From a virus: DNA of 64,000 nucleotides. The notes below the pieces were generated by a model. It was not told the DNA's origin, searched no databases, and saw only the letters and a program-made list of their open reading frames with translations. Positions 1 to 64,000 of the stretch are shown one piece after another. The DNA is taken from the IMG/VR virus record IMGVR_UViG_3300044815_000165, positions 25,134 through 89,133 of that record; one strand, given 5' to 3'. Made by a program: the position numbers and the translations under genes. Each line of letters begins with the position of its first letter. Within the stretch, counting starts at the first letter, position 1.

Positions 1-20
1 ACACCGCCGGCGGATGCACG

Positions 21-2459
21 ATGGCGGGACGCCCCGACAACGCCGCCGTCGCCACCATCCCGAACGGCACCGACATCACGAACCGCCTCAGCGCGGCGAT
101 CGCGCCGAGCACGCCGCCGACGACGCCGTACTTCAACGGTTCGATCCGCACGCTGCACGAGATGGTGCAGAACCTCGCGTACCAGATCGGCGAGGCCGCG
201 TGGAAGGGCAGCACCAACCTGATCGCGTACACCGGATCCTCGTCCGGCGTCGGCGCCGGGACGTTGACCGACGCGTCCAAGACGTTCGTCGTGAACGAGC
301 TGACCGGCGGCGTCTTGAAGGACTCCACGGGCGCGCTGTTCCCCATCAGCAGCAACACCGCGACCATCATCAGCGTCACGGGGAACCCGACGGCTGGCAC
401 GTACGTGGTCTACGCCGCCGTGGTGCTCAACAACTACGGCGCGTACAACGTGCCCGCCGGCGGCGTCGACGCGGCGTTTCGCGGTCTGCCCGGGTACGTG
501 ACGATCGGCAACGGCACGACCATCTTCGGCGACTTCGACACCACGAGCTACGCGAACGCGAACCTCCTGCTCACCGCTGCGATCGCGGCGCTGCCCGCCG
601 CGGGCGGAACGATCATCCTCAAGCGCGGCGTCCAGCTCGCAGGATTCAACGCCGCGTTGGTCGCCGTCGGGCACGCGCGCGTCGAGATCGTCGGCGACTA
701 CTACGAGCACGAGGACTACCCGCAGCTCACCTTCGTCGCCAGCGAGGCGCTCCACGTCACCTCGGGTCAGCTCTGCCTGCGTCGGATCCACGTCGAGTTC
801 GTCGGCAACGCCATCACCATCGACAGCGGCGCCAAGCTCGAGATCCGCGAGTGCAAGTTCGAGTGCACGGGCGCCACGTTCGTCGGGGCTGCGATCGAGG
901 GCGTCGACGTCAGCTACGTCGACATCGACGGGATGCTCCTGACCACCAACCTCGGGTCGCATTCCGCCAACGGGATGGCGCTCCGCATCACCGGCGTCGC
1001 GCGCAACATCCGCACGAACCGCGTGACGCACGAGTATCTGGGTGACGAGGCAGGTGTCATCGACATCGCGGACGGGCGCTCCGACATCGTCTTGCTCGAG
1101 ACGACCGCTCTCGAGTTGGGAACGCCGTTCTCGTCTCTCGTGCGCCCGGCTGCCGTCAAGGTCAGCACGACCGACAACACGACTGCTACCGAGATCCGCA
1201 ACCGCCACATCTCTGGGATCTACGTGACCGGCACGGCGATGGACGGCCTCAACTACGGCGACATGGGGCATCTCGACGTCGAGCGCATCATCACGACATC
1301 GGCGCGTCGCGGTGTGCTGACCACGACGGCTGCGCTCGGTCCCGTCGTCTTCAGGAACTGCGAGTTCGGCGCGCTCGTGGTCATTCACGGAGACATCGAC
1401 GACCTCACGTTCCAGTCGTGCACGTTCAAGAAGGGTCACACGATCGGCATCGACGGAGACGACATCGGTTCGCTGCGCTTCCTCGATTGCACGTACGACG
1501 GCGTCGCGCCGAACACGAGCGACGTCAAGGCGCACACGATCCGCATGCTGCGCGTGAACCGTTGCCAGATCCGCGACGTCTCGCTGGCCACGTCGAACGA
1601 CTTCGCCGTGATCCGCGTGATGGGTGACACCAACGCCAACTTCGACGTCCTCGACTTCTCCGACAACGACATCCGCAACATCCAGTCGACCATCGCCTTC
1701 ACGGGCGACCTGCTCACGCGTCCTCGCATCTTCGAGGTCGACGCGTACATCACCCACGACGTCATCTGCGAGCGCAACAAGGGTGCGCGGTGGATGGCAA
1801 ACACGTCGGGCAACTCGCGCTACGGCGTGACGCTCCTCAACATCGACAGCGTCGACCGCTTCACCGACTCAGTCGGCTTCGTCGAGCGCATCGTCGTGAA
1901 GGACAACGTCATCGGCGGACTCTTCGGATCCTCCATCGACTGCTGTCAGCTCCTCGAGCTGAATCGTCAGAACCCGGACGTCATCGACGTCTCCGACAAC
2001 CACATCGCTCCGCGGTGGAACGACAACGCGAACAACCCGCGGTTCTTCAACCTGGTCCACATCTCCAGCCCGGCCACCGTCGTCTCGCAGATCAGCATCA
2101 ATAACAACAAGGTCATGTTGCTCAACGCGTCGATCTCGCCGTTCACGAAGAACTTCGTCTCGATCGGCATCGCCGGCAGCCTCTACAGCATGACGTTCGC
2201 CGGCAACGAGGTCTCGCAGGTGGGCACCACGCAGCCTTTCGACTTTGCTACCGCGTGGGGTTTCGTGTGCTCCGCGCTTGGCGTCAACGGCATCGTGAAC
2301 CTCACCGTCAAGGACAACACGGCAAGCTGGCAGAGCACCTCGGCGACCGCGTGGTTCGAGACCAAGTTCACAGGTGCTGTCACGCGCTCTAATCCATCTG
2401 GAGGTGTTCCTGGTGCTGGCGTCGCGTGGGGACAGAACATCCAGATCTTCGGTGGGTGA
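21..2459 (+). CDS. Tail spike / fibre protein, probable right-handed beta-helix
   Basis: About 812 residues rich in Val, Ile, Asn, Asp, Gly and Thr, with recurring short strands such as VDVSYVDIDG, RHISGIYVTG and IVVKDNVIGG. These match the rung pattern of pectate-lyase-like parallel beta-helices seen in phage tail spikes that bind or cleave surface glycans. Repeats run from about residue 170 to 740, after an N-terminal region that could attach to the virion. The frame is open to the window edge and no clear ribosome-binding site precedes the ATG, so the true start may lie upstream. No catalytic residues can be assigned. The structural class is inferred from composition and repeat rhythm. Confidence 0.7.
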   Translation: MAGRPDNAAVATIPNGTDITNRLSAAIAPSTPPTTPYFNGSIRTLHEMVQNLAYQIGEAAWKGSTNLIAYTGSSSGVGAGTLTDASKTFVVNELTGGVLKDSTGALFPISSNTATIISVTGNPTAGTYVVYAAVVLNNYGAYNVPAGGVDAAFRGLPGYVTIGNGTTIFGDFDTTSYANANLLLTAAIAALPAAGGTIILKRGVQLAGFNAALVAVGHARVEIVGDYYEHEDYPQLTFVASEALHVTSGQLCLRRIHVEFVGNAITIDSGAKLEIRECKFECTGATFVGAAIEGVDVSYVDIDGMLLTTNLGSHSANGMALRITGVARNIRTNRVTHEYLGDEAGVIDIADGRSDIVLLETTALELGTPFSSLVRPAAVKVSTTDNTTATEIRNRHISGIYVTGTAMDGLNYGDMGHLDVERIITTSARRGVLTTTAALGPVVFRNCEFGALVVIHGDIDDLTFQSCTFKKGHTIGIDGDDIGSLRFLDCTYDGVAPNTSDVKAHTIRMLRVNRCQIRDVSLATSNDFAVIRVMGDTNANFDVLDFSDNDIRNIQSTIAFTGDLLTRPRIFEVDAYITHDVICERNKGARWMANTSGNSRYGVTLLNIDSVDRFTDSVGFVERIVVKDNVIGGLFGSSIDCCQLLELNRQNPDVIDVSDNHIAPRWNDNANNPRFFNLVHISSPATVVSQISINNNKVMLLNASISPFTKNFVSIGIAGSLYSMTFAGNEVSQVGTTQPFDFATAWGFVCSALGVNGIVNLTVKDNTASWQSTSATAWFETKFTGAVTRSNPSGGVPGAGVAWGQNIQIFGG

Positions 2460-2474
2460 TGTAATATCCCTCTC

Positions 2475-2756
2475 ATGCTGCAAGGAGAACCGAACACCAT
2501 GGAGGGGCCGGCAACCACATCGTGGGTGCGGCTCTATGTCACAAACCGACGCGGGGACAAATCGTTCGCTCGTCAGGTCGTCTTCACCTGTACAGACGCT
2601 GCCAACGACCTGTGGGTGAGCTTCGACGGTGGAACGACCAAGATGATCGTTCGGCACCTGGGTGAGAGCCTGGTGCTGCCGGGGCCGGTGAAAAGCTTCT
2701 CGGTGCGCGCCAGCGCCGCCACGGCTGCGTGGTCGGCAGCCCTCACGGTGGCCTGA
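2475..2756 (+). CDS. Small hypothetical structural-region protein
   Basis: 93 residues (85 if the second ATG at 2499 is used). Two starts compete. The ATG at 2475 lies 7 nt after a TAATAT box at 2462-2467, matching the leaderless arrangement seen elsewhere in this window. The ATG at 2499 has an AAGGAG motif about 11 nt upstream. The sequence (WVRLYVTNRRGD, DLWVSFDGGTTK, SLVLPGPVKSFSVRA) looks like a small all-beta domain. No family recognised. It follows the tail spike and may be a virion accessory protein. Confidence 0.6.
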   Translation: MLQGEPNTMEGPATTSWVRLYVTNRRGDKSFARQVVFTCTDAANDLWVSFDGGTTKMIVRHLGESLVLPGPVKSFSVRASAATAAWSAALTVA

Positions 2757-2826
2757 TCGAGGCTGGTGGAAAAGTCCACCCCACGGGAAGCCTTGCACTT
2801 ATCTTGCACCCGAGGATGATCAAGTT

Positions 2827-3066
2827 ATGGAAGAAGAGATCAAGAAGCTCCGCGACCAGCTCGCAGCGTCCGAGAGACGTGAGGTGGAGCTGATGCGCGA
2901 GGCGCAGGGTCTCCGCGCTGCCATCGGTGTGTGCCGCTCGAACTGCACAGACTTCGGGACGCGCCGTAACGCGCTGACGGCCATCCGTTCACGCTCAGAT
3001 GTGGCGCGCGATCCACTCGATCAGAGCGATGACGCCAGCACCGCCTGCACCGCCACCAGCGACTAA
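2827..3066 (+). CDS. Small coiled-coil protein, converging on the next gene
   Basis: 79 residues. Residues 1-35 form a charged heptad-rich helix (MEEEIKKLRDQLAASERREVE), a likely coiled coil. GAGGA lies about 9 nt before the ATG. The last 24 codons overlap the 3' end of the opposite-strand gene and read like its shadow, so the functional part is probably the N-terminal helix. No family recognised. Confidence 0.45.
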   Translation: MEEEIKKLRDQLAASERREVELMREAQGLRAAIGVCRSNCTDFGTRRNALTAIRSRSDVARDPLDQSDDASTACTATSD

Positions 3067-3750
3067 CGCCGTCGCGCGCGTCTGCTTCTGACGCTCGGAC
3101 GCCTCGAACGGCTTCAGGCGCTCCTCGAGTTCCTTCACGGCCTTGTCACGCGCCGCGTTCGACGCAGCCAGCGAGTTCGTAAGCTCCGAGACCTTGCTCG
3201 TCAGCTCGTCGATCTCTTCCTCGTGACGGCGGTCGCGATCGTCGCGGTGCTCGCCGTCCTTGCGGAACGCCACCGCCGTCGTCGCTGTCTCGCGATCGAT
3301 CGTGGCGACCATCTGCGCGAGGTGCGCGAGGTGCTTGTCGAGGTCGGCGAACCGCCGGTCGTGGTTCGTGATGTCCTTCGAGTTCGACTGGCTCGACTCG
3401 AACGCGGCGTGTGCCGTGCCGGTGATCGACTTCGCGTTCGGGAGGAGGAACGTCTCCACGATCGCCGCCGTGCGCGCGCTCTCGCGCGAGAGCGCGTTGA
3501 CGATGTCTTCGACATGGTCGAGACGGTCGGGCTCGTGGCGCAGCGCCCACACGCGCTCGCGGATGTCCTTGATGACGGTGACGACCGGCTGCGGCAGGTC
3601 GAGCGGCAGCTCGAGGGCCGGGATCGGCGTCTCGTCTCCGTCGACGTGCTGCGGGATGACATCGCGATCACGCTCGCGATCGCGCTTCGCGGCGGCGCCT
3701 TCGATGTCGCGCTCCGTCTGGGTCTGGTGACGTTTCTTAGGGCCGCTCAC
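2995..3750 (-). CDS. Coiled-coil protein with C-terminal membrane segment
   Basis: 251 residues, starting at GTG. A basic and acidic N-terminus is followed by long helical stretches (about 60-225) with coiled-coil character. The protein ends in a Gly/Ala/Val/Ile-rich hydrophobic segment (about 230-250: ALVAGGGAGGAGVIALIEWI) that could anchor it in the membrane. It is the only minus-strand gene among the first 36 kb. Tail-anchored coiled-coil proteins next to tail genes can be holin- or spanin-like, but nothing here proves that. A TAGAGT box 6 nt before the GTG suggests its own, possibly leaderless, promoter. Confidence 0.7.
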   Translation of the reverse strand: MSGPKKRHQTQTERDIEGAAAKRDRERDRDVIPQHVDGDETPIPALELPLDLPQPVVTVIKDIRERVWALRHEPDRLDHVEDIVNALSRESARTAAIVETFLLPNAKSITGTAHAAFESSQSNSKDITNHDRRFADLDKHLAHLAQMVATIDRETATTAVAFRKDGEHRDDRDRRHEEEIDELTSKVSELTNSLAASNAARDKAVKELEERLKPFEASERQKQTRATALVAGGGAGGAGVIALIEWIARHI

Positions 3751-3886
3751 CCGGAGACTCTACAGCTAGTCCCTGACGTCAGGACAGATCGTAGATCCGA
3801 CGGTGCTCGACGAGGTAGAGCGCGGGCGCACGGAAGCCATGGGGTCGGGGGCCGAGGTGATGTACGATGCAGCTGGAGATCAACCC
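3751..3886. promoter_or_regulatory. Divergent intergenic region with palindrome CCTGACGTCAGG
   Basis: 136 bases between divergently transcribed genes. A perfect 12-bp palindrome lies at 3772-3783. On the minus strand TAGAGT (3757-3762) sits 6 nt before the GTG of the coiled-coil gene, but no good -35 box is visible. On the plus strand CTGGAG lies 9-14 nt before the ATG at 3887. Probably a two-way promoter region with an operator. Confidence 0.35.
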
Positions 3887-4420
3887 ATGGCAGCAACCGT
3901 CCTTATTCGCGAGTGGAACGGCACCACGGGTGTCCCCACGCAGACCGACAAGACATCGGGAACCATCCGCTACAAGCAGGCGAACGACTCGACGGTCGAC
4001 GCGATCAACCCGCTCGTCAAGCCGGCGGCGGGCTCGCAGCGCAGCTTCGAGAAGTGGATGCAGCTCAGGATCGGGGCGACGCCGCCGACGGGGTCGATCA
4101 CGAACCTGCAGTGGTACACCGACGGGTCGAACAACTACGGCACCGGCATCACCGCCTTCATCCGCACGACCAACATCGCGAGCGGCGCGTTCGTCACGCC
4201 GACGACGCCGGCGAACGACGCGGCGGGCACGAGCCAGTTCTCGTTCGCCACCGGGTCGCGCAAGAACATGGACGCGGTGACGGCCGGCGCGCCGTACTCC
4301 GCGGCCAACACGGACATCGGCGACTTCGGCATCCTGTGGATGACGATCGACAGCACCGTGTCGGCGCCGCAGAACCCGACGTCGTCGGAGACGCTGACCT
4401 GGTCCTACGACGAGACCTAG
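3887..4420 (+). CDS. Probable virion structural protein
   Basis: 177 residues from the ATG at 3887, chosen because GGAG precedes it; upstream in-frame codons look noncoding. Thr-, Gly-, Ser- and Asn-rich, strongly beta (IREWNGTTGVPTQTD, LQWYTDGSNNYGTG, ILWMTIDSTVSAP), with few charged residues, like phage tail or capsid-decoration proteins. It heads the cluster that continues into the four-paralogue array. No specific family recognised. Confidence 0.7.
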   Translation: MAATVLIREWNGTTGVPTQTDKTSGTIRYKQANDSTVDAINPLVKPAAGSQRSFEKWMQLRIGATPPTGSITNLQWYTDGSNNYGTGITAFIRTTNIASGAFVTPTTPANDAAGTSQFSFATGSRKNMDAVTAGAPYSAANTDIGDFGILWMTIDSTVSAPQNPTSSETLTWSYDET

Positions 4421-4429
4421 GAGATCACG

Positions 4430-4882
4430 ATGACCAAACAACGAGAAAAGATGACCATCGCCATCGAGGATGTCGCCACCATCGACGCGCCTTCGATCGG
4501 AAACGCACGTCCCCGCACGCTGCACTTCGACGAGCTGAAGATCGGCATGCGCGTCGCGTTCGTCGACGACACGCTCAACAAGTTCCCGCGCTCGCACGTG
4601 CCGGTACCGCACGAGTCGAACGAGGCGATCGCAGGTCGCGTGCTGCTCGTCGTCGGGCTCGACGCGGTCACGCCGGGCAAGACGGTCGGCGTCTACTGCA
4701 AGGAACCCATCCCAGGCGGTCACAGCTGCGACGGGCGCGTGCCGGACGGTCATGGCTTGTACCTGCTGCCGGACCATCTCTACACGATCGCCGCTCTCAC
4801 CGAGCACCAGCGGATGGCCGAGCACGCCGTCGTCGAGCATCGCGCCATCGCCTCGATGATCGAAGAGTTCGACGCGGGATGA
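4430..4882 (+). CDS. Hypothetical protein
   Basis: 150 residues, preceded by a GGAG motif 5-8 nt before the ATG. Contains mixed beta segments (LKIGMRVAFVDD, GRVLLVVGLDAV) and a Cys-containing stretch (VYCKEPIPGGHSCDG). No recognised family. Its stop overlaps the next start (ATGA), so the two are probably translated together. Confidence 0.65.
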   Translation: MTKQREKMTIAIEDVATIDAPSIGNARPRTLHFDELKIGMRVAFVDDTLNKFPRSHVPVPHESNEAIAGRVLLVVGLDAVTPGKTVGVYCKEPIPGGHSCDGRVPDGHGLYLLPDHLYTIAALTEHQRMAEHAVVEHRAIASMIEEFDAG

Positions 4883-5364
4883 CCGAGCTGACCCCATCGC
4901 AGCGGCAGAGCATGATCGCCGCCGGCGGGTGCGTGCACACGCCGAACCCGTTCGTCGGGTGTGACACGTGCGAGCGTCCGCCGATCACGGTGCCGACCGA
5001 GGGTGTCATCGCGTACAGCTTCGTCGCGCAGACCATCGACGGCACCGTGATCACGCGATCGGACTCGCCTTCTGTCGAGGACCTCCCGCTCGAGACGGTT
5101 CGCCAGCTCGTCATCCTCACCGACTCGCCGCGCATCCCGCGCGTGATCGTCTGCTGCGATCCCGACAAGGGCGAGCGCGTGTTTCGCTTTCGCCGCAACA
5201 TCCAGAAGATGTCGGCGATCGCGGATGACGGTCCGATGAAGGTGAAGTCGCGGCTGCAGGTCGAGGTGATCGAGATCCGCGACCTCGGCACCGGCAAGGC
5301 TACGCGCCTCTACCTGCACCCGACGCTCGGTCCGATCTTCTCGTCGCAAGACCACTACTGGTAG
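4879..5364 (+). CDS. Hypothetical protein with N-terminal Cys pairs
   Basis: 161 residues. The start overlaps the previous stop by 4 nt. Near the N-terminus C-V-H-T-P-N-P-F-V-G-C-D-T-C-E forms a possible zinc knuckle (about residues 19-32). Beta-rich remainder (EGVIAYSFVAQTIDG, RVIVCCDPDKGERVFRF). No family recognised. Located in the structural cluster directly before the paralogue array. Confidence 0.65.
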   Translation: MTELTPSQRQSMIAAGGCVHTPNPFVGCDTCERPPITVPTEGVIAYSFVAQTIDGTVITRSDSPSVEDLPLETVRQLVILTDSPRIPRVIVCCDPDKGERVFRFRRNIQKMSAIADDGPMKVKSRLQVEVIEIRDLGTGKATRLYLHPTLGPIFSSQDHYW

Positions 5365-5370
5365 GAGACC

Positions 5371-6570
5371 ATGCAGCTCGAACACGTCCGCTCACCACAT
5401 GTGCAGGGCGTCGCGCCGCGGTCGGTGTACGGCGCTGGCGAAGACGCGCGAGCCATCGCCATCGCGCGCGAGGCTGCGAAGGGCAACATCCGGCCGCTGC
5501 CAGTGATCGCGGCGCGTCGCGTGATCGGCGTGGTCGGCGGACGCGAGGCATTCTCGGACGAGACCCAGTTCACGCCGCTCCGCCACGGTGCGCGCATGAG
5601 CGAGTTGCGCAGAACGATCGCTGACATGATCGACGTCCAGCGCGACGACTCCATCTGGCGCGCGCGGCAGCATCAGGAGCTGATGCCGGTCACCGACGCG
5701 AACCAGATCAGCGACTCGATGTCGAACGGCAAGAGCGGGGCGACCTTCTTCTCGAAGACGCCGTCCGCCGCGATGATCGCGAACAACTGGTACGATTACT
5801 GGCCGCTCGCGGGATCGCCGAACGCCGGCGGCATCGCCGGCACGGCGCGCACGGCACAGCGCTGGGACGACACGAGCACTGGGGCACTCAATCACCGTGG
5901 CAACGTGTCGACCGACACGAAGCACACGGCGAGCCTCATGATGATCAACCAGGCGAATACGCCGTTGACGATGCCGTACGACCGCGTCGGGTCGTGGGAC
6001 GCGTGCTCCTTCACGACGTCGAACCAGACGTTCACGAACACGCTCTCGCCGCAACGCTACAACGCCGGTGCACCTGGTTTGCTGCCTGTGATGGTGACGA
6101 ACACCGTCCTCAGCGCAACTGCCACGAACCTTATGCGCTTCGCGTACACCGACCAGGGCGGCACGACCGCGCAGCTCATGCCGACGGGCACGACCGTCTC
6201 CGCGATCGTGTCGGCGGCGGCACCGACGACCACGCTCGGGGCTCGCGTGATCGCGCCGAGCACGAGCGCGAACACGTTCCCGTGGATCTTCCACCTGCCG
6301 CTCGCGTCCGGCGACAGCGGCATGCGCGTGCCCGAGGACTACACGTGGTCCGCAGCCAACACGGGCACGTTCACGCTGATCGGCATGTACCCGTTCGGAT
6401 ACATCCTCAACCCGGTCGCGGCGATCCCGGCGGAGAAGGACTTCATCTACCAGATGCCAGCCCTCGAGCGCATGTACGACGGCGCGTGCGTCTCGTTCAT
6501 GGCCTTCGTGCCCGCAGCCACGGCGATCGCGATCGCGCAGGGGCGCCTCTCCTTCCTCTGGCATTCATGA
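5371..6570 (+). CDS. Virion-associated paralogue family, copy 1 of 4
   Basis: 399 residues. After a helical N-terminal ~100 residues comes a Thr-, Ala- and Gly-rich beta region. Family signposts shared with the three following copies are NWYDYWP, then a GTA-R motif, a D-A-C-S-F-T-T block near residue 210, an R-P-D-Y/S-F/W turn near 325, and a C-terminal pattern YDGACVSF followed by a final W-x-S. GGAG precedes the ATG at 5371. The fold and role are unknown. Composition and neighbours suggest a virion component, perhaps alternative adhesins or decoration proteins. Confidence 0.75.
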   Translation: MQLEHVRSPHVQGVAPRSVYGAGEDARAIAIAREAAKGNIRPLPVIAARRVIGVVGGREAFSDETQFTPLRHGARMSELRRTIADMIDVQRDDSIWRARQHQELMPVTDANQISDSMSNGKSGATFFSKTPSAAMIANNWYDYWPLAGSPNAGGIAGTARTAQRWDDTSTGALNHRGNVSTDTKHTASLMMINQANTPLTMPYDRVGSWDACSFTTSNQTFTNTLSPQRYNAGAPGLLPVMVTNTVLSATATNLMRFAYTDQGGTTAQLMPTGTTVSAIVSAAAPTTTLGARVIAPSTSANTFPWIFHLPLASGDSGMRVPEDYTWSAANTGTFTLIGMYPFGYILNPVAAIPAEKDFIYQMPALERMYDGACVSFMAFVPAATAIAIAQGRLSFLWHS

Positions 6571-7673
6571 ACCTCGAAACGGCGCCAGCGATCCGCACGC
6601 GACGCAAGGCTCGTCAGAGCGAGCTGGACGAGGCGCGCGCGATCGAACGCGCGGCGTGGTTGTGGCGCGGTGTGCCGTTCCCGATCCCCGTGGTGTCGCA
6701 CGGCAAGTACCTCGGCGTGGTGTGCGGCGACCGCGTCACGGAGGAGCCGACGTTCGTCGACGCGCTCCACGCGATGCCGATCTCGAGCACGTACGACGGT
6801 CACGTCGAACGCAACTGGGGCCGCAAGCAGCACCGCTTCACCTGGTCGGTACGGTTCGGCAACGGCGTGCTCGGCAACTGGTACTCGCTGTGGCCGTGCC
6901 TCGGCGATCCGGGGCCTGGCTTGTACACAGGCACGGCACGCGCCGCGGTCTCGTACACGCGCGCGAGCCCTGGCGCGATGCGCCTCGGCAAGGCCGTCAC
7001 GCCGTCGCTGCGCTACGCGCGTCGCTGCACGGAGTTTCCGAGCGTCGACGCGGCGCACGGCTACGTCGTCGTCGATCGCGCCATCGCTTACAACGCATGC
7101 ACGATGAGCGCGTCGTTGCAGTCGACGAACAACACCGTCACCGCGACGCGCAACATCAGCGCGGGCGAGCGCGGCTATCAGATCTTCGGCGTCGCCGACA
7201 CCGTGCACAACGCGACCGCCGCATCCATGAGCGCGATGATCTACACCAACCAGGCAGGCACTGGATCGCGCAACGTCGACACGACCGTGACGCTCACCAA
7301 GATCGTGTCGCTCGCTGCACCGACCAACACGAACGGTGCGCGCAACCTCTTCCAGACACCCGGAGCCGCGACGCGTGGTCCTGCGACGCCGTGGATCTCG
7401 CTGCAGGCTGGTGATCGCGGCGTGCGGCAGATCGACAGCTACACGTTCTCCGCGGCGCCGACCGGAACGTGCTGCTTCGAGCTGGACTTCCCGATCTACT
7501 TGTCACCCGACGGCTACCGCGGCGGCGCGGCGACCGACTACGAGATGATCTCCGGGATCGAGGCGCTGTACGGCGCGCGCCTCTACGACGATGCTTGCCT
7601 CACCGTGATCGGGTTCGGCACGACGGCGACCGACAAGATCATTCACGGAGCCATCGCAGTAGGCTGGACCTGA
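6567..7673 (+). CDS. Virion-associated paralogue family, copy 2 of 4
   Basis: 368 residues, starting at the ATG that overlaps the previous stop (ATGA). Same order of landmarks as copy 1: GNWYSLWP, TGTARAAV, NACTMSAS, ISAGERGYQIFGVA, GVRQIDSYTFSAAPTG and a C-terminal YDDACLTVIGF ending in GWT. The N-terminal ~80 residues are Arg-rich and poorly conserved, and conservation lies in the beta-rich C-terminal two thirds. Function unknown; a structural role is inferred. Confidence 0.75.
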   Translation: MNLETAPAIRTRRKARQSELDEARAIERAAWLWRGVPFPIPVVSHGKYLGVVCGDRVTEEPTFVDALHAMPISSTYDGHVERNWGRKQHRFTWSVRFGNGVLGNWYSLWPCLGDPGPGLYTGTARAAVSYTRASPGAMRLGKAVTPSLRYARRCTEFPSVDAAHGYVVVDRAIAYNACTMSASLQSTNNTVTATRNISAGERGYQIFGVADTVHNATAASMSAMIYTNQAGTGSRNVDTTVTLTKIVSLAAPTNTNGARNLFQTPGAATRGPATPWISLQAGDRGVRQIDSYTFSAAPTGTCCFELDFPIYLSPDGYRGGAATDYEMISGIEALYGARLYDDACLTVIGFGTTATDKIIHGAIAVGWT

Positions 7674-8788
7674 TGCTGGCGATCCACACCGAGAGCAAGA
7701 CGCGGTTCCACCCGTCGCTCGTTTCGCACGTGCTGCGTCGCGCGGCGCGAAACATCGTCGGGACGGAGAGCACCGTCGGCGTCTACGCGGACGAGCGCTG
7801 CGTGGGGCTCGTGCGCGGCGAGAGCGGCAGTCGTCGCGTGCGGGTCAAGCCGATCACCCACAAGCAGTGGTGCGGCTTCAACGACCAGGCGGCGATCGAG
7901 GCGGCGGTGCGCGCCGGCAAGATCATCGAGCCCGTCTTCAACAAGGTGGCCAACGCCTTCAACTCGGTGAACGTGTGGGGCGACCTCTGGCCCGTCGGCT
8001 TCTACCCGCAGCAGGGTACGTACGGCGGCACAGCTGCGACGGCGCGACAGCTGGACCAGACCACGCCGGGCGCTTTCGAGATCCGCCACAAGACGCCGGG
8101 GGCCGGCGAGACGCGCCATTTCATGGGCGCGCACCAGGTCTCTCTTCAGAGCGGCGCTTCGACGGCAATCGCGCAGGAGCAATGGCTCTACGACCGCACG
8201 CTCCAATACGACGGCTGCACGATCACCACGTCGACGACGACGATGACCAACACGATCACCGCCGCGCGCCACATCAGCGCGGGCGAGGACGGGTTGCAGA
8301 TCTGCGTCACCGGCGTCGCCGCGCTCGGCGCGACGGCGAGCAACCTGACGAGCGTCGTGATCGTCGACAACGCCGGCAACACGGCGGTGTCGCTCACGCC
8401 GGGCTACACGATGCCCTGGTGGACGAACGGTCTCGCCGGCGCATCCAACGCGCTCGCGCCCGTCGTCGTGCCACACGACAACGGCAACACGACCACGATC
8501 GCGCCGTGGCTGCCGATGCCTCCCGGCGTGCGCGGCTGCCGGTCGGTCACGAGCTTCGCGTCGTCGGCCAACAACACCGGAACCGTCGCGGTCACGCTCA
8601 TCAAGCCGATCGCCTTCATGTGGACGTCGGCCGGATCGATCGTCCACAACCACGACAGCTCGCGCCTCGGCTTCCAGATGGGACGCGTCTACGACAGCGC
8701 GTGCCTGAACCTCCTGTTGCGGAGCTTCTTCAACAACGGCGGTGCCACGTTCACCAACTTCGGACAGATCCGACTCGTCCACGGGTGA
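7673..8788 (+). CDS. Virion-associated paralogue family, copy 3 of 4
   Basis: 371 residues. The start shares bases with the previous stop (TGATG). Landmarks: VWGDLWPVGFYP, YGGTAATARQLD, YDGCTITTSTTTMTNT, ISAGEDGLQICV, GVRGCRSVTSFASSANNTG and a C-terminal VYDSACLNLLL ending near RLVHG. Closest to copy 2 by eye (both contain ISAGE-G-QI). Function unknown. Confidence 0.75.
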   Translation: MLAIHTESKTRFHPSLVSHVLRRAARNIVGTESTVGVYADERCVGLVRGESGSRRVRVKPITHKQWCGFNDQAAIEAAVRAGKIIEPVFNKVANAFNSVNVWGDLWPVGFYPQQGTYGGTAATARQLDQTTPGAFEIRHKTPGAGETRHFMGAHQVSLQSGASTAIAQEQWLYDRTLQYDGCTITTSTTTMTNTITAARHISAGEDGLQICVTGVAALGATASNLTSVVIVDNAGNTAVSLTPGYTMPWWTNGLAGASNALAPVVVPHDNGNTTTIAPWLPMPPGVRGCRSVTSFASSANNTGTVAVTLIKPIAFMWTSAGSIVHNHDSSRLGFQMGRVYDSACLNLLLRSFFNNGGATFTNFGQIRLVHG

Positions 8789-8801
8789 TACGGTGAGCGT
8801 C

Positions 8802-9128
8802 ATGAGCGTCGAGCAGCACGCGGCTTTCCTCTTCGAGAAGCATCCGAGACTTCTCCAGATCCAGATCGAGGAGACCGGCGAGACGCGCTTCTGGTTCGGG
8901 ATCGGGTTGTCGTCGCCGCTACTCGTCGTCGACGACTCCTCGTACATCAACGCGCCGGCCTCGATGTGGTTCACCGACGCGCTCGACACGCACGACGAGC
9001 GCATCGAAGCCTCTGGTCTCGTCGACATGCGCGACGCCGTCCTCGTGTTTCGTGACGAAGCCACTGCCGCAGGTGTGGTCCTGCCGCAAGTCTGGCACCG
9101 GACGATGGTCGAAGAACCTGCCGAATGA
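8802..9128 (+). CDS. Hypothetical protein inserted in the paralogue array
   Basis: 108 residues from the ATG at 8802, preceded by GGTGAG with 4 nt spacing; a GTG at 8793 is an alternative. Mixed alpha/beta (LLQIQIEETGETRFWFGIG, RDAVLVFRDEATAAG). Unlike its neighbours it has no family landmarks, so it interrupts the array between copies 3 and 4. No family recognised. Confidence 0.65.
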   Translation: MSVEQHAAFLFEKHPRLLQIQIEETGETRFWFGIGLSSPLLVVDDSSYINAPASMWFTDALDTHDERIEASGLVDMRDAVLVFRDEATAAGVVLPQVWHRTMVEEPAE

Positions 9129-9159
9129 CCCGGGCTTCGTGATCCTGTAAAACGTAGGG

Positions 9160-10302
9160 ATGCACCTGCAACAGGCGCCGTCGGTCCGAACTCGCTCCAA
9201 GACGCGCGAGTCCGACCACGACCGCGAGCGCGCCATCTGGCAGGCGCTGCAGGGTGCACGCTGCTCCGGCAACGACCGCCTCCTGCCCGTCTACTTCCGT
9301 GGACGCCGCATCGCTTGGGTCGCGAGCGATCTCGAGCGCTACGTCGTCCTCCGTCACGAGTCGTGGATGGACAAGCACGTCGACCGCGTCGGTCGCCTCT
9401 TCGGGTGGACGCGGATCGATCACATCATTCGCGACTCGACACAGTTCGGCCAGGCGTGCGTGCGGATGTGGTCGAAGAACATCTACAACTCCGGGCTGCT
9501 GACACCTCGGTGGCATCACCTCCACGGCGTCGCCGGCAACCCGGGCGCGAACACGTTCGCGGGCACAGCACTGCAGTCGAAACGTCACAGCGACGCACTC
9601 GACATGGGCATCGACCACGGCGGCAACGTCTCGCCAATGGTGAAGTTCCTGCTTGGCGGTGGTGCACGCATCGGTGCTACCGGCACGTTCGCCGAGACCG
9701 CGCTGTTCCTGCTCTACGATCTCGTCGTGAGCTACGACCAGTGCGGGTTCGTCGCGGGCTCGCAGTCGATGTCGACGACCGCCGGCGTGAACGACGCGCT
9801 CCGCTACGTCGGCACGAACGATCCTGGCCTCGTCATCATGCCGATGACGACCGCCGCGAACGGCAACATCGCGTACACGTCGCTCGCGTACACGAGCGAC
9901 ACTGGAACCGCGCCCGAGGGCGCCGCCGCGGTGACGACCTCGCTACAGACCGTCTTCACGTCGGCTGCACCGACCGCGGGGGACCAGTGGGTCAGCGCGA
10001 TCGAGTACAGCGGATCGCACTCGATGCTCAGCATCCCGCTCCGTGCTGGCGACACCGGCGTGAAGCAGATCGACAGCTTCACGATGGGTACCACCGTCGC
10101 CGGTCAGATCGCATTCCTCCTAGGCGGTCCGCTCGGCTGGTTCCCGGTACACGGTGGCGACTATTACCATCCGATGGACTTCGTGAAGATCACTACCGAG
10201 GAGCCCGTGATCCTCGATGGTGCGTGCCTCACGTGGGTCATGCACAGCGTGTCCCTCAACCAGGTGTTCAGCGGTCACCTCAACTTCGCGTGGGGCTCAT
10301 GA
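9160..10302 (+). CDS. Virion-associated paralogue family, copy 4 of 4
   Basis: 380 residues, the most diverged copy: GNPGANTFAGTALQ, YDQCGFVAGSQSMS, GVKQIDSFTMGTTVAG, then a C-terminal ILDGACLTWVM ending in FAWGS. The N-terminus is Arg-rich as in copy 2. No ribosome-binding site with good spacing is seen. Instead TAAAAC (9148-9153) ends 6 nt before the ATG with a weak ATGACC at -35 (9125-9130), so transcription may restart here on a leaderless mRNA. Function unknown. Confidence 0.75.
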   Translation: MHLQQAPSVRTRSKTRESDHDRERAIWQALQGARCSGNDRLLPVYFRGRRIAWVASDLERYVVLRHESWMDKHVDRVGRLFGWTRIDHIIRDSTQFGQACVRMWSKNIYNSGLLTPRWHHLHGVAGNPGANTFAGTALQSKRHSDALDMGIDHGGNVSPMVKFLLGGGARIGATGTFAETALFLLYDLVVSYDQCGFVAGSQSMSTTAGVNDALRYVGTNDPGLVIMPMTTAANGNIAYTSLAYTSDTGTAPEGAAAVTTSLQTVFTSAAPTAGDQWVSAIEYSGSHSMLSIPLRAGDTGVKQIDSFTMGTTVAGQIAFLLGGPLGWFPVHGGDYYHPMDFVKITTEEPVILDGACLTWVMHSVSLNQVFSGHLNFAWGS

Positions 10303-12143
10303 ACCTCTGGAACCGGCCAGGCTTCGCCTACGGTCATCTCTACGGCAACCAGGTTGCCGTCGCGTGGCCTGGTCAGGAGTGGTGCGACCGCGGTCCGCTG
10401 ATCTCGATGACGGTCGGCATGCCGCCGGACACGCTCACGGTGACCGGCGGCATGACGTGGATCATCCCGCAGAGCGTCGGCTCGTACACGCTCACCGCGA
10501 CGGCGAACGCGGTCATCGGCGCGTCGCGCACGATCACCACCATCGCGAACGCGGTCATCAAGGCGCAGCAGGCGATCTCCGCGATCGCGAACGCGGTCAT
10601 CGGGACGAGCTTCACCGACACCACCGTCGCGAACGCAGTGATCAAGGCTGCGCAGAGCATCACCGCGAGCGCGAACGCGGTCCTGCAAGGACATCAGTCG
10701 GTGACGGCGAACGCGAACGCGGTCGTGCAGGCGGCTCAGTCGGCGACGGCGAACGCGAACGCCGTGATCAAGGCAGCGCAGACGCTCTCCGCATCTGCCG
10801 ACGCCGTCATCGCTCAGAGCCACACCGTCACGTCGTCGGCCAACGCGGTGATCCAGGCAGCGCAGACGATCTCCGCCGCAGCGAACGCTGTCGTGCTCGC
10901 GCAGCAGCTCGTCACCGCGAGCGCGAACGCCGTGATCGCGCAAACCCACACCGACACCGCGAGCGCGAACTCCGTGATCGAGGCACAGCAAGCCGTGTCC
11001 GCGGTGGCGAACGCCGTCATCGAGGCGCAGCAATCGTTGACAGCGTCAGCCGACGCGATCATCGCGAACCGCCTCGCCGACACCGTCTCCGCCGATGCAG
11101 TGATCCAGGCAAAGCAGATCGTCACGGTCGCGGCCGACGCGGTGATCCAGGCCGCGCAAGGTGTCGTCGCGCAGGCGAACGCCGTCATCATCAACGTCGG
11201 CGGCACGCAAGTGTTCGTGGGTGCCGACGCCGTGATCCGGGCCGCGCAGATCGTCATCGCGCAGGCGAGCGCTGTCGTGCAGGCATCACAGATGATCACG
11301 GCGAGCGCGAACGCCGTCATCGGTGCCGAGCTGCTCCGAACCGTCGCCGCGAACGCCGTGATCAAGACGAGCTTCTCCGACACCGCGAGCGCGAATGCAG
11401 AGATCGCGTTGACGTCCGTGGTCGTCGCGAGCGCGAGCGCCGTGTTGCAGCTGCGTTCGACGATCGCCGCGAGCGCGAGCGCGGTCATCCAGGCGCATCT
11501 CGACGGGACGGCGAACGCGAACGCGGTCGTGCAGGGGCATCAATCCGTTGCAGACGTGGCGAACGCCGTCATCGCTCTCCGTCACCAGATCCAGTCCTCC
11601 GCCGATGCAGTAGTCCGCGCAGCACAGAGCTTCAGCGCAAATGCCGACGCGATCGTGCGCTCCACCATCAACCTCGTCGCGTTCGCGAACGCAGTCGTGC
11701 AGGCACATCAGGTCGTACCCGCAACTGCCGACGCCGTGATCCAGGCTGCGCAGTCGCACACAGCTGCGGCCGATGCCGAGATCGCGAACGCCATCTACCT
11801 CAGCCTCAACGCCGACGCGATCGTCAAGGCGCTGCAGACGGTGGGTGTCGACGGCAACGCGGTGATCCAGGGCAACATCCTCCAACAGCTCAGCGCGAAC
11901 GCCTTCGTCGCACAACCAGAGATGCAGACGGCGAACGCGAACGCCGTCATCATCCTGCCGTACCCGGTGATCATCGGCCTCCTCAGCAGCGTCGGAGACC
12001 TGCTCGCGTCGCTCGCGCTTGGTCTCGAGATGGACGCCAGCATCACGTCGCGCAACGACCTCGCGAGCGACATCATCGAGGATGACGGTGCGCTCGGTGG
12101 TACGATCACGGTCCGCGATGACCTGGATGGAGACCTGACATGA
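10299..12143 (+). CDS. Fibre-like protein built of ~34 tandem 14-residue repeats
   Basis: 614 residues, starting at the ATG overlapping the previous stop. A unique N-terminal ~68 residues (WNRPGFAYGHLYGN...) is followed by about 34 complete copies of a 14-residue unit with consensus A-(N/D)-A-V-I-x-A-x-Q-x-x-T-A-S. Period-14 is kept throughout except one 16-residue unit. The C-terminal ~65 residues are non-repetitive and acidic. Regular short repeats with an invariant AxAV core suggest a beta-solenoid or triple-stranded fibre shaft. It directly follows the paralogue array, so a tail-fibre or whisker shaft is a reasonable inference. No family assigned. Confidence 0.8.
   Translation: MNLWNRPGFAYGHLYGNQVAVAWPGQEWCDRGPLISMTVGMPPDTLTVTGGMTWIIPQSVGSYTLTATANAVIGASRTITTIANAVIKAQQAISAIANAVIGTSFTDTTVANAVIKAAQSITASANAVLQGHQSVTANANAVVQAAQSATANANAVIKAAQTLSASADAVIAQSHTVTSSANAVIQAAQTISAAANAVVLAQQLVTASANAVIAQTHTDTASANSVIEAQQAVSAVANAVIEAQQSLTASADAIIANRLADTVSADAVIQAKQIVTVAADAVIQAAQGVVAQANAVIINVGGTQVFVGADAVIRAAQIVIAQASAVVQASQMITASANAVIGAELLRTVAANAVIKTSFSDTASANAEIALTSVVVASASAVLQLRSTIAASASAVIQAHLDGTANANAVVQGHQSVADVANAVIALRHQIQSSADAVVRAAQSFSANADAIVRSTINLVAFANAVVQAHQVVPATADAVIQAAQSHTAAADAEIANAIYLSLNADAIVKALQTVGVDGNAVIQGNILQQLSANAFVAQPEMQTANANAVIILPYPVIIGLLSSVGDLLASLALGLEMDASITSRNDLASDIIEDDGALGGTITVRDDLDGDLT
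10504..11960 (+). repeat. 42-bp coding tandem repeat array
   Basis: DNA level of the 14-residue repeats: recurrent GCGAACGC(G/C)GT(C/G)ATC words spaced 42 bp, diverged at third positions. One unit (near 11180-11227) is 48 bp. The array is coding, not CRISPR. Slippage or recombination between units could change shaft length. Confidence 0.85.
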
Positions 12144-12580
12144 GCTGCACGAACGGGTGCGACAACAACGCGTGCGTCACGTGTGGAGGCAGCGGTCCGC
12201 CCGTCTGCGTCATGCAGGGCGAGACGAAGACGTTCCTCCTGCTGGTGAAGGTGCTCGCCACGAAGGTGCCGCAGAACCTCGATCTCGTGAAGATCTACTT
12301 CACGGTCAAGGAGCGCGTCGACGACATCGCGCCGTTCATCCTGAAGCGCACCGTGGACGCCGGTGGCGCAGTCGGCGAGATCGTCATCGCGACGCCACAG
12401 GCGACGGCTGCGAACACGGGGCGCGCGACGATCACCCTCACGTCGGACGACACGAAGCTATTCAGGCCGGGCGTCGCGTACTGGTTCGACGTGTGGGTCG
12501 TCCTGCCAACCGGGGAAGAGCGTCCGGTGATCCGCCGGCGCCAGATCGCCGTCGACACCCGCATCACCATCATCCCGTAG
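12140..12580 (+). CDS. Probable phage tail/baseplate accessory protein
   Basis: 146 residues, overlapping the previous gene by 4 nt. The N-terminus is Cys-rich (SCTNGCDNNACVTCGGSG, about residues 2-19), followed by an all-beta Ig-like pattern (IYFTVKERVDD, YWFDVWVVLPTGEERPVI, VDTRITI). This resembles small phage baseplate or tail beta-sandwich proteins, but no named family can be confirmed. Likely works with the adjacent fibre protein. Confidence 0.65.
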   Translation: MSCTNGCDNNACVTCGGSGPPVCVMQGETKTFLLLVKVLATKVPQNLDLVKIYFTVKERVDDIAPFILKRTVDAGGAVGEIVIATPQATAANTGRATITLTSDDTKLFRPGVAYWFDVWVVLPTGEERPVIRRRQIAVDTRITIIP

Positions 12581-12588
12581 GAGACCTC

Positions 12589-12969
12589 GTGAACGACACC
12601 CTCAAGATCGCAGCTCGGCTCAGCATCCACCCGTCTCCGTCGGCCGTCTCATCGTCCGGCCGGCCGTCGACCGACGTCGAGATCGTCGAGGGCTTCGCCG
12701 TCGTGAAGAAGCTCGACACGATGTACACGCTCGACGCCGCGCCCGCCGTCACCATCGGGATGGGCGATCTCGACGGCGCGAACTTCATCTTCATCTACTC
12801 GGACGAGTCGGTGACGGTCGAGGTGACCAGCGCGCTCGGCACGGCGCAGACCCTGCCGGGAAGGATCGTGTTGCTGATCGACCCGGCCGAGTCCGTGACG
12901 CTCATCCGCCTGACGCAGAAGAACGGCGTGACCGCGAACGTGCGGATCGTCCTGGGGCAGCTCGCGTAG
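12589..12969 (+). CDS. Hypothetical beta-rich structural protein
   Basis: 126 residues from a GTG preceded by GGAG. Beta-rich throughout (VEIVEGFAVVKKLDTMYTL, NFIFIYSDESVTVEVTS, GRIVLLIDPAESVTLIRL), with few helices. It is the last gene of the structural cluster. The next gene is under a new promoter. No family recognised. Confidence 0.65.
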   Translation: MNDTLKIAARLSIHPSPSAVSSSGRPSTDVEIVEGFAVVKKLDTMYTLDAAPAVTIGMGDLDGANFIFIYSDESVTVEVTSALGTAQTLPGRIVLLIDPAESVTLIRLTQKNGVTANVRIVLGQLA

Positions 12970-12976
12970 CGTTTGC

Positions 12977-13007
12977 GTTGACATTGTCAACGATAAACGT
13001 GTAGATT
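12977..13007 (+). promoter_or_regulatory. Palindromic operator-promoter P1, leaderless
   Basis: Perfect inverted repeat GTTGACATTGTCAAC at 12977-12991. Its TTGACA (12978-12983) is the -35 box and TAGATT (13002-13007) the -10, spacer 18. The GTG start at 13014 lies 6 nt after the -10 box, so the transcript probably begins at the start codon. Drives the UvsW-like helicase. Confidence 0.75.
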
Positions 13008-13013
13008 CCACAG

Positions 13014-14480
13014 GTGACGGAACGTCGTGCCACCGTGACCATGCTCAGCAACGTGCGGTGCGTGGTCGACTTCAAGTACCCGGGGTTGGAAGCGAAGGCA
13101 GCGGAGAAGGAGCGCACGCGGATCGTCAACCTGCTCGACGACGCGCTCGCGATCGAGAACAAGGGTGCGCACTTCAACCCGACCGTCCAGAAGGGTCTCT
13201 GGGACGGCCGGCGTCACATGTTCTACAAGGACGGCTGCACCTTCGCGAAGGGTCTCATGCCTCGCCTGAAGAGCCTGTTGCGCGACGCGGGCTACAAGAT
13301 CATGAAGACGAAGGACGAGCGCAAGAACGTCCCGACGGAGGTCGACCTCTCCATCGTGCAGCCCGACATGCTCGCGACGATCACGCTGCGCCCGGACCAG
13401 CTCCGCGTGATCAAGACGGCGCTGCGCAAGGGCTGCGGTCTTCTCCACGTCGCGACGGGCGGTGGCAAGAGCGCCGACGCGACCGCGATCATCAAGACCC
13501 TGATCGACAAGCGAAGCCTGTTCCTGGTCCACACGAAGCAGCTCCTCGGTCAGGCACGCAAGGAGATCGCGAAGTTCCTCGGCACGATCGAGGAGTACAT
13601 CGGCATCATCGGCGACGGCAACTTCAACCCGAAGCACATCACGGTCGCCACCGTGCAGAGCTTGTCGCGCGTCACGCGTGCCGATCAGAAGAAGATCATC
13701 GCGAAGTACCTCAAGACGATCGAGGTGCTCATCCTCGACGAGTGCCACCACTCGTCGGCGAAGTCGTTCTACAAGCTCCTGCAGCGGATCGACGCGCCGT
13801 GGCGCTACGGCTTGTCCGGCACGCCGTTCGGGCTCGCTGACGGCAAGGGGCTGATGGTGGAGGCCGCGTTCGGGCCGGTGTTCGAGCGCGTCACGAACGA
13901 CGAACTGATCCAGCTCGGCATCAACGCCAAGCCGACGATCCGGATGATCGAGTCGAGCGTGCCGAAGCTCGACTCCGGGCTCGACTGGCAGAGCGTCTAC
14001 AAGGAGGGGATCGTCCTCAACACCGCGCGGAACATCCTCGTCGCCAACCACGCCGCCGCGTTCGCGAAGAAGAAGTGGCCGACGCTCGTGATCGTCCGCG
14101 AGCTGTGGCACGGCGACAACCTGGCCGAGCTGCTCCGTGATCGCAGCGTCGCGCACGCGTTCGTTCACGGACAGATGTCGACCACCGAGGTCGAGCGTCA
14201 GAAGGTGAGGCTGACCGAGGGCAAGATCCACGTGCTCATCGCGTCGCCGATCTTCGGCGAGGGTGTCGACATCCCGTCGGTGCGCGCGCTCATCGTGGCA
14301 GACGGCGGGCAGTCGACCGCGGCGGTGCTGCAGAAGGTTGGACGTGGTCTCCGATCGAAGAAGGGTGACAACCGTCTCGACGTCATCGACTTCGCAGACA
14401 CCACGCACAAGTGGTTAGCCAAGCACAGCCAGGAACGGATCGCACTCTACGAAGGCGAAGGTTTTGAAGTCTTGATGTGA
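13014..14480 (+). CDS. UvsW-like SF2 DNA helicase
   Basis: 488 residues, GTG start. ATP-dependent helicase of superfamily 2, like T4 UvsW, which processes branched DNA and recombination intermediates. Motifs in order: Walker A ATGGGKS (147-153), DECH box (242-245), SGTP (268-271) and motif VI QKVGRGLRSKK near the C-terminus. The N-terminal ~110 residues match the substrate-binding module of UvsW-type helicases (WDGRRHMFYKDG). The first gene of the replication block, expressed from the palindromic promoter. A XPB/Ssl2-like assignment is the main alternative. Confidence 0.85.
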   Translation: MTERRATVTMLSNVRCVVDFKYPGLEAKAAEKERTRIVNLLDDALAIENKGAHFNPTVQKGLWDGRRHMFYKDGCTFAKGLMPRLKSLLRDAGYKIMKTKDERKNVPTEVDLSIVQPDMLATITLRPDQLRVIKTALRKGCGLLHVATGGGKSADATAIIKTLIDKRSLFLVHTKQLLGQARKEIAKFLGTIEEYIGIIGDGNFNPKHITVATVQSLSRVTRADQKKIIAKYLKTIEVLILDECHHSSAKSFYKLLQRIDAPWRYGLSGTPFGLADGKGLMVEAAFGPVFERVTNDELIQLGINAKPTIRMIESSVPKLDSGLDWQSVYKEGIVLNTARNILVANHAAAFAKKKWPTLVIVRELWHGDNLAELLRDRSVAHAFVHGQMSTTEVERQKVRLTEGKIHVLIASPIFGEGVDIPSVRALIVADGGQSTAAVLQKVGRGLRSKKGDNRLDVIDFADTTHKWLAKHSQERIALYEGEGFEVLM

Positions 14481-14523
14481 TCTCTCGCGCGAACGAATCA
14501 GCAGAACCTGGCTTGCAAGCATC

Positions 14524-14553
14524 TTGACCTTCGTTGCTCTGCCGCGCTAAAAG
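14524..14553 (+). promoter_or_regulatory. Putative promoter TTGACC-N18-TAAAAG
   Basis: The 82-nt gap after the helicase contains TTGACC (14524-14529) and TAAAAG (14548-14553), spacer 18, 9 nt before the ATG at 14563. An AAGGGA also fits as a ribosome-binding site, so leaderless or led translation is undecided. There is no palindrome here. Confidence 0.5.
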
Positions 14554-14562
14554 GGACGTTCG

Positions 14563-15135
14563 ATGGTCACGCGCTCCAAGGTATCTGAGAAGCGCACCGT
14601 AGCCCAAGATCTCTGTGTCCTCTACCACGAGGCAGTTCGCAGCGTAGTTGCCCGCGAGACGAAGGCGAGCGCGACGCGCATCATGCCGACGCGCACTCTC
14701 GACGAGGTCGATGCTTCCGCGCGGAAGGCATTCCTCTCCGCCGCAACCATCTGCATCGAACTCGGTGCTGATGCGCGCGACTTCATCGCCGCGCAGTTCG
14801 CGTTGTGGCGCGAGGCATCGGCCTTCCACAAGAGGTTGCTGATGCCGTCGCCGCAGCACATGGCGACGCTCGCCGCGCGCGTGCGCTACCTCCAGCATCA
14901 GGCACGCGAACAGATCCGCGTCTCGCGCGTGATCACACGCGACGACGACGGCGGAGACTCCACGAAGAAGTGGTTCGTCGAGGAGCGCCGATTGAAGGGT
15001 CTCGCACGCATGCAGCGGCGCGATCCACTCGAGGTGCTGACCGAGCAGCCGGAGCAGTTCTCGCGTGAGTTCCTGAAGTACAAGGATGTCTGGAACGTCG
15101 TGAAGGACGTCTGGGAAGAGCGAGAGCACTCGTGA
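14563..15135 (+). CDS. Hypothetical helical protein
   Basis: 190 residues, mainly alpha-helical with many Ala, Arg and Glu (ARKAFLSAATICIELGADARDFIAAQ). Contains a basic central part (about 110-150) and an acidic C-terminus. No recognised family. Its stop overlaps the GTG of the UDG-like gene, so a linked role in DNA metabolism is possible but unproven. Confidence 0.65.
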   Translation: MVTRSKVSEKRTVAQDLCVLYHEAVRSVVARETKASATRIMPTRTLDEVDASARKAFLSAATICIELGADARDFIAAQFALWREASAFHKRLLMPSPQHMATLAARVRYLQHQAREQIRVSRVITRDDDGGDSTKKWFVEERRLKGLARMQRRDPLEVLTEQPEQFSREFLKYKDVWNVVKDVWEEREHS

Positions 15136-15701
15136 AGGAAATCAACAAGCGACACCTCGCGGCGTGGAACGTCGGGAAGAAGATCTTCGGGTACACCGGA
15201 GATCTGCCGAAGCCTCGCGGACTCCTGATCGGTGAAGCGCCGGGACCGAACACGAACGCGAAGCTCCCGCTGTTTCCGAGCCCTGCAGGCAGCGCCGCCG
15301 GCAGACTTCTCAGCTACGCGAACATCCACGCGATGGAGTGGATGGGGAAGCTCGTGCGCGTCAACCAGTGTGGAGACGAGCAGTGGTCGAGCCGTGCCGC
15401 GTGCGCCGGCCGCGTCGCGGCGACATCGTTCTTTCTCGATCCGAAGAACTTCCACGACGGCAAGCCGCTGCGTGTGCTCCTCCTCGGCGCGGATGTCGCG
15501 CGCGCATGGTCTTGCTACGGACCCTTCGGGAAGGTGACCTGGATCTTCTCCGACAAGGGAGACATGACGGATGCCGTTCGTGTCGAGGTCGCGTGGATCC
15601 CGCACCCGTCGGGACGAAACCTGATCTACAACGAGCGCAAGAACCAGCTGCGTGCTGGTCGCGCCGTTCGGTGGGCGATCGGAGAGCGTGATCAACCGTG
15701 A
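15132..15701 (+). CDS. Uracil-DNA glycosylase superfamily protein
   Basis: 189 residues, GTG start overlapping the previous stop. Motif A GEAPGPNTN (about residues 34-42) matches the GEAPG signature of family 4/5 uracil-DNA glycosylases, and HPSGRN (about 157-162) matches the second active-site motif (HPS). The four Cys of the family 4 iron-sulphur cluster are not obvious. The short size fits a compact phage member. It could remove uracil from DNA or, as in some phages, have another base specificity. Confidence 0.7.
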   Translation: MKEINKRHLAAWNVGKKIFGYTGDLPKPRGLLIGEAPGPNTNAKLPLFPSPAGSAAGRLLSYANIHAMEWMGKLVRVNQCGDEQWSSRAACAGRVAATSFFLDPKNFHDGKPLRVLLLGADVARAWSCYGPFGKVTWIFSDKGDMTDAVRVEVAWIPHPSGRNLIYNERKNQLRAGRAVRWAIGERDQP

Positions 15702-16207
15702 AGCAACGATCTCAGTTTGACGCGGTCGCCGAGGAGGTCACTGCGGCGCCTTCGTGGAAGGTCATCCAACGATTCTGGTCAAGGATCAACAAAAACGGAC
15801 CGAAGCAACCGCACATGAAGACGTGTTGTTGGATTTGGACTGCTGGAACCGCAAACGGGTATGGCGTGATCTGGTGCAACGGTCAGACTCGACGTGCAAC
15901 GCATCTCGCATTCTTCCTATCACATGGACGATGGCCGAATCCATGCGCACTGCATCGCTGCGATGTTCCAGCATGCGTGCGGCACATTTTTGAAGGAACT
16001 CGACAAGAAAATATGGTCGACATGATCCGCAAGGGTCGCGATCGCAAGGCTGTTGGAGAGCGCGCATCACGCACCAAGTTGACAACGGCGCAGGTGAAGG
16101 CGATCCGCCAAGAACGTGGATCATCTCGAGCGGTCGGCAAGAAATTTGGGGTTTCCCACACCGCAGTGGTTTTGATCCGTAATGGATCAACATGGAGTCA
16201 TGTGTGA
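15698..16207 (+). CDS. HNH homing endonuclease (copy 1)
   Basis: 169 residues, GTG start. An HNH_3-type domain has CWIWTAGTANGYGVIW (about 45-60), THLAFFLSHG (about 68-77), and ALHRCDVPACVRHIFEGTRQEN (about 83-104) with the paired Cys/His of the beta-beta-alpha metal finger. The C-terminal helix-turn-helix (TTAQVKAIRQERGSSRAVGKKFGVS) would bind DNA. Base composition is visibly more AT-rich than its neighbours. It overlaps the previous and next genes by 4 nt (GTGA at both ends), so it sits cleanly in the operon. Probably a selfish free-standing homing gene. Confidence 0.85.
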   Translation: MKQRSQFDAVAEEVTAAPSWKVIQRFWSRINKNGPKQPHMKTCCWIWTAGTANGYGVIWCNGQTRRATHLAFFLSHGRWPNPCALHRCDVPACVRHIFEGTRQENMVDMIRKGRDRKAVGERASRTKLTTAQVKAIRQERGSSRAVGKKFGVSHTAVVLIRNGSTWSHV

Positions 16208-17517
16208 TCGACGACGAAGTCAAGAAACCTTCGTGGTCGATCGACTACGGCAAGGACTTCGAGCGGCGGATGCTTCGCGTGCTCTACGCGGACCAGGAGT
16301 TCGCGACGACGACCGGCCTGCATCTCAGCCACGAGCACTTCAGCACGCCGGGGCTGCGCTGGCTCGCGCAGAAGATCGTTGGGTACGTCAAGGAGCACGG
16401 CGTCGGCATCTCGAAGGACGCGCTCAACATCGAGCTGGACCGTGACGTCAAGATCGGACGCCTCACCAAGGCGAACGTCGAGAACGCGCGAGCGCTGGTC
16501 GACTCGGTCGACGTCGAGGTCAAGGATCGCAGCTACGTCCGCGGCGAGCTGTTCAAGTTCATCAAGAACCAGACGGTAGACCGCGCGATCCGCGCGAGCA
16601 TCGATCACCTCGACGCGCAGGACTTCGAGTCCGTCGATCGCGAGCTGCAGAAGGTTCTTGACGTCCAGACGTCGGCGATGAACGGGCTCGGGCACTTCTT
16701 CGTCCGCGATCGCGGGATCCGACGCGAGCGCCGCAAGGAGTACAAGTTCGACGGGATCTCGACGGGGCTGTTCCTGGACGAGAAACTCAAGCCCAAGGGG
16801 ATCCCGCCGAAGTCGCTGCTGACCGTGGTCGCACCGTCCGGCGTCGGCAAGAGTTCGACCCTGATGTACATGGCGCGCAGCGCGGTCATGAACAGCGAGG
16901 CGAAGGTCCTCTACATCACCACCGAGCTGTCCGAGGAGGTGGTCTGCGATCGCCTCGACGCGTCGTTCACCGGCATCTCGATCGGCATGCTCGAGAAGGA
17001 GCGCAAGCTCGTCAGCGGCAAGGTCCGCAACCTCGGCAAGAAGTTCGGCGAGTTCCTGGTGGTGAAGGAGTTCCCACCGGGCATGCTCACGCCGAACGGG
17101 CTGCACGCGTACATCCGGCAGCTGGAACGTGTGCCGTTCTACCCGGACGTCATCTACGTCGACTCGGCCGACGACATGGTCCCGGACAACCCGGGCCGCG
17201 AGCGCGACTCGTACGAGGACTATGGCTCCGTGTGGCGTGGTCTGCGCAAGCTCAGCTACGACGTCCGCGCGCCCGTGGCGACGGCCTCGCAGACGGGACG
17301 CGGCGCGCTCAACAAGGAGCACGTGGACTGGGACCAGATCGCAGATTCGGCAAAGAAGGTGATGGTGAGCGACGTGGTACTCATCCTCCAGCAGACGCGC
17401 GAGGAACACCGTCAGAAAGTTGGTCGTTTCTACATCGCCAAGAACAGGTTCGGTTCAGCGAAGTCCGAGTGGAAGGTTAGACTAGACTGGGGTCTGGTCG
17501 ACATCAGGAACATCTAG
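16204..17517 (+). CDS. DnaB-type replicative DNA helicase
   Basis: 437 residues from the GTG that overlaps the HNH stop; an in-frame ATG at 16192 would add 4 residues. RecA-fold superfamily 4 helicase: Walker A APSGVGKSS (Lys near 215), Walker B-like DVIYVDSADD (about 315-324), then TASQTGRGA and the C-terminal RNRFG-like KNRFGSAKSEWKV. The N-terminal DnaB-like helical domain covers about 1-130. Unwinds DNA at the fork with the primase two genes downstream. Confidence 0.85.
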   Translation: MIDDEVKKPSWSIDYGKDFERRMLRVLYADQEFATTTGLHLSHEHFSTPGLRWLAQKIVGYVKEHGVGISKDALNIELDRDVKIGRLTKANVENARALVDSVDVEVKDRSYVRGELFKFIKNQTVDRAIRASIDHLDAQDFESVDRELQKVLDVQTSAMNGLGHFFVRDRGIRRERRKEYKFDGISTGLFLDEKLKPKGIPPKSLLTVVAPSGVGKSSTLMYMARSAVMNSEAKVLYITTELSEEVVCDRLDASFTGISIGMLEKERKLVSGKVRNLGKKFGEFLVVKEFPPGMLTPNGLHAYIRQLERVPFYPDVIYVDSADDMVPDNPGRERDSYEDYGSVWRGLRKLSYDVRAPVATASQTGRGALNKEHVDWDQIADSAKKVMVSDVVLILQQTREEHRQKVGRFYIAKNRFGSAKSEWKVRLDWGLVDIRNI

Positions 17518-17528
17518 AGGAGTTGAAG

Positions 17529-18176
17529 ATGAACAAGAAGAAGAAAACTACCAAGCTGCAGGTCACGCCTGCCGTTCAACAAGATCACGTTTCCATCTCG
17601 CTCCAAGAATTCCACGCCTTCCAGGCGCGCGAGGGCGCCTTCGCGCACGCGACGGAGGCCAACATCAAGCTCGAGATGGAACGGAAGATCCTCTCGGACA
17701 CGGTGTCGAACCAGCTGCAGTTGCTCACCGTGAAGGACCTGAAGGTGCTGCACCTCGAGCGCGTCGCGCTCCTGCAGGATGCACTCCTCGAGCACTTCAA
17801 GGACACGACGAAGGTCATGGAGATGGCCGAGATGTCGGAGTTCTGGAAGCAGTGGCAGATCCAGACGAAGAAGGCGACCGACTCCGGCACGCCGGTCGAG
17901 GCGATCGCGAAGATCACGCCGAACATCTTCAAGACCTGGGAGATCTGGCTGCGCGACGCCGGCAAGGTCGACCGCTCCATGACCACGTCTGGTTCGCGTG
18001 CCGAACGTGATAACACCAAGCCGCAGACGCAGGGCGAGATGCAGGCGCACACCATCCGCCGTCTGCGCGAGGACAACTTCAATCTCGAGCGTCGCGCGGA
18101 GCAGCTCCACACCGAGCTGGAAGCGATCAAGGAACAGCTGCTCGCGAACGCCAAGTCGGACGACGCGAAGACCTGA
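17529..18176 (+). CDS. Hypothetical protein between helicase and primase
   Basis: 215 residues from the ATG at 17529, chosen because GAGGAG ends 7 nt before it. The Lys-rich N-terminus (NKKKKTTK) is followed by a long helical region and a C-terminal coiled coil (TIRRLREDNFNLERRAEQLHTE, about 175-205). Its position between DnaB-like helicase and primase would suit a loader or fork accessory, but no family is recognised, so this is only positional inference. Confidence 0.65.
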   Translation: MNKKKKTTKLQVTPAVQQDHVSISLQEFHAFQAREGAFAHATEANIKLEMERKILSDTVSNQLQLLTVKDLKVLHLERVALLQDALLEHFKDTTKVMEMAEMSEFWKQWQIQTKKATDSGTPVEAIAKITPNIFKTWEIWLRDAGKVDRSMTTSGSRAERDNTKPQTQGEMQAHTIRRLREDNFNLERRAEQLHTELEAIKEQLLANAKSDDAKT

Positions 18177-19189
18177 TGAACCTCCGCGCCATCGATCGAG
18201 CGTTCGACACCGAGCGCTACGTGCTCGACACGTTCCCCGATGCGCAGCGCAGCGGTGGCAACCTCGTGTGCATCTGCCCCGCGTGCGAGAAGCCGAAGCT
18301 CTGGGTGCTCGTCGTGGACCGCGACGACATCCGTGCACCAGCGTGGCAGTGCTTCGGCTGCGGCGACGCGGGACGCACGGCGGTGTCCCTGGTGCGGCGT
18401 GTCGAGGACTGCGACATGTTCCGCGCGTTCGAGCTGATCGTGCAGTTCAAGAAGGGCAACGAGCCTCTCATCGACCTCCGCCGGCTCGTGGAAGAGCGCC
18501 TGCTCGGCGAACCCGAGGCATGGACGGCCGAGCCTGCTAAGGTCCCGCTCCCCGACGAGTTCATCGCCTGCCAGCGCGGGTACACGCGATCCGACCTGCC
18601 TCGCTACTTCACCGAGCGCGGCATCGGTCCGAAGAAGGCGTACCGCTACGGGCTCGGGTGGTGCGACGACGGGTACTTCAAGAAGCGCATGGTGATCCCC
18701 GTGACCGCTGCCGGCGAAGTCCAGTTCTTCGTCGCGCGGTACATGAAGGCGAAGCCGCCGGAGGGTGTCAAGAAGACGCTCTATCCGAAGGGCGCGAAGC
18801 CCGGACGGTACCTGTACAACTACGAGCGCGCGAAGCACTGCGATACGATCCGCGTGGTCGAGGGCGTGCTCGACGCGATCCACGTCGGCAAGTCGGCGGT
18901 TGCCACCTTCGGCACCTCCCTCAGCCAGTACCAGCTCGAGCTGCTCATGCACACGGGTGCGCGCGAGATCGTCATCATGTGGGACCGCGACGCGATCGGA
19001 AAGGCGAAGCAGCTCGCCGACCGCCTCGCTGACCTGTGGAGCATCCGCGTGGTCGAGCTGCCAGATGCCCGCGATCCAGACGAGCACACGATGGAGGACC
19101 TGATGGAGATGGAGCAACGCGCCACCGTGCTCGACACGTCGGGCGCGCGCCGCGCGTACGTGATCAGCCGACTCGAGAGGCACGCGTGA
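18176..19189 (+). CDS. DnaG-type DNA primase
   Basis: 337 residues. The N-terminal zinc ribbon is CICPACEK (C32, C34, C37) with CFGCG (C59, C62). The TOPRIM catalytic core has the Glu in RVVEGVLDA (E229 region) and the D-x-D in MWDRDAIGKAK (D270, D272). Synthesises RNA primers for lagging-strand replication. Shorter than bacterial DnaG (about 600 residues) because the C-terminal helicase-binding domain is missing, as is usual for phage primases. The start overlaps the previous stop (TGATG). Confidence 0.85.
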   Translation: MNLRAIDRAFDTERYVLDTFPDAQRSGGNLVCICPACEKPKLWVLVVDRDDIRAPAWQCFGCGDAGRTAVSLVRRVEDCDMFRAFELIVQFKKGNEPLIDLRRLVEERLLGEPEAWTAEPAKVPLPDEFIACQRGYTRSDLPRYFTERGIGPKKAYRYGLGWCDDGYFKKRMVIPVTAAGEVQFFVARYMKAKPPEGVKKTLYPKGAKPGRYLYNYERAKHCDTIRVVEGVLDAIHVGKSAVATFGTSLSQYQLELLMHTGAREIVIMWDRDAIGKAKQLADRLADLWSIRVVELPDARDPDEHTMEDLMEMEQRATVLDTSGARRAYVISRLERHA

Positions 19190-19314
19190 AGCCCGACGAC
19201 GTGCGCCGCATCCTCCAGCAGGAAGACGACGTGTCAGAGCCTCCGCTTATGCTGCTCGTGGTCCTGGCGGTGATCGCGGTGGTCCTCGTTGCATACGCGA
19301 TGATGACGACGTGA
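19186..19314 (+). CDS. Tiny single-pass membrane protein
   Basis: 42 residues, GTG start overlapping the primase stop (GTGA). Polar N-terminal ~20 residues (KPDDVRRILQQEDDV), then a hydrophobic helix PLMLLVVLAVIAVVLVAYAMM. No family recognised. The exact overlap and clean topology support a real gene. Confidence 0.55.
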   Translation: MKPDDVRRILQQEDDVSEPPLMLLVVLAVIAVVLVAYAMMTT

Positions 19315-19324
19315 GGCATTTCGT

Positions 19325-19354
19325 GTTGACAATGTCACCTAAAACCTGTAGGGT
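19325..19354 (+). promoter_or_regulatory. Palindromic operator-promoter P2, leaderless
   Basis: GTTGACAATGTCACC at 19325-19339 is the operator palindrome with its right arm imperfect. -35 TTGACA (19326-19331), -10 TAGGGT (19349-19354), spacer 17. The GTG at 19363 follows after 8 nt with no ribosome-binding site. Confidence 0.7.
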
Positions 19355-19362
19355 CGCGTCTT

Positions 19363-19554
19363 GTGTCAGAGAACAGCGATATCGAGACGGAGCAGTCGTC
19401 GTACGGGTTGAAGACTCGGGAACAAGCTGAGTCGATCCAAGCCCTGACCGAGCGCGGCCTCAAGCTACGAGGTCAGCTCGGCAGCTACAGCTTCCGCATC
19501 GTCGAGCGATCGGACGGTCTCTTCGACCTCATCGTCTCCAAACGCGTCAACTAG
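19363..19554 (+). CDS. Small hypothetical protein on leaderless mRNA
   Basis: 63 residues, GTG start. Acidic N-terminus, then an alpha/beta C-terminal part (LKLRGQLGSYSFRIVERSDGLFDLIVS). No family recognised. First gene behind the palindromic promoter P2, so it may be made early; the following genes lie within 10-80 nt. Confidence 0.55.
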   Translation: MSENSDIETEQSSYGLKTREQAESIQALTERGLKLRGQLGSYSFRIVERSDGLFDLIVSKRVN

Positions 19555-19563
19555 GAGCACAAC

Positions 19564-20421
19564 GTGAAAGCCAAGAAGAACAAGAAGACGGCGGCGAAGA
19601 AGACCAAGGCGAAGAAGCCGGCGACGCCGCCGAAGAAGACGAAGCCAGTTGCGAAGCCAGCGTCGGAGGACAAGGTCGCCAAGATGGCGCCGAAGAGCAA
19701 TGCGGCGAAGGTGATCGCCGATGCCAAGAAGGCTGCACCGCCCAAGGAAAACGAGGATGAGATCATGGACCGCAGCGCGCTGAAGGCGATCGTCTCCCAG
19801 CTCAAAGAGATGGGCAGCGACATCAAGGCTCTCAAGAGCGACACCGACGAGATCCTCCAGAAGAAGGTGAACGAGGCGCTCCACGCGATGCCGAAGGAGG
19901 ACGTGCTCAAGAAGCTCGAGAGCATCGTCCCGGACAAGCTCGTTACCATCCTCAAGCGCGACTGCCTCGGGATCTTCATCGACCTCTCTGACATCTCGTG
20001 CGTCCGCTGCAAGGACAACGTGACGTGCGCGCGCGAGTTCCTCAAGAACCTGAAGGGCGGGCTCGCGGACGTCACCAAGGCGCTGCCGGACGCGGTCGTC
20101 GAGAAGGAGCCGGAGAAGGCGAAGCTCTCCCCGGCCACGCGCTACGAGGCGAAGCGGTTGGTGTTCATCCGCGACGTCCCGAACCCGAACCCGGTCGGCG
20201 ACCCGATGCACGACATGCTGCAGGCGGTGCTCGACGAATCGCCCGACACGATGGGCGAGCTGCGCGAGATCGTGGAGCGCGACTTCGAGATCGAGTCCGA
20301 CGCGGACTTCATGAAGTTCGTGACGAGCATGCGTGATCCCAAGGAGGGCATCATCAAGCTCGACGTCGACCTGAGCGAGAAGAACAAGGCCGAGCTGCGC
20401 GCAGCCGGCATCGACATCTGA
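19564..20421 (+). CDS. Lys/Ala-rich tailed hypothetical protein
   Basis: 285 residues, GTG start with GGAG nearby. Residues 1-60 are Lys-Ala-Pro repeats (KKTAAKKTKAKKPATPPKK), like histone-H1-type DNA-binding tails. The rest is a folded, charged alpha/beta region with a Cys cluster CVRCKDNVTC (about 146-155) that might bind metal. It may coat or bridge DNA in the replication block. No family recognised. Confidence 0.6.
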   Translation: MKAKKNKKTAAKKTKAKKPATPPKKTKPVAKPASEDKVAKMAPKSNAAKVIADAKKAAPPKENEDEIMDRSALKAIVSQLKEMGSDIKALKSDTDEILQKKVNEALHAMPKEDVLKKLESIVPDKLVTILKRDCLGIFIDLSDISCVRCKDNVTCAREFLKNLKGGLADVTKALPDAVVEKEPEKAKLSPATRYEAKRLVFIRDVPNPNPVGDPMHDMLQAVLDESPDTMGELREIVERDFEIESDADFMKFVTSMRDPKEGIIKLDVDLSEKNKAELRAAGIDI

Positions 20422-20503
20422 TCAACATCTCTACCTGAACTCCGGTGAGCGGCGTCCAGGCGAACCTGTCACAGATAACCAAAAGACAATCAGGAGAACG
20501 AAG

Positions 20504-20986
20504 ATGGCTAAGAAGACTCTGTTCACAGTGACGTTGCCGGCGACCGTGTCCGTGCTCGTCGAGGCTGGCGACGAGAAGGATGCCGTGACGGCGGCGATCG
20601 AGAAGGCGAAGGCCATCCTCGGTGCCTCGGCCGGCATCCTCAGCATCGTCGGTGACGCCAAGGCGATCGCCGTCGGCGGTGGTGGCAAGAAGAAGGCGGA
20701 CGACGCCGATGACGAGCCTGCTCCGAAGAAGAAGAAGGCGGTCGTCGAGGAAGAGCCGGAGGAGGAAGAGGAAGAAGAGGAGGAGGAAGAGGAAGAAGAG
20801 GAGGCTCCCAAGAAGAAGAAGAAAGCCGCCGCCGAGGAGGAAGAGGGAGAGGAAGAAGAAGAGGAGGAAGAGGAAGAAGAGGAGGAGGAGGAGCCGGCGC
20901 CCAAGAAGAAGAAGAAGACCGACGACGACGATGACGAGAAGAAGCCGGCGGGTAAGACCAAGATCAAGCTGAAGCTCAAGGGCTGA
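20504..20986 (+). CDS. Block polyampholyte protein (poly-Glu / poly-Lys)
   Basis: 160 residues; AGGAG precedes the ATG. Residues 1-55 form a small alpha/beta domain (TLFTVTLPATVSVLVEAGDE). Residues 60-150 alternate acidic tracts of up to about 15 Glu with KKKKK blocks, and the end is basic (KTKIKLKLKG). The low-complexity region is probably disordered and could phase-separate or bind nucleic-acid proteins. No family recognised. Confidence 0.65.
   Translation: MAKKTLFTVTLPATVSVLVEAGDEKDAVTAAIEKAKAILGASAGILSIVGDAKAIAVGGGGKKKADDADDEPAPKKKKAVVEEEPEEEEEEEEEEEEEEEAPKKKKKAAAEEEEGEEEEEEEEEEEEEEEPAPKKKKKTDDDDDEKKPAGKTKIKLKLKG
20755..20920 (+). repeat. Polypurine GAG/GAA tract
   Basis: Coding strand is almost entirely purine over about 165 bases in GAG/GAA/AAG triplets, interrupted only at short Pro/Ala codons. 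It encodes the Glu/Lys blocks. Such mirror-like purine tracts can slip and can form triplex DNA. Confidence 0.75.
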
Positions 20987-21017
20987 TCTCGACACGTAGG
21001 AAAGCGAGACTCTGAAA

Positions 21018-23270
21018 ATGCGACCGCCGGTAATCTTCGCTGAGACCAACAAGCAAGCTCGGAAGCTCCTCGACGAGGTCTACCGAGAAGCCTACCTCGA
21101 AGGGAAGATTACGGCGGTCGACACCGAGTTCGTGCCCGTCTCGCACGAGCCAGTTCTCATGTCTCTGTCTTGGGGTCGCGGGATCCGCCGCGTCATCCGC
21201 GCCGAGCTGGTGAAGGAACACCTCGCGGAGTGGCTCACCGATCCCGAGACCAAGCTCGCGTGGCAGAACTTCAAGGAGGACGCCGAGACCTGCGAGGCGC
21301 TCGGCATCCCGACTGCAGAGTTGGCGCGGAGCTTCTACATCGACGTCATGGTCGCCGGCGTGCTCCGCGACGAGACGCTGATGAAGCATGGCCTCAAGGC
21401 GCAGATGCTCCACTGGTTGAAGTGGTTCCGCCACGAGTACGGCCAGACGTTCGCCTACGTGCCACCGGGCCTGAAGAAGGCGATCGTCATGGACCCGCGC
21501 CAGGTGATGGATGACCTGCCGGCGGACGCGCTCATCGGCGCCGTCACGAAGTGGGGCAGCGCGAAGGGCGGGCACAAGACCGGCCCACGCACCCTCGAAG
21601 AGTGGATCCAGGCGATGCTGGACTACGCGGGCGACGACGCCGAGGGCACCCAGCTGCTCGCCGTCGACCATCGGAAGTACCTCAAGAAGACCGACTACTG
21701 GGACAAGTACGTCTCGGTCGATCGGCCGTTCACGCTCACCCTCATGCAGTGCGAGAGCGCCGGCGCGTACATCGACCAGCCGATCCTCCGCAAGATCCTC
21801 CGCAAGCAGGAGATCCGCATCCTCCGCGCCGAGCACTGCTTCCGCGCCGCCTCCGGCAACCCGAAGCTGAACCTGCGGTCGGGACCGCAGATGCGGAAGC
21901 TGCTGCTCGAGGAGTGGGAGTGGCCACCGCATCCTGACAACGTGAGCGACAAGACCGGCGAGTCCTCCATGGACAAGGAGGTGCTCACCTGGTGGCTGCA
22001 GAAGCATCACCTCGAGATGGCCGAGGTGAAGATGGCCTTCAACAACGCGAGCACGATGAAGGGCACCTTCCTCCAGGGCCTGCTCGACGGCGTCAGCGAG
22101 GATGGGCGGCTGCGCTCCGACCTCAACCAGATCGGCGCGAAGACCAGCGGTCGGATCTCGTCGCGCAAGTTCGACGTGCTCGTGGAGGAGACGTACATCC
22201 TCAAGCGCACGGGACTCGTCAAGACGCGCATCAAGAAGAAGAAGGCCGGCGCGAACCTCCAGAACATCCCCGCTCGCAAGGAGAAGGACCCGGACGGGAT
22301 CCGCGGCGCGTTCCGCGCACCCAACGCCGGCGAGACCACCGCGCGCGGCACGATCGCGGAGGAGCCGTACAAGCTCCTCATCGCCGACTACGCGGGCTTC
22401 CACCTGATGCTCGTCATCCACTTCTGCTCGAAGCTCACCAAGCAGTCGGCGATGCTGGACGTGATGAAGAAGTACGGCACGCCGAGCGCCGTGCACGTGT
22501 ACACGACGATCCAGATGTTCAAGAACACGAAGCCGCATTTCTGCGACGACTCGTCGTTCTCACCGTGCAAGAAGAACGGGAAGTGGAAGGAGTTCCACGG
22601 GCCGGGCAAGAGCTACTCGCTGAAGGAGTTCACGATGGACGACTGGAAGATGGTGAAGCCCATCTTCCCGGACCAGTACACGTACTCCAAGAACACGAAC
22701 TTCGCGCTCATCTTCCTCGGGTCGCCGTGGACGCTCGCCTACAACACGGGCCGCGATCCCGGCATCGAGGAGCAGCTCGAGGAGTGCAAGCGCCACTACG
22801 ACGATTGGTACGACCTGTACCCGGAGATCCCAGTCTACCAGAACCACATGATCGACCACGGCTACGAGCACGGCTGGGTGCCGACGCTCGGCGGTCGCCG
22901 CGGACACGTGCAGCGCATGCTCGAGGGTCGCGACCGCGCGGGCCGCTACATCGAAGACGAAGAAGCGCGCAAGAAGATGATCAAGCACGGCGAGCGCGTG
23001 TGCACGAACACGCCCGCGCAGGGCAGCGAGGCGGACATCGTCAAGATGGCGCTCAACCTCATCGCCAACAGCCCGAAGCTGAAGAAGCTCCGCGTGGAGC
23101 CGCTGTTCCCGGTCCACGACGAGGTCGTCTGCGAGGGTCCCGAGAGCACGAGCGTGCCGGGTCTCGAGGAGCAGATCCGGTTGATGAAGATCCCGTACCG
23201 CGAGCTGATGGATTTCGAGTTGACGGTCGAAGGCGGCATCGGTTCCGACTGGCTTTCCGGTAAACCATGA
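21018..23270 (+). CDS. Family A DNA polymerase (PolA-like) with 3'-5' exonuclease
   Basis: 750 residues. The N-terminal proofreading exonuclease has D35-x-E37 (AVDTEF). Polymerase motif A is IADYAGFHLML with catalytic D457, and motif C is PVHDEVV with D701/E702. Motif B is YSKNTNFALIFLG with K558 and F562. Two normally conserved positions are changed by eye: the motif A Glu of DYSQIE is His (462), and the motif B Arg four residues before Lys is Tyr (554). The catalytic aspartates are intact, so activity is expected. No 5'-3' exonuclease domain. This is the main replicative polymerase. Confidence 0.85.
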   Translation: MRPPVIFAETNKQARKLLDEVYREAYLEGKITAVDTEFVPVSHEPVLMSLSWGRGIRRVIRAELVKEHLAEWLTDPETKLAWQNFKEDAETCEALGIPTAELARSFYIDVMVAGVLRDETLMKHGLKAQMLHWLKWFRHEYGQTFAYVPPGLKKAIVMDPRQVMDDLPADALIGAVTKWGSAKGGHKTGPRTLEEWIQAMLDYAGDDAEGTQLLAVDHRKYLKKTDYWDKYVSVDRPFTLTLMQCESAGAYIDQPILRKILRKQEIRILRAEHCFRAASGNPKLNLRSGPQMRKLLLEEWEWPPHPDNVSDKTGESSMDKEVLTWWLQKHHLEMAEVKMAFNNASTMKGTFLQGLLDGVSEDGRLRSDLNQIGAKTSGRISSRKFDVLVEETYILKRTGLVKTRIKKKKAGANLQNIPARKEKDPDGIRGAFRAPNAGETTARGTIAEEPYKLLIADYAGFHLMLVIHFCSKLTKQSAMLDVMKKYGTPSAVHVYTTIQMFKNTKPHFCDDSSFSPCKKNGKWKEFHGPGKSYSLKEFTMDDWKMVKPIFPDQYTYSKNTNFALIFLGSPWTLAYNTGRDPGIEEQLEECKRHYDDWYDLYPEIPVYQNHMIDHGYEHGWVPTLGGRRGHVQRMLEGRDRAGRYIEDEEARKKMIKHGERVCTNTPAQGSEADIVKMALNLIANSPKLKKLRVEPLFPVHDEVVCEGPESTSVPGLEEQIRLMKIPYRELMDFELTVEGGIGSDWLSGKP

Positions 23271-23299
23271 AGTACAATGTATCCATCAGAGGAGATGTA

Positions 23300-23530
23300 A
23301 TGCCATCATTCCAAAAATTCCTCCTCATCTTCGGCACGTCGGAACTGATCATGAGCGCCGCGCACTGGGTCATGAACAACCAGCCGCTCGCGATCATCCA
23401 CGGGGCGCTCGCTACCATGTCCGGCTTGGGAGCCGCCGCCATCCGCGCGAAGTTGCATCGGGATCGTGAAGAGATCCCGGCTGCGCGCGTCGTGTCAGAC
23501 GGGCGGCGTATCGTCTCGGAGAAGAAGTGA
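23300..23530 (+). CDS. Small two-helix membrane protein
   Basis: 76 residues from the ATG at 23300, chosen because AGAGGAG lies about 6 nt upstream. An in-frame ATG at 23267 overlapping the polymerase stop would give 87 residues. Two hydrophobic helices (FLLIFGTSELIMSAAHWVM and PLAIIHGALATMSGLGAAA) are followed by a basic C-terminal tail. Holin-like topology, but it lies in a replication operon. Function unknown. Confidence 0.55.
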   Translation: MPSFQKFLLIFGTSELIMSAAHWVMNNQPLAIIHGALATMSGLGAAAIRAKLHRDREEIPAARVVSDGRRIVSEKK

Positions 23531-23979
23531 TGTTCTGGGAACGCCGCACCACCGGACCGATCAAGGCGATCCACCCGGCGACCAAGAAGATCATCGAGGT
23601 CGACCCGCAGAAGGACGCCCGCATCGGGTCGGACCTCGACGCCGAGCTGCGCCGCCTCCCGGCCGTCCTGAGCTGGTACCTCTCGCTGCGCGACACCGCC
23701 GAGGAGCACCTCCGCAACATGCGCCACGAGGAGCACAACGCGGAGGAGGACCTCTACGAGGAGATGCGCGCGAACTCGCCGAAGGGCACCGAGACGTCCA
23801 TCAAGATGTCCGTGAAGAAGCACCCGCGCATGCGCAAGGCGTTCCGCGCCCGCATGGACGCGCAGGACATGCACCAGAAGCTGAAGAGCCAGGTCGGCGC
23901 GATCGAGGAGAAGCGCTGGTCGCTGATGGGGCTCGTGAAGTCCGCGCTGATGGAGCGCGGCACCAGAGACAACGCCTGA
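23530..23979 (+). CDS. Possible recombination mediator (UvsY-like)
   Basis: 149 residues; the ATG overlaps the previous stop. Almost wholly helical, with the pattern DLDAELRRLPAVLSWYLSLRD, a long charged helix, a KGTETSIKMSVKKHP turn and a final helix EEKRWSLMGLVKSALMERG. This pattern and size recall phage UvsY-type proteins that load recombinase on ssDNA. The place just before SSB and RecA agrees. No diagnostic residue exists, so this stays a fold-level guess. Confidence 0.5.
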   Translation: MFWERRTTGPIKAIHPATKKIIEVDPQKDARIGSDLDAELRRLPAVLSWYLSLRDTAEEHLRNMRHEEHNAEEDLYEEMRANSPKGTETSIKMSVKKHPRMRKAFRARMDAQDMHQKLKSQVGAIEEKRWSLMGLVKSALMERGTRDNA

Positions 23980-24039
23980 TCTGAGAGCCAATTCTGGCCT
24001 GACGATCTTGAACACACCTGAACGACCGAGGAGCTACCG

Positions 24040-24951
24040 ATGACGGACAAGAGCAAGAACACCGACAAGAAGAAGAGCACCGAAGACCTCGACGACATGC
24101 GCGAGGCGTTCCGCAAGCACAAGGAGCGCGCCGCGGGCGGCGGCGGTAAGAACGACTGGGACAAGCTCGGCGACGGCAAGAACATGCGCCGCGTCCTCCC
24201 GCGTCCGGGCGAGCGGAAGTTCTACACGGAGGGCTGGACGCACTTCAACGTCGGCCCGAACAACCGCGCGATGCGCTGCATCGACGAGGCGAACATCGAC
24301 GACGAGCGCGGGCTCCCCAAGTCGGAGACGAAGTGCCCGCTGTGCAAGAAGTTCCTCCGCGAGCAGTCGCGCATCAACAGCGAGTACAAGAAGGGCGACA
24401 AGGACGGGCACGCGGAGTGGAAGGTCGCGAAGGACAAGTACGTCCCGCGGCACCAGTTCTACGCGAACGTGCTCGTGCCCGGTGACGACGACGAGGGCGA
24501 CGTCGAGATCAAGATCCTCGCGTTCGGTCCGCAGGTGTGGAGCCAGCTGATGAACTTCTACCTCGGCGACGACACCTCGATCGGCGACTTCACCAAGCCG
24601 AAGAGCGGCCGGTGGATGAACATCAAGAAGGAGAAGAAGGGCGGACGCGACCGCCGCAACATCGAGTACAAGGTGTACCCGGCGAGCGACTCCGACGACA
24701 TCTCTGAGGCGTGGGACGCGATCCTCGCTGGCCTCCACGACCTCGACGCCGCGGTCGGCAAGGCGTCGTCCAAGGACGAGATGATCGCCGTGATGAAGGG
24801 CGTCGACCTCAACAAGGGCTCCGACGACGACAGCGGCGACGACGAGAGCAGCGGCAAGAAGAAGAGCCGGGACGATGACGACGAGGAAGAGGAGCGTCCC
24901 TCCAAGAAGTCGAAGCTCGGCTCGAAGATGAAGCGCCGCGACGACGACTGA
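24040..24951 (+). CDS. gp32-like single-stranded DNA-binding protein
   Basis: 303 residues; GGAG precedes the ATG. Gp32 family layout: basic N-terminus, OB-type core with a metal site CPLCKKF (about 99-105), core segments HQFYANVLVPGDD and KILAFGPQVWSQLMNFY, then a long acidic C-terminal tail (DDDSGDDESS ... DDDDEEEE) ending in DDD that would recruit partner proteins. Coats ssDNA at the fork and in recombination, next to RecA and the UvsY-like gene. Confidence 0.75.
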   Translation: MTDKSKNTDKKKSTEDLDDMREAFRKHKERAAGGGGKNDWDKLGDGKNMRRVLPRPGERKFYTEGWTHFNVGPNNRAMRCIDEANIDDERGLPKSETKCPLCKKFLREQSRINSEYKKGDKDGHAEWKVAKDKYVPRHQFYANVLVPGDDDEGDVEIKILAFGPQVWSQLMNFYLGDDTSIGDFTKPKSGRWMNIKKEKKGGRDRRNIEYKVYPASDSDDISEAWDAILAGLHDLDAAVGKASSKDEMIAVMKGVDLNKGSDDDSGDDESSGKKKSRDDDDEEEERPSKKSKLGSKMKRRDDD

Positions 24952-24956
24952 AGACC

Positions 24957-25106
24957 GTTGAGATGGCGGAAGTAGGTAGACGCGCCAGCCTAGACGTGAC
25001 CCGATAACGGGCGCGTCGAAGCGGGTGTCTGGTAGCCAACGGGTTGCGCTGCAGCCGCGCTCGTTGCGTTCGCATCGGACTTGCTGGTTCGAGTCCAGCT
25101 CTCAAC
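24957..25106 (+). tRNA. tRNA-Leu/Ser-like element with expanded anticodon region
   Basis: Perfect 7-bp acceptor GTTGAGA (24957-24963) / TCTCAAC (25100-25106), a class II-type D arm (TGGCGGAAGTAGGTAGACGCG), and a perfect T arm GCTGG-TTCGAGT-CCAGC (25083-25099). Between the D and T arms there are ~100 nt instead of the usual ~45. The expected 3' anticodon-stem strand is not where it should be; the nearest match pairs CCAG (24985-24988) with CTGG (25029-25032) around a 40-nt hairpin. No CCA is encoded. It may be an intron-bearing tRNA, a decayed tRNA or a tRNA mimic. The anticodon cannot be called. Confidence 0.5.
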
Positions 25107-25116
25107 ACGAGGACAC

Positions 25117-26193
25117 ATGCCGAAGAAGCAAGACAAAGACAGAGCCCACGAGATCCGCGTTATGCGATCGACGCACAGCGAGATCACACGCATCAACGCG
25201 AAGGCAGACGTGCTTCTCAAGAACGTCATCGACCTCGGCGTTGTCCGTCCTCCTCCGAAGATCGACAAGGAGAAGGAGAAGAAGCTCACCAAGCTCTTCG
25301 CGAAGCTCAAGAAGAAGTACGACGATGTCGACGTGGTGACCACGATCGCCAACGGCTCGCGGAGCGCCACCAAGATCAGCACCATCCCGTCCGGGTGGCA
25401 GGAGATGGACGACCTCATCACCGGCGAGACCGACTCCGAGGCGCGCACCATCCCGGGCACGGGGCTCGGCTGGCCGCGCGGGCGGATCATCGAGGTCTAC
25501 GGCGACGAGGGTGTCGGCAAGACGTCCCTCTCGCTGCAGATCATCGCGGCGTTCCAGAAGGCTGGCGAGGAAGTCGCGTTCGTCGACGCCGAGCACTCGC
25601 TCGACGTCCGCTACGCGAAGAAGCTCGGTGTCGACCTGACGCGGCTCAAGATCGCGCAACCGGACGACGGCGGCGAGCGCGCCCTCTCCGTGGTTGCCGA
25701 GCTGTGCGAGAGCGGGCTGTTCGGCTGCATCGTGGTCGACTCGGTGGCCGCGCTCACGCCGGCGTCCGAGCTGGAGGCCGACTTCGAGGACACCATGCAG
25801 CCGGCGCGGCAGGCCGCGCTGATGTCGCGCGCGCTGCGCAAGCTCTCCGGCATCGTCTCGAAGAGCAACACGCTGCTCGTCTTCACGAACCAGCAGCGCA
25901 TCAAGATTGGTGTCCGGTTCGGCAACCCGAAGACGACGCCGGGCGGGCAGGCGCTGAAGTTCTACGCGTCGATCCGCATCGAGCTGGTGATGATCAAGAC
26001 CGTCCGCAAGGGCGACCGTGTCGTCCTGCGCCGCACGCGCGTGCGCACCGTCAAGAACAAGGTGGCGCCGCCGTTCCGCGACGTGTTCGTCGACGTCGTC
26101 CCGAACCAGGGCTTCGCCGCGGTGTACTCGGATCCCGACTTCGGCGGGAAGAGCACCAAGAAGAAAGACGAGGACGACGATGGCGGCGAGTAA
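25117..26193 (+). CDS. RecA/UvsX-type recombinase
   Basis: 358 residues from the ATG at 25117 (GAGGA upstream; the longer frame runs into the tRNA-like element). Walker A GDEGVGKTS (about 129-137), Walker B CIVVDSVAAL (about 208-217), L2-adjacent FTNQQRIKIGVRFGNPKTTPGGQALKF, all typical of RecA. A helical N-terminal extension of ~85 residues and an acidic C-terminal tail (KKDEDDDGGE). Catalyses strand exchange with the SSB and SbcCD partners in this block. Confidence 0.85.
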   Translation: MPKKQDKDRAHEIRVMRSTHSEITRINAKADVLLKNVIDLGVVRPPPKIDKEKEKKLTKLFAKLKKKYDDVDVVTTIANGSRSATKISTIPSGWQEMDDLITGETDSEARTIPGTGLGWPRGRIIEVYGDEGVGKTSLSLQIIAAFQKAGEEVAFVDAEHSLDVRYAKKLGVDLTRLKIAQPDDGGERALSVVAELCESGLFGCIVVDSVAALTPASELEADFEDTMQPARQAALMSRALRKLSGIVSKSNTLLVFTNQQRIKIGVRFGNPKTTPGGQALKFYASIRIELVMIKTVRKGDRVVLRRTRVRTVKNKVAPPFRDVFVDVVPNQGFAAVYSDPDFGGKSTKKKDEDDDGGE

Positions 26194-26479
26194 CAGCATC
26201 GCGGCGCTCTGCGGGAAGACGGCACACGTCATCGTGTCGCGCATCGCGTGCGAGGCGTGCCAGGAGAACACGGCGCGCTACATCTCGATCGATGACGAGG
26301 CCATCGCATTCACGTGCGGCACGTGCCCGGTCAAGCACGGCTGGGAGTCGATCAGGATCTCCGACCTCGCGCCGCTGTTCGATGTCGTCATCAAGCTAGT
26401 TCGCGCCGAGCGCGTGACGGCACTCGGCAGCTCAGCTGCGATCGACGAGTTGCGATCGATCCTCGGGAGGAAGCCATGA
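26180..26479 (+). CDS. Small protein with Cys pairs (possible zinc ribbon)
   Basis: 99 residues; overlaps the RecA 3' end by 14 nt. CEAC (about 24-27) and CGTC (about 46-49) are spaced like a zinc ribbon, followed by an amphipathic helix. No family recognised. Next gene starts at its stop (ATGA). Confidence 0.6.
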   Translation: MAASNSIAALCGKTAHVIVSRIACEACQENTARYISIDDEAIAFTCGTCPVKHGWESIRISDLAPLFDVVIKLVRAERVTALGSSAAIDELRSILGRKP

Positions 26480-26730
26480 GCGCGCTGAAGATCGGCGACA
26501 TCGTTCATCTCAAGTCGGGTAGCGGCATGATGACGGTCGAGAACATCCACCACCAGGAAACGCAGATCGACGTCGTGTGGTGCTCGTCTTCGCGCGGACT
26601 CGAGCGCGCCACGTTGCCTATCGCGTGCATCAAAGAAGGTGCGATGCACGATCGCCTCAACAAGGACGGCGTTCCTCCGCCACGACCACGTCGATCCAAA
26701 CCGGATTACGGAGACAACGGCGAGAAGTGA
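26476..26730 (+). CDS. YodC/DUF2158-like small protein
   Basis: 84 residues. MSALKIGDIVHLKSGSGMMTV followed by IDVVWCSS and ATLPIACI matches the short beta-barrel pattern of YodC (DUF2158) proteins, which begin with a similar KxGDxVxLKSGxxxMTV motif. Function of that family is not established. The C-terminal tail is Pro/Arg-rich. Translationally coupled to the previous gene. Confidence 0.6.
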   Translation: MSALKIGDIVHLKSGSGMMTVENIHHQETQIDVVWCSSSRGLERATLPIACIKEGAMHDRLNKDGVPPPRPRRSKPDYGDNGEK

Positions 26731-26743
26731 TAGGTTCCGCTCC

Positions 26744-27265
26744 ATGCTCAACCTGATCATCGCCTGGCTCGTCAGCAGCATCGTCTCAACACGCGCGCAG
26801 AGCCTCCCTGACGTCGAGCCTCCGCGGCTCGCGAGGTTCCTGACGGCGCTGCAGCACGAAGCGGTGGACGACGTCCCGACGTCGCTCGTCGTGTACCTCG
26901 CGTGGGCGGAGTCGCGGTTCGATCCCGACGCGAAGCCCGGGTGCGGCGTGCTGCAGGTGTTCCCGCGCGACATCTACCAGCCACCGAGCCGGTGCAAGCT
27001 GTGGCGCTCCGACCAGCGCCTCGCGATCCGTGCCGGTGTGCGTGAGCTGCGGATGCTCATGAGCGAGCCGCGCGTGCACGGCGACCTGTGGATCGCCCTG
27101 ATGTACCGCGCGTGCGGCAACGTCTACTTCGATGGTGCGTGTGATGCGGCTAAGAGTCGGTGGGTGGAGTTCGCCCTGCGCGGCGCATGGATGCTGAACC
27201 CGCTCAGCCTGGACGTCGCGACGGCGTTGCTCCGCGCCTCGCTCGAGAAGGTGAGGGAGTCGTGA
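26744..27265 (+). CDS. Lytic transglycosylase-like (SLT) protein with signal peptide
   Basis: 173 residues. Hydrophobic N-terminus (LNLIIAWLVSSIVSTRAQ) looks like a signal peptide or anchor. The catalytic motif AWAESRFDPDAKPGCGVLQV (E56) matches goose-type/SLT lytic transglycosylases (ESxFxPxAxSxxGAxGLxQ). Would cleave peptidoglycan in the periplasm, for lysis or entry. It lies oddly in the recombination block rather than with tail or lysis genes. Confidence 0.7.
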   Translation: MLNLIIAWLVSSIVSTRAQSLPDVEPPRLARFLTALQHEAVDDVPTSLVVYLAWAESRFDPDAKPGCGVLQVFPRDIYQPPSRCKLWRSDQRLAIRAGVRELRMLMSEPRVHGDLWIALMYRACGNVYFDGACDAAKSRWVEFALRGAWMLNPLSLDVATALLRASLEKVRES

Positions 27266-27537
27266 GGCACCTCGGCATCACCGACAGCGAGATCATCGAG
27301 GCGATCGGCTTCGAGCTTACGGGACGCGCCTCGCCCTCGTACAGCAGCCAGGTGGGTGTGCTCGAGGTCGTCTTCAAGGCCGCGCCGAACATGATCTACC
27401 GCTACGAGGACGTCACGGTCGACGACTTCGTTGCGCTCGTCACGTCCGATCGCATCGGTAAGCTGTTCATCGAGAAGTTCAAGAAGACGAAGCACCCGTT
27501 CGTGAAGAGCGAACGCCCGCTGCTCAAGAAGGCATGA
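27262..27537 (+). CDS. KTSC-domain small protein
   Basis: 91 residues, GTG start overlapping the previous stop. GVLEVVFKAAPNMIYRYEDVTVDDFVALVTSDRIGKLFIEKFK matches the KTSC domain (beta hairpin with YxYxxVPxxxxxxLxxAxSxGxxFNxxI). Known in phage and bacterial small proteins, role unclear. Basic C-terminal tail. Confidence 0.6.
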   Translation: MRHLGITDSEIIEAIGFELTGRASPSYSSQVGVLEVVFKAAPNMIYRYEDVTVDDFVALVTSDRIGKLFIEKFKKTKHPFVKSERPLLKKA

Positions 27538-27785
27538 AGCCGACGCGCGAAGCCACCGTGAACGCGAACCAGCTCGCCGAGCTGCGTTGGTTGGTTGGAT
27601 CGGAGACGCCGAAGTCGGCGGCAGCTGCGAAAGCTCTCCACCGTCGTGGTCTCGTCTACGTCGTCGACCAATGCGGAGCTGGCTGCTGTCGGCGTTATCG
27701 GCTGACAGAATTCGGTCGTCACTTCTATCGATTCACGAAGGAGATCTCCGCACCGTTGCTGTTGACATTGTCAACGCTAACGTAG
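27534..27785 (+). CDS. Small winged-helix-like protein
   Basis: 83 residues; ATG overlaps the previous stop. AAAAKALHRRGLVYVVDQCGAGCCRRYRLTEFGRHFYR resembles the recognition helix and wing of a winged-helix fold. The last codons (LLLTLSTLT) are written by the palindromic operator of the next promoter. No exact family. Confidence 0.5.
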   Translation: MKPTREATVNANQLAELRWLVGSETPKSAAAAKALHRRGLVYVVDQCGAGCCRRYRLTEFGRHFYRFTKEISAPLLLTLSTLT

Positions 27786-27791
27786 TAGTAT
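27761..27791 (+). promoter_or_regulatory. Palindromic operator-promoter P3, leaderless
   Basis: Perfect GTTGACATTGTCAAC at 27761-27775, with -35 TTGACA (27762-27767) and -10 TAGTAT (27786-27791), spacer 18. The ATG at 27802 is 10 nt downstream, with no ribosome-binding site. Lies inside the 3' end of the previous gene. Drives the SbcD/SbcC block. Confidence 0.75.
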
Positions 27792-27801
27792 CCGCTTTGT
27801 C

Positions 27802-28014
27802 ATGAACGTCTACAAGGTCACGTACGATTTACGGACCTCCGAGGGATGGCTGGGCGGAGCTGGCGCGCTCGACAGCGTCAACGTCCTCTCGAGAGGAGAC
27901 GTCTTGGATGCCTGTACCAAGATCCAAAAGCGTCTCGTCAAATCCAAGCGATTCGGCGCCGTGCTCGAGGTGATGATCATGTCCGTCGAGTGCCTCGCCC
28001 GAGGTGCCGTTTGA
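27802..28014 (+). CDS. Small hypothetical protein, first gene of the SbcCD unit
   Basis: 70 residues. Starts with VYKVTYDLRTSEGW, a beta strand pattern, then a helix (DVLDACTKIQKRLVKSK) and a C-terminal strand. No family recognised. Its stop overlaps the TTG of SbcD (TTGA), so it is translated first from promoter P3. Confidence 0.55.
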   Translation: MNVYKVTYDLRTSEGWLGGAGALDSVNVLSRGDVLDACTKIQKRLVKSKRFGAVLEVMIMSVECLARGAV

Positions 28015-29138
28015 AAATCATCATCTTCTCCGACCTGCACGTTCACGCGTGGGGTGAGCACGCGCGAGACGTCGGCGGCGTGCCCTCTCGACTCGACCAC
28101 TGCGTCAGCGTCTTGCGGCAGATCCGCGAGTACGCTACCAAGCACGAGATCACGAACGTCTTGTTCGGTGGGGATCTCTTCCACAAGCGCGGCGTGCTCT
28201 ACACGCTCCCCTACAACCTCGTGGTCGCCGAGCTGGCGCGGTGGCGCGACGCTGGGCTGCAGCTCTACGCGAACGTCGGCAACCACGACGCGGCCGATCG
28301 CCTCGCGAAGGTCCACGCGCTCTCCGCGCTCGAGAGCGCCGGCCTGCTGAAGACGGTCGGAGCCGACGGGTGGACGAACTGGATCCTAGAAGACGCCGTG
28401 GACAATTCTGATCTCGACGTGCTCGTGACGGCGGTCGCGTACTGCTCGGAGGCAGCCGAGCTGCGCCGGCGGACGGACGTCGCCCTCTCCGAGATCGATA
28501 ACCGCGACATCCTCAAGCGCTGCGGGTTCACCATCGGGCTGTTCCATCACGGGTTCCACGGCGCGCGCGTCGGCACCTCGCTGGAGTACGTGGTGAAGGA
28601 GGACGCCGACCCGGACGAGTACGCGAAGTCGTTCGACGTGATGTACAGCGGTCACTACCACGCGCACCAGGAGGTCGGCGTGGCCGGCAACGCCTGGTAC
28701 GTGGGATCGCCGATGGAGTTCGTGCGCGGCGAGACGTCGCCGAAGGGTTTCATCGTGCTCGACACGCGGGAGGCCGAGTTCGAGCGCATCACCCTCGACC
28801 TGCCGCGCTTCGTGAAGCTCACGCGCGCGGAGATCATCGACAAGGCGTTCGACATGGCGGCGCACGTGAAGGGGAACTTCGTCGACGTCGTGTTCGACGA
28901 GCTGCCGATGTCGTGGGAGGCGATCGACGGCGTGCTCACCAAGCTCGGCGCCGCCGGCGTCAAGGCGTGCCCGACGCGCGCGGAAGAGACGTCGAGCAGC
29001 ACGCGGCTGAAGCTCGACCTCTCGCTCGGCGACAAGCACCTCCTGGAGCAGTACATGAGCCACGTCGAAGTCGATGAACCGAACCGCGCTGAACTGCTGC
29101 AGGTCGGGCTCTCGCTGATCGAGGAAGCCTCCAAGTGA
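28011..29138 (+). CDS. SbcD/Mre11-like nuclease subunit (T4 gp47-like)
   Basis: 375 residues, TTG start coupled to the previous stop. Metallophosphoesterase motifs: FSDLH (D8, H10), GGDLF (D55), GNHD (N91, H92, D93), FHHG (H180), SGHYHAHQ (H215, H217). Works with the SbcC/Rad50 ATPase encoded 2.3 kb downstream to trim DNA ends for recombination-dependent replication. Confidence 0.85.
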   Translation: MKIIIFSDLHVHAWGEHARDVGGVPSRLDHCVSVLRQIREYATKHEITNVLFGGDLFHKRGVLYTLPYNLVVAELARWRDAGLQLYANVGNHDAADRLAKVHALSALESAGLLKTVGADGWTNWILEDAVDNSDLDVLVTAVAYCSEAAELRRRTDVALSEIDNRDILKRCGFTIGLFHHGFHGARVGTSLEYVVKEDADPDEYAKSFDVMYSGHYHAHQEVGVAGNAWYVGSPMEFVRGETSPKGFIVLDTREAEFERITLDLPRFVKLTRAEIIDKAFDMAAHVKGNFVDVVFDELPMSWEAIDGVLTKLGAAGVKACPTRAEETSSSTRLKLDLSLGDKHLLEQYMSHVEVDEPNRAELLQVGLSLIEEASK

Positions 29139-29347
29139 GCGGACGCGTGAAGCTGTCACCGCTCGGCAGGGCGATGCTGGCGATCGAGGCGATGGCATCG
29201 GTCCTGCCGCCACACCTCGTCGGGCTCAAGCGCGAACTCAACGAGGTGCTCGGTCTGCTGCAGGAGACCGCGCTCGGCATCGACACAAGCGACAAGCCGG
29301 CGAAGAAGACGATCACCAAGAAGCGGAAGAAGAAAGGTACCAAGTAG
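29135..29347 (+). CDS. Small protein with basic tail
   Basis: 70 residues, GTG start overlapping the SbcD stop. A helical N-terminal ~50 residues and a Lys-rich C-terminus (KKTITKKRKKKGTK). No family recognised. The tail suggests nucleic-acid contact. Confidence 0.5.
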   Translation: MSGRVKLSPLGRAMLAIEAMASVLPPHLVGLKRELNEVLGLLQETALGIDTSDKPAKKTITKKRKKKGTK

Positions 29348-30073
29348 ATGGCGTACAAGAGCAAGCGACTCCTGCTGGAGGCTGTCACCAAGGAGATGGA
29401 TGCGATCCGCAAGCTGCTCACGCAGCTCGGCACCGACGTGGTGAACAACGCGCAGTTCATGATGTCGCAGCGCGTGAGCGACGCGCAGGAGTCGCTGAAT
29501 GACTTGCGCAAGCTGTTCGACGAGGTCACCGAGCGGCTCGAGAAGCCATCGATCAACGATCTCGAAAACATGGAGCCGTCCGACTACGTCACCACCATGA
29601 TGCCGCTGGTGACCCAGTACCACCGGCGGCTCATGATCGCGGACCGCCTCACCTCGTGCATCTGCACCGATCTCGGCGCGGCGGGTGCGGTCATCATCTT
29701 GATCGGCGAGGGCTCCACCTCCGTCAAGACCGCGTACGACCCTGCACGCCCGGACGTCGCACTGGCGATCGAGGCGATCCTAGCCGCGCTCGACAACAAC
29801 ACGAAGCAGGTCCTCACGGAGGGCGTCGCCGAGGCTGAGAAGCAGTTCGGGATCGCCGACTATCCGGTGAGCGAGATCCCGGAGGACTCCGACCTGCGCA
29901 TTCGCTACGGCGACCCGATCCAGGAGCAGGACCTCGAGCGCAACCGGAAGGCTGCGTTCGTCATCAACGCGAGCAACGTAGTCATCAAGGATCGCAACGG
30001 TCCGACGCCGCGTGGCGCTACCGAGGAGGAGATCGACAGCTGTCTCCTCGTCAAGGAACCCGGCGACGAGTGA
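29348..30073 (+). CDS. Hypothetical protein
   Basis: 241 residues, starting directly after the previous stop. Helical N-terminal half (LLEAVTKEMDAIRKLLTQLG, VSDAQESLNDLRKLFDEVTERL). C-terminal part mixed, with CICTDLGAAGAVIILIGEG. No recognised family. It lies between SbcD and SbcC in the same transcription unit. Confidence 0.6.
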   Translation: MAYKSKRLLLEAVTKEMDAIRKLLTQLGTDVVNNAQFMMSQRVSDAQESLNDLRKLFDEVTERLEKPSINDLENMEPSDYVTTMMPLVTQYHRRLMIADRLTSCICTDLGAAGAVIILIGEGSTSVKTAYDPARPDVALAIEAILAALDNNTKQVLTEGVAEAEKQFGIADYPVSEIPEDSDLRIRYGDPIQEQDLERNRKAAFVINASNVVIKDRNGPTPRGATEEEIDSCLLVKEPGDE

Positions 30074-30519
30074 CGAAGAACCGTTTCGACACGCGCAACC
30101 GCGGCGCCGACGAGGTGTTCTACGACCTCCGCATGATGCGCGCGGACGCGAAGAGTTCGGTCGTGCTCGCCGTGTTCGGATCGAACAGCGTAGACCCACG
30201 TGGGCTCGCGCGCGCTCTCAACGCGCAGTGGTCGGCGGTCGTCACGCTCGTCGGGTTCCAGCCTCAGCGCGTGATGACGAGCTGCCGCGACGTCGGCACG
30301 GAGAAGGCCGTGAGGCTCGCCGCCAAGGACGTCACCGGCAAGCTCGCCGTGATCGTCCACCGCGCCGAGATGACCTACGGGATCAAGCAGGCCGACGAGA
30401 TGTGCTGCAACCTGGTCTCGCGCGAGGCGGACGCGCTCCTCATGATCGGCGGTGGGAGCAAGTTCCTCCGCGATCGATTCGCCGGTTGGTACAAACCCAT
30501 TCACGAGGTGGATTTCTAA
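30070..30519 (+). CDS. Possible SLOG/DUF2493-like Rossmann protein
   Basis: 149 residues, GTG start overlapping the previous stop. Contains a Rossmann-like strand (SSVVLAVFGSNSVDPRGLA), then KLAVIVHRAEMT, and ADALLMIGGGSKFLRDRF. The pattern recalls the SLOG fold (nucleotide-ligand binding, YspA/LOG-like), as does the clearer case at 40339-40830. Only a fold-level suggestion. Confidence 0.45.
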   Translation: MTKNRFDTRNRGADEVFYDLRMMRADAKSSVVLAVFGSNSVDPRGLARALNAQWSAVVTLVGFQPQRVMTSCRDVGTEKAVRLAAKDVTGKLAVIVHRAEMTYGIKQADEMCCNLVSREADALLMIGGGSKFLRDRFAGWYKPIHEVDF

Positions 30520-30725
30520 TGCTGCTCGACAACGTGGTTCTGAAGACGATCCTGGACAAGTACGCGCCCGGCGTCGACGTCGAAGGTGATGGCATCTACC
30601 AGATGCAGTGGCGGAGCACGGAGACGTTCTATCGGCACACGGAGGAGTACGTGCCGCCGGAGAGTCGGCCCGCGTTCAAGTTCGCGCTCGAGATCGCATT
30701 CCCCGGCAAGAAGGGTGCGCTCTAG
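30519..30725 (+). CDS. Small hypothetical protein
   Basis: 68 residues; ATG shares a base with the previous TAA. Sequence LLDNVVLKTILDKYAPGVDVEGDGIY, then a charged middle. No family recognised. Confidence 0.5.
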   Translation: MLLDNVVLKTILDKYAPGVDVEGDGIYQMQWRSTETFYRHTEEYVPPESRPAFKFALEIAFPGKKGAL

Positions 30726-30728
30726 ACC

Positions 30729-30905
30729 ATGTCGCGCCGCCGCAAGCTGATCGTCGGCATGATCCTGGGTGCGGTGCCTGTCGGCATCCTGTGGATCTTC
30801 GCGGCGCTCGATGCTGGAGACTACGAAACGATGCGTCTCCGCATGCGTCTCGTCGGGTGCGTCATCTTCCTGGGAGCCTTCCTGCTCCTCATGGAGAAGA
30901 CGTGA
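30729..30905 (+). CDS. Tiny two-pass membrane protein
   Basis: 58 residues. Basic N-terminus (SRRRK), hydrophobic helices LIVGMILGAVPVGILWIFAA and LVGCVIFLGAFLLLM, joined by a charged loop. The stop overlaps the next start (TGATG). Topology is holin-like; function unknown. Confidence 0.55.
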   Translation: MSRRRKLIVGMILGAVPVGILWIFAALDAGDYETMRLRMRLVGCVIFLGAFLLLMEKT

Positions 30906-31105
30906 TGGCCGTGCAGGCGGACCTACGCGAGCTGTGGAACGCCGTCGATAAGTGGCGGACCACGAAGTGCAGCTACCCGCGCGGCGCTCGTCTCATGGGC
31001 GTAGAGGACTCGCAGTATTGCGATGGCGAGAATCACCAAGAGAACTGTGACGCCGAGATCGCTCGCCAGGATCTGCTCGCAACCCACAACCGGATCAAGC
31101 TGTGA
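30905..31105 (+). CDS. Small hypothetical protein
   Basis: 66 residues. Helical, with Cys at TTKCSYPRG, QYCDG and NCDAE that might bind metal. Start and stop overlap the neighbours by 1 and 4 nt. No family recognised. Confidence 0.5.
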   Translation: MAVQADLRELWNAVDKWRTTKCSYPRGARLMGVEDSQYCDGENHQENCDAEIARQDLLATHNRIKL

Positions 31106-31458
31106 AGCCCAAGAACCGAGCGAAGCTGGCGCGCCGCAACGCGGGCCTATCGATCGGGCAAGCTGCGAGGTTGCTCCGGCTCACCACGGACGACGTCGTC
31201 TCGATCGAGGAGACAAACGCGGCGTTCAGCATGGCTGACCACGCGAAGCTCGCCGACGTGTACGGCGTGAACATCCCGTGGTTGAAGGGCGAGGTTCCGC
31301 AGCACGACTACGACACGATGAATAGCGTCGACGGGTTCGACAAGGTCACACCCAACGACCAGGCCGTGCTCGCCGAGTTCGCGGCATCGATGCCTCGACA
31401 AGGCAAAACTGCGGCTGAGCGGCTGGCCAACATCCTCAAGAAGAAAGATCCCACGTGA
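31102..31458 (+). CDS. XRE/Cro-type helix-turn-helix regulator
   Basis: 118 residues, GTG start. HTH at about residues 10-60: LARRNAGLSIGQAARLLRLTTDDVVSIEE ... LADVYGVNIPWL, the usual Cro/CI pattern. A C-terminal helical extension (PRQGKTAAERLANILKK). A DNA-binding regulator within the SbcCD operon; it is one candidate reader of the palindromic operators. Confidence 0.7.
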   Translation: MKPKNRAKLARRNAGLSIGQAARLLRLTTDDVVSIEETNAAFSMADHAKLADVYGVNIPWLKGEVPQHDYDTMNSVDGFDKVTPNDQAVLAEFAASMPRQGKTAAERLANILKKKDPT

Positions 31459-33302
31459 AGATCGTCTCGATCGCGATCCAGAATTTCTTGAGCTTCGGCG
31501 ACGCCGTGATCGGGCTCGGCGGTGCCGGGCTCACGCTCGTCGAGGGCGAGAACCGCGACGACAAGAGTGCGCACTCGAACGGCAGCGGCAAGAGCGCCAT
31601 CTTCGACGCGCTCGTGTGGTGCCTGTTCGGGACCACGCTGCGCGGCTACGAGAACGACGAGGTGATCCACCGCAAGGTCGGCTCGGACTGCCTGGTCAGC
31701 GTGTCGCTCGAGACCGACGACGGTGACATGTACATGGTCATGCGCGCGCGCCGCCACAGGGAGTTCAAGAACTCGCTTCGCGTCAAGTACGTCAACTTCG
31801 ACGAGGACATGAGCGCAGGAAGCAATGCTGACACGCAGCTCGTCGTGGAGAAGCTCCTCGGATGCACGCTGCGGACGTTCCTGTCGAGCGTCGTGTTCGG
31901 ACAGGATCGCGCGTACAGGTTCTCGTCGCTCACCGACAAGGAGCAGAAGGAGATCCTGGACGAGGTGCTCGGCGTCGAGCGCTTCGCCGAGGCGTGCACG
32001 ATCGCGCGCGCTCGCGTCGCGTCGCTCAACACCTCCATCGCGACGATCTCGAAGAGCCTCGATCGCGCGCGCGAGCTGATGGAGGAGGACGAGACGGAGG
32101 TCGACGATCTCCGCGAGAAGGACAAGGGCTTCGAGACGGACCGCACGGCGCGCGTGCTGGACGAGCACGAGAAGATGCGCAAGCTCAAGGACCAGATCAA
32201 GAAGACGGACCGGACGCTCAACCCGCAGATGCACACCACGCACGCCGCGCTCACCAAGGAGGTGTCCGTGCTGGACGCCGAGGTGTCCAACGCGCGCGAC
32301 GTCGTCGCCAAGTCGCATGCCTCGCTCACGCACGCCGACGACGTGGTCTCCTCGATCCAGCGGAAGCTGAAACAACACGAGACGCGCGGCGGCGTCTGCG
32401 GCGCGTGCAAGCGCCCGCTGGACGACGCGGTCGACCACGCGAACATGATCGCGTCCGTGAAGAAGGAGCTGAAGGCTGCCGAGAAGGTCGCAGCTGCAGC
32501 GAAGCTCCTGGCGGAGGCGCACGACACCGCGCTCACCGGCGCGAAGCACAAGCTTCAGAAGAAGCGCGTGGAGCTGGAAGCACTCGGCAAGTCGGTCATC
32601 GCAGCTGCGCAGGCCGAGGCGAACGTGAAGGAGTGGACGCAGCGCCTGACGATCCACGAGGAGCGCGCCGCGGAGATCGAGGCCGAGACGAACGCCTACG
32701 CGGCGCTCATCAAGAAGGTCGAGCTGCGCTACGCGAAGCACTCCGCCGAGGTCGACCTGTTCGACGCGCAGCTCGCCGCCGAGGAGGCACAGCTGAAGCT
32801 CGTCGATTTCTGGGTCAAGGCGTTCGGCGCGCGCGGCCTGCGGTCGCTGCTGCTCGACAGCTCCATGCCACTCCTCAACGCGGAAGCGGCGCGCGTGTCG
32901 CGCGCGATCACCGGCGGTGCGATCAAGGTGCGCTTCTCCGTGACGAGCGACCTTAAGTCCGGCAAGACGGTGGACCGCTTCGAGGTCCAGGTCGACAACA
33001 AGCACGGCGCCGGCACCTACGCGGGATGCAGCGCCGGCGAGCGCGCCAAGGTCGACCTCTGCGTGGGGCTCGCGCTGCAGAGCCTAGTCGCGTCGCGCTC
33101 TTCAGCGACGTTCAACGTCGTCGCGTTCGACGAGGCGTTCGACCACCTCGACTCGGCGGCGCACGAGCGCGTCATCGACGTCCTGTCAGAGATCGACAAG
33201 GAGAGCGTCTTCGTCATCAGCCACGACGAGGACCTGAAGGCATGGTTCCCGGCCTCGCTGCGCGTGGTGAAGAAGAATGGCTTCTCCACGGTCGAGACGT
33301 AG
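31455..33302 (+). CDS. SbcC/Rad50-like ATPase subunit (T4 gp46-like)
   Basis: 615 residues, GTG start overlapping the previous stop. Walker A region NGSGKSAIFDALVWCLFG (about 37-54), Q-loop area, two coiled-coil arms around a zinc hook CGACKRPL (Cys near 315 and 318), ABC signature CSAGERAKVDLCVG (near 525), Walker B NVVAFDEAFDHLD (near 555) and the H-loop SHDED. With SbcD it forms the Mre11/Rad50-type complex that processes double-strand ends. Confidence 0.9.
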   Translation: MKIVSIAIQNFLSFGDAVIGLGGAGLTLVEGENRDDKSAHSNGSGKSAIFDALVWCLFGTTLRGYENDEVIHRKVGSDCLVSVSLETDDGDMYMVMRARRHREFKNSLRVKYVNFDEDMSAGSNADTQLVVEKLLGCTLRTFLSSVVFGQDRAYRFSSLTDKEQKEILDEVLGVERFAEACTIARARVASLNTSIATISKSLDRARELMEEDETEVDDLREKDKGFETDRTARVLDEHEKMRKLKDQIKKTDRTLNPQMHTTHAALTKEVSVLDAEVSNARDVVAKSHASLTHADDVVSSIQRKLKQHETRGGVCGACKRPLDDAVDHANMIASVKKELKAAEKVAAAAKLLAEAHDTALTGAKHKLQKKRVELEALGKSVIAAAQAEANVKEWTQRLTIHEERAAEIEAETNAYAALIKKVELRYAKHSAEVDLFDAQLAAEEAQLKLVDFWVKAFGARGLRSLLLDSSMPLLNAEAARVSRAITGGAIKVRFSVTSDLKSGKTVDRFEVQVDNKHGAGTYAGCSAGERAKVDLCVGLALQSLVASRSSATFNVVAFDEAFDHLDSAAHERVIDVLSEIDKESVFVISHDEDLKAWFPASLRVVKKNGFSTVET

Positions 33303-33305
33303 ACC

Positions 33306-33869
33306 ATGTCGACGCGTCTCGATTCCATTCGCGGGATGCGCGCGACGCACTCGATCCGATCTCGCGCGACGCAACCGATCACGGGTCCGTGGTCGTTCCG
33401 CGACATCTGCGAGCACGAGGACGGGTGGAAGGAAGTCGGCGCGCATTGGCTCCAGTGCAAGCGCTGCTGGTGGTGCAAGCCGAAGCTCGGGAAGCCGCCG
33501 AGGCTCGAGAGGTTGCCGGCGATCCTCGAGCGCTGCGTGCTGCCGCCGCTGACCGGGAAGATCGACCTGAGCAAGGTTTTCAGGAATGCTGGCTTTATGC
33601 TCGACGATGATCGTGACTCCGTGTTATCGATTGTTCGTGTTCATGTCGTACAACACGTCTTCGTTGAGGACCCACTCATTCGCAGGTGCGGTGTCGACGT
33701 CCGGTTCAACGAGTTCGGCTGGCACTCGGCCGCGCTCTTCAACGAGACCGCGCTCTACGTGCTGCTAGACGTCGTCGCGAAGGCCGAGCCGCGCAAGCCC
33801 CGCGCGCTCTGGTTGGCGATCCAGGCCGCGTTCTCCAAGGGGTGGAAGAAGCCGTGGGAGAGGTCATGA
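33306..33869 (+). CDS. Hypothetical protein
   Basis: 187 residues. N-terminal part has CEHEDGWKEVGAHWLQCKRCWWC, a possible metal site; the C-terminal part is helical (ALFNETALYVLLDVVAKAEPRKPRALWLAIQAAF). Composition around 33580-33680 is more AT-rich than its neighbours. No family recognised. Confidence 0.55.
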   Translation: MSTRLDSIRGMRATHSIRSRATQPITGPWSFRDICEHEDGWKEVGAHWLQCKRCWWCKPKLGKPPRLERLPAILERCVLPPLTGKIDLSKVFRNAGFMLDDDRDSVLSIVRVHVVQHVFVEDPLIRRCGVDVRFNEFGWHSAALFNETALYVLLDVVAKAEPRKPRALWLAIQAAFSKGWKKPWERS

Positions 33870-34351
33870 GCATCATCGAAGTTTTCAAGCCAACGTTCGA
33901 CAATTTCCAGGAGACGCCGATCGTCATCTGGCGCGAGAACAACGGACCGATTCGGATCGCTGTCAACATCCTCGACCAGTACCGGAAGTGGAAGGCATCG
34001 CAAGCGCTGCCGCTCGCGCGCAAACCGGAACCGGAACCATTTTTCTGGGAGTCCCATGGTCCGGCGATCTGTCGCGCCCTCGAACATTGTGGAGCCATGG
34101 CGCTCATCATCGAGGGCGCGTCAGATCGCAAGGTCAAGTATCGCTGGTTCCGCAAGAGTCAGAAGGAGCATCACAGCGGTGACTGGTATTGTATCTCGAG
34201 CGTCTACGCCGAGGGCAACAGCGGATCGACCGCTACGCATGTCCGCGTGACGATGCCGACTGACGAAGACATCGACTTCACCTTCTCGCCCGTGATGATG
34301 AAGGAGTGGCTCAAGCCGAAGCCGGCGAGTCCTGATGGTGTGGAGATCTGA
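33866..34351 (+). CDS. Hypothetical protein, locally AT-richer
   Basis: 161 residues; ATG overlaps the previous stop. Aromatic-rich (FKPTFDNFQETPIVIW, KYRWFRKSQKEHHSGDWYCI). Lower GC than the surroundings suggests later acquisition. No family recognised. Confidence 0.55.
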   Translation: MSIIEVFKPTFDNFQETPIVIWRENNGPIRIAVNILDQYRKWKASQALPLARKPEPEPFFWESHGPAICRALEHCGAMALIIEGASDRKVKYRWFRKSQKEHHSGDWYCISSVYAEGNSGSTATHVRVTMPTDEDIDFTFSPVMMKEWLKPKPASPDGVEI

Positions 34352-35046
34352 TGCAGCACGCACAGGTCAGTGCGCTCGCGCGCCTCTTCGCGTTGGAAGC
34401 GGGGAAACCGTTCCGTCGTGATCTTCCGTGCAGGGTGCTCACGGCTGATCCCGCGTGGATGTTCAACGATCCGCTTCCCGGTGCCGGGCGCGGAGCGGCG
34501 AAGAACTATCGCACCCAGTACATCGACGACATCATCTACCGACGCGGCTTCGAGTTCGACTGGCCGGCGATCGCTGACGATGCGATCCTCGTCCTGTGGC
34601 GCGTCGCCTCGCAGGTCGAGGACGCCTACCGCGTGATGCGCGGCTGGGAGTTCGAGCCGAAGAGCGAGTTCGTCTGGAACAAGCTCACCAAGAACGGCAA
34701 GAAGTGGATGGGCATGGGACGCACAGGGCGTCAGGCCCACGAGATCGCCATCATCGGCACGCGCGGGCGATCCGCGCTCGTGATGAAGGACCTCGGCGTC
34801 CGCTCCACCTTCGAGGCGCGGGTGCCCGTCTACGAGGCGAATCATCCGTACGTGCTCGAGGGCAGGGTGAAGGCGGGCAGCTACGTCCACAGCGGCAAAC
34901 CAGAAGAGTTCCGGATCATGCTAGAGCAGATGTGCAAGGGTCCGTTCGTCGAGCTGTTCGGACGACGCACGCGTCCGGGTTGGAGCGTGCGAGGCAACCA
35001 AGTATGGGACGGCGTGAGCGACCACGTCCGTGTCGTGAGGAACTGA
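34351..35046 (+). CDS. MT-A70-type N6-adenine DNA methyltransferase
   Basis: 231 residues; ATG shares a base with the previous stop. Catalytic motif VLTADPAWMF (D33-P-A-W36) fits the DPPW motif of MT-A70 methylases with Pro-35 to Ala. The rest follows the family: DAILVLWRVASQVEDAYRVMRGWEF, FVWNKLTKNGKKWMG, and a terminal VELFGRRTRPGWSVRGNQ SAM-binding segment. Would methylate adenine in phage DNA, protecting it from restriction. No partner restriction enzyme is visible. Confidence 0.8.
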   Translation: MQHAQVSALARLFALEAGKPFRRDLPCRVLTADPAWMFNDPLPGAGRGAAKNYRTQYIDDIIYRRGFEFDWPAIADDAILVLWRVASQVEDAYRVMRGWEFEPKSEFVWNKLTKNGKKWMGMGRTGRQAHEIAIIGTRGRSALVMKDLGVRSTFEARVPVYEANHPYVLEGRVKAGSYVHSGKPEEFRIMLEQMCKGPFVELFGRRTRPGWSVRGNQVWDGVSDHVRVVRN

Positions 35047-35477
35047 TGGCGCTCACCTACCCCAACGAAGTTACGATCCAGATGACCTTCGTGGTCTGCT
35101 GCCACGCGGGCTGCGGCGTCACCTTCGGGATGCCGCAACGCATGTCCGACGATCGCCGCAAGGACCACCAGCTGTTCTACTGCCCCAACGGGCACTCGCA
35201 GCACTTCAACACCAAGTCCGAGGCCGAGCTGCTCAAGGACAAGGTCGCGCAGCTCGAGAAGGACAAGCAGAGCCTCATCAAGAAGCGCGAGTGGGCGGAC
35301 GAGTCCGCACGCAAGGCGACCCACGATGCGAAGACGGCCCGCTCGCACGCGAAGCGTGCCATCACGATCTCGCGGAAGCTCCGTCAACGTCTCAAGACGG
35401 GGCTGTGTCCGTGCTGCGAGGTGAAGTTCGACAACCTCGAAGCGCACATGTCCGAAGTCCACCCCAAGTACCGCTGA
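35046..35477 (+). CDS. Zinc-finger / coiled-coil hypothetical protein
   Basis: 143 residues. N-terminal Cys/His set (CCHAGCGVTF ... FYCPNGHSQH), central coiled coil (LLKDKVAQLEKDKQSLIKKRE), and a C-terminal C2H2-like finger CPCCEVKFDNLEAHMSEVH. Two metal-binding ends joined by a helix suggest nucleic-acid or protein bridging. No named family. Confidence 0.6.
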   Translation: MALTYPNEVTIQMTFVVCCHAGCGVTFGMPQRMSDDRRKDHQLFYCPNGHSQHFNTKSEAELLKDKVAQLEKDKQSLIKKREWADESARKATHDAKTARSHAKRAITISRKLRQRLKTGLCPCCEVKFDNLEAHMSEVHPKYR

Positions 35478-35489
35478 AGGAGCTACCAG

Positions 35490-35828
35490 ATGAATGACAC
35501 GAGCAACGCGAGCAACGACCTCGCGACCTTGATGACGAACGCGCAGAAGCAACTCGACGAGCACGCCGCGTGGCTCGCCGCCGAGATCACCAACCTCACA
35601 CCGGAGCAGGCCGCGCCGTTCATGCGGTCGATGCTCGTCATCCAGACGAAGCAGATCAAGCTCCGCATGGCGCGCGCCGATAAAGACAGCGTGTCGGTCG
35701 TGTGGGACTACCCGGACGAGCTGGGTGAGTTCCTCAGGGAACGCGCACCGGATCACCTCCGCGCGTCGCTCGCCGGTGGTCACCTCGTGGAGATCGACGC
35801 GCCGTCGGTGCGTCCGGTGTCCGCGTGA
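35490..35828 (+). CDS. Hypothetical helical protein
   Basis: 112 residues; GGAG precedes the ATG. Mostly helical (QKQLDEHAAWLAAEITNLTPEQAAPFMRSML), acidic C-terminus. No family recognised. Overlaps the next gene by 4 nt. Confidence 0.55.
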   Translation: MNDTSNASNDLATLMTNAQKQLDEHAAWLAAEITNLTPEQAAPFMRSMLVIQTKQIKLRMARADKDSVSVVWDYPDELGEFLRERAPDHLRASLAGGHLVEIDAPSVRPVSA

Positions 35829-36007
35829 AGATCGACGTCGACAAGGTCCGCGCGATCCAACGAACGGCGTCCAGCCAGCTCGCGGGCATGCAGGCGCCTG
35901 TCGAGGTGCGGACCGCGGTGGACCTGCTCGACATCTTGCTCGACGAGCTGGTCGAGCGCGACGCCGCCGCCGAGACGCTCGCCGCGTCGATGACGTACGC
36001 GCAGTAG
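35825..36007 (+). CDS. Small helical protein
   Basis: 60 residues, GTG start overlapping the previous stop. One long amphipathic helical region (VRAIQRTASSQLAGM, TAVDLLDILLDELVERDAAAE). No family recognised. Confidence 0.5.
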   Translation: MKIDVDKVRAIQRTASSQLAGMQAPVEVRTAVDLLDILLDELVERDAAAETLAASMTYAQ

Positions 36008-36009
36008 AT

Positions 36010-36153
36010 CTAGCGGCCGAGAGGTAGCGCTCGCAACAGCTCGATCACGCAGAGGAGCAGGATCGGCACCCACGCCGGGCACTTCCCGAGCGCCGATGCG
36101 ATGGTGCAGATGAACGCGGCGATGGCGATGATCAGAAAGACGGTGAGAGGCAT
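36010..36153 (-). CDS. Tiny two-pass membrane protein on the opposite strand
   Basis: 47 residues in a 170-nt gap between plus-strand genes. Two hydrophobic helices (PLTVFLIIAIAAFICTIAS and WVPILLLCVIELLRALPLG). The coherent membrane topology argues for a real gene, but there is no clear ribosome-binding site and the orientation is against all neighbours. An N-terminal extension of the plus-strand nuclease is the alternative use of this stretch. Confidence 0.45.
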   Translation of the reverse strand: MPLTVFLIIAIAAFICTIASALGKCPAWVPILLLCVIELLRALPLGR

Positions 36154-36178
36154 GCCCGAAGAGTACCCGACGCAGGAC

Positions 36179-36787
36179 ATGAAGAGCAGATTGCGCACCG
36201 CAAGCGGTAAGCGCCCGAGCGTCCACAAGGCACAGCGCGCTCCCGTCACGTCGATCGCCAAGGTCCTGTCGAACCGCACGCGAAAGAACAGCCGCCGCAA
36301 GGGCAACCGCAACGAGCTGGACATCGCGAAGGTGTTCTCGAATTGGAGCGGTGAGCTGGTGCGTCGCACGCCGGGCTCCGGCGGATGGTCGACCGAGAAG
36401 TTCGGCGTGACTGCCGACCTCGTGTGTCCGAAGAAGGCGTTCCCGTTCCACGTCGAGGTGAAGAACCGCCAGGGGTGGTTCCTCGATGACCTCGTCACCG
36501 GCGCGCGCGACGACCACGACAAGAGCATCGTGCAGTGGTGGATCCAGTGCACGACGTCGTGCCCCGCGAAGAAGATCCCGCTGCTCGTGTTCCGGCGCAG
36601 CCGCCAGCCGTGGCTCGTCATGATCGCTACGACGTCTCTCCCGGGCATCTACATGCTGCCGAACGTCATCGCCACGACGATGGGAGGCGAGGTCGGCGAC
36701 ACTGTCCGCGACGTCAGCGTGGTGTTGCTGAGCACGTTCCTCGGCGCCGCGTCCGTCCCCAAGGGTTTGCGAAACTACAACAAGTAG
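36179..36787 (+). CDS. PD-(D/E)XK nuclease, Holliday-junction-resolvase-like
   Basis: 202 residues from the ATG at 36179 (GCAGGA upstream). Motifs: NRNELDIAKVFSNW (E46), FGVTADLV (D80) and FHVEVKNRQGW (E93-x-K95), the layout of PD-(D/E)XK enzymes such as Hjc-type resolvases. Basic N-terminal 45 residues. In a phage with RecA, SbcCD, UvsW and RuvB it would be the natural resolvase, though other PD-(D/E)XK roles are possible. Confidence 0.7.
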   Translation: MKSRLRTASGKRPSVHKAQRAPVTSIAKVLSNRTRKNSRRKGNRNELDIAKVFSNWSGELVRRTPGSGGWSTEKFGVTADLVCPKKAFPFHVEVKNRQGWFLDDLVTGARDDHDKSIVQWWIQCTTSCPAKKIPLLVFRRSRQPWLVMIATTSLPGIYMLPNVIATTMGGEVGDTVRDVSVVLLSTFLGAASVPKGLRNYNK

Positions 36788-36796
36788 AGGATGTCG

Positions 36797-37246
36797 ATGG
36801 AGAAGCTAGTCAGCGGATTGTTCAAGATCGTGTGCGCAACGTGTCCCGCGCACGCCGTGATCCACGAGTCCGTGAGGTACCAGGACGGGCTCCTCGTCCA
36901 CTACGAGTGCCACGACAAGGAGTACCTGGTCGCGATGTACCCACACTTGACGCGCGCCATCGTCCACAAGGACGGCGGTCGGTGGTTGTACGCGTTCAAC
37001 GTGGTCAAGCCAGACGTCAGCTGTCTGCACGAGCCGATCGAGTGCGTCTACGTCCTCGACACCGAGCTGGAACCGATGAGCCCGGAGAGAATCGCCGAGA
37101 TGCACAAGCACCTCTCCGAGAGCCTACCCATCGCGGAGGTCTCGGGACGGCCGAGCTTCTGCGAGACCGAAGAGGCGTGGATCGACCTCCTCGCGGAGGG
37201 ACGCAAGACGCTGGCGCTGCTGGCGCGTTTCGTGGGGAAGACGTGA
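36797..37246 (+). CDS. Hypothetical protein with Cys/His clusters
   Basis: 149 residues from the second ATG (36797), better spaced from AGAGGA than the ATG at 36791. Contains IVCATCPAHAVIHE and YECHDKEY, then beta-rich RWLYAFNVVKPD. A metal-binding role is possible. No family recognised. Confidence 0.55.
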   Translation: MEKLVSGLFKIVCATCPAHAVIHESVRYQDGLLVHYECHDKEYLVAMYPHLTRAIVHKDGGRWLYAFNVVKPDVSCLHEPIECVYVLDTELEPMSPERIAEMHKHLSESLPIAEVSGRPSFCETEEAWIDLLAEGRKTLALLARFVGKT

Positions 37247-37452
37247 AGCGTTTCCTCTTCGTCGACTCGGTCTTCTCGGGCGTGTTCCACTTCTTCGACC
37301 TCAACGAGTACCTCGCGTTCGAGCGCGGCTTCTCGGTGGCGATAGAGCGCTACGCCTCGCGCGTGTCGTTCAAGTTCTGGGATCCCGAAGACCCGGATCT
37401 CGATGTCATCGAGTCCCAGTCCGAGGTAGAGAAAGCCAGGAGGAAAACATGA
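37243..37452 (+). CDS. Small hypothetical protein
   Basis: 69 residues, GTG start overlapping the previous stop. Aromatic-rich (FLFVDSVFSGVFHFFDLNEYLAF). Basic C-terminus. No family recognised. Confidence 0.5.
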   Translation: MKRFLFVDSVFSGVFHFFDLNEYLAFERGFSVAIERYASRVSFKFWDPEDPDLDVIESQSEVEKARRKT

Positions 37453-37820
37453 GACGTCCACGCCATCTAGATTTCGAGTGCGGCACCTGCGGGTTCATCG
37501 GCGAGGTGTTCGTGGAGACGAATGACGACAACACGCCGCTGGAAGAGCAGCACTGCGCGCAGCCCGTCACGGATCTATCGGAGGCTGCCGAGACCTGCGG
37601 CGCGACTTGCGGCGCCGTCCTCGAGCAGCGCGACACCGTCTTCAACGGCTACATGAAGACCATCGTGAAGGGCAGCCACGACTACAACGACCGCGAGCGC
37701 GAGCGCCTCGAGAAGCGCAGCGACGAGCACTGGAAGCGTGAAGGTCGCCACGAGGCGATCGAGCGCGAGCGTTCCATGCTCAAGAAGAACGGCATGGAGG
37801 GTGCCGGCGGCGTGCGGTGA
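37449..37820 (+). CDS. Zinc-ribbon hypothetical protein
   Basis: 123 residues; ATGA overlap with the previous gene. N-terminal FECGTCGFIGEVFVE with later CAQP and TCGATCGAV could form a zinc ribbon (about residues 11-60). The C-terminal half is a highly charged helix (NDRERERLEKRSDEHWKREGR). No named family. Confidence 0.6.
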   Translation: MRRPRHLDFECGTCGFIGEVFVETNDDNTPLEEQHCAQPVTDLSEAAETCGATCGAVLEQRDTVFNGYMKTIVKGSHDYNDRERERLEKRSDEHWKREGRHEAIERERSMLKKNGMEGAGGVR

Positions 37821-38116
37821 AGGTCCTCATCGCTGTAGACGTCGCGGAGGACGAGACGAACAGGATCACGATCACGTGCGAGAACTGCGGCGTCGAGATC
37901 GCCGACACACACGAGGGTCCGGCGATCATCAACATCAAGGGGAACATCCCGCAGGCCGCGTTCGAGGCGTTCAAGCGGCAGTGGCTCAAGGCCGTCGAGA
38001 GCGGGTCGCTCCGCCCGATGATCGTCAACGCCGAAGACGTGCAGCTCATCCAACCTGAACCATCACTACGAGCGTTGGTCGTGTCGCACGCGAAGTCGTG
38101 CAAGAAGTCAGGCTGA
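37817..38116 (+). CDS. Small protein with Cys pair
   Basis: 99 residues, GTG start overlapping the previous stop. Contains ITITCENCGVEIAD and a C-terminal SHAKSCKKSG. Beta-rich N-terminus. Last gene of this long plus-strand run. No family recognised. Confidence 0.55.
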   Translation: MKVLIAVDVAEDETNRITITCENCGVEIADTHEGPAIINIKGNIPQAAFEAFKRQWLKAVESGSLRPMIVNAEDVQLIQPEPSLRALVVSHAKSCKKSG

Positions 38117-38126
38117 ACAGTTCGTC

Positions 38127-38141
38127 TGTACCACTGGTACA
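38127..38141 (+). terminator. Hairpin TGTACC-ACT-GGTACA after the operon
   Basis: Perfect 6-bp inverted repeat with a 3-nt loop, 11 nt after the stop of the preceding gene and before the next promoter. No T tract follows, so it is only a possible terminator. Confidence 0.3.
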
Positions 38142-38199
38142 TGGATCGTCGCCGGGAGCCCGATCGTGTGTCGTCAACACGATGTCCAGAACGGGGCGG

Positions 38200-38228
38200 T
38201 TGCACCTACCACCCGAGCTGCGTAGACT
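38200..38228 (+). promoter_or_regulatory. Putative leaderless promoter TTGCAC-N17-TAGACT
   Basis: -35 TTGCAC (38200-38205) and -10 TAGACT (38223-38228), spacer 17. GTG at 38235 follows after 6 nt without a ribosome-binding site. A half-operator GTCAACAC lies upstream at about 38173-38180. Drives the terminase-small-subunit unit. Confidence 0.6.
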
Positions 38229-38234
38229 GAACTG

Positions 38235-38498
38235 GTGCCCGGGGCTCGCCGTCGTCGCAAACCCGTCGTGAAGGTCGACCTCTTCGCCAAGGCGAAGTGG
38301 ATGATCGGGCGCGGGATCCCGCCGTCCTACGTGGCCGAGAGGCTCAACGTTTCGCGTACCACGCTGTGGTCCTGGCGCCGACTGATGAACCACGACAGCA
38401 CGTTCAAGGAGCTGCGTCGGCGCGTCTTGATGTTGCCGGCGCATCTGCGCGACCAGCTCGTCACCGACCTGTCCGATGCCAGGAGAGCTGCAGCATGA
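38235..38498 (+). CDS. Small helix-turn-helix protein
   Basis: 87 residues, GTG start. WMIGRGIPPSYVAERLNVSRTTLWSWRRLM (about 22-51) is a clear helix-turn-helix of the transposase/terminase-small type. Basic N-terminus (ARRRRKP). It precedes and overlaps the larger terminase-small-like gene; it may help recognise the packaging site or regulate. Confidence 0.65.
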   Translation: MPGARRRRKPVVKVDLFAKAKWMIGRGIPPSYVAERLNVSRTTLWSWRRLMNHDSTFKELRRRVLMLPAHLRDQLVTDLSDARRAAA

Positions 38499-39367
38499 GC
38501 GAGTCCAAGACCGACCGATCTACCGCGCCGCGCGATGGCACCCGACGTAGCCGCGCGAAGCAGGCGCACGATCGCAACATCAAGCCGCCGAAGGCGAAGC
38601 GCACCGCGGCGCGCAAGCCGAAGAAGGGCGCGCGCGTGATGGAGGCACAGCTCGCGAAGCAGCCGCCGCCGACCTCGCTGATCGAGCACGACGAGCCCGC
38701 GGAGACGCTGGCGGAGGTCGTGGTCGATCCGGACGAGGTGCCCGAGGTCAAGGATCCCTGGTGGACGGACGAGCGCGAGAAGGCGTTCGCGTTCGCGATG
38801 CAGGGCTTCCCGAAGTCGCAGATCGCGCGCGAGCTGGGTCGTGAGCGTCACGCGATCGCACGCTGGATGGAGGACGAGCGCTTCGAGACGCGCATGTACG
38901 AGGAGAACCTCGACAGGTTCAAGACGTCGCGACAGCGCCGCACCATGCAGACGCTGCGGCTCACCGACAAGGCGCAGGCGCTCGCCGACAAGATGATCGA
39001 CATCGCGGACGAGAACCCGAAGGACCTCAACGCGCGCCTCGCCGCGCGCGACTGGCTCAACGAGTTCCGCGAGCAGAGCCGGCGCGAGGACGAGATCTAC
39101 GGGCTCGACAAGCAGCGCGTGGACGTCAACGTGCACGGCACCATCCAGCACAAGCACAAGGGCACGGTCGACGTCAGCTTCAAGAACTTCCTGCTCGGCT
39201 CGATGAAGCGCCTCGGCGTCGACGTCGACTCGGAGGAGATCGACGCGGGCCGCGCGGACGAGGCGCTCGTGGCGATCACGGAGCGCGCTCTGATGGAGGG
39301 CACGTTCCTGGAGGATCTCGTCGCACAAGAGAAGGAGCAGGCGCTGCTCCTCGCCGAAGGCCGCTAA
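38495..39367 (+). CDS. Terminase small subunit-like protein
   Basis: 290 residues; ATGA overlap. A basic disordered N-terminus (1-80) is followed by the HTH AFAMQGFPKSQIARELGRERHAIARWMEDERF (about 92-124), then a long helical oligomerisation region (RRTMQTLRLTDKAQALADKMIDIADENP) and NEFREQSRREDEIYG. This order matches phage terminase small subunits that bind the packaging site. The large subunit is 2.6 kb away on the opposite strand, an unusual split. An alternative is a general HTH regulator. Confidence 0.6.
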   Translation: MSESKTDRSTAPRDGTRRSRAKQAHDRNIKPPKAKRTAARKPKKGARVMEAQLAKQPPPTSLIEHDEPAETLAEVVVDPDEVPEVKDPWWTDEREKAFAFAMQGFPKSQIARELGRERHAIARWMEDERFETRMYEENLDRFKTSRQRRTMQTLRLTDKAQALADKMIDIADENPKDLNARLAARDWLNEFREQSRREDEIYGLDKQRVDVNVHGTIQHKHKGTVDVSFKNFLLGSMKRLGVDVDSEEIDAGRADEALVAITERALMEGTFLEDLVAQEKEQALLLAEGR

Positions 39368-40332
39368 CCTTTCCAGTAGAGGCCAGCGGGGAACTTGTTG
39401 CCGAACTCCGGCACGATGCTGTGCAACGTCGCGCGCGCCGGGATGCAGCGCTTCCAGCACCAGAGGTTGAGTTCCGACATCGTCATCGTGACACGCGCCT
39501 GCGTGCGGCAGCCGTTGCAGATGTACATGGCGCTGTCGGGGATCGACTTGTCGACGAACTCGAGCGCGTAGACCGGGGTGCTCTTGCATCCGCGACACCA
39601 CACGCTGCTCTTCGTCTCGTTCATCGTGAACGCCGTGCAGCCGCACGCCGGGCACGCCGACAGCTGCTTGTTGATCACGCGGATCGTCGGCTCGAAGACA
39701 CGTGGAGCCCTCGGCCGCGCCGGCTCGGTCGTCGGCGTCGGCTTCTTGAGCGGTGCGATCTCCACGGTCAGCTCCTCCACGACGGCGGAGAAGCGCGTGC
39801 GGGGTGCTGGTACAGGTACATCCGGTAGACCGAACTGCGCGCGCGCCTCGTCTGCGGTGATGATACCGGCGGCGTATGCGCTCGCGGTGACGAGATCGAT
39901 CGCATCTTCTTTCGACTTCTCGAGCATCTCGGTCGCCGTCTTCAGCAGGCTGTCGAACGAAACTTTGCCTTCTTCGGAGAGCTTCATGTACGCGGCGCTG
40001 GGTGGTGGTTCCGGTGGTGGAGGCACGATCGGGTTGAGCCATGCCATTCGTTCGCGCTTGGAGAACTGGATCTTCGGCAGATCTTCGTAGCGTGTCACCG
40101 CCTCGATTTCCTCGTACTCCATGCGCACGATCCATTTGACGGTCAGCGGACCAGCCTTGCGCAGCTCTTGTTCGACGCGAAACTTGATGCTCTCCATGAC
40201 CACGGCGCTGCACGTGCGATCGATGATCACGTAGACGCGACAGTCGCCGAACTTGTCGACATCTTCGATCTGCGTCCGCAGGATGTTGCCAGACACGGTC
40301 GTGATGATGTCGGCGATCTCGGACTTGAACAT
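39364..40332 (-). CDS. Hypothetical protein with C-terminal zinc ribbons
   Basis: 322 residues. N-terminal alpha/beta region (VDKFGDCRVYVIIDRT, LTVKWIVRMEYEE), Pro-rich linker near 105, helical middle (ARAQFGLPDVP), and two C-terminal CxxC sets (ACPACGCTAF with VWCRGCKS; YICNGCRTQA with LWCWKRC). Converges on the terminase small-like gene with a 4-nt overlap at the stops. No family recognised. Confidence 0.6.
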   Translation of the reverse strand: MFKSEIADIITTVSGNILRTQIEDVDKFGDCRVYVIIDRTCSAVVMESIKFRVEQELRKAGPLTVKWIVRMEYEEIEAVTRYEDLPKIQFSKRERMAWLNPIVPPPPEPPPSAAYMKLSEEGKVSFDSLLKTATEMLEKSKEDAIDLVTASAYAAGIITADEARAQFGLPDVPVPAPRTRFSAVVEELTVEIAPLKKPTPTTEPARPRAPRVFEPTIRVINKQLSACPACGCTAFTMNETKSSVWCRGCKSTPVYALEFVDKSIPDSAMYICNGCRTQARVTMTMSELNLWCWKRCIPARATLHSIVPEFGNKFPAGLYWKG

Positions 40333-40338
40333 GCGCGG

Positions 40339-40830
40339 CTACCTCTTGTTGGTGAATTCGATCTCGATCTCGTAGACGGGTCGCTTGCGCGCCACCATGC
40401 AGCCGAGCATGTGACCGCTCCCTCGGCTCTTCCCGTCCCAGATGACGAACAGCGCGTGCGCGACGCTCGCCATGTCGAGGTTGCGGAGCGGACCGGCAGC
40501 CTTGCCGAAGCGGTTCCAGTTCGCGGGGAACACGATCGCCTCGTGTCGCGTGAGCGCCCTGGCGACGCGCTCGCCGGCGTAGTCGACGCCGTACCACACG
40601 CCGTCGTCCTGCGAGCGCTGCCCTCCGCTGATGACGAAGTCGGGCCGTGCCTTGATCGCCTTGCACATCGAGTCCCAGTGCTCGGTGAGCAGCTTGACGG
40701 CGAGCTTGGTCCTGATGTGACGGGATCCCGCGACGATGATCTTGTAGCCGGGCAGCTGACGCACGCGCGAGGTGCGCTCCCCGTCCGCCGCGATCGCCGC
40801 GGGATCCAACTCCTTCGAGTCGTACATCAC
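40339..40830 (-). CDS. SLOG-domain (DUF2493/YspA-like) protein
   Basis: 163 residues. YKIIVAGSRHIRTKLAVKLLTEHWDSM, then PDFVISGGQRSQDDGVWYGVDYAGERVARA, EAIVFPANWNRFGKAAGPLRNLDMA, and a final HALFVIWDGKSRGSGHMLGCMVARKRPVYEI follow the YspA-like SLOG fold almost motif by motif. SLOG proteins bind nucleotide-derived ligands; many sit in defence or counter-defence systems. Ligand unknown here. Confidence 0.75.
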   Translation of the reverse strand: MMYDSKELDPAAIAADGERTSRVRQLPGYKIIVAGSRHIRTKLAVKLLTEHWDSMCKAIKARPDFVISGGQRSQDDGVWYGVDYAGERVARALTRHEAIVFPANWNRFGKAAGPLRNLDMASVAHALFVIWDGKSRGSGHMLGCMVARKRPVYEIEIEFTNKR

Positions 40831-40843
40831 AGGACCTCCGTGA

Positions 40844-41539
40844 TCAGAGCCCGAGCTTGGCGAAGATGCTCTCGGCGGCGGCGACCGCGACGGTGCACGT
40901 CTCGTCGATCACGTCGCCGTTGATGTCGCCGTCGCCCATCGAGAGGATGCGTGCGGCGATGTTCGAGGCGATGGTCGCGATGTTGACCTTGCGCATCATC
41001 GCCTCGAAGTCACGCGCGCCGCCGGGACGCATCTTCCTGAGCGGTTCGCCCTGCTGCATCGCCTCACCGAGCTGCTCGCCCGTGAACGACGGACCGAGCT
41101 TCTCGGCCGCGTTCATCGCCTCGCCGAGGAGGGATCCCGGGTAGATCTCGTTCGGAGCCTCGGGCGTGAAGTCGAGCTGCTCCTTACGGATCTTGCGCGG
41201 CGTCGTCATGGAGGCCGCGGGCGCCTTCGACTGCGCGCGGAGCGCGAAGCGGACGTCGGCGAAGCGCTCCTGCAGCGACTCGTCGTGCGGGCTCTTGCTG
41301 ATGGCCTGGGAGAGGCGCTGCAGCTCGTTGCCGAGCTGCTCGGCCGACATCTCGGAGACCTCGATCTGCTTCGGCTCCTCCGGCTGCAGCTCGCGCTGGG
41401 CAGCGCCACGACGCTTCAGCTCCGACTTCAGAGCCTTCATCTGGTCGACCTGCTGCTCGGGGATCCCGCCCGGCCACTGCTTGATCATTGTCTCGAGGTT
41501 GTTGTGGATCTGCTCGGTGGTCATCAATTTCACGGACAT
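40844..41539 (-). CDS. Hypothetical helical protein
   Basis: 231 residues. Helical throughout (MTTEQIHNNLETMIKQW, MSAEQLGNELQRLSQAISK), with an acidic C-terminal region containing MGDGDINGDVIDETCTV. GAGAGAACC precedes the ATG. No family recognised. Confidence 0.6.
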   Translation of the reverse strand: MSVKLMTTEQIHNNLETMIKQWPGGIPEQQVDQMKALKSELKRRGAAQRELQPEEPKQIEVSEMSAEQLGNELQRLSQAISKSPHDESLQERFADVRFALRAQSKAPAASMTTPRKIRKEQLDFTPEAPNEIYPGSLLGEAMNAAEKLGPSFTGEQLGEAMQQGEPLRKMRPGGARDFEAMMRKVNIATIASNIAARILSMGDGDINGDVIDETCTVAVAAAESIFAKLGL

Positions 41540-41574
41540 GTTCTTGGTTCTCTCTTATCTCGTTGCTGTTGCGG

Positions 41575-41973
41575 TTACTCGGAGGGTTGGGACTTGATGA
41601 GTTTGGAGACGAGGGTGAGGCGCTCCTCGAGCACGCGCTTCTCGTCCTTCGCGATCATCGTCTCGACGACGAGCTTCCCTTGCTCGCTCTCCATCATGAT
41701 GATCTTGTTGACGAGCGCGCGGTTGTCGCTCTCGAGGCGCTGGTTCTCGCGGGTGAGCGCCTGCTCCCACGTAACGTCGGGCTGCGGTGCGGGCTGCTCG
41801 TCGGCGGTGGTGCGCCGGCGCGCAAGCTCCGCGGAGATCCACCCGAAGCGGTTCTTGTCGTCGCTCAGCTGGATGCTGCCGGCGTCGATGTTGGTGGAGA
41901 GCTTGGCCAGCTCCGCCTCCAGCTCTTCGGTGGGTTTCACGATCGTGGTCATCTGGTCTGCAGCTGTGGGCAT
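41575..41973 (-). CDS. Coiled-coil protein on leaderless mRNA
   Basis: 132 residues. Two helical heptad regions (EELEAELAKLSTNID; LTRENQRLESDNRALVNKIIMMESEQ). The ATG lies 7 nt after the -10 box of a palindromic promoter and has no ribosome-binding site. No family recognised; it heads the unit that continues into the two downstream genes. Confidence 0.6.
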   Translation of the reverse strand: MPTAADQMTTIVKPTEELEAELAKLSTNIDAGSIQLSDDKNRFGWISAELARRRTTADEQPAPQPDVTWEQALTRENQRLESDNRALVNKIIMMESEQGKLVVETMIAKDEKRVLEERLTLVSKLIKSQPSE

Positions 41974-41980
41974 GGCGGGA

Positions 41981-42011
41981 ACTCTACCAGGTTCTGGTTG
42001 ACAATGTCAAC
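41981..42011 (-). promoter_or_regulatory. Palindromic operator-promoter P4, leaderless
   Basis: Perfect GTTGACAATGTCAAC at 41997-42011 (reads as GTTGACATTGTCAAC on the minus strand). -35 TTGACA (complement of 42005-42010), -10 TAGAGT (complement of 41981-41986), spacer 18. The ATG is 7 nt further at 41973. Sits just after the terminase large subunit stop. Confidence 0.75.
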
Positions 42012-42012
42012 A

Positions 42013-43770
42013 CTAACCCTCGAACGAGAAGCTGAACGGCGATTTCTTGCTGAGCTTCTCCATCGCGAGCCACGCGCTGCCAGCGGCGTGCACGAGGTGG
42101 TCGTCACCCGAGGAGGCGATCGCCTCGATCATCTCCTTGGTGTCGTCGTCGATCTCCTTCATGAGCGCGAGCGCCCTGAAGTGCTTGTGGAGGATCTGCA
42201 TCTTGTCGAGGGCGAGGCTGGCGAGCCCGAACTCACGCTCCTTGATGGCATGGCAGATGTTCTTGATCTGCATCGTGCGGTCGACGAGGACGCGTGCGCG
42301 CGCCGGGTCGCTCCACTCGGGTTGGAAGGTGCGGCTCTTGTGCGCGCTCGGGTTGTACCACTGCGCGTAGAAGCGATCCTCGTTGCCGACGGGGCATAGC
42401 CGTCGCAGGAGGTACGAGTTGCGGTCCTTGCCGTAGCCGGCGTCCGCGATGACGAGGTCGGGCGAGTACGGGCCGAGGAACCGCTCGACGTCCTTCGCGG
42501 ACCGCAGCTCCTCCGAGCTGTCCTCGAAGATGCCGATGTTGAGCAGGTACACGAGCCCGTTGATCGAGGAGCGACCGAGCACGAACACCCAGTTGAAGTA
42601 GCCCCAGTCGATGCCGGCGGTGATCTGCGACCACTCGTCGGTGCGGCCGAGCACGAACTCATGGCCGGCGCACGCGTTCTGGAAGTCGACGTCGCTGACG
42701 AGCGCGTCGTCCATCGAGCCAGGGAGCGCCGCGACGTAGTTGAGCCACGGCTGCAGCCACTTGAAGTCGATCTTGTCCTGCATCACGCGCGTCGCGGAGA
42801 TCCACGGCGCGATGAACTGCGGGACGTGGTAGCCGCGGATGTGCTTGCGGCTCGGGAAGCGCGCGACCCACTGGCCGGAGAACACGCGGTCGAGCTTCCC
42901 GCGGCACTTCACCTTGTGGCAGAGGTACTCGTAGCTCTCCGGCGGCAGCTCCTTCGTGCCCTCTGGGAAGTCCTTCACGCGGACGATGTTCTTCTGCCAG
43001 TCGACCTCCTGGTACTCGCCGCACTTCTCGCACTTCACCATCCAGACCTGCTGGTCGGAGTCGTTGAAGGCGACGTTGATCCCGCGGCCGGGAAGCGTCG
43101 GCGTGCTGTACTCGCGGAACAGGCCGTACTTCGACGACTTCAGCGACTCGCGGAAGGCCAGCTCGACCTTGTCGCGCATGCGGTCCTTCTCGTCCAGGAA
43201 CACCGCGTCGGCGTCGACGCCCTCGCCGAGGTTGCTCTCCCACGCGGAACGCATGATGAGGAACGACTCGCCGATCTTCTTCGTGAAGACCTGGTTCGGG
43301 ATGCCGGCGAGTGCGGCCATGCGCGGCGACTCGTTGAAGGCGGTGCCGATGCGCGTGATCGAGAAGTCGGCGAGCTGCTTGTCGCGCGGGAACGTGAGGA
43401 TGAGCTTCGTGCCTGGGTGCGTGGAGAGGAAGTGGAACACCTCCGACACGGCCAGCTCCGACCACCCGATCTGACGACCCTTCTGCGAAGCCTTGTGCTT
43501 GTGGTCGTCGCGCAGCGGCTGCTTGAGGAACGGCCGGTGGTGGAGCAGCCGCGAGTACAGCTCGCGCTCGTAGTCGGACCTGATGAGCGTCTTCTGGATG
43601 AAGCCGAGCGACTCCGGCGAGAGCCTGCGCGCGTTGTCGTAGATCAGCGCCTCGCCCTTCACCCGGCGGTTCAGGGCGCACCACAGGACCGGGTCCCGCT
43701 CTGCCACAGCCTCAAGCCCTCCCAGCGCCGATGCTTCGGGGGGAGACTCGATCACGTCCTTGAGTTTCAT
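42013..43770 (-). CDS. Terminase large subunit, lambda gpA-like
   Basis: 585 residues. Packages DNA: ATPase plus nuclease. Deviant Walker A K97-GRQIGWS104, like lambda gpA where Lys is at the front of the loop (KSARVGYS). Walker B DADAVFLDEKD (D193, E194). Gene-A-type zinc pairs CEKC (247, 250) and CHKVKC (284, 289). RNase-H-like nuclease start AGIDWGYF (about 378) and VIADAGYGKDR. Length is in the usual gpA range. Its usual partner, the small subunit, is probably the gene at 38495-39367. Confidence 0.85.
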   Translation of the reverse strand: MKLKDVIESPPEASALGGLEAVAERDPVLWCALNRRVKGEALIYDNARRLSPESLGFIQKTLIRSDYERELYSRLLHHRPFLKQPLRDDHKHKASQKGRQIGWSELAVSEVFHFLSTHPGTKLILTFPRDKQLADFSITRIGTAFNESPRMAALAGIPNQVFTKKIGESFLIMRSAWESNLGEGVDADAVFLDEKDRMRDKVELAFRESLKSSKYGLFREYSTPTLPGRGINVAFNDSDQQVWMVKCEKCGEYQEVDWQKNIVRVKDFPEGTKELPPESYEYLCHKVKCRGKLDRVFSGQWVARFPSRKHIRGYHVPQFIAPWISATRVMQDKIDFKWLQPWLNYVAALPGSMDDALVSDVDFQNACAGHEFVLGRTDEWSQITAGIDWGYFNWVFVLGRSSINGLVYLLNIGIFEDSSEELRSAKDVERFLGPYSPDLVIADAGYGKDRNSYLLRRLCPVGNEDRFYAQWYNPSAHKSRTFQPEWSDPARARVLVDRTMQIKNICHAIKEREFGLASLALDKMQILHKHFRALALMKEIDDDTKEMIEAIASSGDDHLVHAAGSAWLAMEKLSKKSPFSFSFEG

Positions 43771-43982
43771 GCAGGCGAGCGTAGCTTGATGAACGCCCTG
43801 TACGCAGCATCTGCTTCGGGAAGCTGGTCGAGAAGCTGGTCGTCCGTGTACTTCGACGTGTCGTCGCCGAACTTCCCGCGGATGTACCCCTGGACGAAGG
43901 CTTCCTTGCGAGCTGCCTCGCGCATCGGCGCCATCCGCTCGCGCTCGGCGCGTCGGAACTCCTCGATCTCGCGTTCGGTCAC
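43767..43982 (-). CDS. Small hypothetical protein
   Basis: 71 residues, GTG start; overlaps the terminase start by 4 nt. Highly charged helix (TEREIEEFRRAERERMAPMREAARKEAF), then DDTSKYTDDQLLDQLPEADAAYR. No family recognised. Confidence 0.55.
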   Translation of the reverse strand: MTEREIEEFRRAERERMAPMREAARKEAFVQGYIRGKFGDDTSKYTDDQLLDQLPEADAAYRAFIKLRSPA

Positions 43983-43983
43983 G

Positions 43984-44193
43984 TCACGTCGCGATCTTCG
44001 GCTTGAGCGCGGCGTTCAGGACCTTGCGGATCCACTGGCTGCGCGTGTAACCCATCGCCTTGGCCTTCACCTCCCAGGCGCTCTCCTCGGTCTTGGTGCA
44101 GCGGATCTGGATGCGTGTGTCCAGTTCCGCCGGCAGGACCTTCGGGCGTCCCACAGGCTTCCGGTCTTCTTCGGCTGGTCGCTTCCTCGGCAT
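43984..44193 (-). CDS. Ribbon-helix-helix DNA-binding protein
   Basis: 69 residues from the ATG at 44193; the longer upstream frame overlaps the operator and is not used. Basic N-terminus, then strand TRIQIRCT, helix EESAWEVKAKAMGY and helix TRSQWIRKVLNAAL, the Arc/MetJ-type ribbon-helix-helix order. RHH dimers bind short palindromes. Its own start lies 7 nt after the -10 of a palindromic promoter, so it may repress itself and the whole regulon. Confidence 0.7.
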   Translation of the reverse strand: MPRKRPAEEDRKPVGRPKVLPAELDTRIQIRCTKTEESAWEVKAKAMGYTRSQWIRKVLNAALKPKIAT

Positions 44194-44200
44194 GGGCTCT

Positions 44201-44230
44201 ACTATCTCATTTCTTGTTGACAATGTCAAC
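44201..44230 (-). promoter_or_regulatory. Palindromic operator-promoter P5, leaderless
   Basis: Perfect GTTGACAATGTCAAC at 44216-44230. On the minus strand TTGACA (complement of 44224-44229) and GATAGT (complement of 44201-44206), spacer 17; ATG at 44193 follows 7 nt later. The palindrome is inside the last codons of the upstream gene (SVDIVN). Confidence 0.75.
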
Positions 44231-44428
44231 GCTTAGCTTGCCTTCGGCGCGACGCCGCTCCTCCGCGCCGATCCTGAGCGCCTCGCGCACCTCGTCGACT
44301 GTCAAGGCGAACTGCTGCGCGTCGCCGTCGGGCAACACCTCGAGCACGCTCGGACGCGCCGGGATGTGGATCACGACGCAGGACTTCGTGCGGATCCGTA
44401 TCGGGTCATCACGTGGAGGTTTGCTCAT
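44207..44428 (-). CDS. Small hypothetical protein ending in the operator
   Basis: 73 residues. Beta-rich N-terminal (RIRTKSCVVIHIPARPSVLEVLPDGD), then helix VDEVREALRIGAEERRRAEG. The C-terminal LSVDIVNKK is encoded by the palindromic operator and flank. No family recognised. Confidence 0.55.
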   Translation of the reverse strand: MSKPPRDDPIRIRTKSCVVIHIPARPSVLEVLPDGDAQQFALTVDEVREALRIGAEERRRAEGKLSVDIVNKK

Positions 44429-45198
44429 TTCCCAGCTCCGAGCAGACGGCTGCCGTCCTGGATCTTGTCGAGCTGCTTGGCGACCTTCGTGGTGTCACCA
44501 CCGAACAGCGCGTAGAGGCGATCGTCGAGCGCAGTGATACCGGCACGGATCTGCTTGAGCACCTCGAGCCGCTCTTCGCTGAACAGCACGAGCCCGACCG
44601 GCGGCATCTCGCGCACCGCCTGGTTGTGTGATGCCGCGGTCCCGTCGTCATCGTCGACGTCTCGCTTGAGGATGCGATCCGCAGTGTCGCCTGGCAGCCG
44701 GAACGGGTTCGTGTACTCCTCGACGTGCCACGTCAGGTTGATGCCTAAGATGGGACGCGAGTCTTCGCCGTCCTCGTCTTCGTGCTTGCGGTTGAGACCA
44801 CGCGTGGTCGTGCCGTGCATGCCGCTGTGACCTCGGTACGGGATGACGGCCTCGTACGAGATGCGGATGTAGCGCGTCCACACCAGCGCGACGGCGGTGT
44901 TCGCCACGATCTCCATGCGCGCCTTCAGCGCGTCGAGGGACTTGGACACGTACCAGGTGGTGTCGTGCTCGGCGATGAATTCGGAGCCCTCGAGCCGCAG
45001 GATGAACGACACCGTCGAGTACCCGCGCGTGTCGAGCGCCACCTTCACCTTAAGCGTGTCGATCTTCTTCGGCAAGCGTCCGTTCAGCGGCTTGGATCTC
45101 TCCTCGACGAGCGACAGCTGCGCCTTGAGCTTGGCGGCACGCTCGGCCTCGTACACCGCCAGCGCGTCATCCGTTCGACTCGATAGCTTCTTGGTCAT
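44425..45198 (-). CDS. Hypothetical protein
   Basis: 257 residues. Helical N-terminus, a beta middle (STVSFILRLEGSEFIAEHDTTWYV, YIRISYEAVIPYRGHSGMHG), and a helical C-terminus ending ALFGGDTTKVAKQLDKIQDG. The gene overlaps its neighbours by 4 nt on both sides. No family recognised. Confidence 0.6.
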   Translation of the reverse strand: MTKKLSSRTDDALAVYEAERAAKLKAQLSLVEERSKPLNGRLPKKIDTLKVKVALDTRGYSTVSFILRLEGSEFIAEHDTTWYVSKSLDALKARMEIVANTAVALVWTRYIRISYEAVIPYRGHSGMHGTTTRGLNRKHEDEDGEDSRPILGINLTWHVEEYTNPFRLPGDTADRILKRDVDDDDGTAASHNQAVREMPPVGLVLFSEERLEVLKQIRAGITALDDRLYALFGGDTTKVAKQLDKIQDGSRLLGAGK

Positions 45199-46223
45199 GG
45201 TGTTCTGCTCCCTACGATGGCGGCGCGCACGCGCTCGCGTTCTTCGTTCTCGCGCGCGATCATGGCGTTCATCAGATCGCGGTCGATGTTGTTGTTGATG
45301 GCTGTCTCGACGAGCGCGTTCAGCTGCTGAGGATTGAGCGCGTCCAGCTCCCAGCTCTGGTCGCCGAACTCCTCGATGTACGCCGCCGCGCGCGAGTCGG
45401 TGATCTTGGCGGGGTTCGGCGGTGGGCGATACCTCCGGATCTGCGCCATCGTGAGCGCGAGCTTCTCTACCTTCAGGTTCGGCACACCGAACTCGCCGAG
45501 GCGCTCGCGGATGTCGCGGACCATGTCGTTGCCGCTCGGGTCATGGTCGCCGAGGTAGAGCACGACACACTGCTTCAGCTCGCCATCCTCGGCTTGCTCG
45601 CCGTCGCGATCGCCGCCCTCGAAGTTCCACCGGAAGATCGGATCAGTCTTCGTCTCGCATCCCTCGCACTTGCCTGTGTTCGAGCGGTTCTCGAACGGCG
45701 CCATGCAGTTGTCGCACTGCACCTCGACGTCGACGCCGCAGGCGCTGAGCATGCGGTCCGCGCTCGCCTTCATCGCGCTCGCCGAGCTGTAACCCTTGTT
45801 CACCATCAGCGGGACGTGGTTGCGACGCGCGATCGGTGCGAGCACGCCGGCGAGCGCCTGCTTCTCCACCCACAGCTCGACGTACCTCGGCTGGTCGGCC
45901 CACCGCGGAAGCCTGAACTGCCGGATGGCGAGGTCGACAAGCTCGTCGACGCTGTCCCACTCACCGGGCACGTCGGGCTCGCGCCCGCGGTCCTCGATGG
46001 CTTCCCAGTCGATGAGACCCGCGTACCGCGCGTCGGTGAGCATGCTCGTGAGGTTCTGGTACGTGCGCGGCGTGTTGGCGATCAGGTCGCGCGACACGAA
46101 CTGGTAGAAGAGCTGGCGCGCGGTGAGCTTCTGCCCGCCGTACTCGGCGATGATCGCATCGGCCTGCGCGATCATCGAGCGCGCGTTCTCGCGGAAGTTG
46201 GTCGATCTGAATTGTTGCTTCAT
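45195..46223 (-). CDS. Spo11 / Topo VI-A-like TOPRIM protein (Mini-A-like)
   Basis: 342 residues from the ATG at 46223. N-terminal winged-helix-like LTARQLFYQFVSRDLI with Tyr-40 where Spo11/Topo VI-A has its catalytic Tyr. TOPRIM: LWVEKQAL (E120) and LYLGDHDPSG (D226, D228). A four-Cys insert CDNC ... CEGC (170, 173, 186, 189) sits inside the TOPRIM. Stand-alone Topo VI-A-like proteins (Mini-A) are known from mobile elements and viruses. No GHKL B subunit is visible. It may cut or nick phage DNA, or act in packaging or recombination. Confidence 0.7.
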   Translation of the reverse strand: MKQQFRSTNFRENARSMIAQADAIIAEYGGQKLTARQLFYQFVSRDLIANTPRTYQNLTSMLTDARYAGLIDWEAIEDRGREPDVPGEWDSVDELVDLAIRQFRLPRWADQPRYVELWVEKQALAGVLAPIARRNHVPLMVNKGYSSASAMKASADRMLSACGVDVEVQCDNCMAPFENRSNTGKCEGCETKTDPIFRWNFEGGDRDGEQAEDGELKQCVVLYLGDHDPSGNDMVRDIRERLGEFGVPNLKVEKLALTMAQIRRYRPPPNPAKITDSRAAAYIEEFGDQSWELDALNPQQLNALVETAINNNIDRDLMNAMIARENEERERVRAAIVGSRTP

Positions 46224-46405
46224 CGGAGGACGATCTTCACGTTGCCGACGGATGTGCGGACGATGACGTCTTCGGTGAGGCCACAGACGAACGCATACGA
46301 CGTGACGATCGCGACCTCCGCGAGGATGTGCGTGCCGCAGCGCTCGTACATCGCCTGCGCCTGTTTCTGGATCTGCTCGTGGAGCCACTGCATCTCGATG
46401 TTCAC
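46220..46405 (-). CDS. Small hypothetical protein
   Basis: 61 residues from the GTG overlapping the upstream stop. Helix WLHEQIQKQAQAMYERC, then beta-rich EVAIVTSYAFVCGLTEDVIVRTSVGNVKIVL. The stop overlaps the next ATG. No family recognised. Confidence 0.5.
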   Translation of the reverse strand: MNIEMQWLHEQIQKQAQAMYERCGTHILAEVAIVTSYAFVCGLTEDVIVRTSVGNVKIVLR

Positions 46406-46671
46406 GTTGGCTTCTCCGTTCCGTCGCGAAAGATGGTTCCGATCGCCGCCTGGTACCACCACCACACCTCGTAGTTCCAACGCCGCTTCGTCGGGTACCA
46501 CTCGGCAGTGACGATGCGCGTCTCGCCGTCCTGGTCAGGAAAGACGGACAGCACGTGGAGGAGCGCGTCGACGTGCTTCACGCCGCCGGTTTGTCCATCA
46601 CCGTGCAGCGTCTGGTGGCGGAGCTTGTCGCCGACCTTCGGAGGCCACCACTCCGGCGCTTCCCTCGGCAT
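46402..46671 (-). CDS. Hypothetical protein
   Basis: 89 residues from the ATG at 46671, with GAGGAG 7 nt upstream. Trp-rich beta pattern (PEWWPPKVGDKLRHQ, TAEWYPTKRRWNYEVWWWYQ). No family recognised. Overlaps the lipoprotein-like gene upstream by one base. Confidence 0.55.
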   Translation of the reverse strand: MPREAPEWWPPKVGDKLRHQTLHGDGQTGGVKHVDALLHVLSVFPDQDGETRIVTAEWYPTKRRWNYEVWWWYQAAIGTIFRDGTEKPT

Positions 46672-46940
46672 CAGAGGTCTCCTCGGATGCACGCGACGCG
46701 CTCCGGGTTCTCTTTGGTGCCGACGTCGCAGTGGCAGACGCGGTCCATCGCGCAGGTGAGATTCATCTCAGCCTGGCGCTCGCACTCGGCGCTGACCGAA
46801 GCGCAGCTTGGGACGTCGGGCGCGTCGAGAGGCGGCGACGGCTGCGTTGATGGTTCGACGCATGATGGCGTCAGGAGGCTCGCCGTCACCGCGATGATCG
46901 CGGAGCCGAAGGGAGGGAACATGATCGAGAAACGTCTCAT
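46671..46940 (-). CDS. Secreted Cys-rich protein, possible lipoprotein
   Basis: 89 residues; AAGGA 7 nt before the ATG. Signal-peptide-like N-terminus (RRFSIMFPPFGSAIIAVTASLLTPSC). The Cys could be lipidated, though the lipobox (TPSC) is not canonical. Four to six further Cys follow. Small phage lipoproteins are often outer spanins, but the usual inner spanin is not seen beside it. Confidence 0.5.
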   Translation of the reverse strand: MRRFSIMFPPFGSAIIAVTASLLTPSCVEPSTQPSPPLDAPDVPSCASVSAECERQAEMNLTCAMDRVCHCDVGTKENPERVACIRGDL

Positions 46941-47094
46941 GGGATATTCCTTGGTAGTCGGTGAAAGAGTCGTAGCGGCCGAGGAACACGTTCCAGTCGA
47001 GCCCGGTCCGCTTCGCGAACTCGATCCAGCGCACGCGCATCCACGCGCCGTCGTACTTCTTGAAGAGAGGGTCGAACCTGACCTGCGTGATCAC
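46768..47094 (-). CDS. Hypothetical protein overlapping the next gene out of frame
   Basis: 108 residues, GTG start coupled to the upstream stop (GTGA). The first ~55 residues look like a real protein (QVRFDPLFKKYDGAWMRVRWIEFAKRTG); the rest is Arg-rich and read in another frame through 173 nt of the secreted Cys-rich gene. Either a true overlap or a short protein whose C-terminal end is accidental. Confidence 0.45.
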   Translation of the reverse strand: MITQVRFDPLFKKYDGAWMRVRWIEFAKRTGLDWNVFLGRYDSFTDYQGISHETFLDHVPSLRLRDHRGDGEPPDAIMRRTINAAVAASRRARRPKLRFGQRRVRAPG

Positions 47095-47477
47095 GCACCA
47101 CCGCGGTCGGGCTTCAGGTTCCGCCAGTCGGCCTTCAGGCGGATCTGGGTGAGCGGATCGACGCCCTTGTTCTCGGCGGTGCAGCCCTCGATCGCGCACT
47201 CGTTCCCGTACGGGTACTCGCTGCACATCATGGGGCGCGTCTCGTAGATGCGGCAGTCGCCGGTCTCCGTGTCGTGGTGGCGGCACGTGTAGAGGAACGA
47301 CTTCTCGCCATCGCCATACGTCGACGTGCCGAGCGGGATCAGCATGTCGGCGAGCACGGCAGCCTCGCCGGGACGTCCGAGCTTCATGCCGGTCGTCCGG
47401 CTCACACCCTCCTTCAGCTCGTCGACGCTGTACGGGAGAGGGAATCGCTTGCAGCAGTGACCAGTGCAGCGGCTCAC
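47091..47477 (-). CDS. YkgJ-like Cys-cluster protein
   Basis: 128 residues, GTG start. N-terminal C-x3-CCKRFPLP (about 4-13), then CRHHDTETGDCRIYETRPMMCSEYPYG (about 74-100) is the pattern of the YkgJ / CxxCxxCC family (PF03692), which binds a zinc or iron-sulphur centre. Biological role in phages is unknown. Confidence 0.65.
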   Translation of the reverse strand: MSRCTGHCCKRFPLPYSVDELKEGVSRTTGMKLGRPGEAAVLADMLIPLGTSTYGDGEKSFLYTCRHHDTETGDCRIYETRPMMCSEYPYGNECAIEGCTAENKGVDPLTQIRLKADWRNLKPDRGGA

Positions 47478-47800
47478 AGGATGGTCACCTGGTCGCTTGG
47501 CACGACGAAGATACCTGCGCGTGGGTTCCAATACCCAGCCTTGGGCCAGTCGATGAGGTGGTGCGTCGCCTCGTCGGTGGCGGGTCGGATGAGGCACTTG
47601 TCGATCGCGGCGGACGCGACGACCACGCACGCGCCGGCGATCTCGAACACGTCGGCGACGAACATCGCGTCGTGTCCGCAGTAGCGGACCATAGCGCCGC
47701 ACTTCGACTTCGGAGCGCGCTCGCGCTTCTCGCACGTGTGCAGACCTTTGAGTTGTGGGTCAATGCACTGCGCGCAGCCGCTCTTCTTCTTTTCCTTCAT
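47474..47800 (-). CDS. Hypothetical protein with Cys/His residues
   Basis: 108 residues; GAGG ends about 9 nt before the ATG. Lys-rich start, CAQCIDPQL and HTCEKRE, then KCGAMVRYCGHDAMFV, a beta C-terminus (CVVVASAAIDKCLI). A metal site is likely. No named family. Overlaps both neighbours by 4 nt. Confidence 0.55.
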   Translation of the reverse strand: MKEKKKSGCAQCIDPQLKGLHTCEKRERAPKSKCGAMVRYCGHDAMFVADVFEIAGACVVVASAAIDKCLIRPATDEATHHLIDWPKAGYWNPRAGIFVVPSDQVTIL

Positions 47801-48216
47801 CGCTTCTTTCCTCTCGCGAGCTTCTCTCGCGGCACGAAGTGGTTGATGTGCGACGGACGCAGGCACATCACGCAGGGTTTAGAGTAGCCGCGCTCGTGTC
47901 CGTCGTTGCTGTTGGCGCAGTCCGCGCAGCTGCCGACCACCTCGACCTCGTCCGGCACGATCCCGGCGAAGGCGAATAGCGCGTCCAGCTCATTCGCGGT
48001 GAATTGTCCGAGCGACGTGGAGACGAAGCACCACGCACCGTCGCTGAGCGACGTGTACCCGCCCTGCTCCTTGGAGCGCATGTCGATGAGCACGCGCTGG
48101 ATGACCTTGCGCGCCAGCTCGTCGACGAGTTGCGTCGTCTTCGACGTGTTGATCTCAGGCGCGGGTCGCGGTGTGCGCTTCGGCGCCGCGATCGGAACGA
48201 AGTTGTCGGTCTTCAT
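47797..48216 (-). CDS. Hypothetical protein with C-terminal Cys pairs
   Basis: 139 residues. Helical middle (QLVDELARKVIQRVLIDM), then GSCADCANSNDGHERGYSKPCVMCLRPSHINHF, a four-Cys plus His set that would fold around zinc. AGAAGAGAAC precedes the ATG. No named family. Confidence 0.55.
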   Translation of the reverse strand: MKTDNFVPIAAPKRTPRPAPEINTSKTTQLVDELARKVIQRVLIDMRSKEQGGYTSLSDGAWCFVSTSLGQFTANELDALFAFAGIVPDEVEVVGSCADCANSNDGHERGYSKPCVMCLRPSHINHFVPREKLARGKKR

Positions 48217-48380
48217 GTTCTCTTCTTCTTTCGTTCCTCGTATTCGGCGACGCGGTCGGCGCGCTGAGGAATTTTCTTGGGTTGCTTGGTGGTGGCGAGC
48301 TTGAAGTCGAAGAACCGACCGCACGCCGTGCACTTGTGCTCCATCGCACCGTCGCAGAGAAGATCTGGACACGGGGTCAT
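48213..48380 (-). CDS. Small zinc-ribbon protein
   Basis: 55 residues. CPDLLCDG and EHKCTACGRFFDFK form a short zinc finger; Lys/Arg-rich C-terminus. ATGA overlaps at both ends. No named family. Confidence 0.5.
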   Translation of the reverse strand: MTPCPDLLCDGAMEHKCTACGRFFDFKLATTKQPKKIPQRADRVAEYEERKKKRT

Positions 48381-48649
48381 CTGGTCTTGGCGTCCCACTC
48401 TTCGGCGAGGAGCGTCGCGACCTCGTCCGGCACGCACGCCCCGATCTCCATCGGCGTGAGCAGCTTCCAGTACCAGGACAACACGAGGTGCCGGTACTCG
48501 GCGCGTGCCGCGGTGAGGCGCTGCAGTGCTGCCACGCGGCGAGAGTCAGACGCACCCATCGGCATCTGGCGCATGTCGTCTTCAAAGCGCGCCAACGCGG
48601 TGTGCCAGCCACGGAGCGCGTTGGTCGTGTGGATCGCCCACTCGTTCAT
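48377..48649 (-). CDS. Hypothetical helical protein
   Basis: 90 residues, almost wholly helical (HTALARFEDDMRQM, VAALQRLTAARAEYRHLVLSWYWKLL, PDEVATLLAEEWDAK). Overlaps neighbours by 4 nt. No family recognised. Confidence 0.5.
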   Translation of the reverse strand: MNEWAIHTTNALRGWHTALARFEDDMRQMPMGASDSRRVAALQRLTAARAEYRHLVLSWYWKLLTPMEIGACVPDEVATLLAEEWDAKTR

Positions 48650-48834
48650 CGGCGATGCCTCATGGCGCGCGCGAGCACGATGCAGTCGTGCGCGTGCTCT
48701 ACCAGCTGGTCGGGTGTCAGGAAGATGGATGCCTTCCTGTTATCCACGCGCTCGCGGACGCGGATGCGTGCGTACAACCCGTTGTTCTCGTCAACGAGTT
48801 CGATCTCGTCGCCTAGGTTGATGGTCCCTTTCAC
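48646..48834 (-). CDS. Small beta-barrel-like protein
   Basis: 62 residues, GTG overlapping the RuvB stop. INLGDEIELVDENNGLYARIRVRERVDNRKASIFL is an all-beta stretch, then a helix. No family recognised. Coupled to RuvB. Confidence 0.5.
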   Translation of the reverse strand: MKGTINLGDEIELVDENNGLYARIRVRERVDNRKASIFLTPDQLVEHAHDCIVLARAMRHRR

Positions 48835-49817
48835 GACGTGTACTCCGCGACGCTCTCGTCGTCTTCGCTCGGCGTCGTCATCGGGTTGTTCTGGAGATGC
48901 GTGACCGCCGCGGGCATCGCCATCCGACCTTGTGGCGTGCGGCGGATGAGGCCGGTCTCGAGCAGCCACGGCTCGATGATCCCTTCGATCACGCCGCGCT
49001 CGAGGCCGAGCTGCGCGGCGATGGCCATCACGCCGTACGGCGCGCCGAGCCGCTCGCAGAGGATCCCGAGATAGGCGCGGTCGTTCACGGTGAGTCCGAG
49101 CGCATCGACGCCGAGCGCATCGAACGTGTGGTCGGCGACCTCACACGTGATCACGCGCTCGCCGGCGGACTGCATGAAGTCGCGGCACGCGCGCACGAGG
49201 CGGTTCGCGATGCGCGGCGTGCCACGCGCTCGGTTCGCGATCATGACCGCGATCTGCGCCGGGTCGCTGCACCCGATGCCGAGCTTCTCCATCGTCCGCT
49301 TCGCGATGATCGACAGGTCGAGCACGCTGTAGTGCTTCAGGTCGAACGTGTACGCGAAGCGGTCGCGCAGCGGGCCGGTGATGAGGTGCGCGCGGGTCGT
49401 CGCGCCGATGAGCGTGAACGGCTGCAGCGGCAGGCGGATGGTCTTCTTGCCCGCGCTGAGGTCGACGTGGCCGTCCTCCGCAGCGCTGTACAACAATTCT
49501 TGAAGAGCAGGCTTGAGTCCGTGCAGCTCGTCCAGGAACAGCACGTCGTTCTTCCCGAGTGACGTGAGCATCCCGGTCAGCTCGCCCTTGTGTTCGATCG
49601 CCTGACAGATGGCGGCGTGGAGCTTCGACTTCATCTCCGTGGCTACGATTTGTGCGAGGCTCGTCTTGCCACATCCAGGCAAACCAGTCAGCAGAACGTG
49701 TCCGCATGCACGATCGTTGTGAGAGGCGGCAACCACGACTCGACGAAGCACGGAGACGGTTTCTCGTTGACCGACAAAGCTGTCGAAACTGCTCGGTCGG
49801 ATGTCGTTGTCCTTCAT
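48831..49817 (-). CDS. ruvB: RuvB-type Holliday junction branch-migration ATPase
   Basis: 328 residues from the ATG at 49817. All RuvB signposts are present: DIRPSSFDSFVGQ, Walker A GLPGCGKT (45-52), Walker B VLFLDELHGL (92-101), GATTRAHLITGPLRDRF (138-154, sensor 1 and arginine finger area) and a C-terminal winged helix GVIEGIIEPWLLETGLIRRTPQGR. Length is close to bacterial RuvB (~336). Drives branch migration with RuvA; a RuvA-C-terminal-like protein is encoded about 1 kb upstream in the same unit. The start overlaps the HNH stop. Confidence 0.9.
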   Translation of the reverse strand: MKDNDIRPSSFDSFVGQRETVSVLRRVVVAASHNDRACGHVLLTGLPGCGKTSLAQIVATEMKSKLHAAICQAIEHKGELTGMLTSLGKNDVLFLDELHGLKPALQELLYSAAEDGHVDLSAGKKTIRLPLQPFTLIGATTRAHLITGPLRDRFAYTFDLKHYSVLDLSIIAKRTMEKLGIGCSDPAQIAVMIANRARGTPRIANRLVRACRDFMQSAGERVITCEVADHTFDALGVDALGLTVNDRAYLGILCERLGAPYGVMAIAAQLGLERGVIEGIIEPWLLETGLIRRTPQGRMAMPAAVTHLQNNPMTTPSEDDESVAEYTS

Positions 49818-50230
49818 GTCTTGTCTTTCTTGCGTCGATGAAAAGCTGCACGATGGCAAGCTCTACAGAATCGACGACCGTTGGAGATTGTGGTGTTTTC
49901 TTCGGTGTACGCGTGACCTTGCGGACACTTCGTCTTGCGAGCGTTCCGAGCTGACAGCCCGTCGCCGCGCAGGGTGTTCTCGCGATGCGTGACCAGCTCG
50001 ACGTGGTTCGGGTTGCAGCACCAGCGATTCCTGCAGAGGTGATCAGGAACCATTCCGTTGGGGATTGGTTTGATGAGGTGTTCGTAGAATGCGCGGTGGA
50101 TATACAGCTGCGCGTAGTTCACGGTGATGCGCACGTACCCATCTTCTTTGGGGTGGATCGGAGATCTCCAGCATGACCATGGACCGACGATGCGAATCGC
50201 CGCCAAGTGATCTCCGATAGTCTTCTTCAC
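49814..50230 (-). CDS. HNH homing endonuclease (copy 2)
   Basis: 138 residues, GTG start. HNH_3 pattern: CWRSPIHPKEDGYVRI, IHRAFYEHLI, VPDHLCRNRWCCNPNHVELVTHREN (about 64-88), followed by a second Cys/His finger (KCPQGHAYTEEN ... RRFCRACHR). Seamless GTGA and ATGA junctions to both neighbours. Less GC-rich than they are. Very similar to copy 3 at 54850-55293. Confidence 0.85.
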   Translation of the reverse strand: MKKTIGDHLAAIRIVGPWSCWRSPIHPKEDGYVRITVNYAQLYIHRAFYEHLIKPIPNGMVPDHLCRNRWCCNPNHVELVTHRENTLRGDGLSARNARKTKCPQGHAYTEENTTISNGRRFCRACHRAAFHRRKKDKT

Positions 50231-50631
50231 GCGTCATCCGTTGGTTTGGGGATCTTCGCGAGCCAGCGCTCGCCGTCGTCGCGACCCGTCGTCTTCTTCA
50301 TCTTGCCGTTGTCCTCGAGCGTCACCCACCCGAGCTTCTCGAGCGAGCGAGCAACGGTCACCTGCGGTCCCTTGAGGAACATCCCGCCGCGCGGGAAGTC
50401 GCGGATCTCGTTCAGCAGCGCCAGCTGCTTGTCCGTGAGCAGGTTCTCCTTGGGCTCGCCGACGATGACGACGTCGCGGCGCGCCTGCGCCTCGTTCAGC
50501 GCGTGGTACGAGTTGCCACCGTCGATGCTGACCCAGACGTAGTTGCCCTGCGGACGCACCTCGGCGACGGCAGCCGCACCCTTGTAGATGCACGGACGCT
50601 TGCGGAAACCGAATCTACTGTGGAGGCTCAT
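50227..50631 (-). CDS. Hypothetical protein, possible winged helix
   Basis: 134 residues; AGGAG precedes the ATG. Beta N-terminal part (NYVWVSIDGGNSYHALNEA), then LLTDKQLALLNEIRDFPRGGMFLKGPQVTVARSLEKLGWVTLEDNG, which reads like a winged helix. No named family. Confidence 0.55.
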   Translation of the reverse strand: MSLHSRFGFRKRPCIYKGAAAVAEVRPQGNYVWVSIDGGNSYHALNEAQARRDVVIVGEPKENLLTDKQLALLNEIRDFPRGGMFLKGPQVTVARSLEKLGWVTLEDNGKMKKTTGRDDGERWLAKIPKPTDDA

Positions 50632-50783
50632 GCGTTCTCCTGCCATCTGATGAAGTGGCTGCGCAGCTCGTCGTAGTGCTCGTGCTCGAAGTCGTAGACG
50701 TCCTTCTGCCACGGTGCGTGCGACGGGTTGAGCCACGCGCGTCGCAGCAGTTCGGCGTAGCGCTTGAACAACTCTTCGCTCAC
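50628..50783 (-). CDS. Small hypothetical protein
   Basis: 51 residues, GTG start. SEELFKRYAELLRRAWLNPSHAPWQKDVYDFEHEHYDELRSHF: two helices joined by a turn. Overlaps upstream and downstream genes by 4 nt (GTGA, ATGA), which supports it. No family recognised. Confidence 0.5.
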   Translation of the reverse strand: MSEELFKRYAELLRRAWLNPSHAPWQKDVYDFEHEHYDELRSHFIRWQENA

Positions 50784-51262
50784 GTGTCACCTGCTACGGC
50801 GCCGGTGAGCGCCGCGGTGACCCACGTCTCGAGGTCGATGCGCGAGTCGGTCGAACACGCGTCCGTCCACCGGATCGCTTCCTTCCGGCTGTAGCCGGCA
50901 CCCGTGAGTGCCGCGATGACGTCGTCGCGCCACGGGTTCGCAGAGATGGGCTCGCGCTCGCCACGCGTCGTGTCGACGATCGGGGTGAGCTGAGGCTTGG
51001 TCATCACCTTGCGAAATGGACGCACGATCTTGGTGCCGGGTTCGGACGGCGGGCGACGTTCACGCGGTGGCGCCAGGCGAGCAGCGGGCAGCTCCCTGCG
51101 ACGTTCGTCAGCCAGCTTCGCGGCGTCGAGCTTCGCGAACGCGCGACGCTGGCGCCAGTCCTGAACGCGCAGCACGATCTTGTGCGTCTGGTAGCCGACG
51201 TAGATCCCGACCACGCCGCCGGCAGCTGCGCCGACGCCGAGGACCTCCCACGGCGGGCTCAC
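50780..51262 (-). CDS. Membrane-anchored protein with RuvA domain III-like C-terminus
   Basis: 160 residues, GTG start. Residues 5-30 are hydrophobic and Gly-rich (VLGVGAAAGGVVGIYVGY), a likely membrane anchor; a basic Pro-rich linker follows; residues 112-155 (DDVIAALTGAGYSRKEAIRW ... LETWVTAALTG) match the three-helix RuvA domain III, which contacts and regulates RuvB. RuvB is encoded about 1 kb downstream in the same unit. The tetramer-forming RuvA domains I and II are absent, so it is not a full RuvA. Confidence 0.6.
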   Translation of the reverse strand: MSPPWEVLGVGAAAGGVVGIYVGYQTHKIVLRVQDWRQRRAFAKLDAAKLADERRRELPAARLAPPRERRPPSEPGTKIVRPFRKVMTKPQLTPIVDTTRGEREPISANPWRDDVIAALTGAGYSRKEAIRWTDACSTDSRIDLETWVTAALTGAVAGDT

Positions 51263-51495
51263 GCTGGCCTCCGAGTCGATTCCTCGAACTTGTCGACGGC
51301 GTTCTGCATGGCCTCTCCGATGACGCGTCCGATGCCGATCCACGTCTGCTGCTCGCCGCGATAGTTCACATCGCCTCCCGCGATCGTGACGCGCCAAGCA
51401 CGTGCGCTGGATACGAACACGACTTGCATGTCGAGTCGGTTGTCGTTGAGGTAGCGCTGCAGTTCCAGCACCGACGTCGCGCCGTTGAACTTCAC
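51259..51495 (-). CDS. Small hypothetical protein
   Basis: 78 residues, GTG start overlapping the upstream stop. VLELQRYLNDNRLDMQVVFVSSARAWRVTIAGGDVNY then an amphipathic helix. No family recognised. Confidence 0.5.
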   Translation of the reverse strand: MKFNGATSVLELQRYLNDNRLDMQVVFVSSARAWRVTIAGGDVNYRGEQQTWIGIGRVIGEAMQNAVDKFEESTRRPA

Positions 51496-51698
51496 GCACC
51501 CTCCTTGAGGAGCTGCGCCTTGAACTCGGGCGACACCTTCTTCGCGTAGCTGTCCGCCGCCTCTTGCAGCTCGGTGAGCGCCTCGACGAGTGGGTTGCCG
51601 TCGTCCGAGCCGTCGCTGTCCTTGCTTGCCGCGTCCGACCACCGGATCGCCGCGACCTCGAGTCGGATCATCGCCTTCTGGCGATCCATCAGGCTCAC
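51492..51698 (-). CDS. Small helical protein
   Basis: 68 residues, GTG start overlapping the upstream stop. Two helices (DRQKAMIRLEVAAIRW; PLVEALTELQEAADSYAKKV). No family recognised. Confidence 0.5.
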   Translation of the reverse strand: MSLMDRQKAMIRLEVAAIRWSDAASKDSDGSDDGNPLVEALTELQEAADSYAKKVSPEFKAQLLKEGA

Positions 51699-51955
51699 GC
51701 GAGCACCTCGAGTTCGTTGACGTCGAACCAGTGGGACTGCACGTCGCTGCCCCACTTCCAGGTCTTGCCCGGCGACTTGTCGAACTTCACGAGGCACGAC
51801 GCGAGCGCCTTCTTGTGCCCGGTCGCGCGCTCGTGCGTGAGCACCTCGGTGACGACGCCCGTCTGGCCTTGGAGGACCTTGAGCGCGTCCGCGTTCCACG
51901 CGCTCACGTCCTTCACGTCGACGCGCACGCGGTCTCCGACCTTCTTCTCGATCAT
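51695..51955 (-). CDS. Small SH3-like beta protein
   Basis: 86 residues. KKVGDRVRVDVKDVSAW, GQTGVVTEVLTHERATGHKK, CLVKFDKS and HWFDVNELEVL follow the KOW/SH3-like pattern of small phage proteins. First gene of a unit with a -10 TATACT promoter and an ACCTGAA leader around AAGGA. Function unknown. Confidence 0.55.
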   Translation of the reverse strand: MIEKKVGDRVRVDVKDVSAWNADALKVLQGQTGVVTEVLTHERATGHKKALASCLVKFDKSPGKTWKWGSDVQSHWFDVNELEVLA

Positions 51956-51986
51956 GGTTCAGGTTCCTTTCAGGTTGGTGGGAATG

Positions 51987-52015
51987 AGTATACCATTAGC
52001 GTTGACGTTGTCAAC
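51987..52015 (-). promoter_or_regulatory. Palindromic operator-promoter P6 with leader
   Basis: GTTGACGTTGTCAAC at 52001-52015 (one central base off a perfect repeat). Minus-strand -35 TTGACA (complement of 52009-52014), -10 TATACT (complement of 51987-51992), spacer 16. The leader to the ATG at 51955 contains ACCTGAAAGGAACCTGAAC, two copies of the leader word around AAGGA. Confidence 0.75.
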
Positions 52016-52027
52016 ACCAATAGTCCA

Positions 52028-52282
52028 CTACTTGCCGAGGTTGCGAGGCTTCGGATCGGTGAGTTCGCCGCGCTCGACCTGCGCGATGACGGCGTCGCAG
52101 TCGGCCATGCGGTGGCCTCTCCAACGTCCGCCGGCGAACGACCAGCCACACCGCGTGCACGCGTGCTTGTAGTAGCTGTTCCAGCGACGCCCGCTCGCGT
52201 ACGTCTGGGTGAACTTGTTCTCGACGAACGTCAGGCCGTAGCGATTCGTCGCGATGACATCAGTTTGCAGTGCCGTCGTCAT
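52028..52282 (-). CDS. Small hypothetical protein with Cys pair
   Basis: 84 residues. HACTRCGWSFAGGRWRGHRMADC gives a C-x2-C ... H ... C set, likely zinc binding. Overlaps the upstream gene by 23 nt. No named family. Confidence 0.5.
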   Translation of the reverse strand: MTTALQTDVIATNRYGLTFVENKFTQTYASGRRWNSYYKHACTRCGWSFAGGRWRGHRMADCDAVIAQVERGELTDPKPRNLGK

Positions 52283-52535
52283 GCTTCGCGACCTCGCCAG
52301 CGGTCACGTCGCTCGGCGGCGTGTCGTGCTGCGACACGATGTTGTCGATCGTGATGAACGCCTCGGCGAGCATCTTGCCGAGCTTCGCGATCTGGTGGCG
52401 GCGCGCATCCACCGTCTCGCCCGGCGCGAGCGGTGACGCGTTCAGGTCGGCAAGCTTGACGATGCGCTCGCTCATCTCGCGTGCCTGCTTGTGAGCTGCC
52501 CGGAACAGCTCGCCCTCGGTGACGACGACGATCAT
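52260..52535 (-). CDS. Hypothetical helical protein
   Basis: 91 residues from the ATG at 52535 (overlaps the upstream stop, ATGA). Helix-rich (FRAAHKQAREMSERIVKLADLN; RRHQIAKLGKMLAEAFITIDNIVS). In this frame reading continues upstream without a stop into the first half of the frame-changed gene. No family recognised. Confidence 0.5.
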   Translation of the reverse strand: MIVVVTEGELFRAAHKQAREMSERIVKLADLNASPLAPGETVDARRHQIAKLGKMLAEAFITIDNIVSQHDTPPSDVTAGEVAKHDDGTAN

Positions 52536-52868
52536 TTTCCACCTCTCTCCGCGCGAAGCTTCTTGATGAGCTGGCGTTCGTCTTCGGTGAGCGACGCCGC
52601 GAACTCGATCTTCTCGCGGCGCGCCCTGTCGAAGACGTCGAGCGCGTTGCCGAGCTTGTTGTTGATCCCTTCGACGAGCTTCTGCTCGCCGTTCGAGTAA
52701 CGTGTAGTTCTCGCCCTCGTCGCATGCATAAAGCACATTCTTGAGCAGCTGCATCTCGTCCTCCCCGAAGAGCAGGAAGTGTTCTGAGTCTCTCTTCAGG
52801 CGCTCGATCTCGACATCCTTCGCCTTGATTGTCTCGAGCAACTCTGCCACGTCGAATCCCATTGCCAT
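52532..52868 (-). pseudogene. Hypothetical gene with +1 frame change at about 52700
   Basis: From the ATG at 52868 (GAGGAGAGAAC upstream) the frame reads GFDVAELLETIKAKDVEIERL ... LYACDEGENYT to about 52701. After one extra T at 52700 the natural continuation YSNGEQKLVEGINNKLGNAL ... LIKKLRAERGGK lies in another frame and ends at 52532, overlapping the next ATG. The joined product would be about 112 helical residues. No slippery heptamer is visible, so it is a broken gene, an assembly error or an unknown recoding site. Confidence 0.5.
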
Positions 52869-52904
52869 GTTCTCTCCTCGGTTCAGGGTTGGTTCAAGCA
52901 TCCG

Positions 52905-52956
52905 GTGCGTTGCCTGGCAAGCGAGCCAGCTGGAACGGCGGACCGTTCAACGCTTC
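52905..52956 (-). repeat. 52-bp exact repeat, copy A
   Basis: Identical over 52 bp to 59841-59892. Contains three consecutive inverted repeats: TTGCC-T-GGCAA, CCAGCTGG, and AACGG-CGGA-CCGTT. Located between a gene whose stop codon is in the repeat and the leader of the following gene. Confidence 0.85.
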
Positions 52957-53099
52957 GCAATGATCATCGCGAGGGCGAGCGACCCTGCGAGGGAGCGGCG
53001 AGGTCGAGGTCGCGCACGCTCGATCTTGAGACGCACCGCTCTCCACCTCACCCAGTAATCGAGGATCGCACCGTACGCGAACTGCGCATCCGTCCTCAC
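52947..53099 (-). CDS. Small basic protein
   Basis: 50 residues, GTG start overlapping the upstream stop. AILDYWVRWRAVRLKIERARPRPRRS: aromatic and Arg-rich, with a weakly hydrophobic end (LAGSLALAMIIAK). No family recognised. Stop lies in the 52-bp repeat. Confidence 0.45.
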   Translation of the reverse strand: MRTDAQFAYGAILDYWVRWRAVRLKIERARPRPRRSLAGSLALAMIIAKR

Positions 53100-53254
53100 A
53101 GCGTGTCGACCTTCGCACGAGCGCGGTGCATCTCCGCGGCCTTCTGCGCGAGCTTGCGGATGCCGCGCGCGTCGCCCTTCCACTTACACGTACAGCTCGG
53201 GACGAACTTGCCTTCCTCGTTCTCGTCGACCTTGGTCACGTGCTGGTTGCTCAT
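53096..53254 (-). CDS. Small hypothetical protein
   Basis: 52 residues. VPSCTCKWKGDARGIRKLAQKAAEMHRAR: short Cys pair then a basic helix. Overlaps both neighbours by 4 nt. No family recognised. Confidence 0.5.
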   Translation of the reverse strand: MSNQHVTKVDENEEGKFVPSCTCKWKGDARGIRKLAQKAAEMHRARAKVDTL

Positions 53255-53550
53255 CGCTTCGTGAGGTCCTCGTCGTGACCATCGGGGTGCGTGAGCGTGA
53301 TGCGGATGCGGCGAGGATGCGTGCCCCACACGTTCGCCAGGATCGCTTCCTCGAGCTTCTCGCGCGTGTCGGCGCGCAGCACGAACTCCTCGCAGCCTCC
53401 GTACAGCAACACGGCGGTGACGCGCATGAACTCGCCGTGGCTGAACGTCGCGCGGAGCATCCATGGCATCCTCACCTTGTCCTCGTTCGCGCGATTGTCG
53501 ATCTTGTACGTCGGCGCGTAGATGACCTCGAGCCCTTCGATGGCTGGCAT
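53251..53550 (-). CDS. Hypothetical alpha/beta protein
   Basis: 99 residues. Beta-rich (GLEVIYAPTYKID, MLRATFSHGEFMRVTAVLLYGGCEEF) with one helix (TREKLEEAILANVW). The start shares a base with the upstream stop. No family recognised. Confidence 0.55.
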   Translation of the reverse strand: MPAIEGLEVIYAPTYKIDNRANEDKVRMPWMLRATFSHGEFMRVTAVLLYGGCEEFVLRADTREKLEEAILANVWGTHPRRIRITLTHPDGHDEDLTKR

Positions 53551-53885
53551 CAGTGACCCTTGTGCCAGGTGTGCCCGCCGTCGTGCGAGTGCGTGCCGCT
53601 CGCGACGGCGTTCGCGTTCACCTTGCGTCCCGTCATCGCCTCGGCCTTCGCGACGGCCTGGCGAAGCTCCCACGAGCCCTCGGCGGTGAGCGTGCGGAAC
53701 GCGCAGACGTCGGTGACGTCGTCACGGTCCTTCCACCCGGTGAACGCGACGGCACCGTTCGATCCGATGTTCACCTTGACGGTGCCGCCCTTGAGCGCGG
53801 CCTCGAGCTTGCGCAGCGCCGCCTTCACCTGGTTGTTGCGATCCTCGAGCGTCTGCCCGTTCTTCAAGCTGGTGTCGCACGGCAT
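53550..53885 (-). CDS. Hypothetical protein with His-rich tail
   Basis: 111 residues. PCDTSLKNGQTLEDRNNQVKAALRKLEAAL is a helix; a beta centre (TVKVNIGSNGAVAFTGW) follows and the end is His/Gly-rich (GTHSHDGGHTWHKGH), possibly metal-binding. No named family. Confidence 0.55.
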   Translation of the reverse strand: MPCDTSLKNGQTLEDRNNQVKAALRKLEAALKGGTVKVNIGSNGAVAFTGWKDRDDVTDVCAFRTLTAEGSWELRQAVAKAEAMTGRKVNANAVASGTHSHDGGHTWHKGH

Positions 53886-54038
53886 CTAGCAATCCTCCGT
53901 CATGCTGTTGAGTTCGTCGGCGAGGCGGTGGAGAAAATCCTCCAAGGTCTCGCTCTCGTGGATCGAGTAGCTCATGGTCTCTTCGCCCTTGTTCGTCGTC
54001 ACCTTGATGACGACCTCGACGTTGAGCAGCTTGGTCAC
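53886..54038 (-). CDS. Small hypothetical protein
   Basis: 50 residues, GTG start overlapping the upstream stop. NVEVVIKVTTNKGEE then helix ETLEDFLHRLADELNSM. An internal ATG (MSYSIHE) may also serve. No family recognised. Confidence 0.45.
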   Translation of the reverse strand: MTKLLNVEVVIKVTTNKGEETMSYSIHESETLEDFLHRLADELNSMTEDC

Positions 54039-54847
54039 TCGACTTCCATCTGCCGCGTCGGTGCGGCGGGCGCGATGGTGGCGGGCTCGGCGTCGCTCAC
54101 GTCGAGGTCGGCGAAGCGCTGCGCGTTGACCGCGGGGAGCGCCTCCACCTCGATCATCTCGCCGGACATGTCGAGGAAGGCGACGCGCGCGCTCTCGATC
54201 TGACCGCGCTGGATGTCCAGCATCACCGTGTTGCGGTCCTCGCCCTCCTTCTCGATGCGCTTCACGATCGTGCGGGCTGCCTTGCGCGCCTGCTCGATGG
54301 CCGCGCTGACCTTCGCCTGCTTCTCGTCGGAGAGCATGCTCGACAGCTCGCGCGCGCGATCCGCGGCCTCGCGGATGGCCTTGGGATCGAATGCCTGGAT
54401 GCCGGCGCTCATCTTCACCGTTAGCTCGGCGATCTCCTGGGTGATGGCGCGCGCGGCCTCGGCGTCGTCGCTCGCGACGCGGCCCTTGATGACCCACAGC
54501 CCGACGCGCGCGTGCTTCGAGGTGTCGTTGAAGTTGTCCATCAGCTGGCGCGCGGCCTTCACGGCGGCGTCGAGCGCGCCCTCCTGGTCGTTGGGGCAGA
54601 GCAACCCGAACGAGGTGTTGGAGCAGACCTTCGTGATGAGGCTGCGAGCTTGCGTGCGGCACTTCGTCGCCGCGTCGTGCTCCTCCTTGTCCTCGATCGT
54701 GCGCTTCGTCTTCCACTCGGAGACCTCGGCGCCGTCGGGCAGCTTGTCGCCGGTGACGAGGTCGACGCGCTCGTAGGCGACGCCGCCGCGCAGGGTGGTC
54801 TTGAGGGACACCAACAACCCAGGTCGGATAACGGATGCGTTCGACAT
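54035..54847 (-). CDS. Hypothetical helical protein with MSNASV N-terminus
   Basis: 270 residues from the ATG at 54847, 7 nt after AAGGAG; an ATG at 54853 is too close to that site. Long helical region (AAVKAARQLMDNFND, IREAADRARELSSMLSDEKQAKVSAAIEQARK) with two Cys near VCSNTSFGLLC. The first residues SNASVI are shared with the gene at 55305-55562. Role unknown. Confidence 0.6.
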   Translation of the reverse strand: MSNASVIRPGLLVSLKTTLRGGVAYERVDLVTGDKLPDGAEVSEWKTKRTIEDKEEHDAATKCRTQARSLITKVCSNTSFGLLCPNDQEGALDAAVKAARQLMDNFNDTSKHARVGLWVIKGRVASDDAEAARAITQEIAELTVKMSAGIQAFDPKAIREAADRARELSSMLSDEKQAKVSAAIEQARKAARTIVKRIEKEGEDRNTVMLDIQRGQIESARVAFLDMSGEMIEVEALPAVNAQRFADLDVSDAEPATIAPAAPTRQMEVE

Positions 54848-54849
54848 AT

Positions 54850-55293
54850 TCATGCTCCTTGATTCAGGTTTCGTTGTTTGCGTTTCCATTTGCGCGTTCT
54901 CTCCCTCGCGCAGATGCGGCACGCTCGATAGCCGTTGTAGCCGTTCGTGTTTTCCGTGGAGTACGGATGCCCCTGCGGGCAGTGCGTCTTCGCCGCATTA
55001 CGCGACGCGATCCCATCTCCTCGGAGAATGTTCTCGCGCTGCGTGACAGGCTCGAGGTGGTTCGGATTGCAGCACCAGGTATTCCTGCATAGATGATCAG
55101 GAACATGTCCGTCTGGAATCGGTCCGATGAAGTGCTCGTAGAAGGCTCGGTGCGCGCGAAGTTTCTTCGCACCCATGTGGAGCCTGACGTAGCCGTCGCG
55201 ATCCACTCGGTTCGGCAACCTCCAACACCACCACGGTCCGACTAGTTCGATGTTCGCGAAGTAGTCGCTGATGTGTTTGAGCGGAGGAGCCAT
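54850..55293 (-). CDS. HNH homing endonuclease (copy 3)
   Basis: 147 residues. HNH_3 pattern WWCWRLPNRVDRDGYVRL, AHRAFYEHFI, VPDHLCRNTWCCNPNHLEPVTQREN (about 63-87), then THCPQGHPYSTENT and RACRICARER. Closely related to copy 2 (same PDHLCRN-WCCNPNH core and ILRGDG-S/A-RNA-KT). It is inserted between two genes that share the MSxNASV start, and its 3' end lies in the leader of the second. Confidence 0.85.
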   Translation of the reverse strand: MAPPLKHISDYFANIELVGPWWCWRLPNRVDRDGYVRLHMGAKKLRAHRAFYEHFIGPIPDGHVPDHLCRNTWCCNPNHLEPVTQRENILRGDGIASRNAAKTHCPQGHPYSTENTNGYNGYRACRICARERTRKWKRKQRNLNQGA

Positions 55294-55304
55294 CGGTGAC
55301 CACT

Positions 55305-55562
55305 CTACTCGTTAGCTGTGATGATGTCACGGACCACGTCCGTGAACCCAACAGACGCCACGTACGTGAACGCTTCGTCTTCGGTAGCGAAGAACTTGTT
55401 GAAGCCCGTACCGACGTTGTCCTCGATCTCGACGACCGCGATCGGGAAGTGCTTCTTCGTGTTGTCGCGCTGAATCAGCCGCTTGAAGCGCGACGGTGCA
55501 CGACCATCGCTCGGCTGATAGCACGTCGCTATCTTGGTGATGACAGATGCGTTGCTGGACAT
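55305..55562 (-). CDS. Small hypothetical protein with MSSNASV N-terminus
   Basis: 85 residues from the ATG at 55562 (AAGGA 8 nt upstream). SSNASVITKI then beta/alpha (RLIQRDNTKKHFPIAVVEIEDNVGTGFNKFFATEDEAFTYV). Start region resembles the gene at 54035-54847. First gene after promoter P7. No family recognised. Confidence 0.55.
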   Translation of the reverse strand: MSSNASVITKIATCYQPSDGRAPSRFKRLIQRDNTKKHFPIAVVEIEDNVGTGFNKFFATEDEAFTYVASVGFTDVVRDIITANE

Positions 55563-55596
55563 GTTCATGATCCTTGGTTCAGGTTGTGACGTAGCG

Positions 55597-55627
55597 AGCA
55601 TAGCAGGTTCGTGTTGACAACGTCAAC
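55597..55627 (-). promoter_or_regulatory. Palindromic operator-promoter P7 with leader
   Basis: GTTGACAACGTCAAC at 55613-55627. Minus-strand -35 TTGACG (complement of 55621-55626), -10 TATGCT (complement of 55597-55602), spacer 18. The leader to 55562 holds ACCTGAACC and AAGGA. Confidence 0.7.
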
Positions 55628-55645
55628 CCGAATCTACTCCACCAA

Positions 55646-57193
55646 CTACAGGTCGAGCGAGCGCGTCGTGCCGAGCGCCGTGGTCTCGGGCGTGCTAGCC
55701 GGTCGCGCGCGTCCTTTCGCCCACTCGCGGAGCGTCGAGATCTTCTCGCTCGCCGTCTTCGACAGCGGGATGACGCGCGTCGCGGCCCGCTTCAGGTCGT
55801 CCGTGTTGATGGGACGCTTCCCGTCCGCGAACGCCTCGAACAGCGCGTCGGGCACGAGCGCCGCGATCTCCGCGCCGACGAACCCGTCGGTCGCGAATGC
55901 CACCGCCTGCAGGTCGATGTCGTCGATCGGACGGTTGAATGCCTTCAGCGACGCCGCCACGATCTCGCAACGCTCGCCCTGCTGCGGAAGGTCGACGAAG
56001 AACATCTCGTCGAAGCGTCCCTTGCGGAGCAGCTCGGGCGGCAGCTGGCGCACGTCGTTCGCCGTGGCCACCACGAACACGCTGGCCGTCTTCTCCTGCA
56101 TCCAGGAGAGGATGACGCCGAGCGCGTCGGTGGACACGCCGCCGTCGCCCTGCTGCCCGGAGGCGCCGGCGAGCGCCTTCTCGATCTCGTCGAACCAGAG
56201 CACGCACGGCGCCATCGTCTCCGCGAGCGCGATGAGCCGGCGGATGTTCTGCTCGGAGTCGCCGACGTACTTCGACTTCGCGCCGCCGAGGTCGCCGCGG
56301 AGCAGCGGGACCTGGAACGCCGTGGCGAAGCACTTCGCGGCGAGCGACTTGCCCGTGCCCGGGAGACCGACGAGCATCACACCCTTGGGAGCCGGGAGAC
56401 CGAAGTCGCGCGCCTCCTGCGTGAAGGCAGCCTTGCGCTGCGTGCACCATGTCTTCAGCTCGCCGTAGCCGCCGATGGCATCCAGGCCGCGCGGGTCGGG
56501 CTCGTGCCACGTGACGCCCGGGATGCCAGCGATGAGGCGCTTCTTCTCGCTGGTGACGATCGCCGGGTCGACCTTGCGGTTCGTGACCAGCGAGCGGCTG
56601 TAGCTGTTGCTGATCTGGAAGGCGGAGAGCCCGAGCGCGCCGTCGATGGCGCGGTCACGCGTGCCGTTCGGTGCGGCGTCTGCGCGCATCGGCTCGGGCA
56701 GCGCGCCGATCACGTCGTCCAGGAGGCGCGAGACTTCCGCGCGGTCAGGGAGCGGGTACTCGATGACCGTCATCTCGGGCACGTCGCGCGGGATCTCGGC
56801 TGTCATCGGCGAGAGCAGCACCACGCTGCGCGCCTCGTTCGGCGGCGCGACCTGCAGCTCGCGCGACAGGTTGCGGAGCTTGCGCAGGATGGTCGGGTCG
56901 CCGACCCACTTGTGGAGATCGCGGAGCACGTACACCGCGCGCTCCTTGCGCGTGCGGATGAACTCGAGCGCCGCCGACGGGTCGCCATTCTGCGAGAACC
57001 GCGTGGTCTCGTCCGCGCCCGTGATGCCGCGGTCACAGTCCCAGAACCGCGTCTCGTACTTCGCGGCGGCAGCGGCACCCACGAGCGCACGCTCCACGCG
57101 CATCTCGTCGTCGCTGCGCACGAGCAGGAGCGTGTTGCGCGCCTTCAGGAGCGCCGTGATGTCGCCGTTGACGGTGGTCGCGTTGATGCTCAC
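55646..57193 (-). CDS. Ycf46-like AAA+ ATPase
   Basis: 515 residues. Degenerate N-terminal half (AVYVLRDLHKWVGDPTILRKLRNLSREL, SVVLLSP, IEYPLPDRAEVSRLLD) then a full AAA+ module: Walker A GLPGTGKS (276-283), Walker B VLWFDEIEKA (331-340), VVATANDVRQLPPELLRKGRFDE (sensor 1, Arg finger) and a lid domain. The Ycf46/FtsH-like arrangement is typical. Probably remodels a protein or protein-DNA complex; target unknown. Confidence 0.75.
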   Translation of the reverse strand: MSINATTVNGDITALLKARNTLLLVRSDDEMRVERALVGAAAAAKYETRFWDCDRGITGADETTRFSQNGDPSAALEFIRTRKERAVYVLRDLHKWVGDPTILRKLRNLSRELQVAPPNEARSVVLLSPMTAEIPRDVPEMTVIEYPLPDRAEVSRLLDDVIGALPEPMRADAAPNGTRDRAIDGALGLSAFQISNSYSRSLVTNRKVDPAIVTSEKKRLIAGIPGVTWHEPDPRGLDAIGGYGELKTWCTQRKAAFTQEARDFGLPAPKGVMLVGLPGTGKSLAAKCFATAFQVPLLRGDLGGAKSKYVGDSEQNIRRLIALAETMAPCVLWFDEIEKALAGASGQQGDGGVSTDALGVILSWMQEKTASVFVVATANDVRQLPPELLRKGRFDEMFFVDLPQQGERCEIVAASLKAFNRPIDDIDLQAVAFATDGFVGAEIAALVPDALFEAFADGKRPINTDDLKRAATRVIPLSKTASEKISTLREWAKGRARPASTPETTALGTTRSLDL

Positions 57194-63539: not shown

Positions 63540-64000
63540 ACGAATTCGTACCTAGTGTGTCGATCCCGGGATCGCTACCCAATGGGGTACTCATGAGGTA
63601 GTGAGTACACAGGAGAGTGAGTGCACCCACGGACCATCCCGCACTAGCTACCCGTCCGACCATGCTCTAGCTACCTAGGACCCTACCTCTCACCCATTCA
63701 GCCTAGCAGCCCCCGACGTCACCCATGCTCCACACTCGCCACACTCGGACCGTCCGCACCCATGGCACCCATGCGCGACGTACCACCCATCACACCCATG
63801 CGACCTGTATGCCATCCTACGTATCGCCTGGCACCCAACGCTCCGGGGGTGTGATCCCCACACTGGCATCGCGCGCCCTCTGGCTCGGTCGCGGTCGCTC
63901 GCGCATCGCCCCCGACGGCACCGCTCGGTCCGCTCGCACGCCCGGGGGCCGACCGGCGCCGGTCCGTGAACCGCCCGAGGATACTCCGGGGGCCGGGTCT
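63540..64000. other. Noncoding right end with repeated CACCCAT words
   Basis: No gene seen in 460 nt. CACCCAT occurs at 63691, 63720, 63757, 63766, 63784 and 63793, four of them extended to CACCCATG apart from the first and fifth; related CACCCA occurs near 63832. CTAGCTACC is also repeated (near 63643 and 63668). The last ~130 nt are very GC-rich with C and G runs. Could be a replication origin, a packaging site or a phage-protein binding array. Confidence 0.5.

Follow-up and report, generated by a model that had tools for sequence, protein, structure and literature searches.

Genes around ruvB in the window

The DNA analysed here, called the window throughout, is a stretch of 64,000 nucleotides corresponding to positions 25134-89133 of an uncultured virus record that has 89,133 bases in total. 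The virus is a tailed phage: its replication and packaging genes in the window encode a terminase large subunit, a DnaB-like helicase, a primase, a DNA polymerase and an SSB, and SbcCD-like proteins and RecA are encoded as well. The minus strand carries a complete ruvB and, upstream of it, a gene for a 160-aa protein that we call the adaptor, after the role proposed for it below. The features are as follows, in window coordinates.

25117..26193, plus strand: phage RecA (Pfam RecA, 276.5 bits)
36101..36787, plus strand: Hjc/RusA-like PDDEXK putative Holliday junction resolvase (phrog_244, E 3.8e-24; PF24608, E 4.6e-31; match at about 36275-36637)
42013-43770: terminase large subunit
48831..49817, minus strand: phage RuvB, 328 aa, complete (Pfam and NCBIfam profiles)
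49814..50230, minus strand: HNH endonuclease gene (Pfam HNH_3 above cut-off; phrog_826)
50227..50646, minus strand: intervening ORF of 133 to 139 aa, with two possible starts (no family match)
50628..50783, minus strand: intervening ORF of 51 aa (no family match)
50780..51262, minus strand: adaptor protein, 160 aa, GTG start (ORF reading, profiles, predicted fold)
50792..50941, minus strand: segment coding for the RuvA-domain-III-like three-helix bundle of the adaptor, residues 108-157 (AlphaFold, Foldseek, hhalign 94%)
51188..51250, minus strand: segment coding for a putative membrane helix of the adaptor, residues 5-25 (conserved position and charge pattern; moderate hydrophobicity)

A preliminary description of this DNA had proposed that a full-length, 328-aa RuvB and a 160-aa protein with a basic, Pro-rich linker form a shared minus-strand unit. 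The RuvB is confirmed at 48831-49817: it scores 325.8 bits against the NCBIfam RuvB equivalog NF000868 (cut-off 282) and 289.8 against TIGR00635, just under 299.05, and its RuvB_N (PF05496), AAA_lid_4 (PF17864) and RuvB_C (PF05491) domains are all above the Pfam cut-off. The adaptor, whose start codon overlaps the stop codon of the gene upstream, likewise has the architecture claimed for it, with a hydrophobic N-terminal helix (about residues 5-25), the basic Pro-rich linker and a C-terminal homologue of RuvA domain III (about residues 108-157). The two genes share a strand, but they are not adjacent: the 51-aa ORF, the ORF of about 133 aa and the HNH endonuclease gene lie between them. The stop codon of the HNH gene overlaps the start codon of RuvB, and no HNH gene was seen between the adaptor gene and ruvB in the relatives that we read. 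Within 49635-50230, third-position GC is 0.59 for ruvB codons 1-61 and 0.65 for the HNH gene, whereas the remaining ruvB codons have 0.91; judging from this composition, it is as if part of ruvB had been co-converted when the HNH gene arrived. Another HNH_3 endonuclease gene, at 54850-55293, resembles this one at the N-terminus and in its low third-position GC (0.68); it is flanked by conserved genes of the block that holds ruvB.

RuvA domains I and II and RuvC had been described as absent, and this stands: neither RuvA_N (PF01330, the junction-binding domain I) nor RuvC had a match in any of 6 records, and a 160-aa protein leaves no room for domains I and II. A resolvase candidate is present, though. 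The PDDEXK protein, matching phrog_244 and PDDEXK_15, was found in 6 of 9 records; phrog_244 is named as a RusA-like Holliday junction resolvase, and since the same profile matches in two archaeal control genomes, the protein may be Hjc-like. As judged from these profile searches, RecA and a candidate junction resolvase accompany RuvB, and what is missing is the junction-recognising part of RuvA. Two side observations concern neighbouring genes. A single tRNA-Cys gene (25015-25108) lies immediately 5' of the phage recA, and a protein with a DHDPSG motif and no Pfam match (45195-46223), kept downstream of ruvB in several relatives, is probably the source of the window's match to phrog_6247, "DNA topoisomerase" (E 4.6e-88).

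The phage RuvB and the C-terminal domain of the adaptor

The phage RuvB shares with bacterial RuvB the three domains, the Walker motifs, the arginine finger, the sensor residues and the hydrophobic hairpin positions. In all six phage RuvBs compared, the Walker A Lys, the Walker B Asp-Glu, the arginine finger R174 and the sensor 2 R217 are kept, and at the presensor-1 hairpin sites equivalent to E. coli I148 and I150, two residues that matter for RuvA binding, they have Ile, Leu or Val and Leu or Ile, respectively. It differs from bacterial RuvB in being only about 40-44% identical to those found (a search for bacterial relatives with the RuvB family profile gave one bacterial RuvB, 42% identical), in a presensor-1 hairpin 4 residues shorter than that of E. 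coli, and in the wing, where the DNA-contacting Arg (R316 in E. coli) is replaced by Gln or Lys. Mutation of the equivalent R317 of Pseudomonas aeruginosa RuvB to Ala abolishes branch migration (PMC10071043). RuvA domain III binds the presensor-1 hairpin and helix alpha-3 of RuvB, with a role as a tether and in nucleotide exchange (PMC9477746; PMC10272136). RuvB matches from a phage collection were all below 60% identity and mostly short unannotated fragments, and were left out of the analysis; these records (H1-H36) are mostly fecal or phage-named, some with a bacterial-like RuvB, and are possibly bacterial contamination.

By itself, the adaptor sequence is marginal. Its C-terminus matches Pfam RuvA_C with 17.6 bits (E 0.0055), below the gathering score of 24 bits, and the last 50 or so profile positions of TIGR00084 (ruvA) with 18.2 bits (E 0.0015) against a cut-off of 85, so that the score for a whole-length RuvA equivalog is not reached. 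Searches with this one sequence found no PDB match, nothing in 50,697 phage records, no PHROG and no viral match. Because 17.6 bits was all that a single sequence gave, relatives were sought. The IMG/VR relatives of the phage RuvB are L002, L005, L008, L009, L011, L014/L015 and L016, and adaptor relatives were found in all except L016; the adaptors of L014 and L015 are identical and are counted once. No adaptor relative was found in GTDB genomes. As the collection searches were pattern-seeded, these counts are lower bounds.

With the family in hand, RuvA_C is the sole Pfam family common to all six members of the adaptor alignment that were scanned, though single-sequence scores stay under the gathering score, and the five adaptors tested match a single NCBIfam family, TIGR00084, always with the C-terminal end of its model. 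No Pfam UBA match was found in the adaptor or in the family members scanned. Against all PDB sequences, the family profile ranks RuvA domain III in places 1-3, with weak E-values of 0.2-0.8. In an hhalign comparison, the seven-member family aligned with full RuvA (bacterial RuvA loci plus E. coli RuvA) at 94% probability (P 1.4e-7, score 52.7), and the 52 aligned columns fall on the end of RuvA that is domain III; the best of 150 column shuffles scored 21.7 and the reversed control 14.1. The predicted fold agrees. Our AlphaFold2 model of the window adaptor has a C-terminal helical bundle (pLDDT about 77-90 for residues 111-160), with low confidence outside domain III. In Foldseek its top 20 matches are all RuvA, with a probability for RuvA domain III of up to 1.00, and RuvA also ranks first for a second modelled member (L009). 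Normalised to isolated domain III in RuvAB complexes, the TM-score is 0.77-0.78 for the window adaptor (7pbm_H, 7pbl_G, 7x7p_A) and up to 0.80 for that of L009. As the domain has only about 45 residues, Foldseek E-values under 0.001 would not be expected, and none was obtained. UBA domains stand lower in both lists, with probabilities of up to 0.57; a BFVD fold search gave nothing convincing. The models thus predict the three-helix domain-III fold for the adaptor C-terminus.

The preliminary description had seen a resemblance to RuvA domain III without domains I and II, to be given up if the structure matched nothing or only a UBA-like bundle. Instead, RuvA domain III ranks above UBA for both models, and the resemblance is supported by the sequence profiles, by the predicted fold and by its conservation among relatives. 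Since the family, the profile comparison and the fold are taken together, we consider the homology of the last 50 or so residues with RuvA domain III, the RuvB-docking domain, to be a firm assignment at the level of sequence and model. The adaptor has in common with this domain of bacterial RuvAB (RuvA_C, PF07499) the profile, the three-helix fold, the C-terminal position after a flexible linker and RuvB as genetic company. It differs from bacterial RuvA in that domains I and II, responsible for junction binding and tetramerisation, are replaced by the hydrophobic helix at the N-terminus and the basic linker.

The adaptor and RuvB occur in the same order and on the same strand in seven distinct uncultured phages, with varying genes directly between them. 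Both belong to a syntenic block that has genes for an AAA+ ATPase and for 258-aa, 111-aa and 91-aa proteins upstream, and topoisomerase-like and terminase genes downstream. The AAA+ ATPase, at the upstream end of the block (55646-57193; 515 aa, AAA plus AAA_lid_3), is syntenic in most of these phages. As block synteny is general among them, linkage alone is no proof of interaction. The relatives' RuvBs are about 66-76% identical to that of the window; over the alignment, RuvB identity is 66-75% and that of the adaptor 29-34%. Whichever two adaptors are compared, domain III shows stronger conservation than the linker, with the N-terminal helix usually intermediate. Identity across all pairs was used here because the dN/dS ratio of domain III between L008 and L011 was uninformative, synonymous divergence between the two also being very low. 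L016 has RuvB and no detected adaptor, which is weak evidence against strict linkage because its contig stops 3.5 kb upstream of ruvB, leaving the upstream syntenic genes outside the part examined.

The N-terminal helix of the adaptor

All seven adaptors share an N-terminal layout: a short start segment, a hydrophobic helix whose glycines at G11, G15 and G23 (window numbering) are invariant, and then basic residues. Six of the seven have a run of 17-20 residues without charged or strongly polar residues, with KD19 values of 1.40-1.75 there; in the L014 adaptor, a proline breaks the charge-free run. The flank after the run has a net charge of +4 to +9. The window adaptor has a moderate KD19 of 1.40; on an approximate scale of insertion, distinct from the published predictor, it comes 10th among the 110 genes of the window. 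KD19 values in this range also occur in soluble window proteins such as RecA, and AlphaFold draws residues 5-56 as one long helix. A match of the helix to Pfam MTLN (mitoregulin; E 0.0021), found in one member only, was taken as membrane-segment resemblance and not as homology.

In four relatives, a strongly hydrophobic segment (KD19 1.93-2.87) directly follows the adaptor gene. It is a separate short ORF in two of them, at the following positions; in L008 and L011 it shares the frame of a longer ORF.

L009, 9918-10076: hydrophobic segment after the adaptor gene, separate short ORF
L014, 8716-8922: hydrophobic segment after the adaptor gene, separate short ORF

From these sequence features, the adaptor N-terminal helix probably inserts in the membrane, and its pattern would fit a membrane helix that is weak or packed through glycines and oriented N-out/C-in. 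The hydrophobic anchor of the preliminary description is conserved and plausible in its position and charge pattern, but it is only moderately hydrophobic.

A proposed role for the adaptor and its alternatives

We propose that the 160-aa protein serves the phage's own RuvB, as a dedicated adaptor that would dock on it and tether or cluster it, probably at the membrane; we put the probability of this reading at about 0.5. In this scheme, domain III would dock on the presensor-1 hairpin and neighbouring helix of the phage RuvB, as RuvA domain III does on its own partner, while the Gly-patterned N-terminal helix would insert into the inner membrane and leave the basic linker and the docking domain on the cytoplasmic side. 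The adaptor may oligomerise via its glycine pattern, which would present several docking arms to one RuvB ring in place of the arms of the RuvA tetramer. This would serve to load, cluster or regulate RuvB, through nucleotide exchange, at membrane-associated sites of phage replication or recombination; junction recognition would come from host RuvA or another phage protein, and cutting from the phage PDDEXK resolvase. In favour of this reading we count the domain-III homology, the linkage in seven phages, the stronger conservation of domain III than of the linker, the hydrophobic residues kept at positions 148 and 150 of a hairpin on which RuvA domain III sits in published structures (PMC9477746), the lack of RuvA_N and RuvC matches in six records, the presence of RecA and a candidate resolvase, and the hydrophobic segment after the adaptor in four relatives. 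We count against the model the moderate hydrophobicity of the helix, the proline in L014, the shorter hairpin, L016 without an adaptor, and the low AlphaFold confidence outside domain III. A more elaborate version, which we offer only tentatively and think rather doubtful, is a branch-migration machine without RuvA, in which membrane-anchored, detached domain-III arms, oligomerised by a glycine zipper, would load and gate the phage RuvB at the membrane and feed an Hjc-like resolvase, with another protein recognising the junctions.

Several other explanations have to be weighed against the proposed docking and tethering of the phage RuvB. The N-terminal helix might be a soluble or peripheral Gly-rich oligomerisation helix, making the adaptor a membrane-free minimal substitute for RuvA that presents several domain-III arms to RuvB. 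The KD19 values of six of the seven members, matched by soluble RecA, and the single predicted helix over residues 5-56 would suit this; a charge-free run followed by a positive flank is, however, typical of single-pass anchors, and the adjoining hydrophobic segment in four relatives also speaks for the membrane, so that we hold a membrane-free role to be unlikely. Alternatively, the adaptor might be a decoy that takes host RuvB from host RuvA, so that the host can no longer process Holliday junctions, with other partners serving the phage RuvB. Domain III could bind host RuvB, since RuvA and RuvB of different species work together (PMC9477746), and isolated docking arms could compete with RuvA. 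A decoy would bind the phage RuvB too, however, and the adaptor is linked to its own RuvB in all seven adaptor phages, for which reason we favour the cognate partner over a hijacked host RuvB and regard the decoy as improbable.

It is also conceivable that the domain-III fold now serves a different partner, for example the upstream 515-aa AAA+ ATPase, and that RuvB binding has been lost. The synteny of the ATPase gene and the fast divergence of the adaptor fit such a change of partner. What this domain family is known to bind, however, is RuvB, which no adaptor phage lacks and whose docking hairpin keeps the hydrophobic positions; we therefore give this explanation little credence. Chance similarity to an unrelated UBA-like helical bundle is very unlikely and largely refuted: the subthreshold single-sequence Pfam scores and the presence of UBA domains in the Foldseek lists are outweighed by the profile-profile match with its clean controls, the lack of a Pfam UBA match, the higher rank of RuvA domain III for both models, and the linkage to RuvB.

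RuvA domain III has so far been viewed as one arm of a junction-binding tetramer. The claim that the pairing is not a standard described system agrees with our search of the open-access literature, where we found no described system that pairs RuvB with a detached domain-III adaptor. In architecture, the adaptor recalls the membrane organisers of phage DNA replication of the phi29 p16.7 type, which have an N-terminal membrane helix, a linker and a small C-terminal helical cytoplasmic domain; the adaptor ends in a RuvB-docking domain whereas p16.7 ends in a DNA-binding one, and no homology is claimed. If the adaptor works as we propose, it would be a new way to steer the well-known recombination motor RuvB. 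A natural lone docking arm with a probable membrane helix would show that recruitment and regulation of RuvB are separable from Holliday junction recognition, and it would offer a minimal natural tool to separate docking from junction binding. It would also suggest that recombination is membrane-localised in a phage group.
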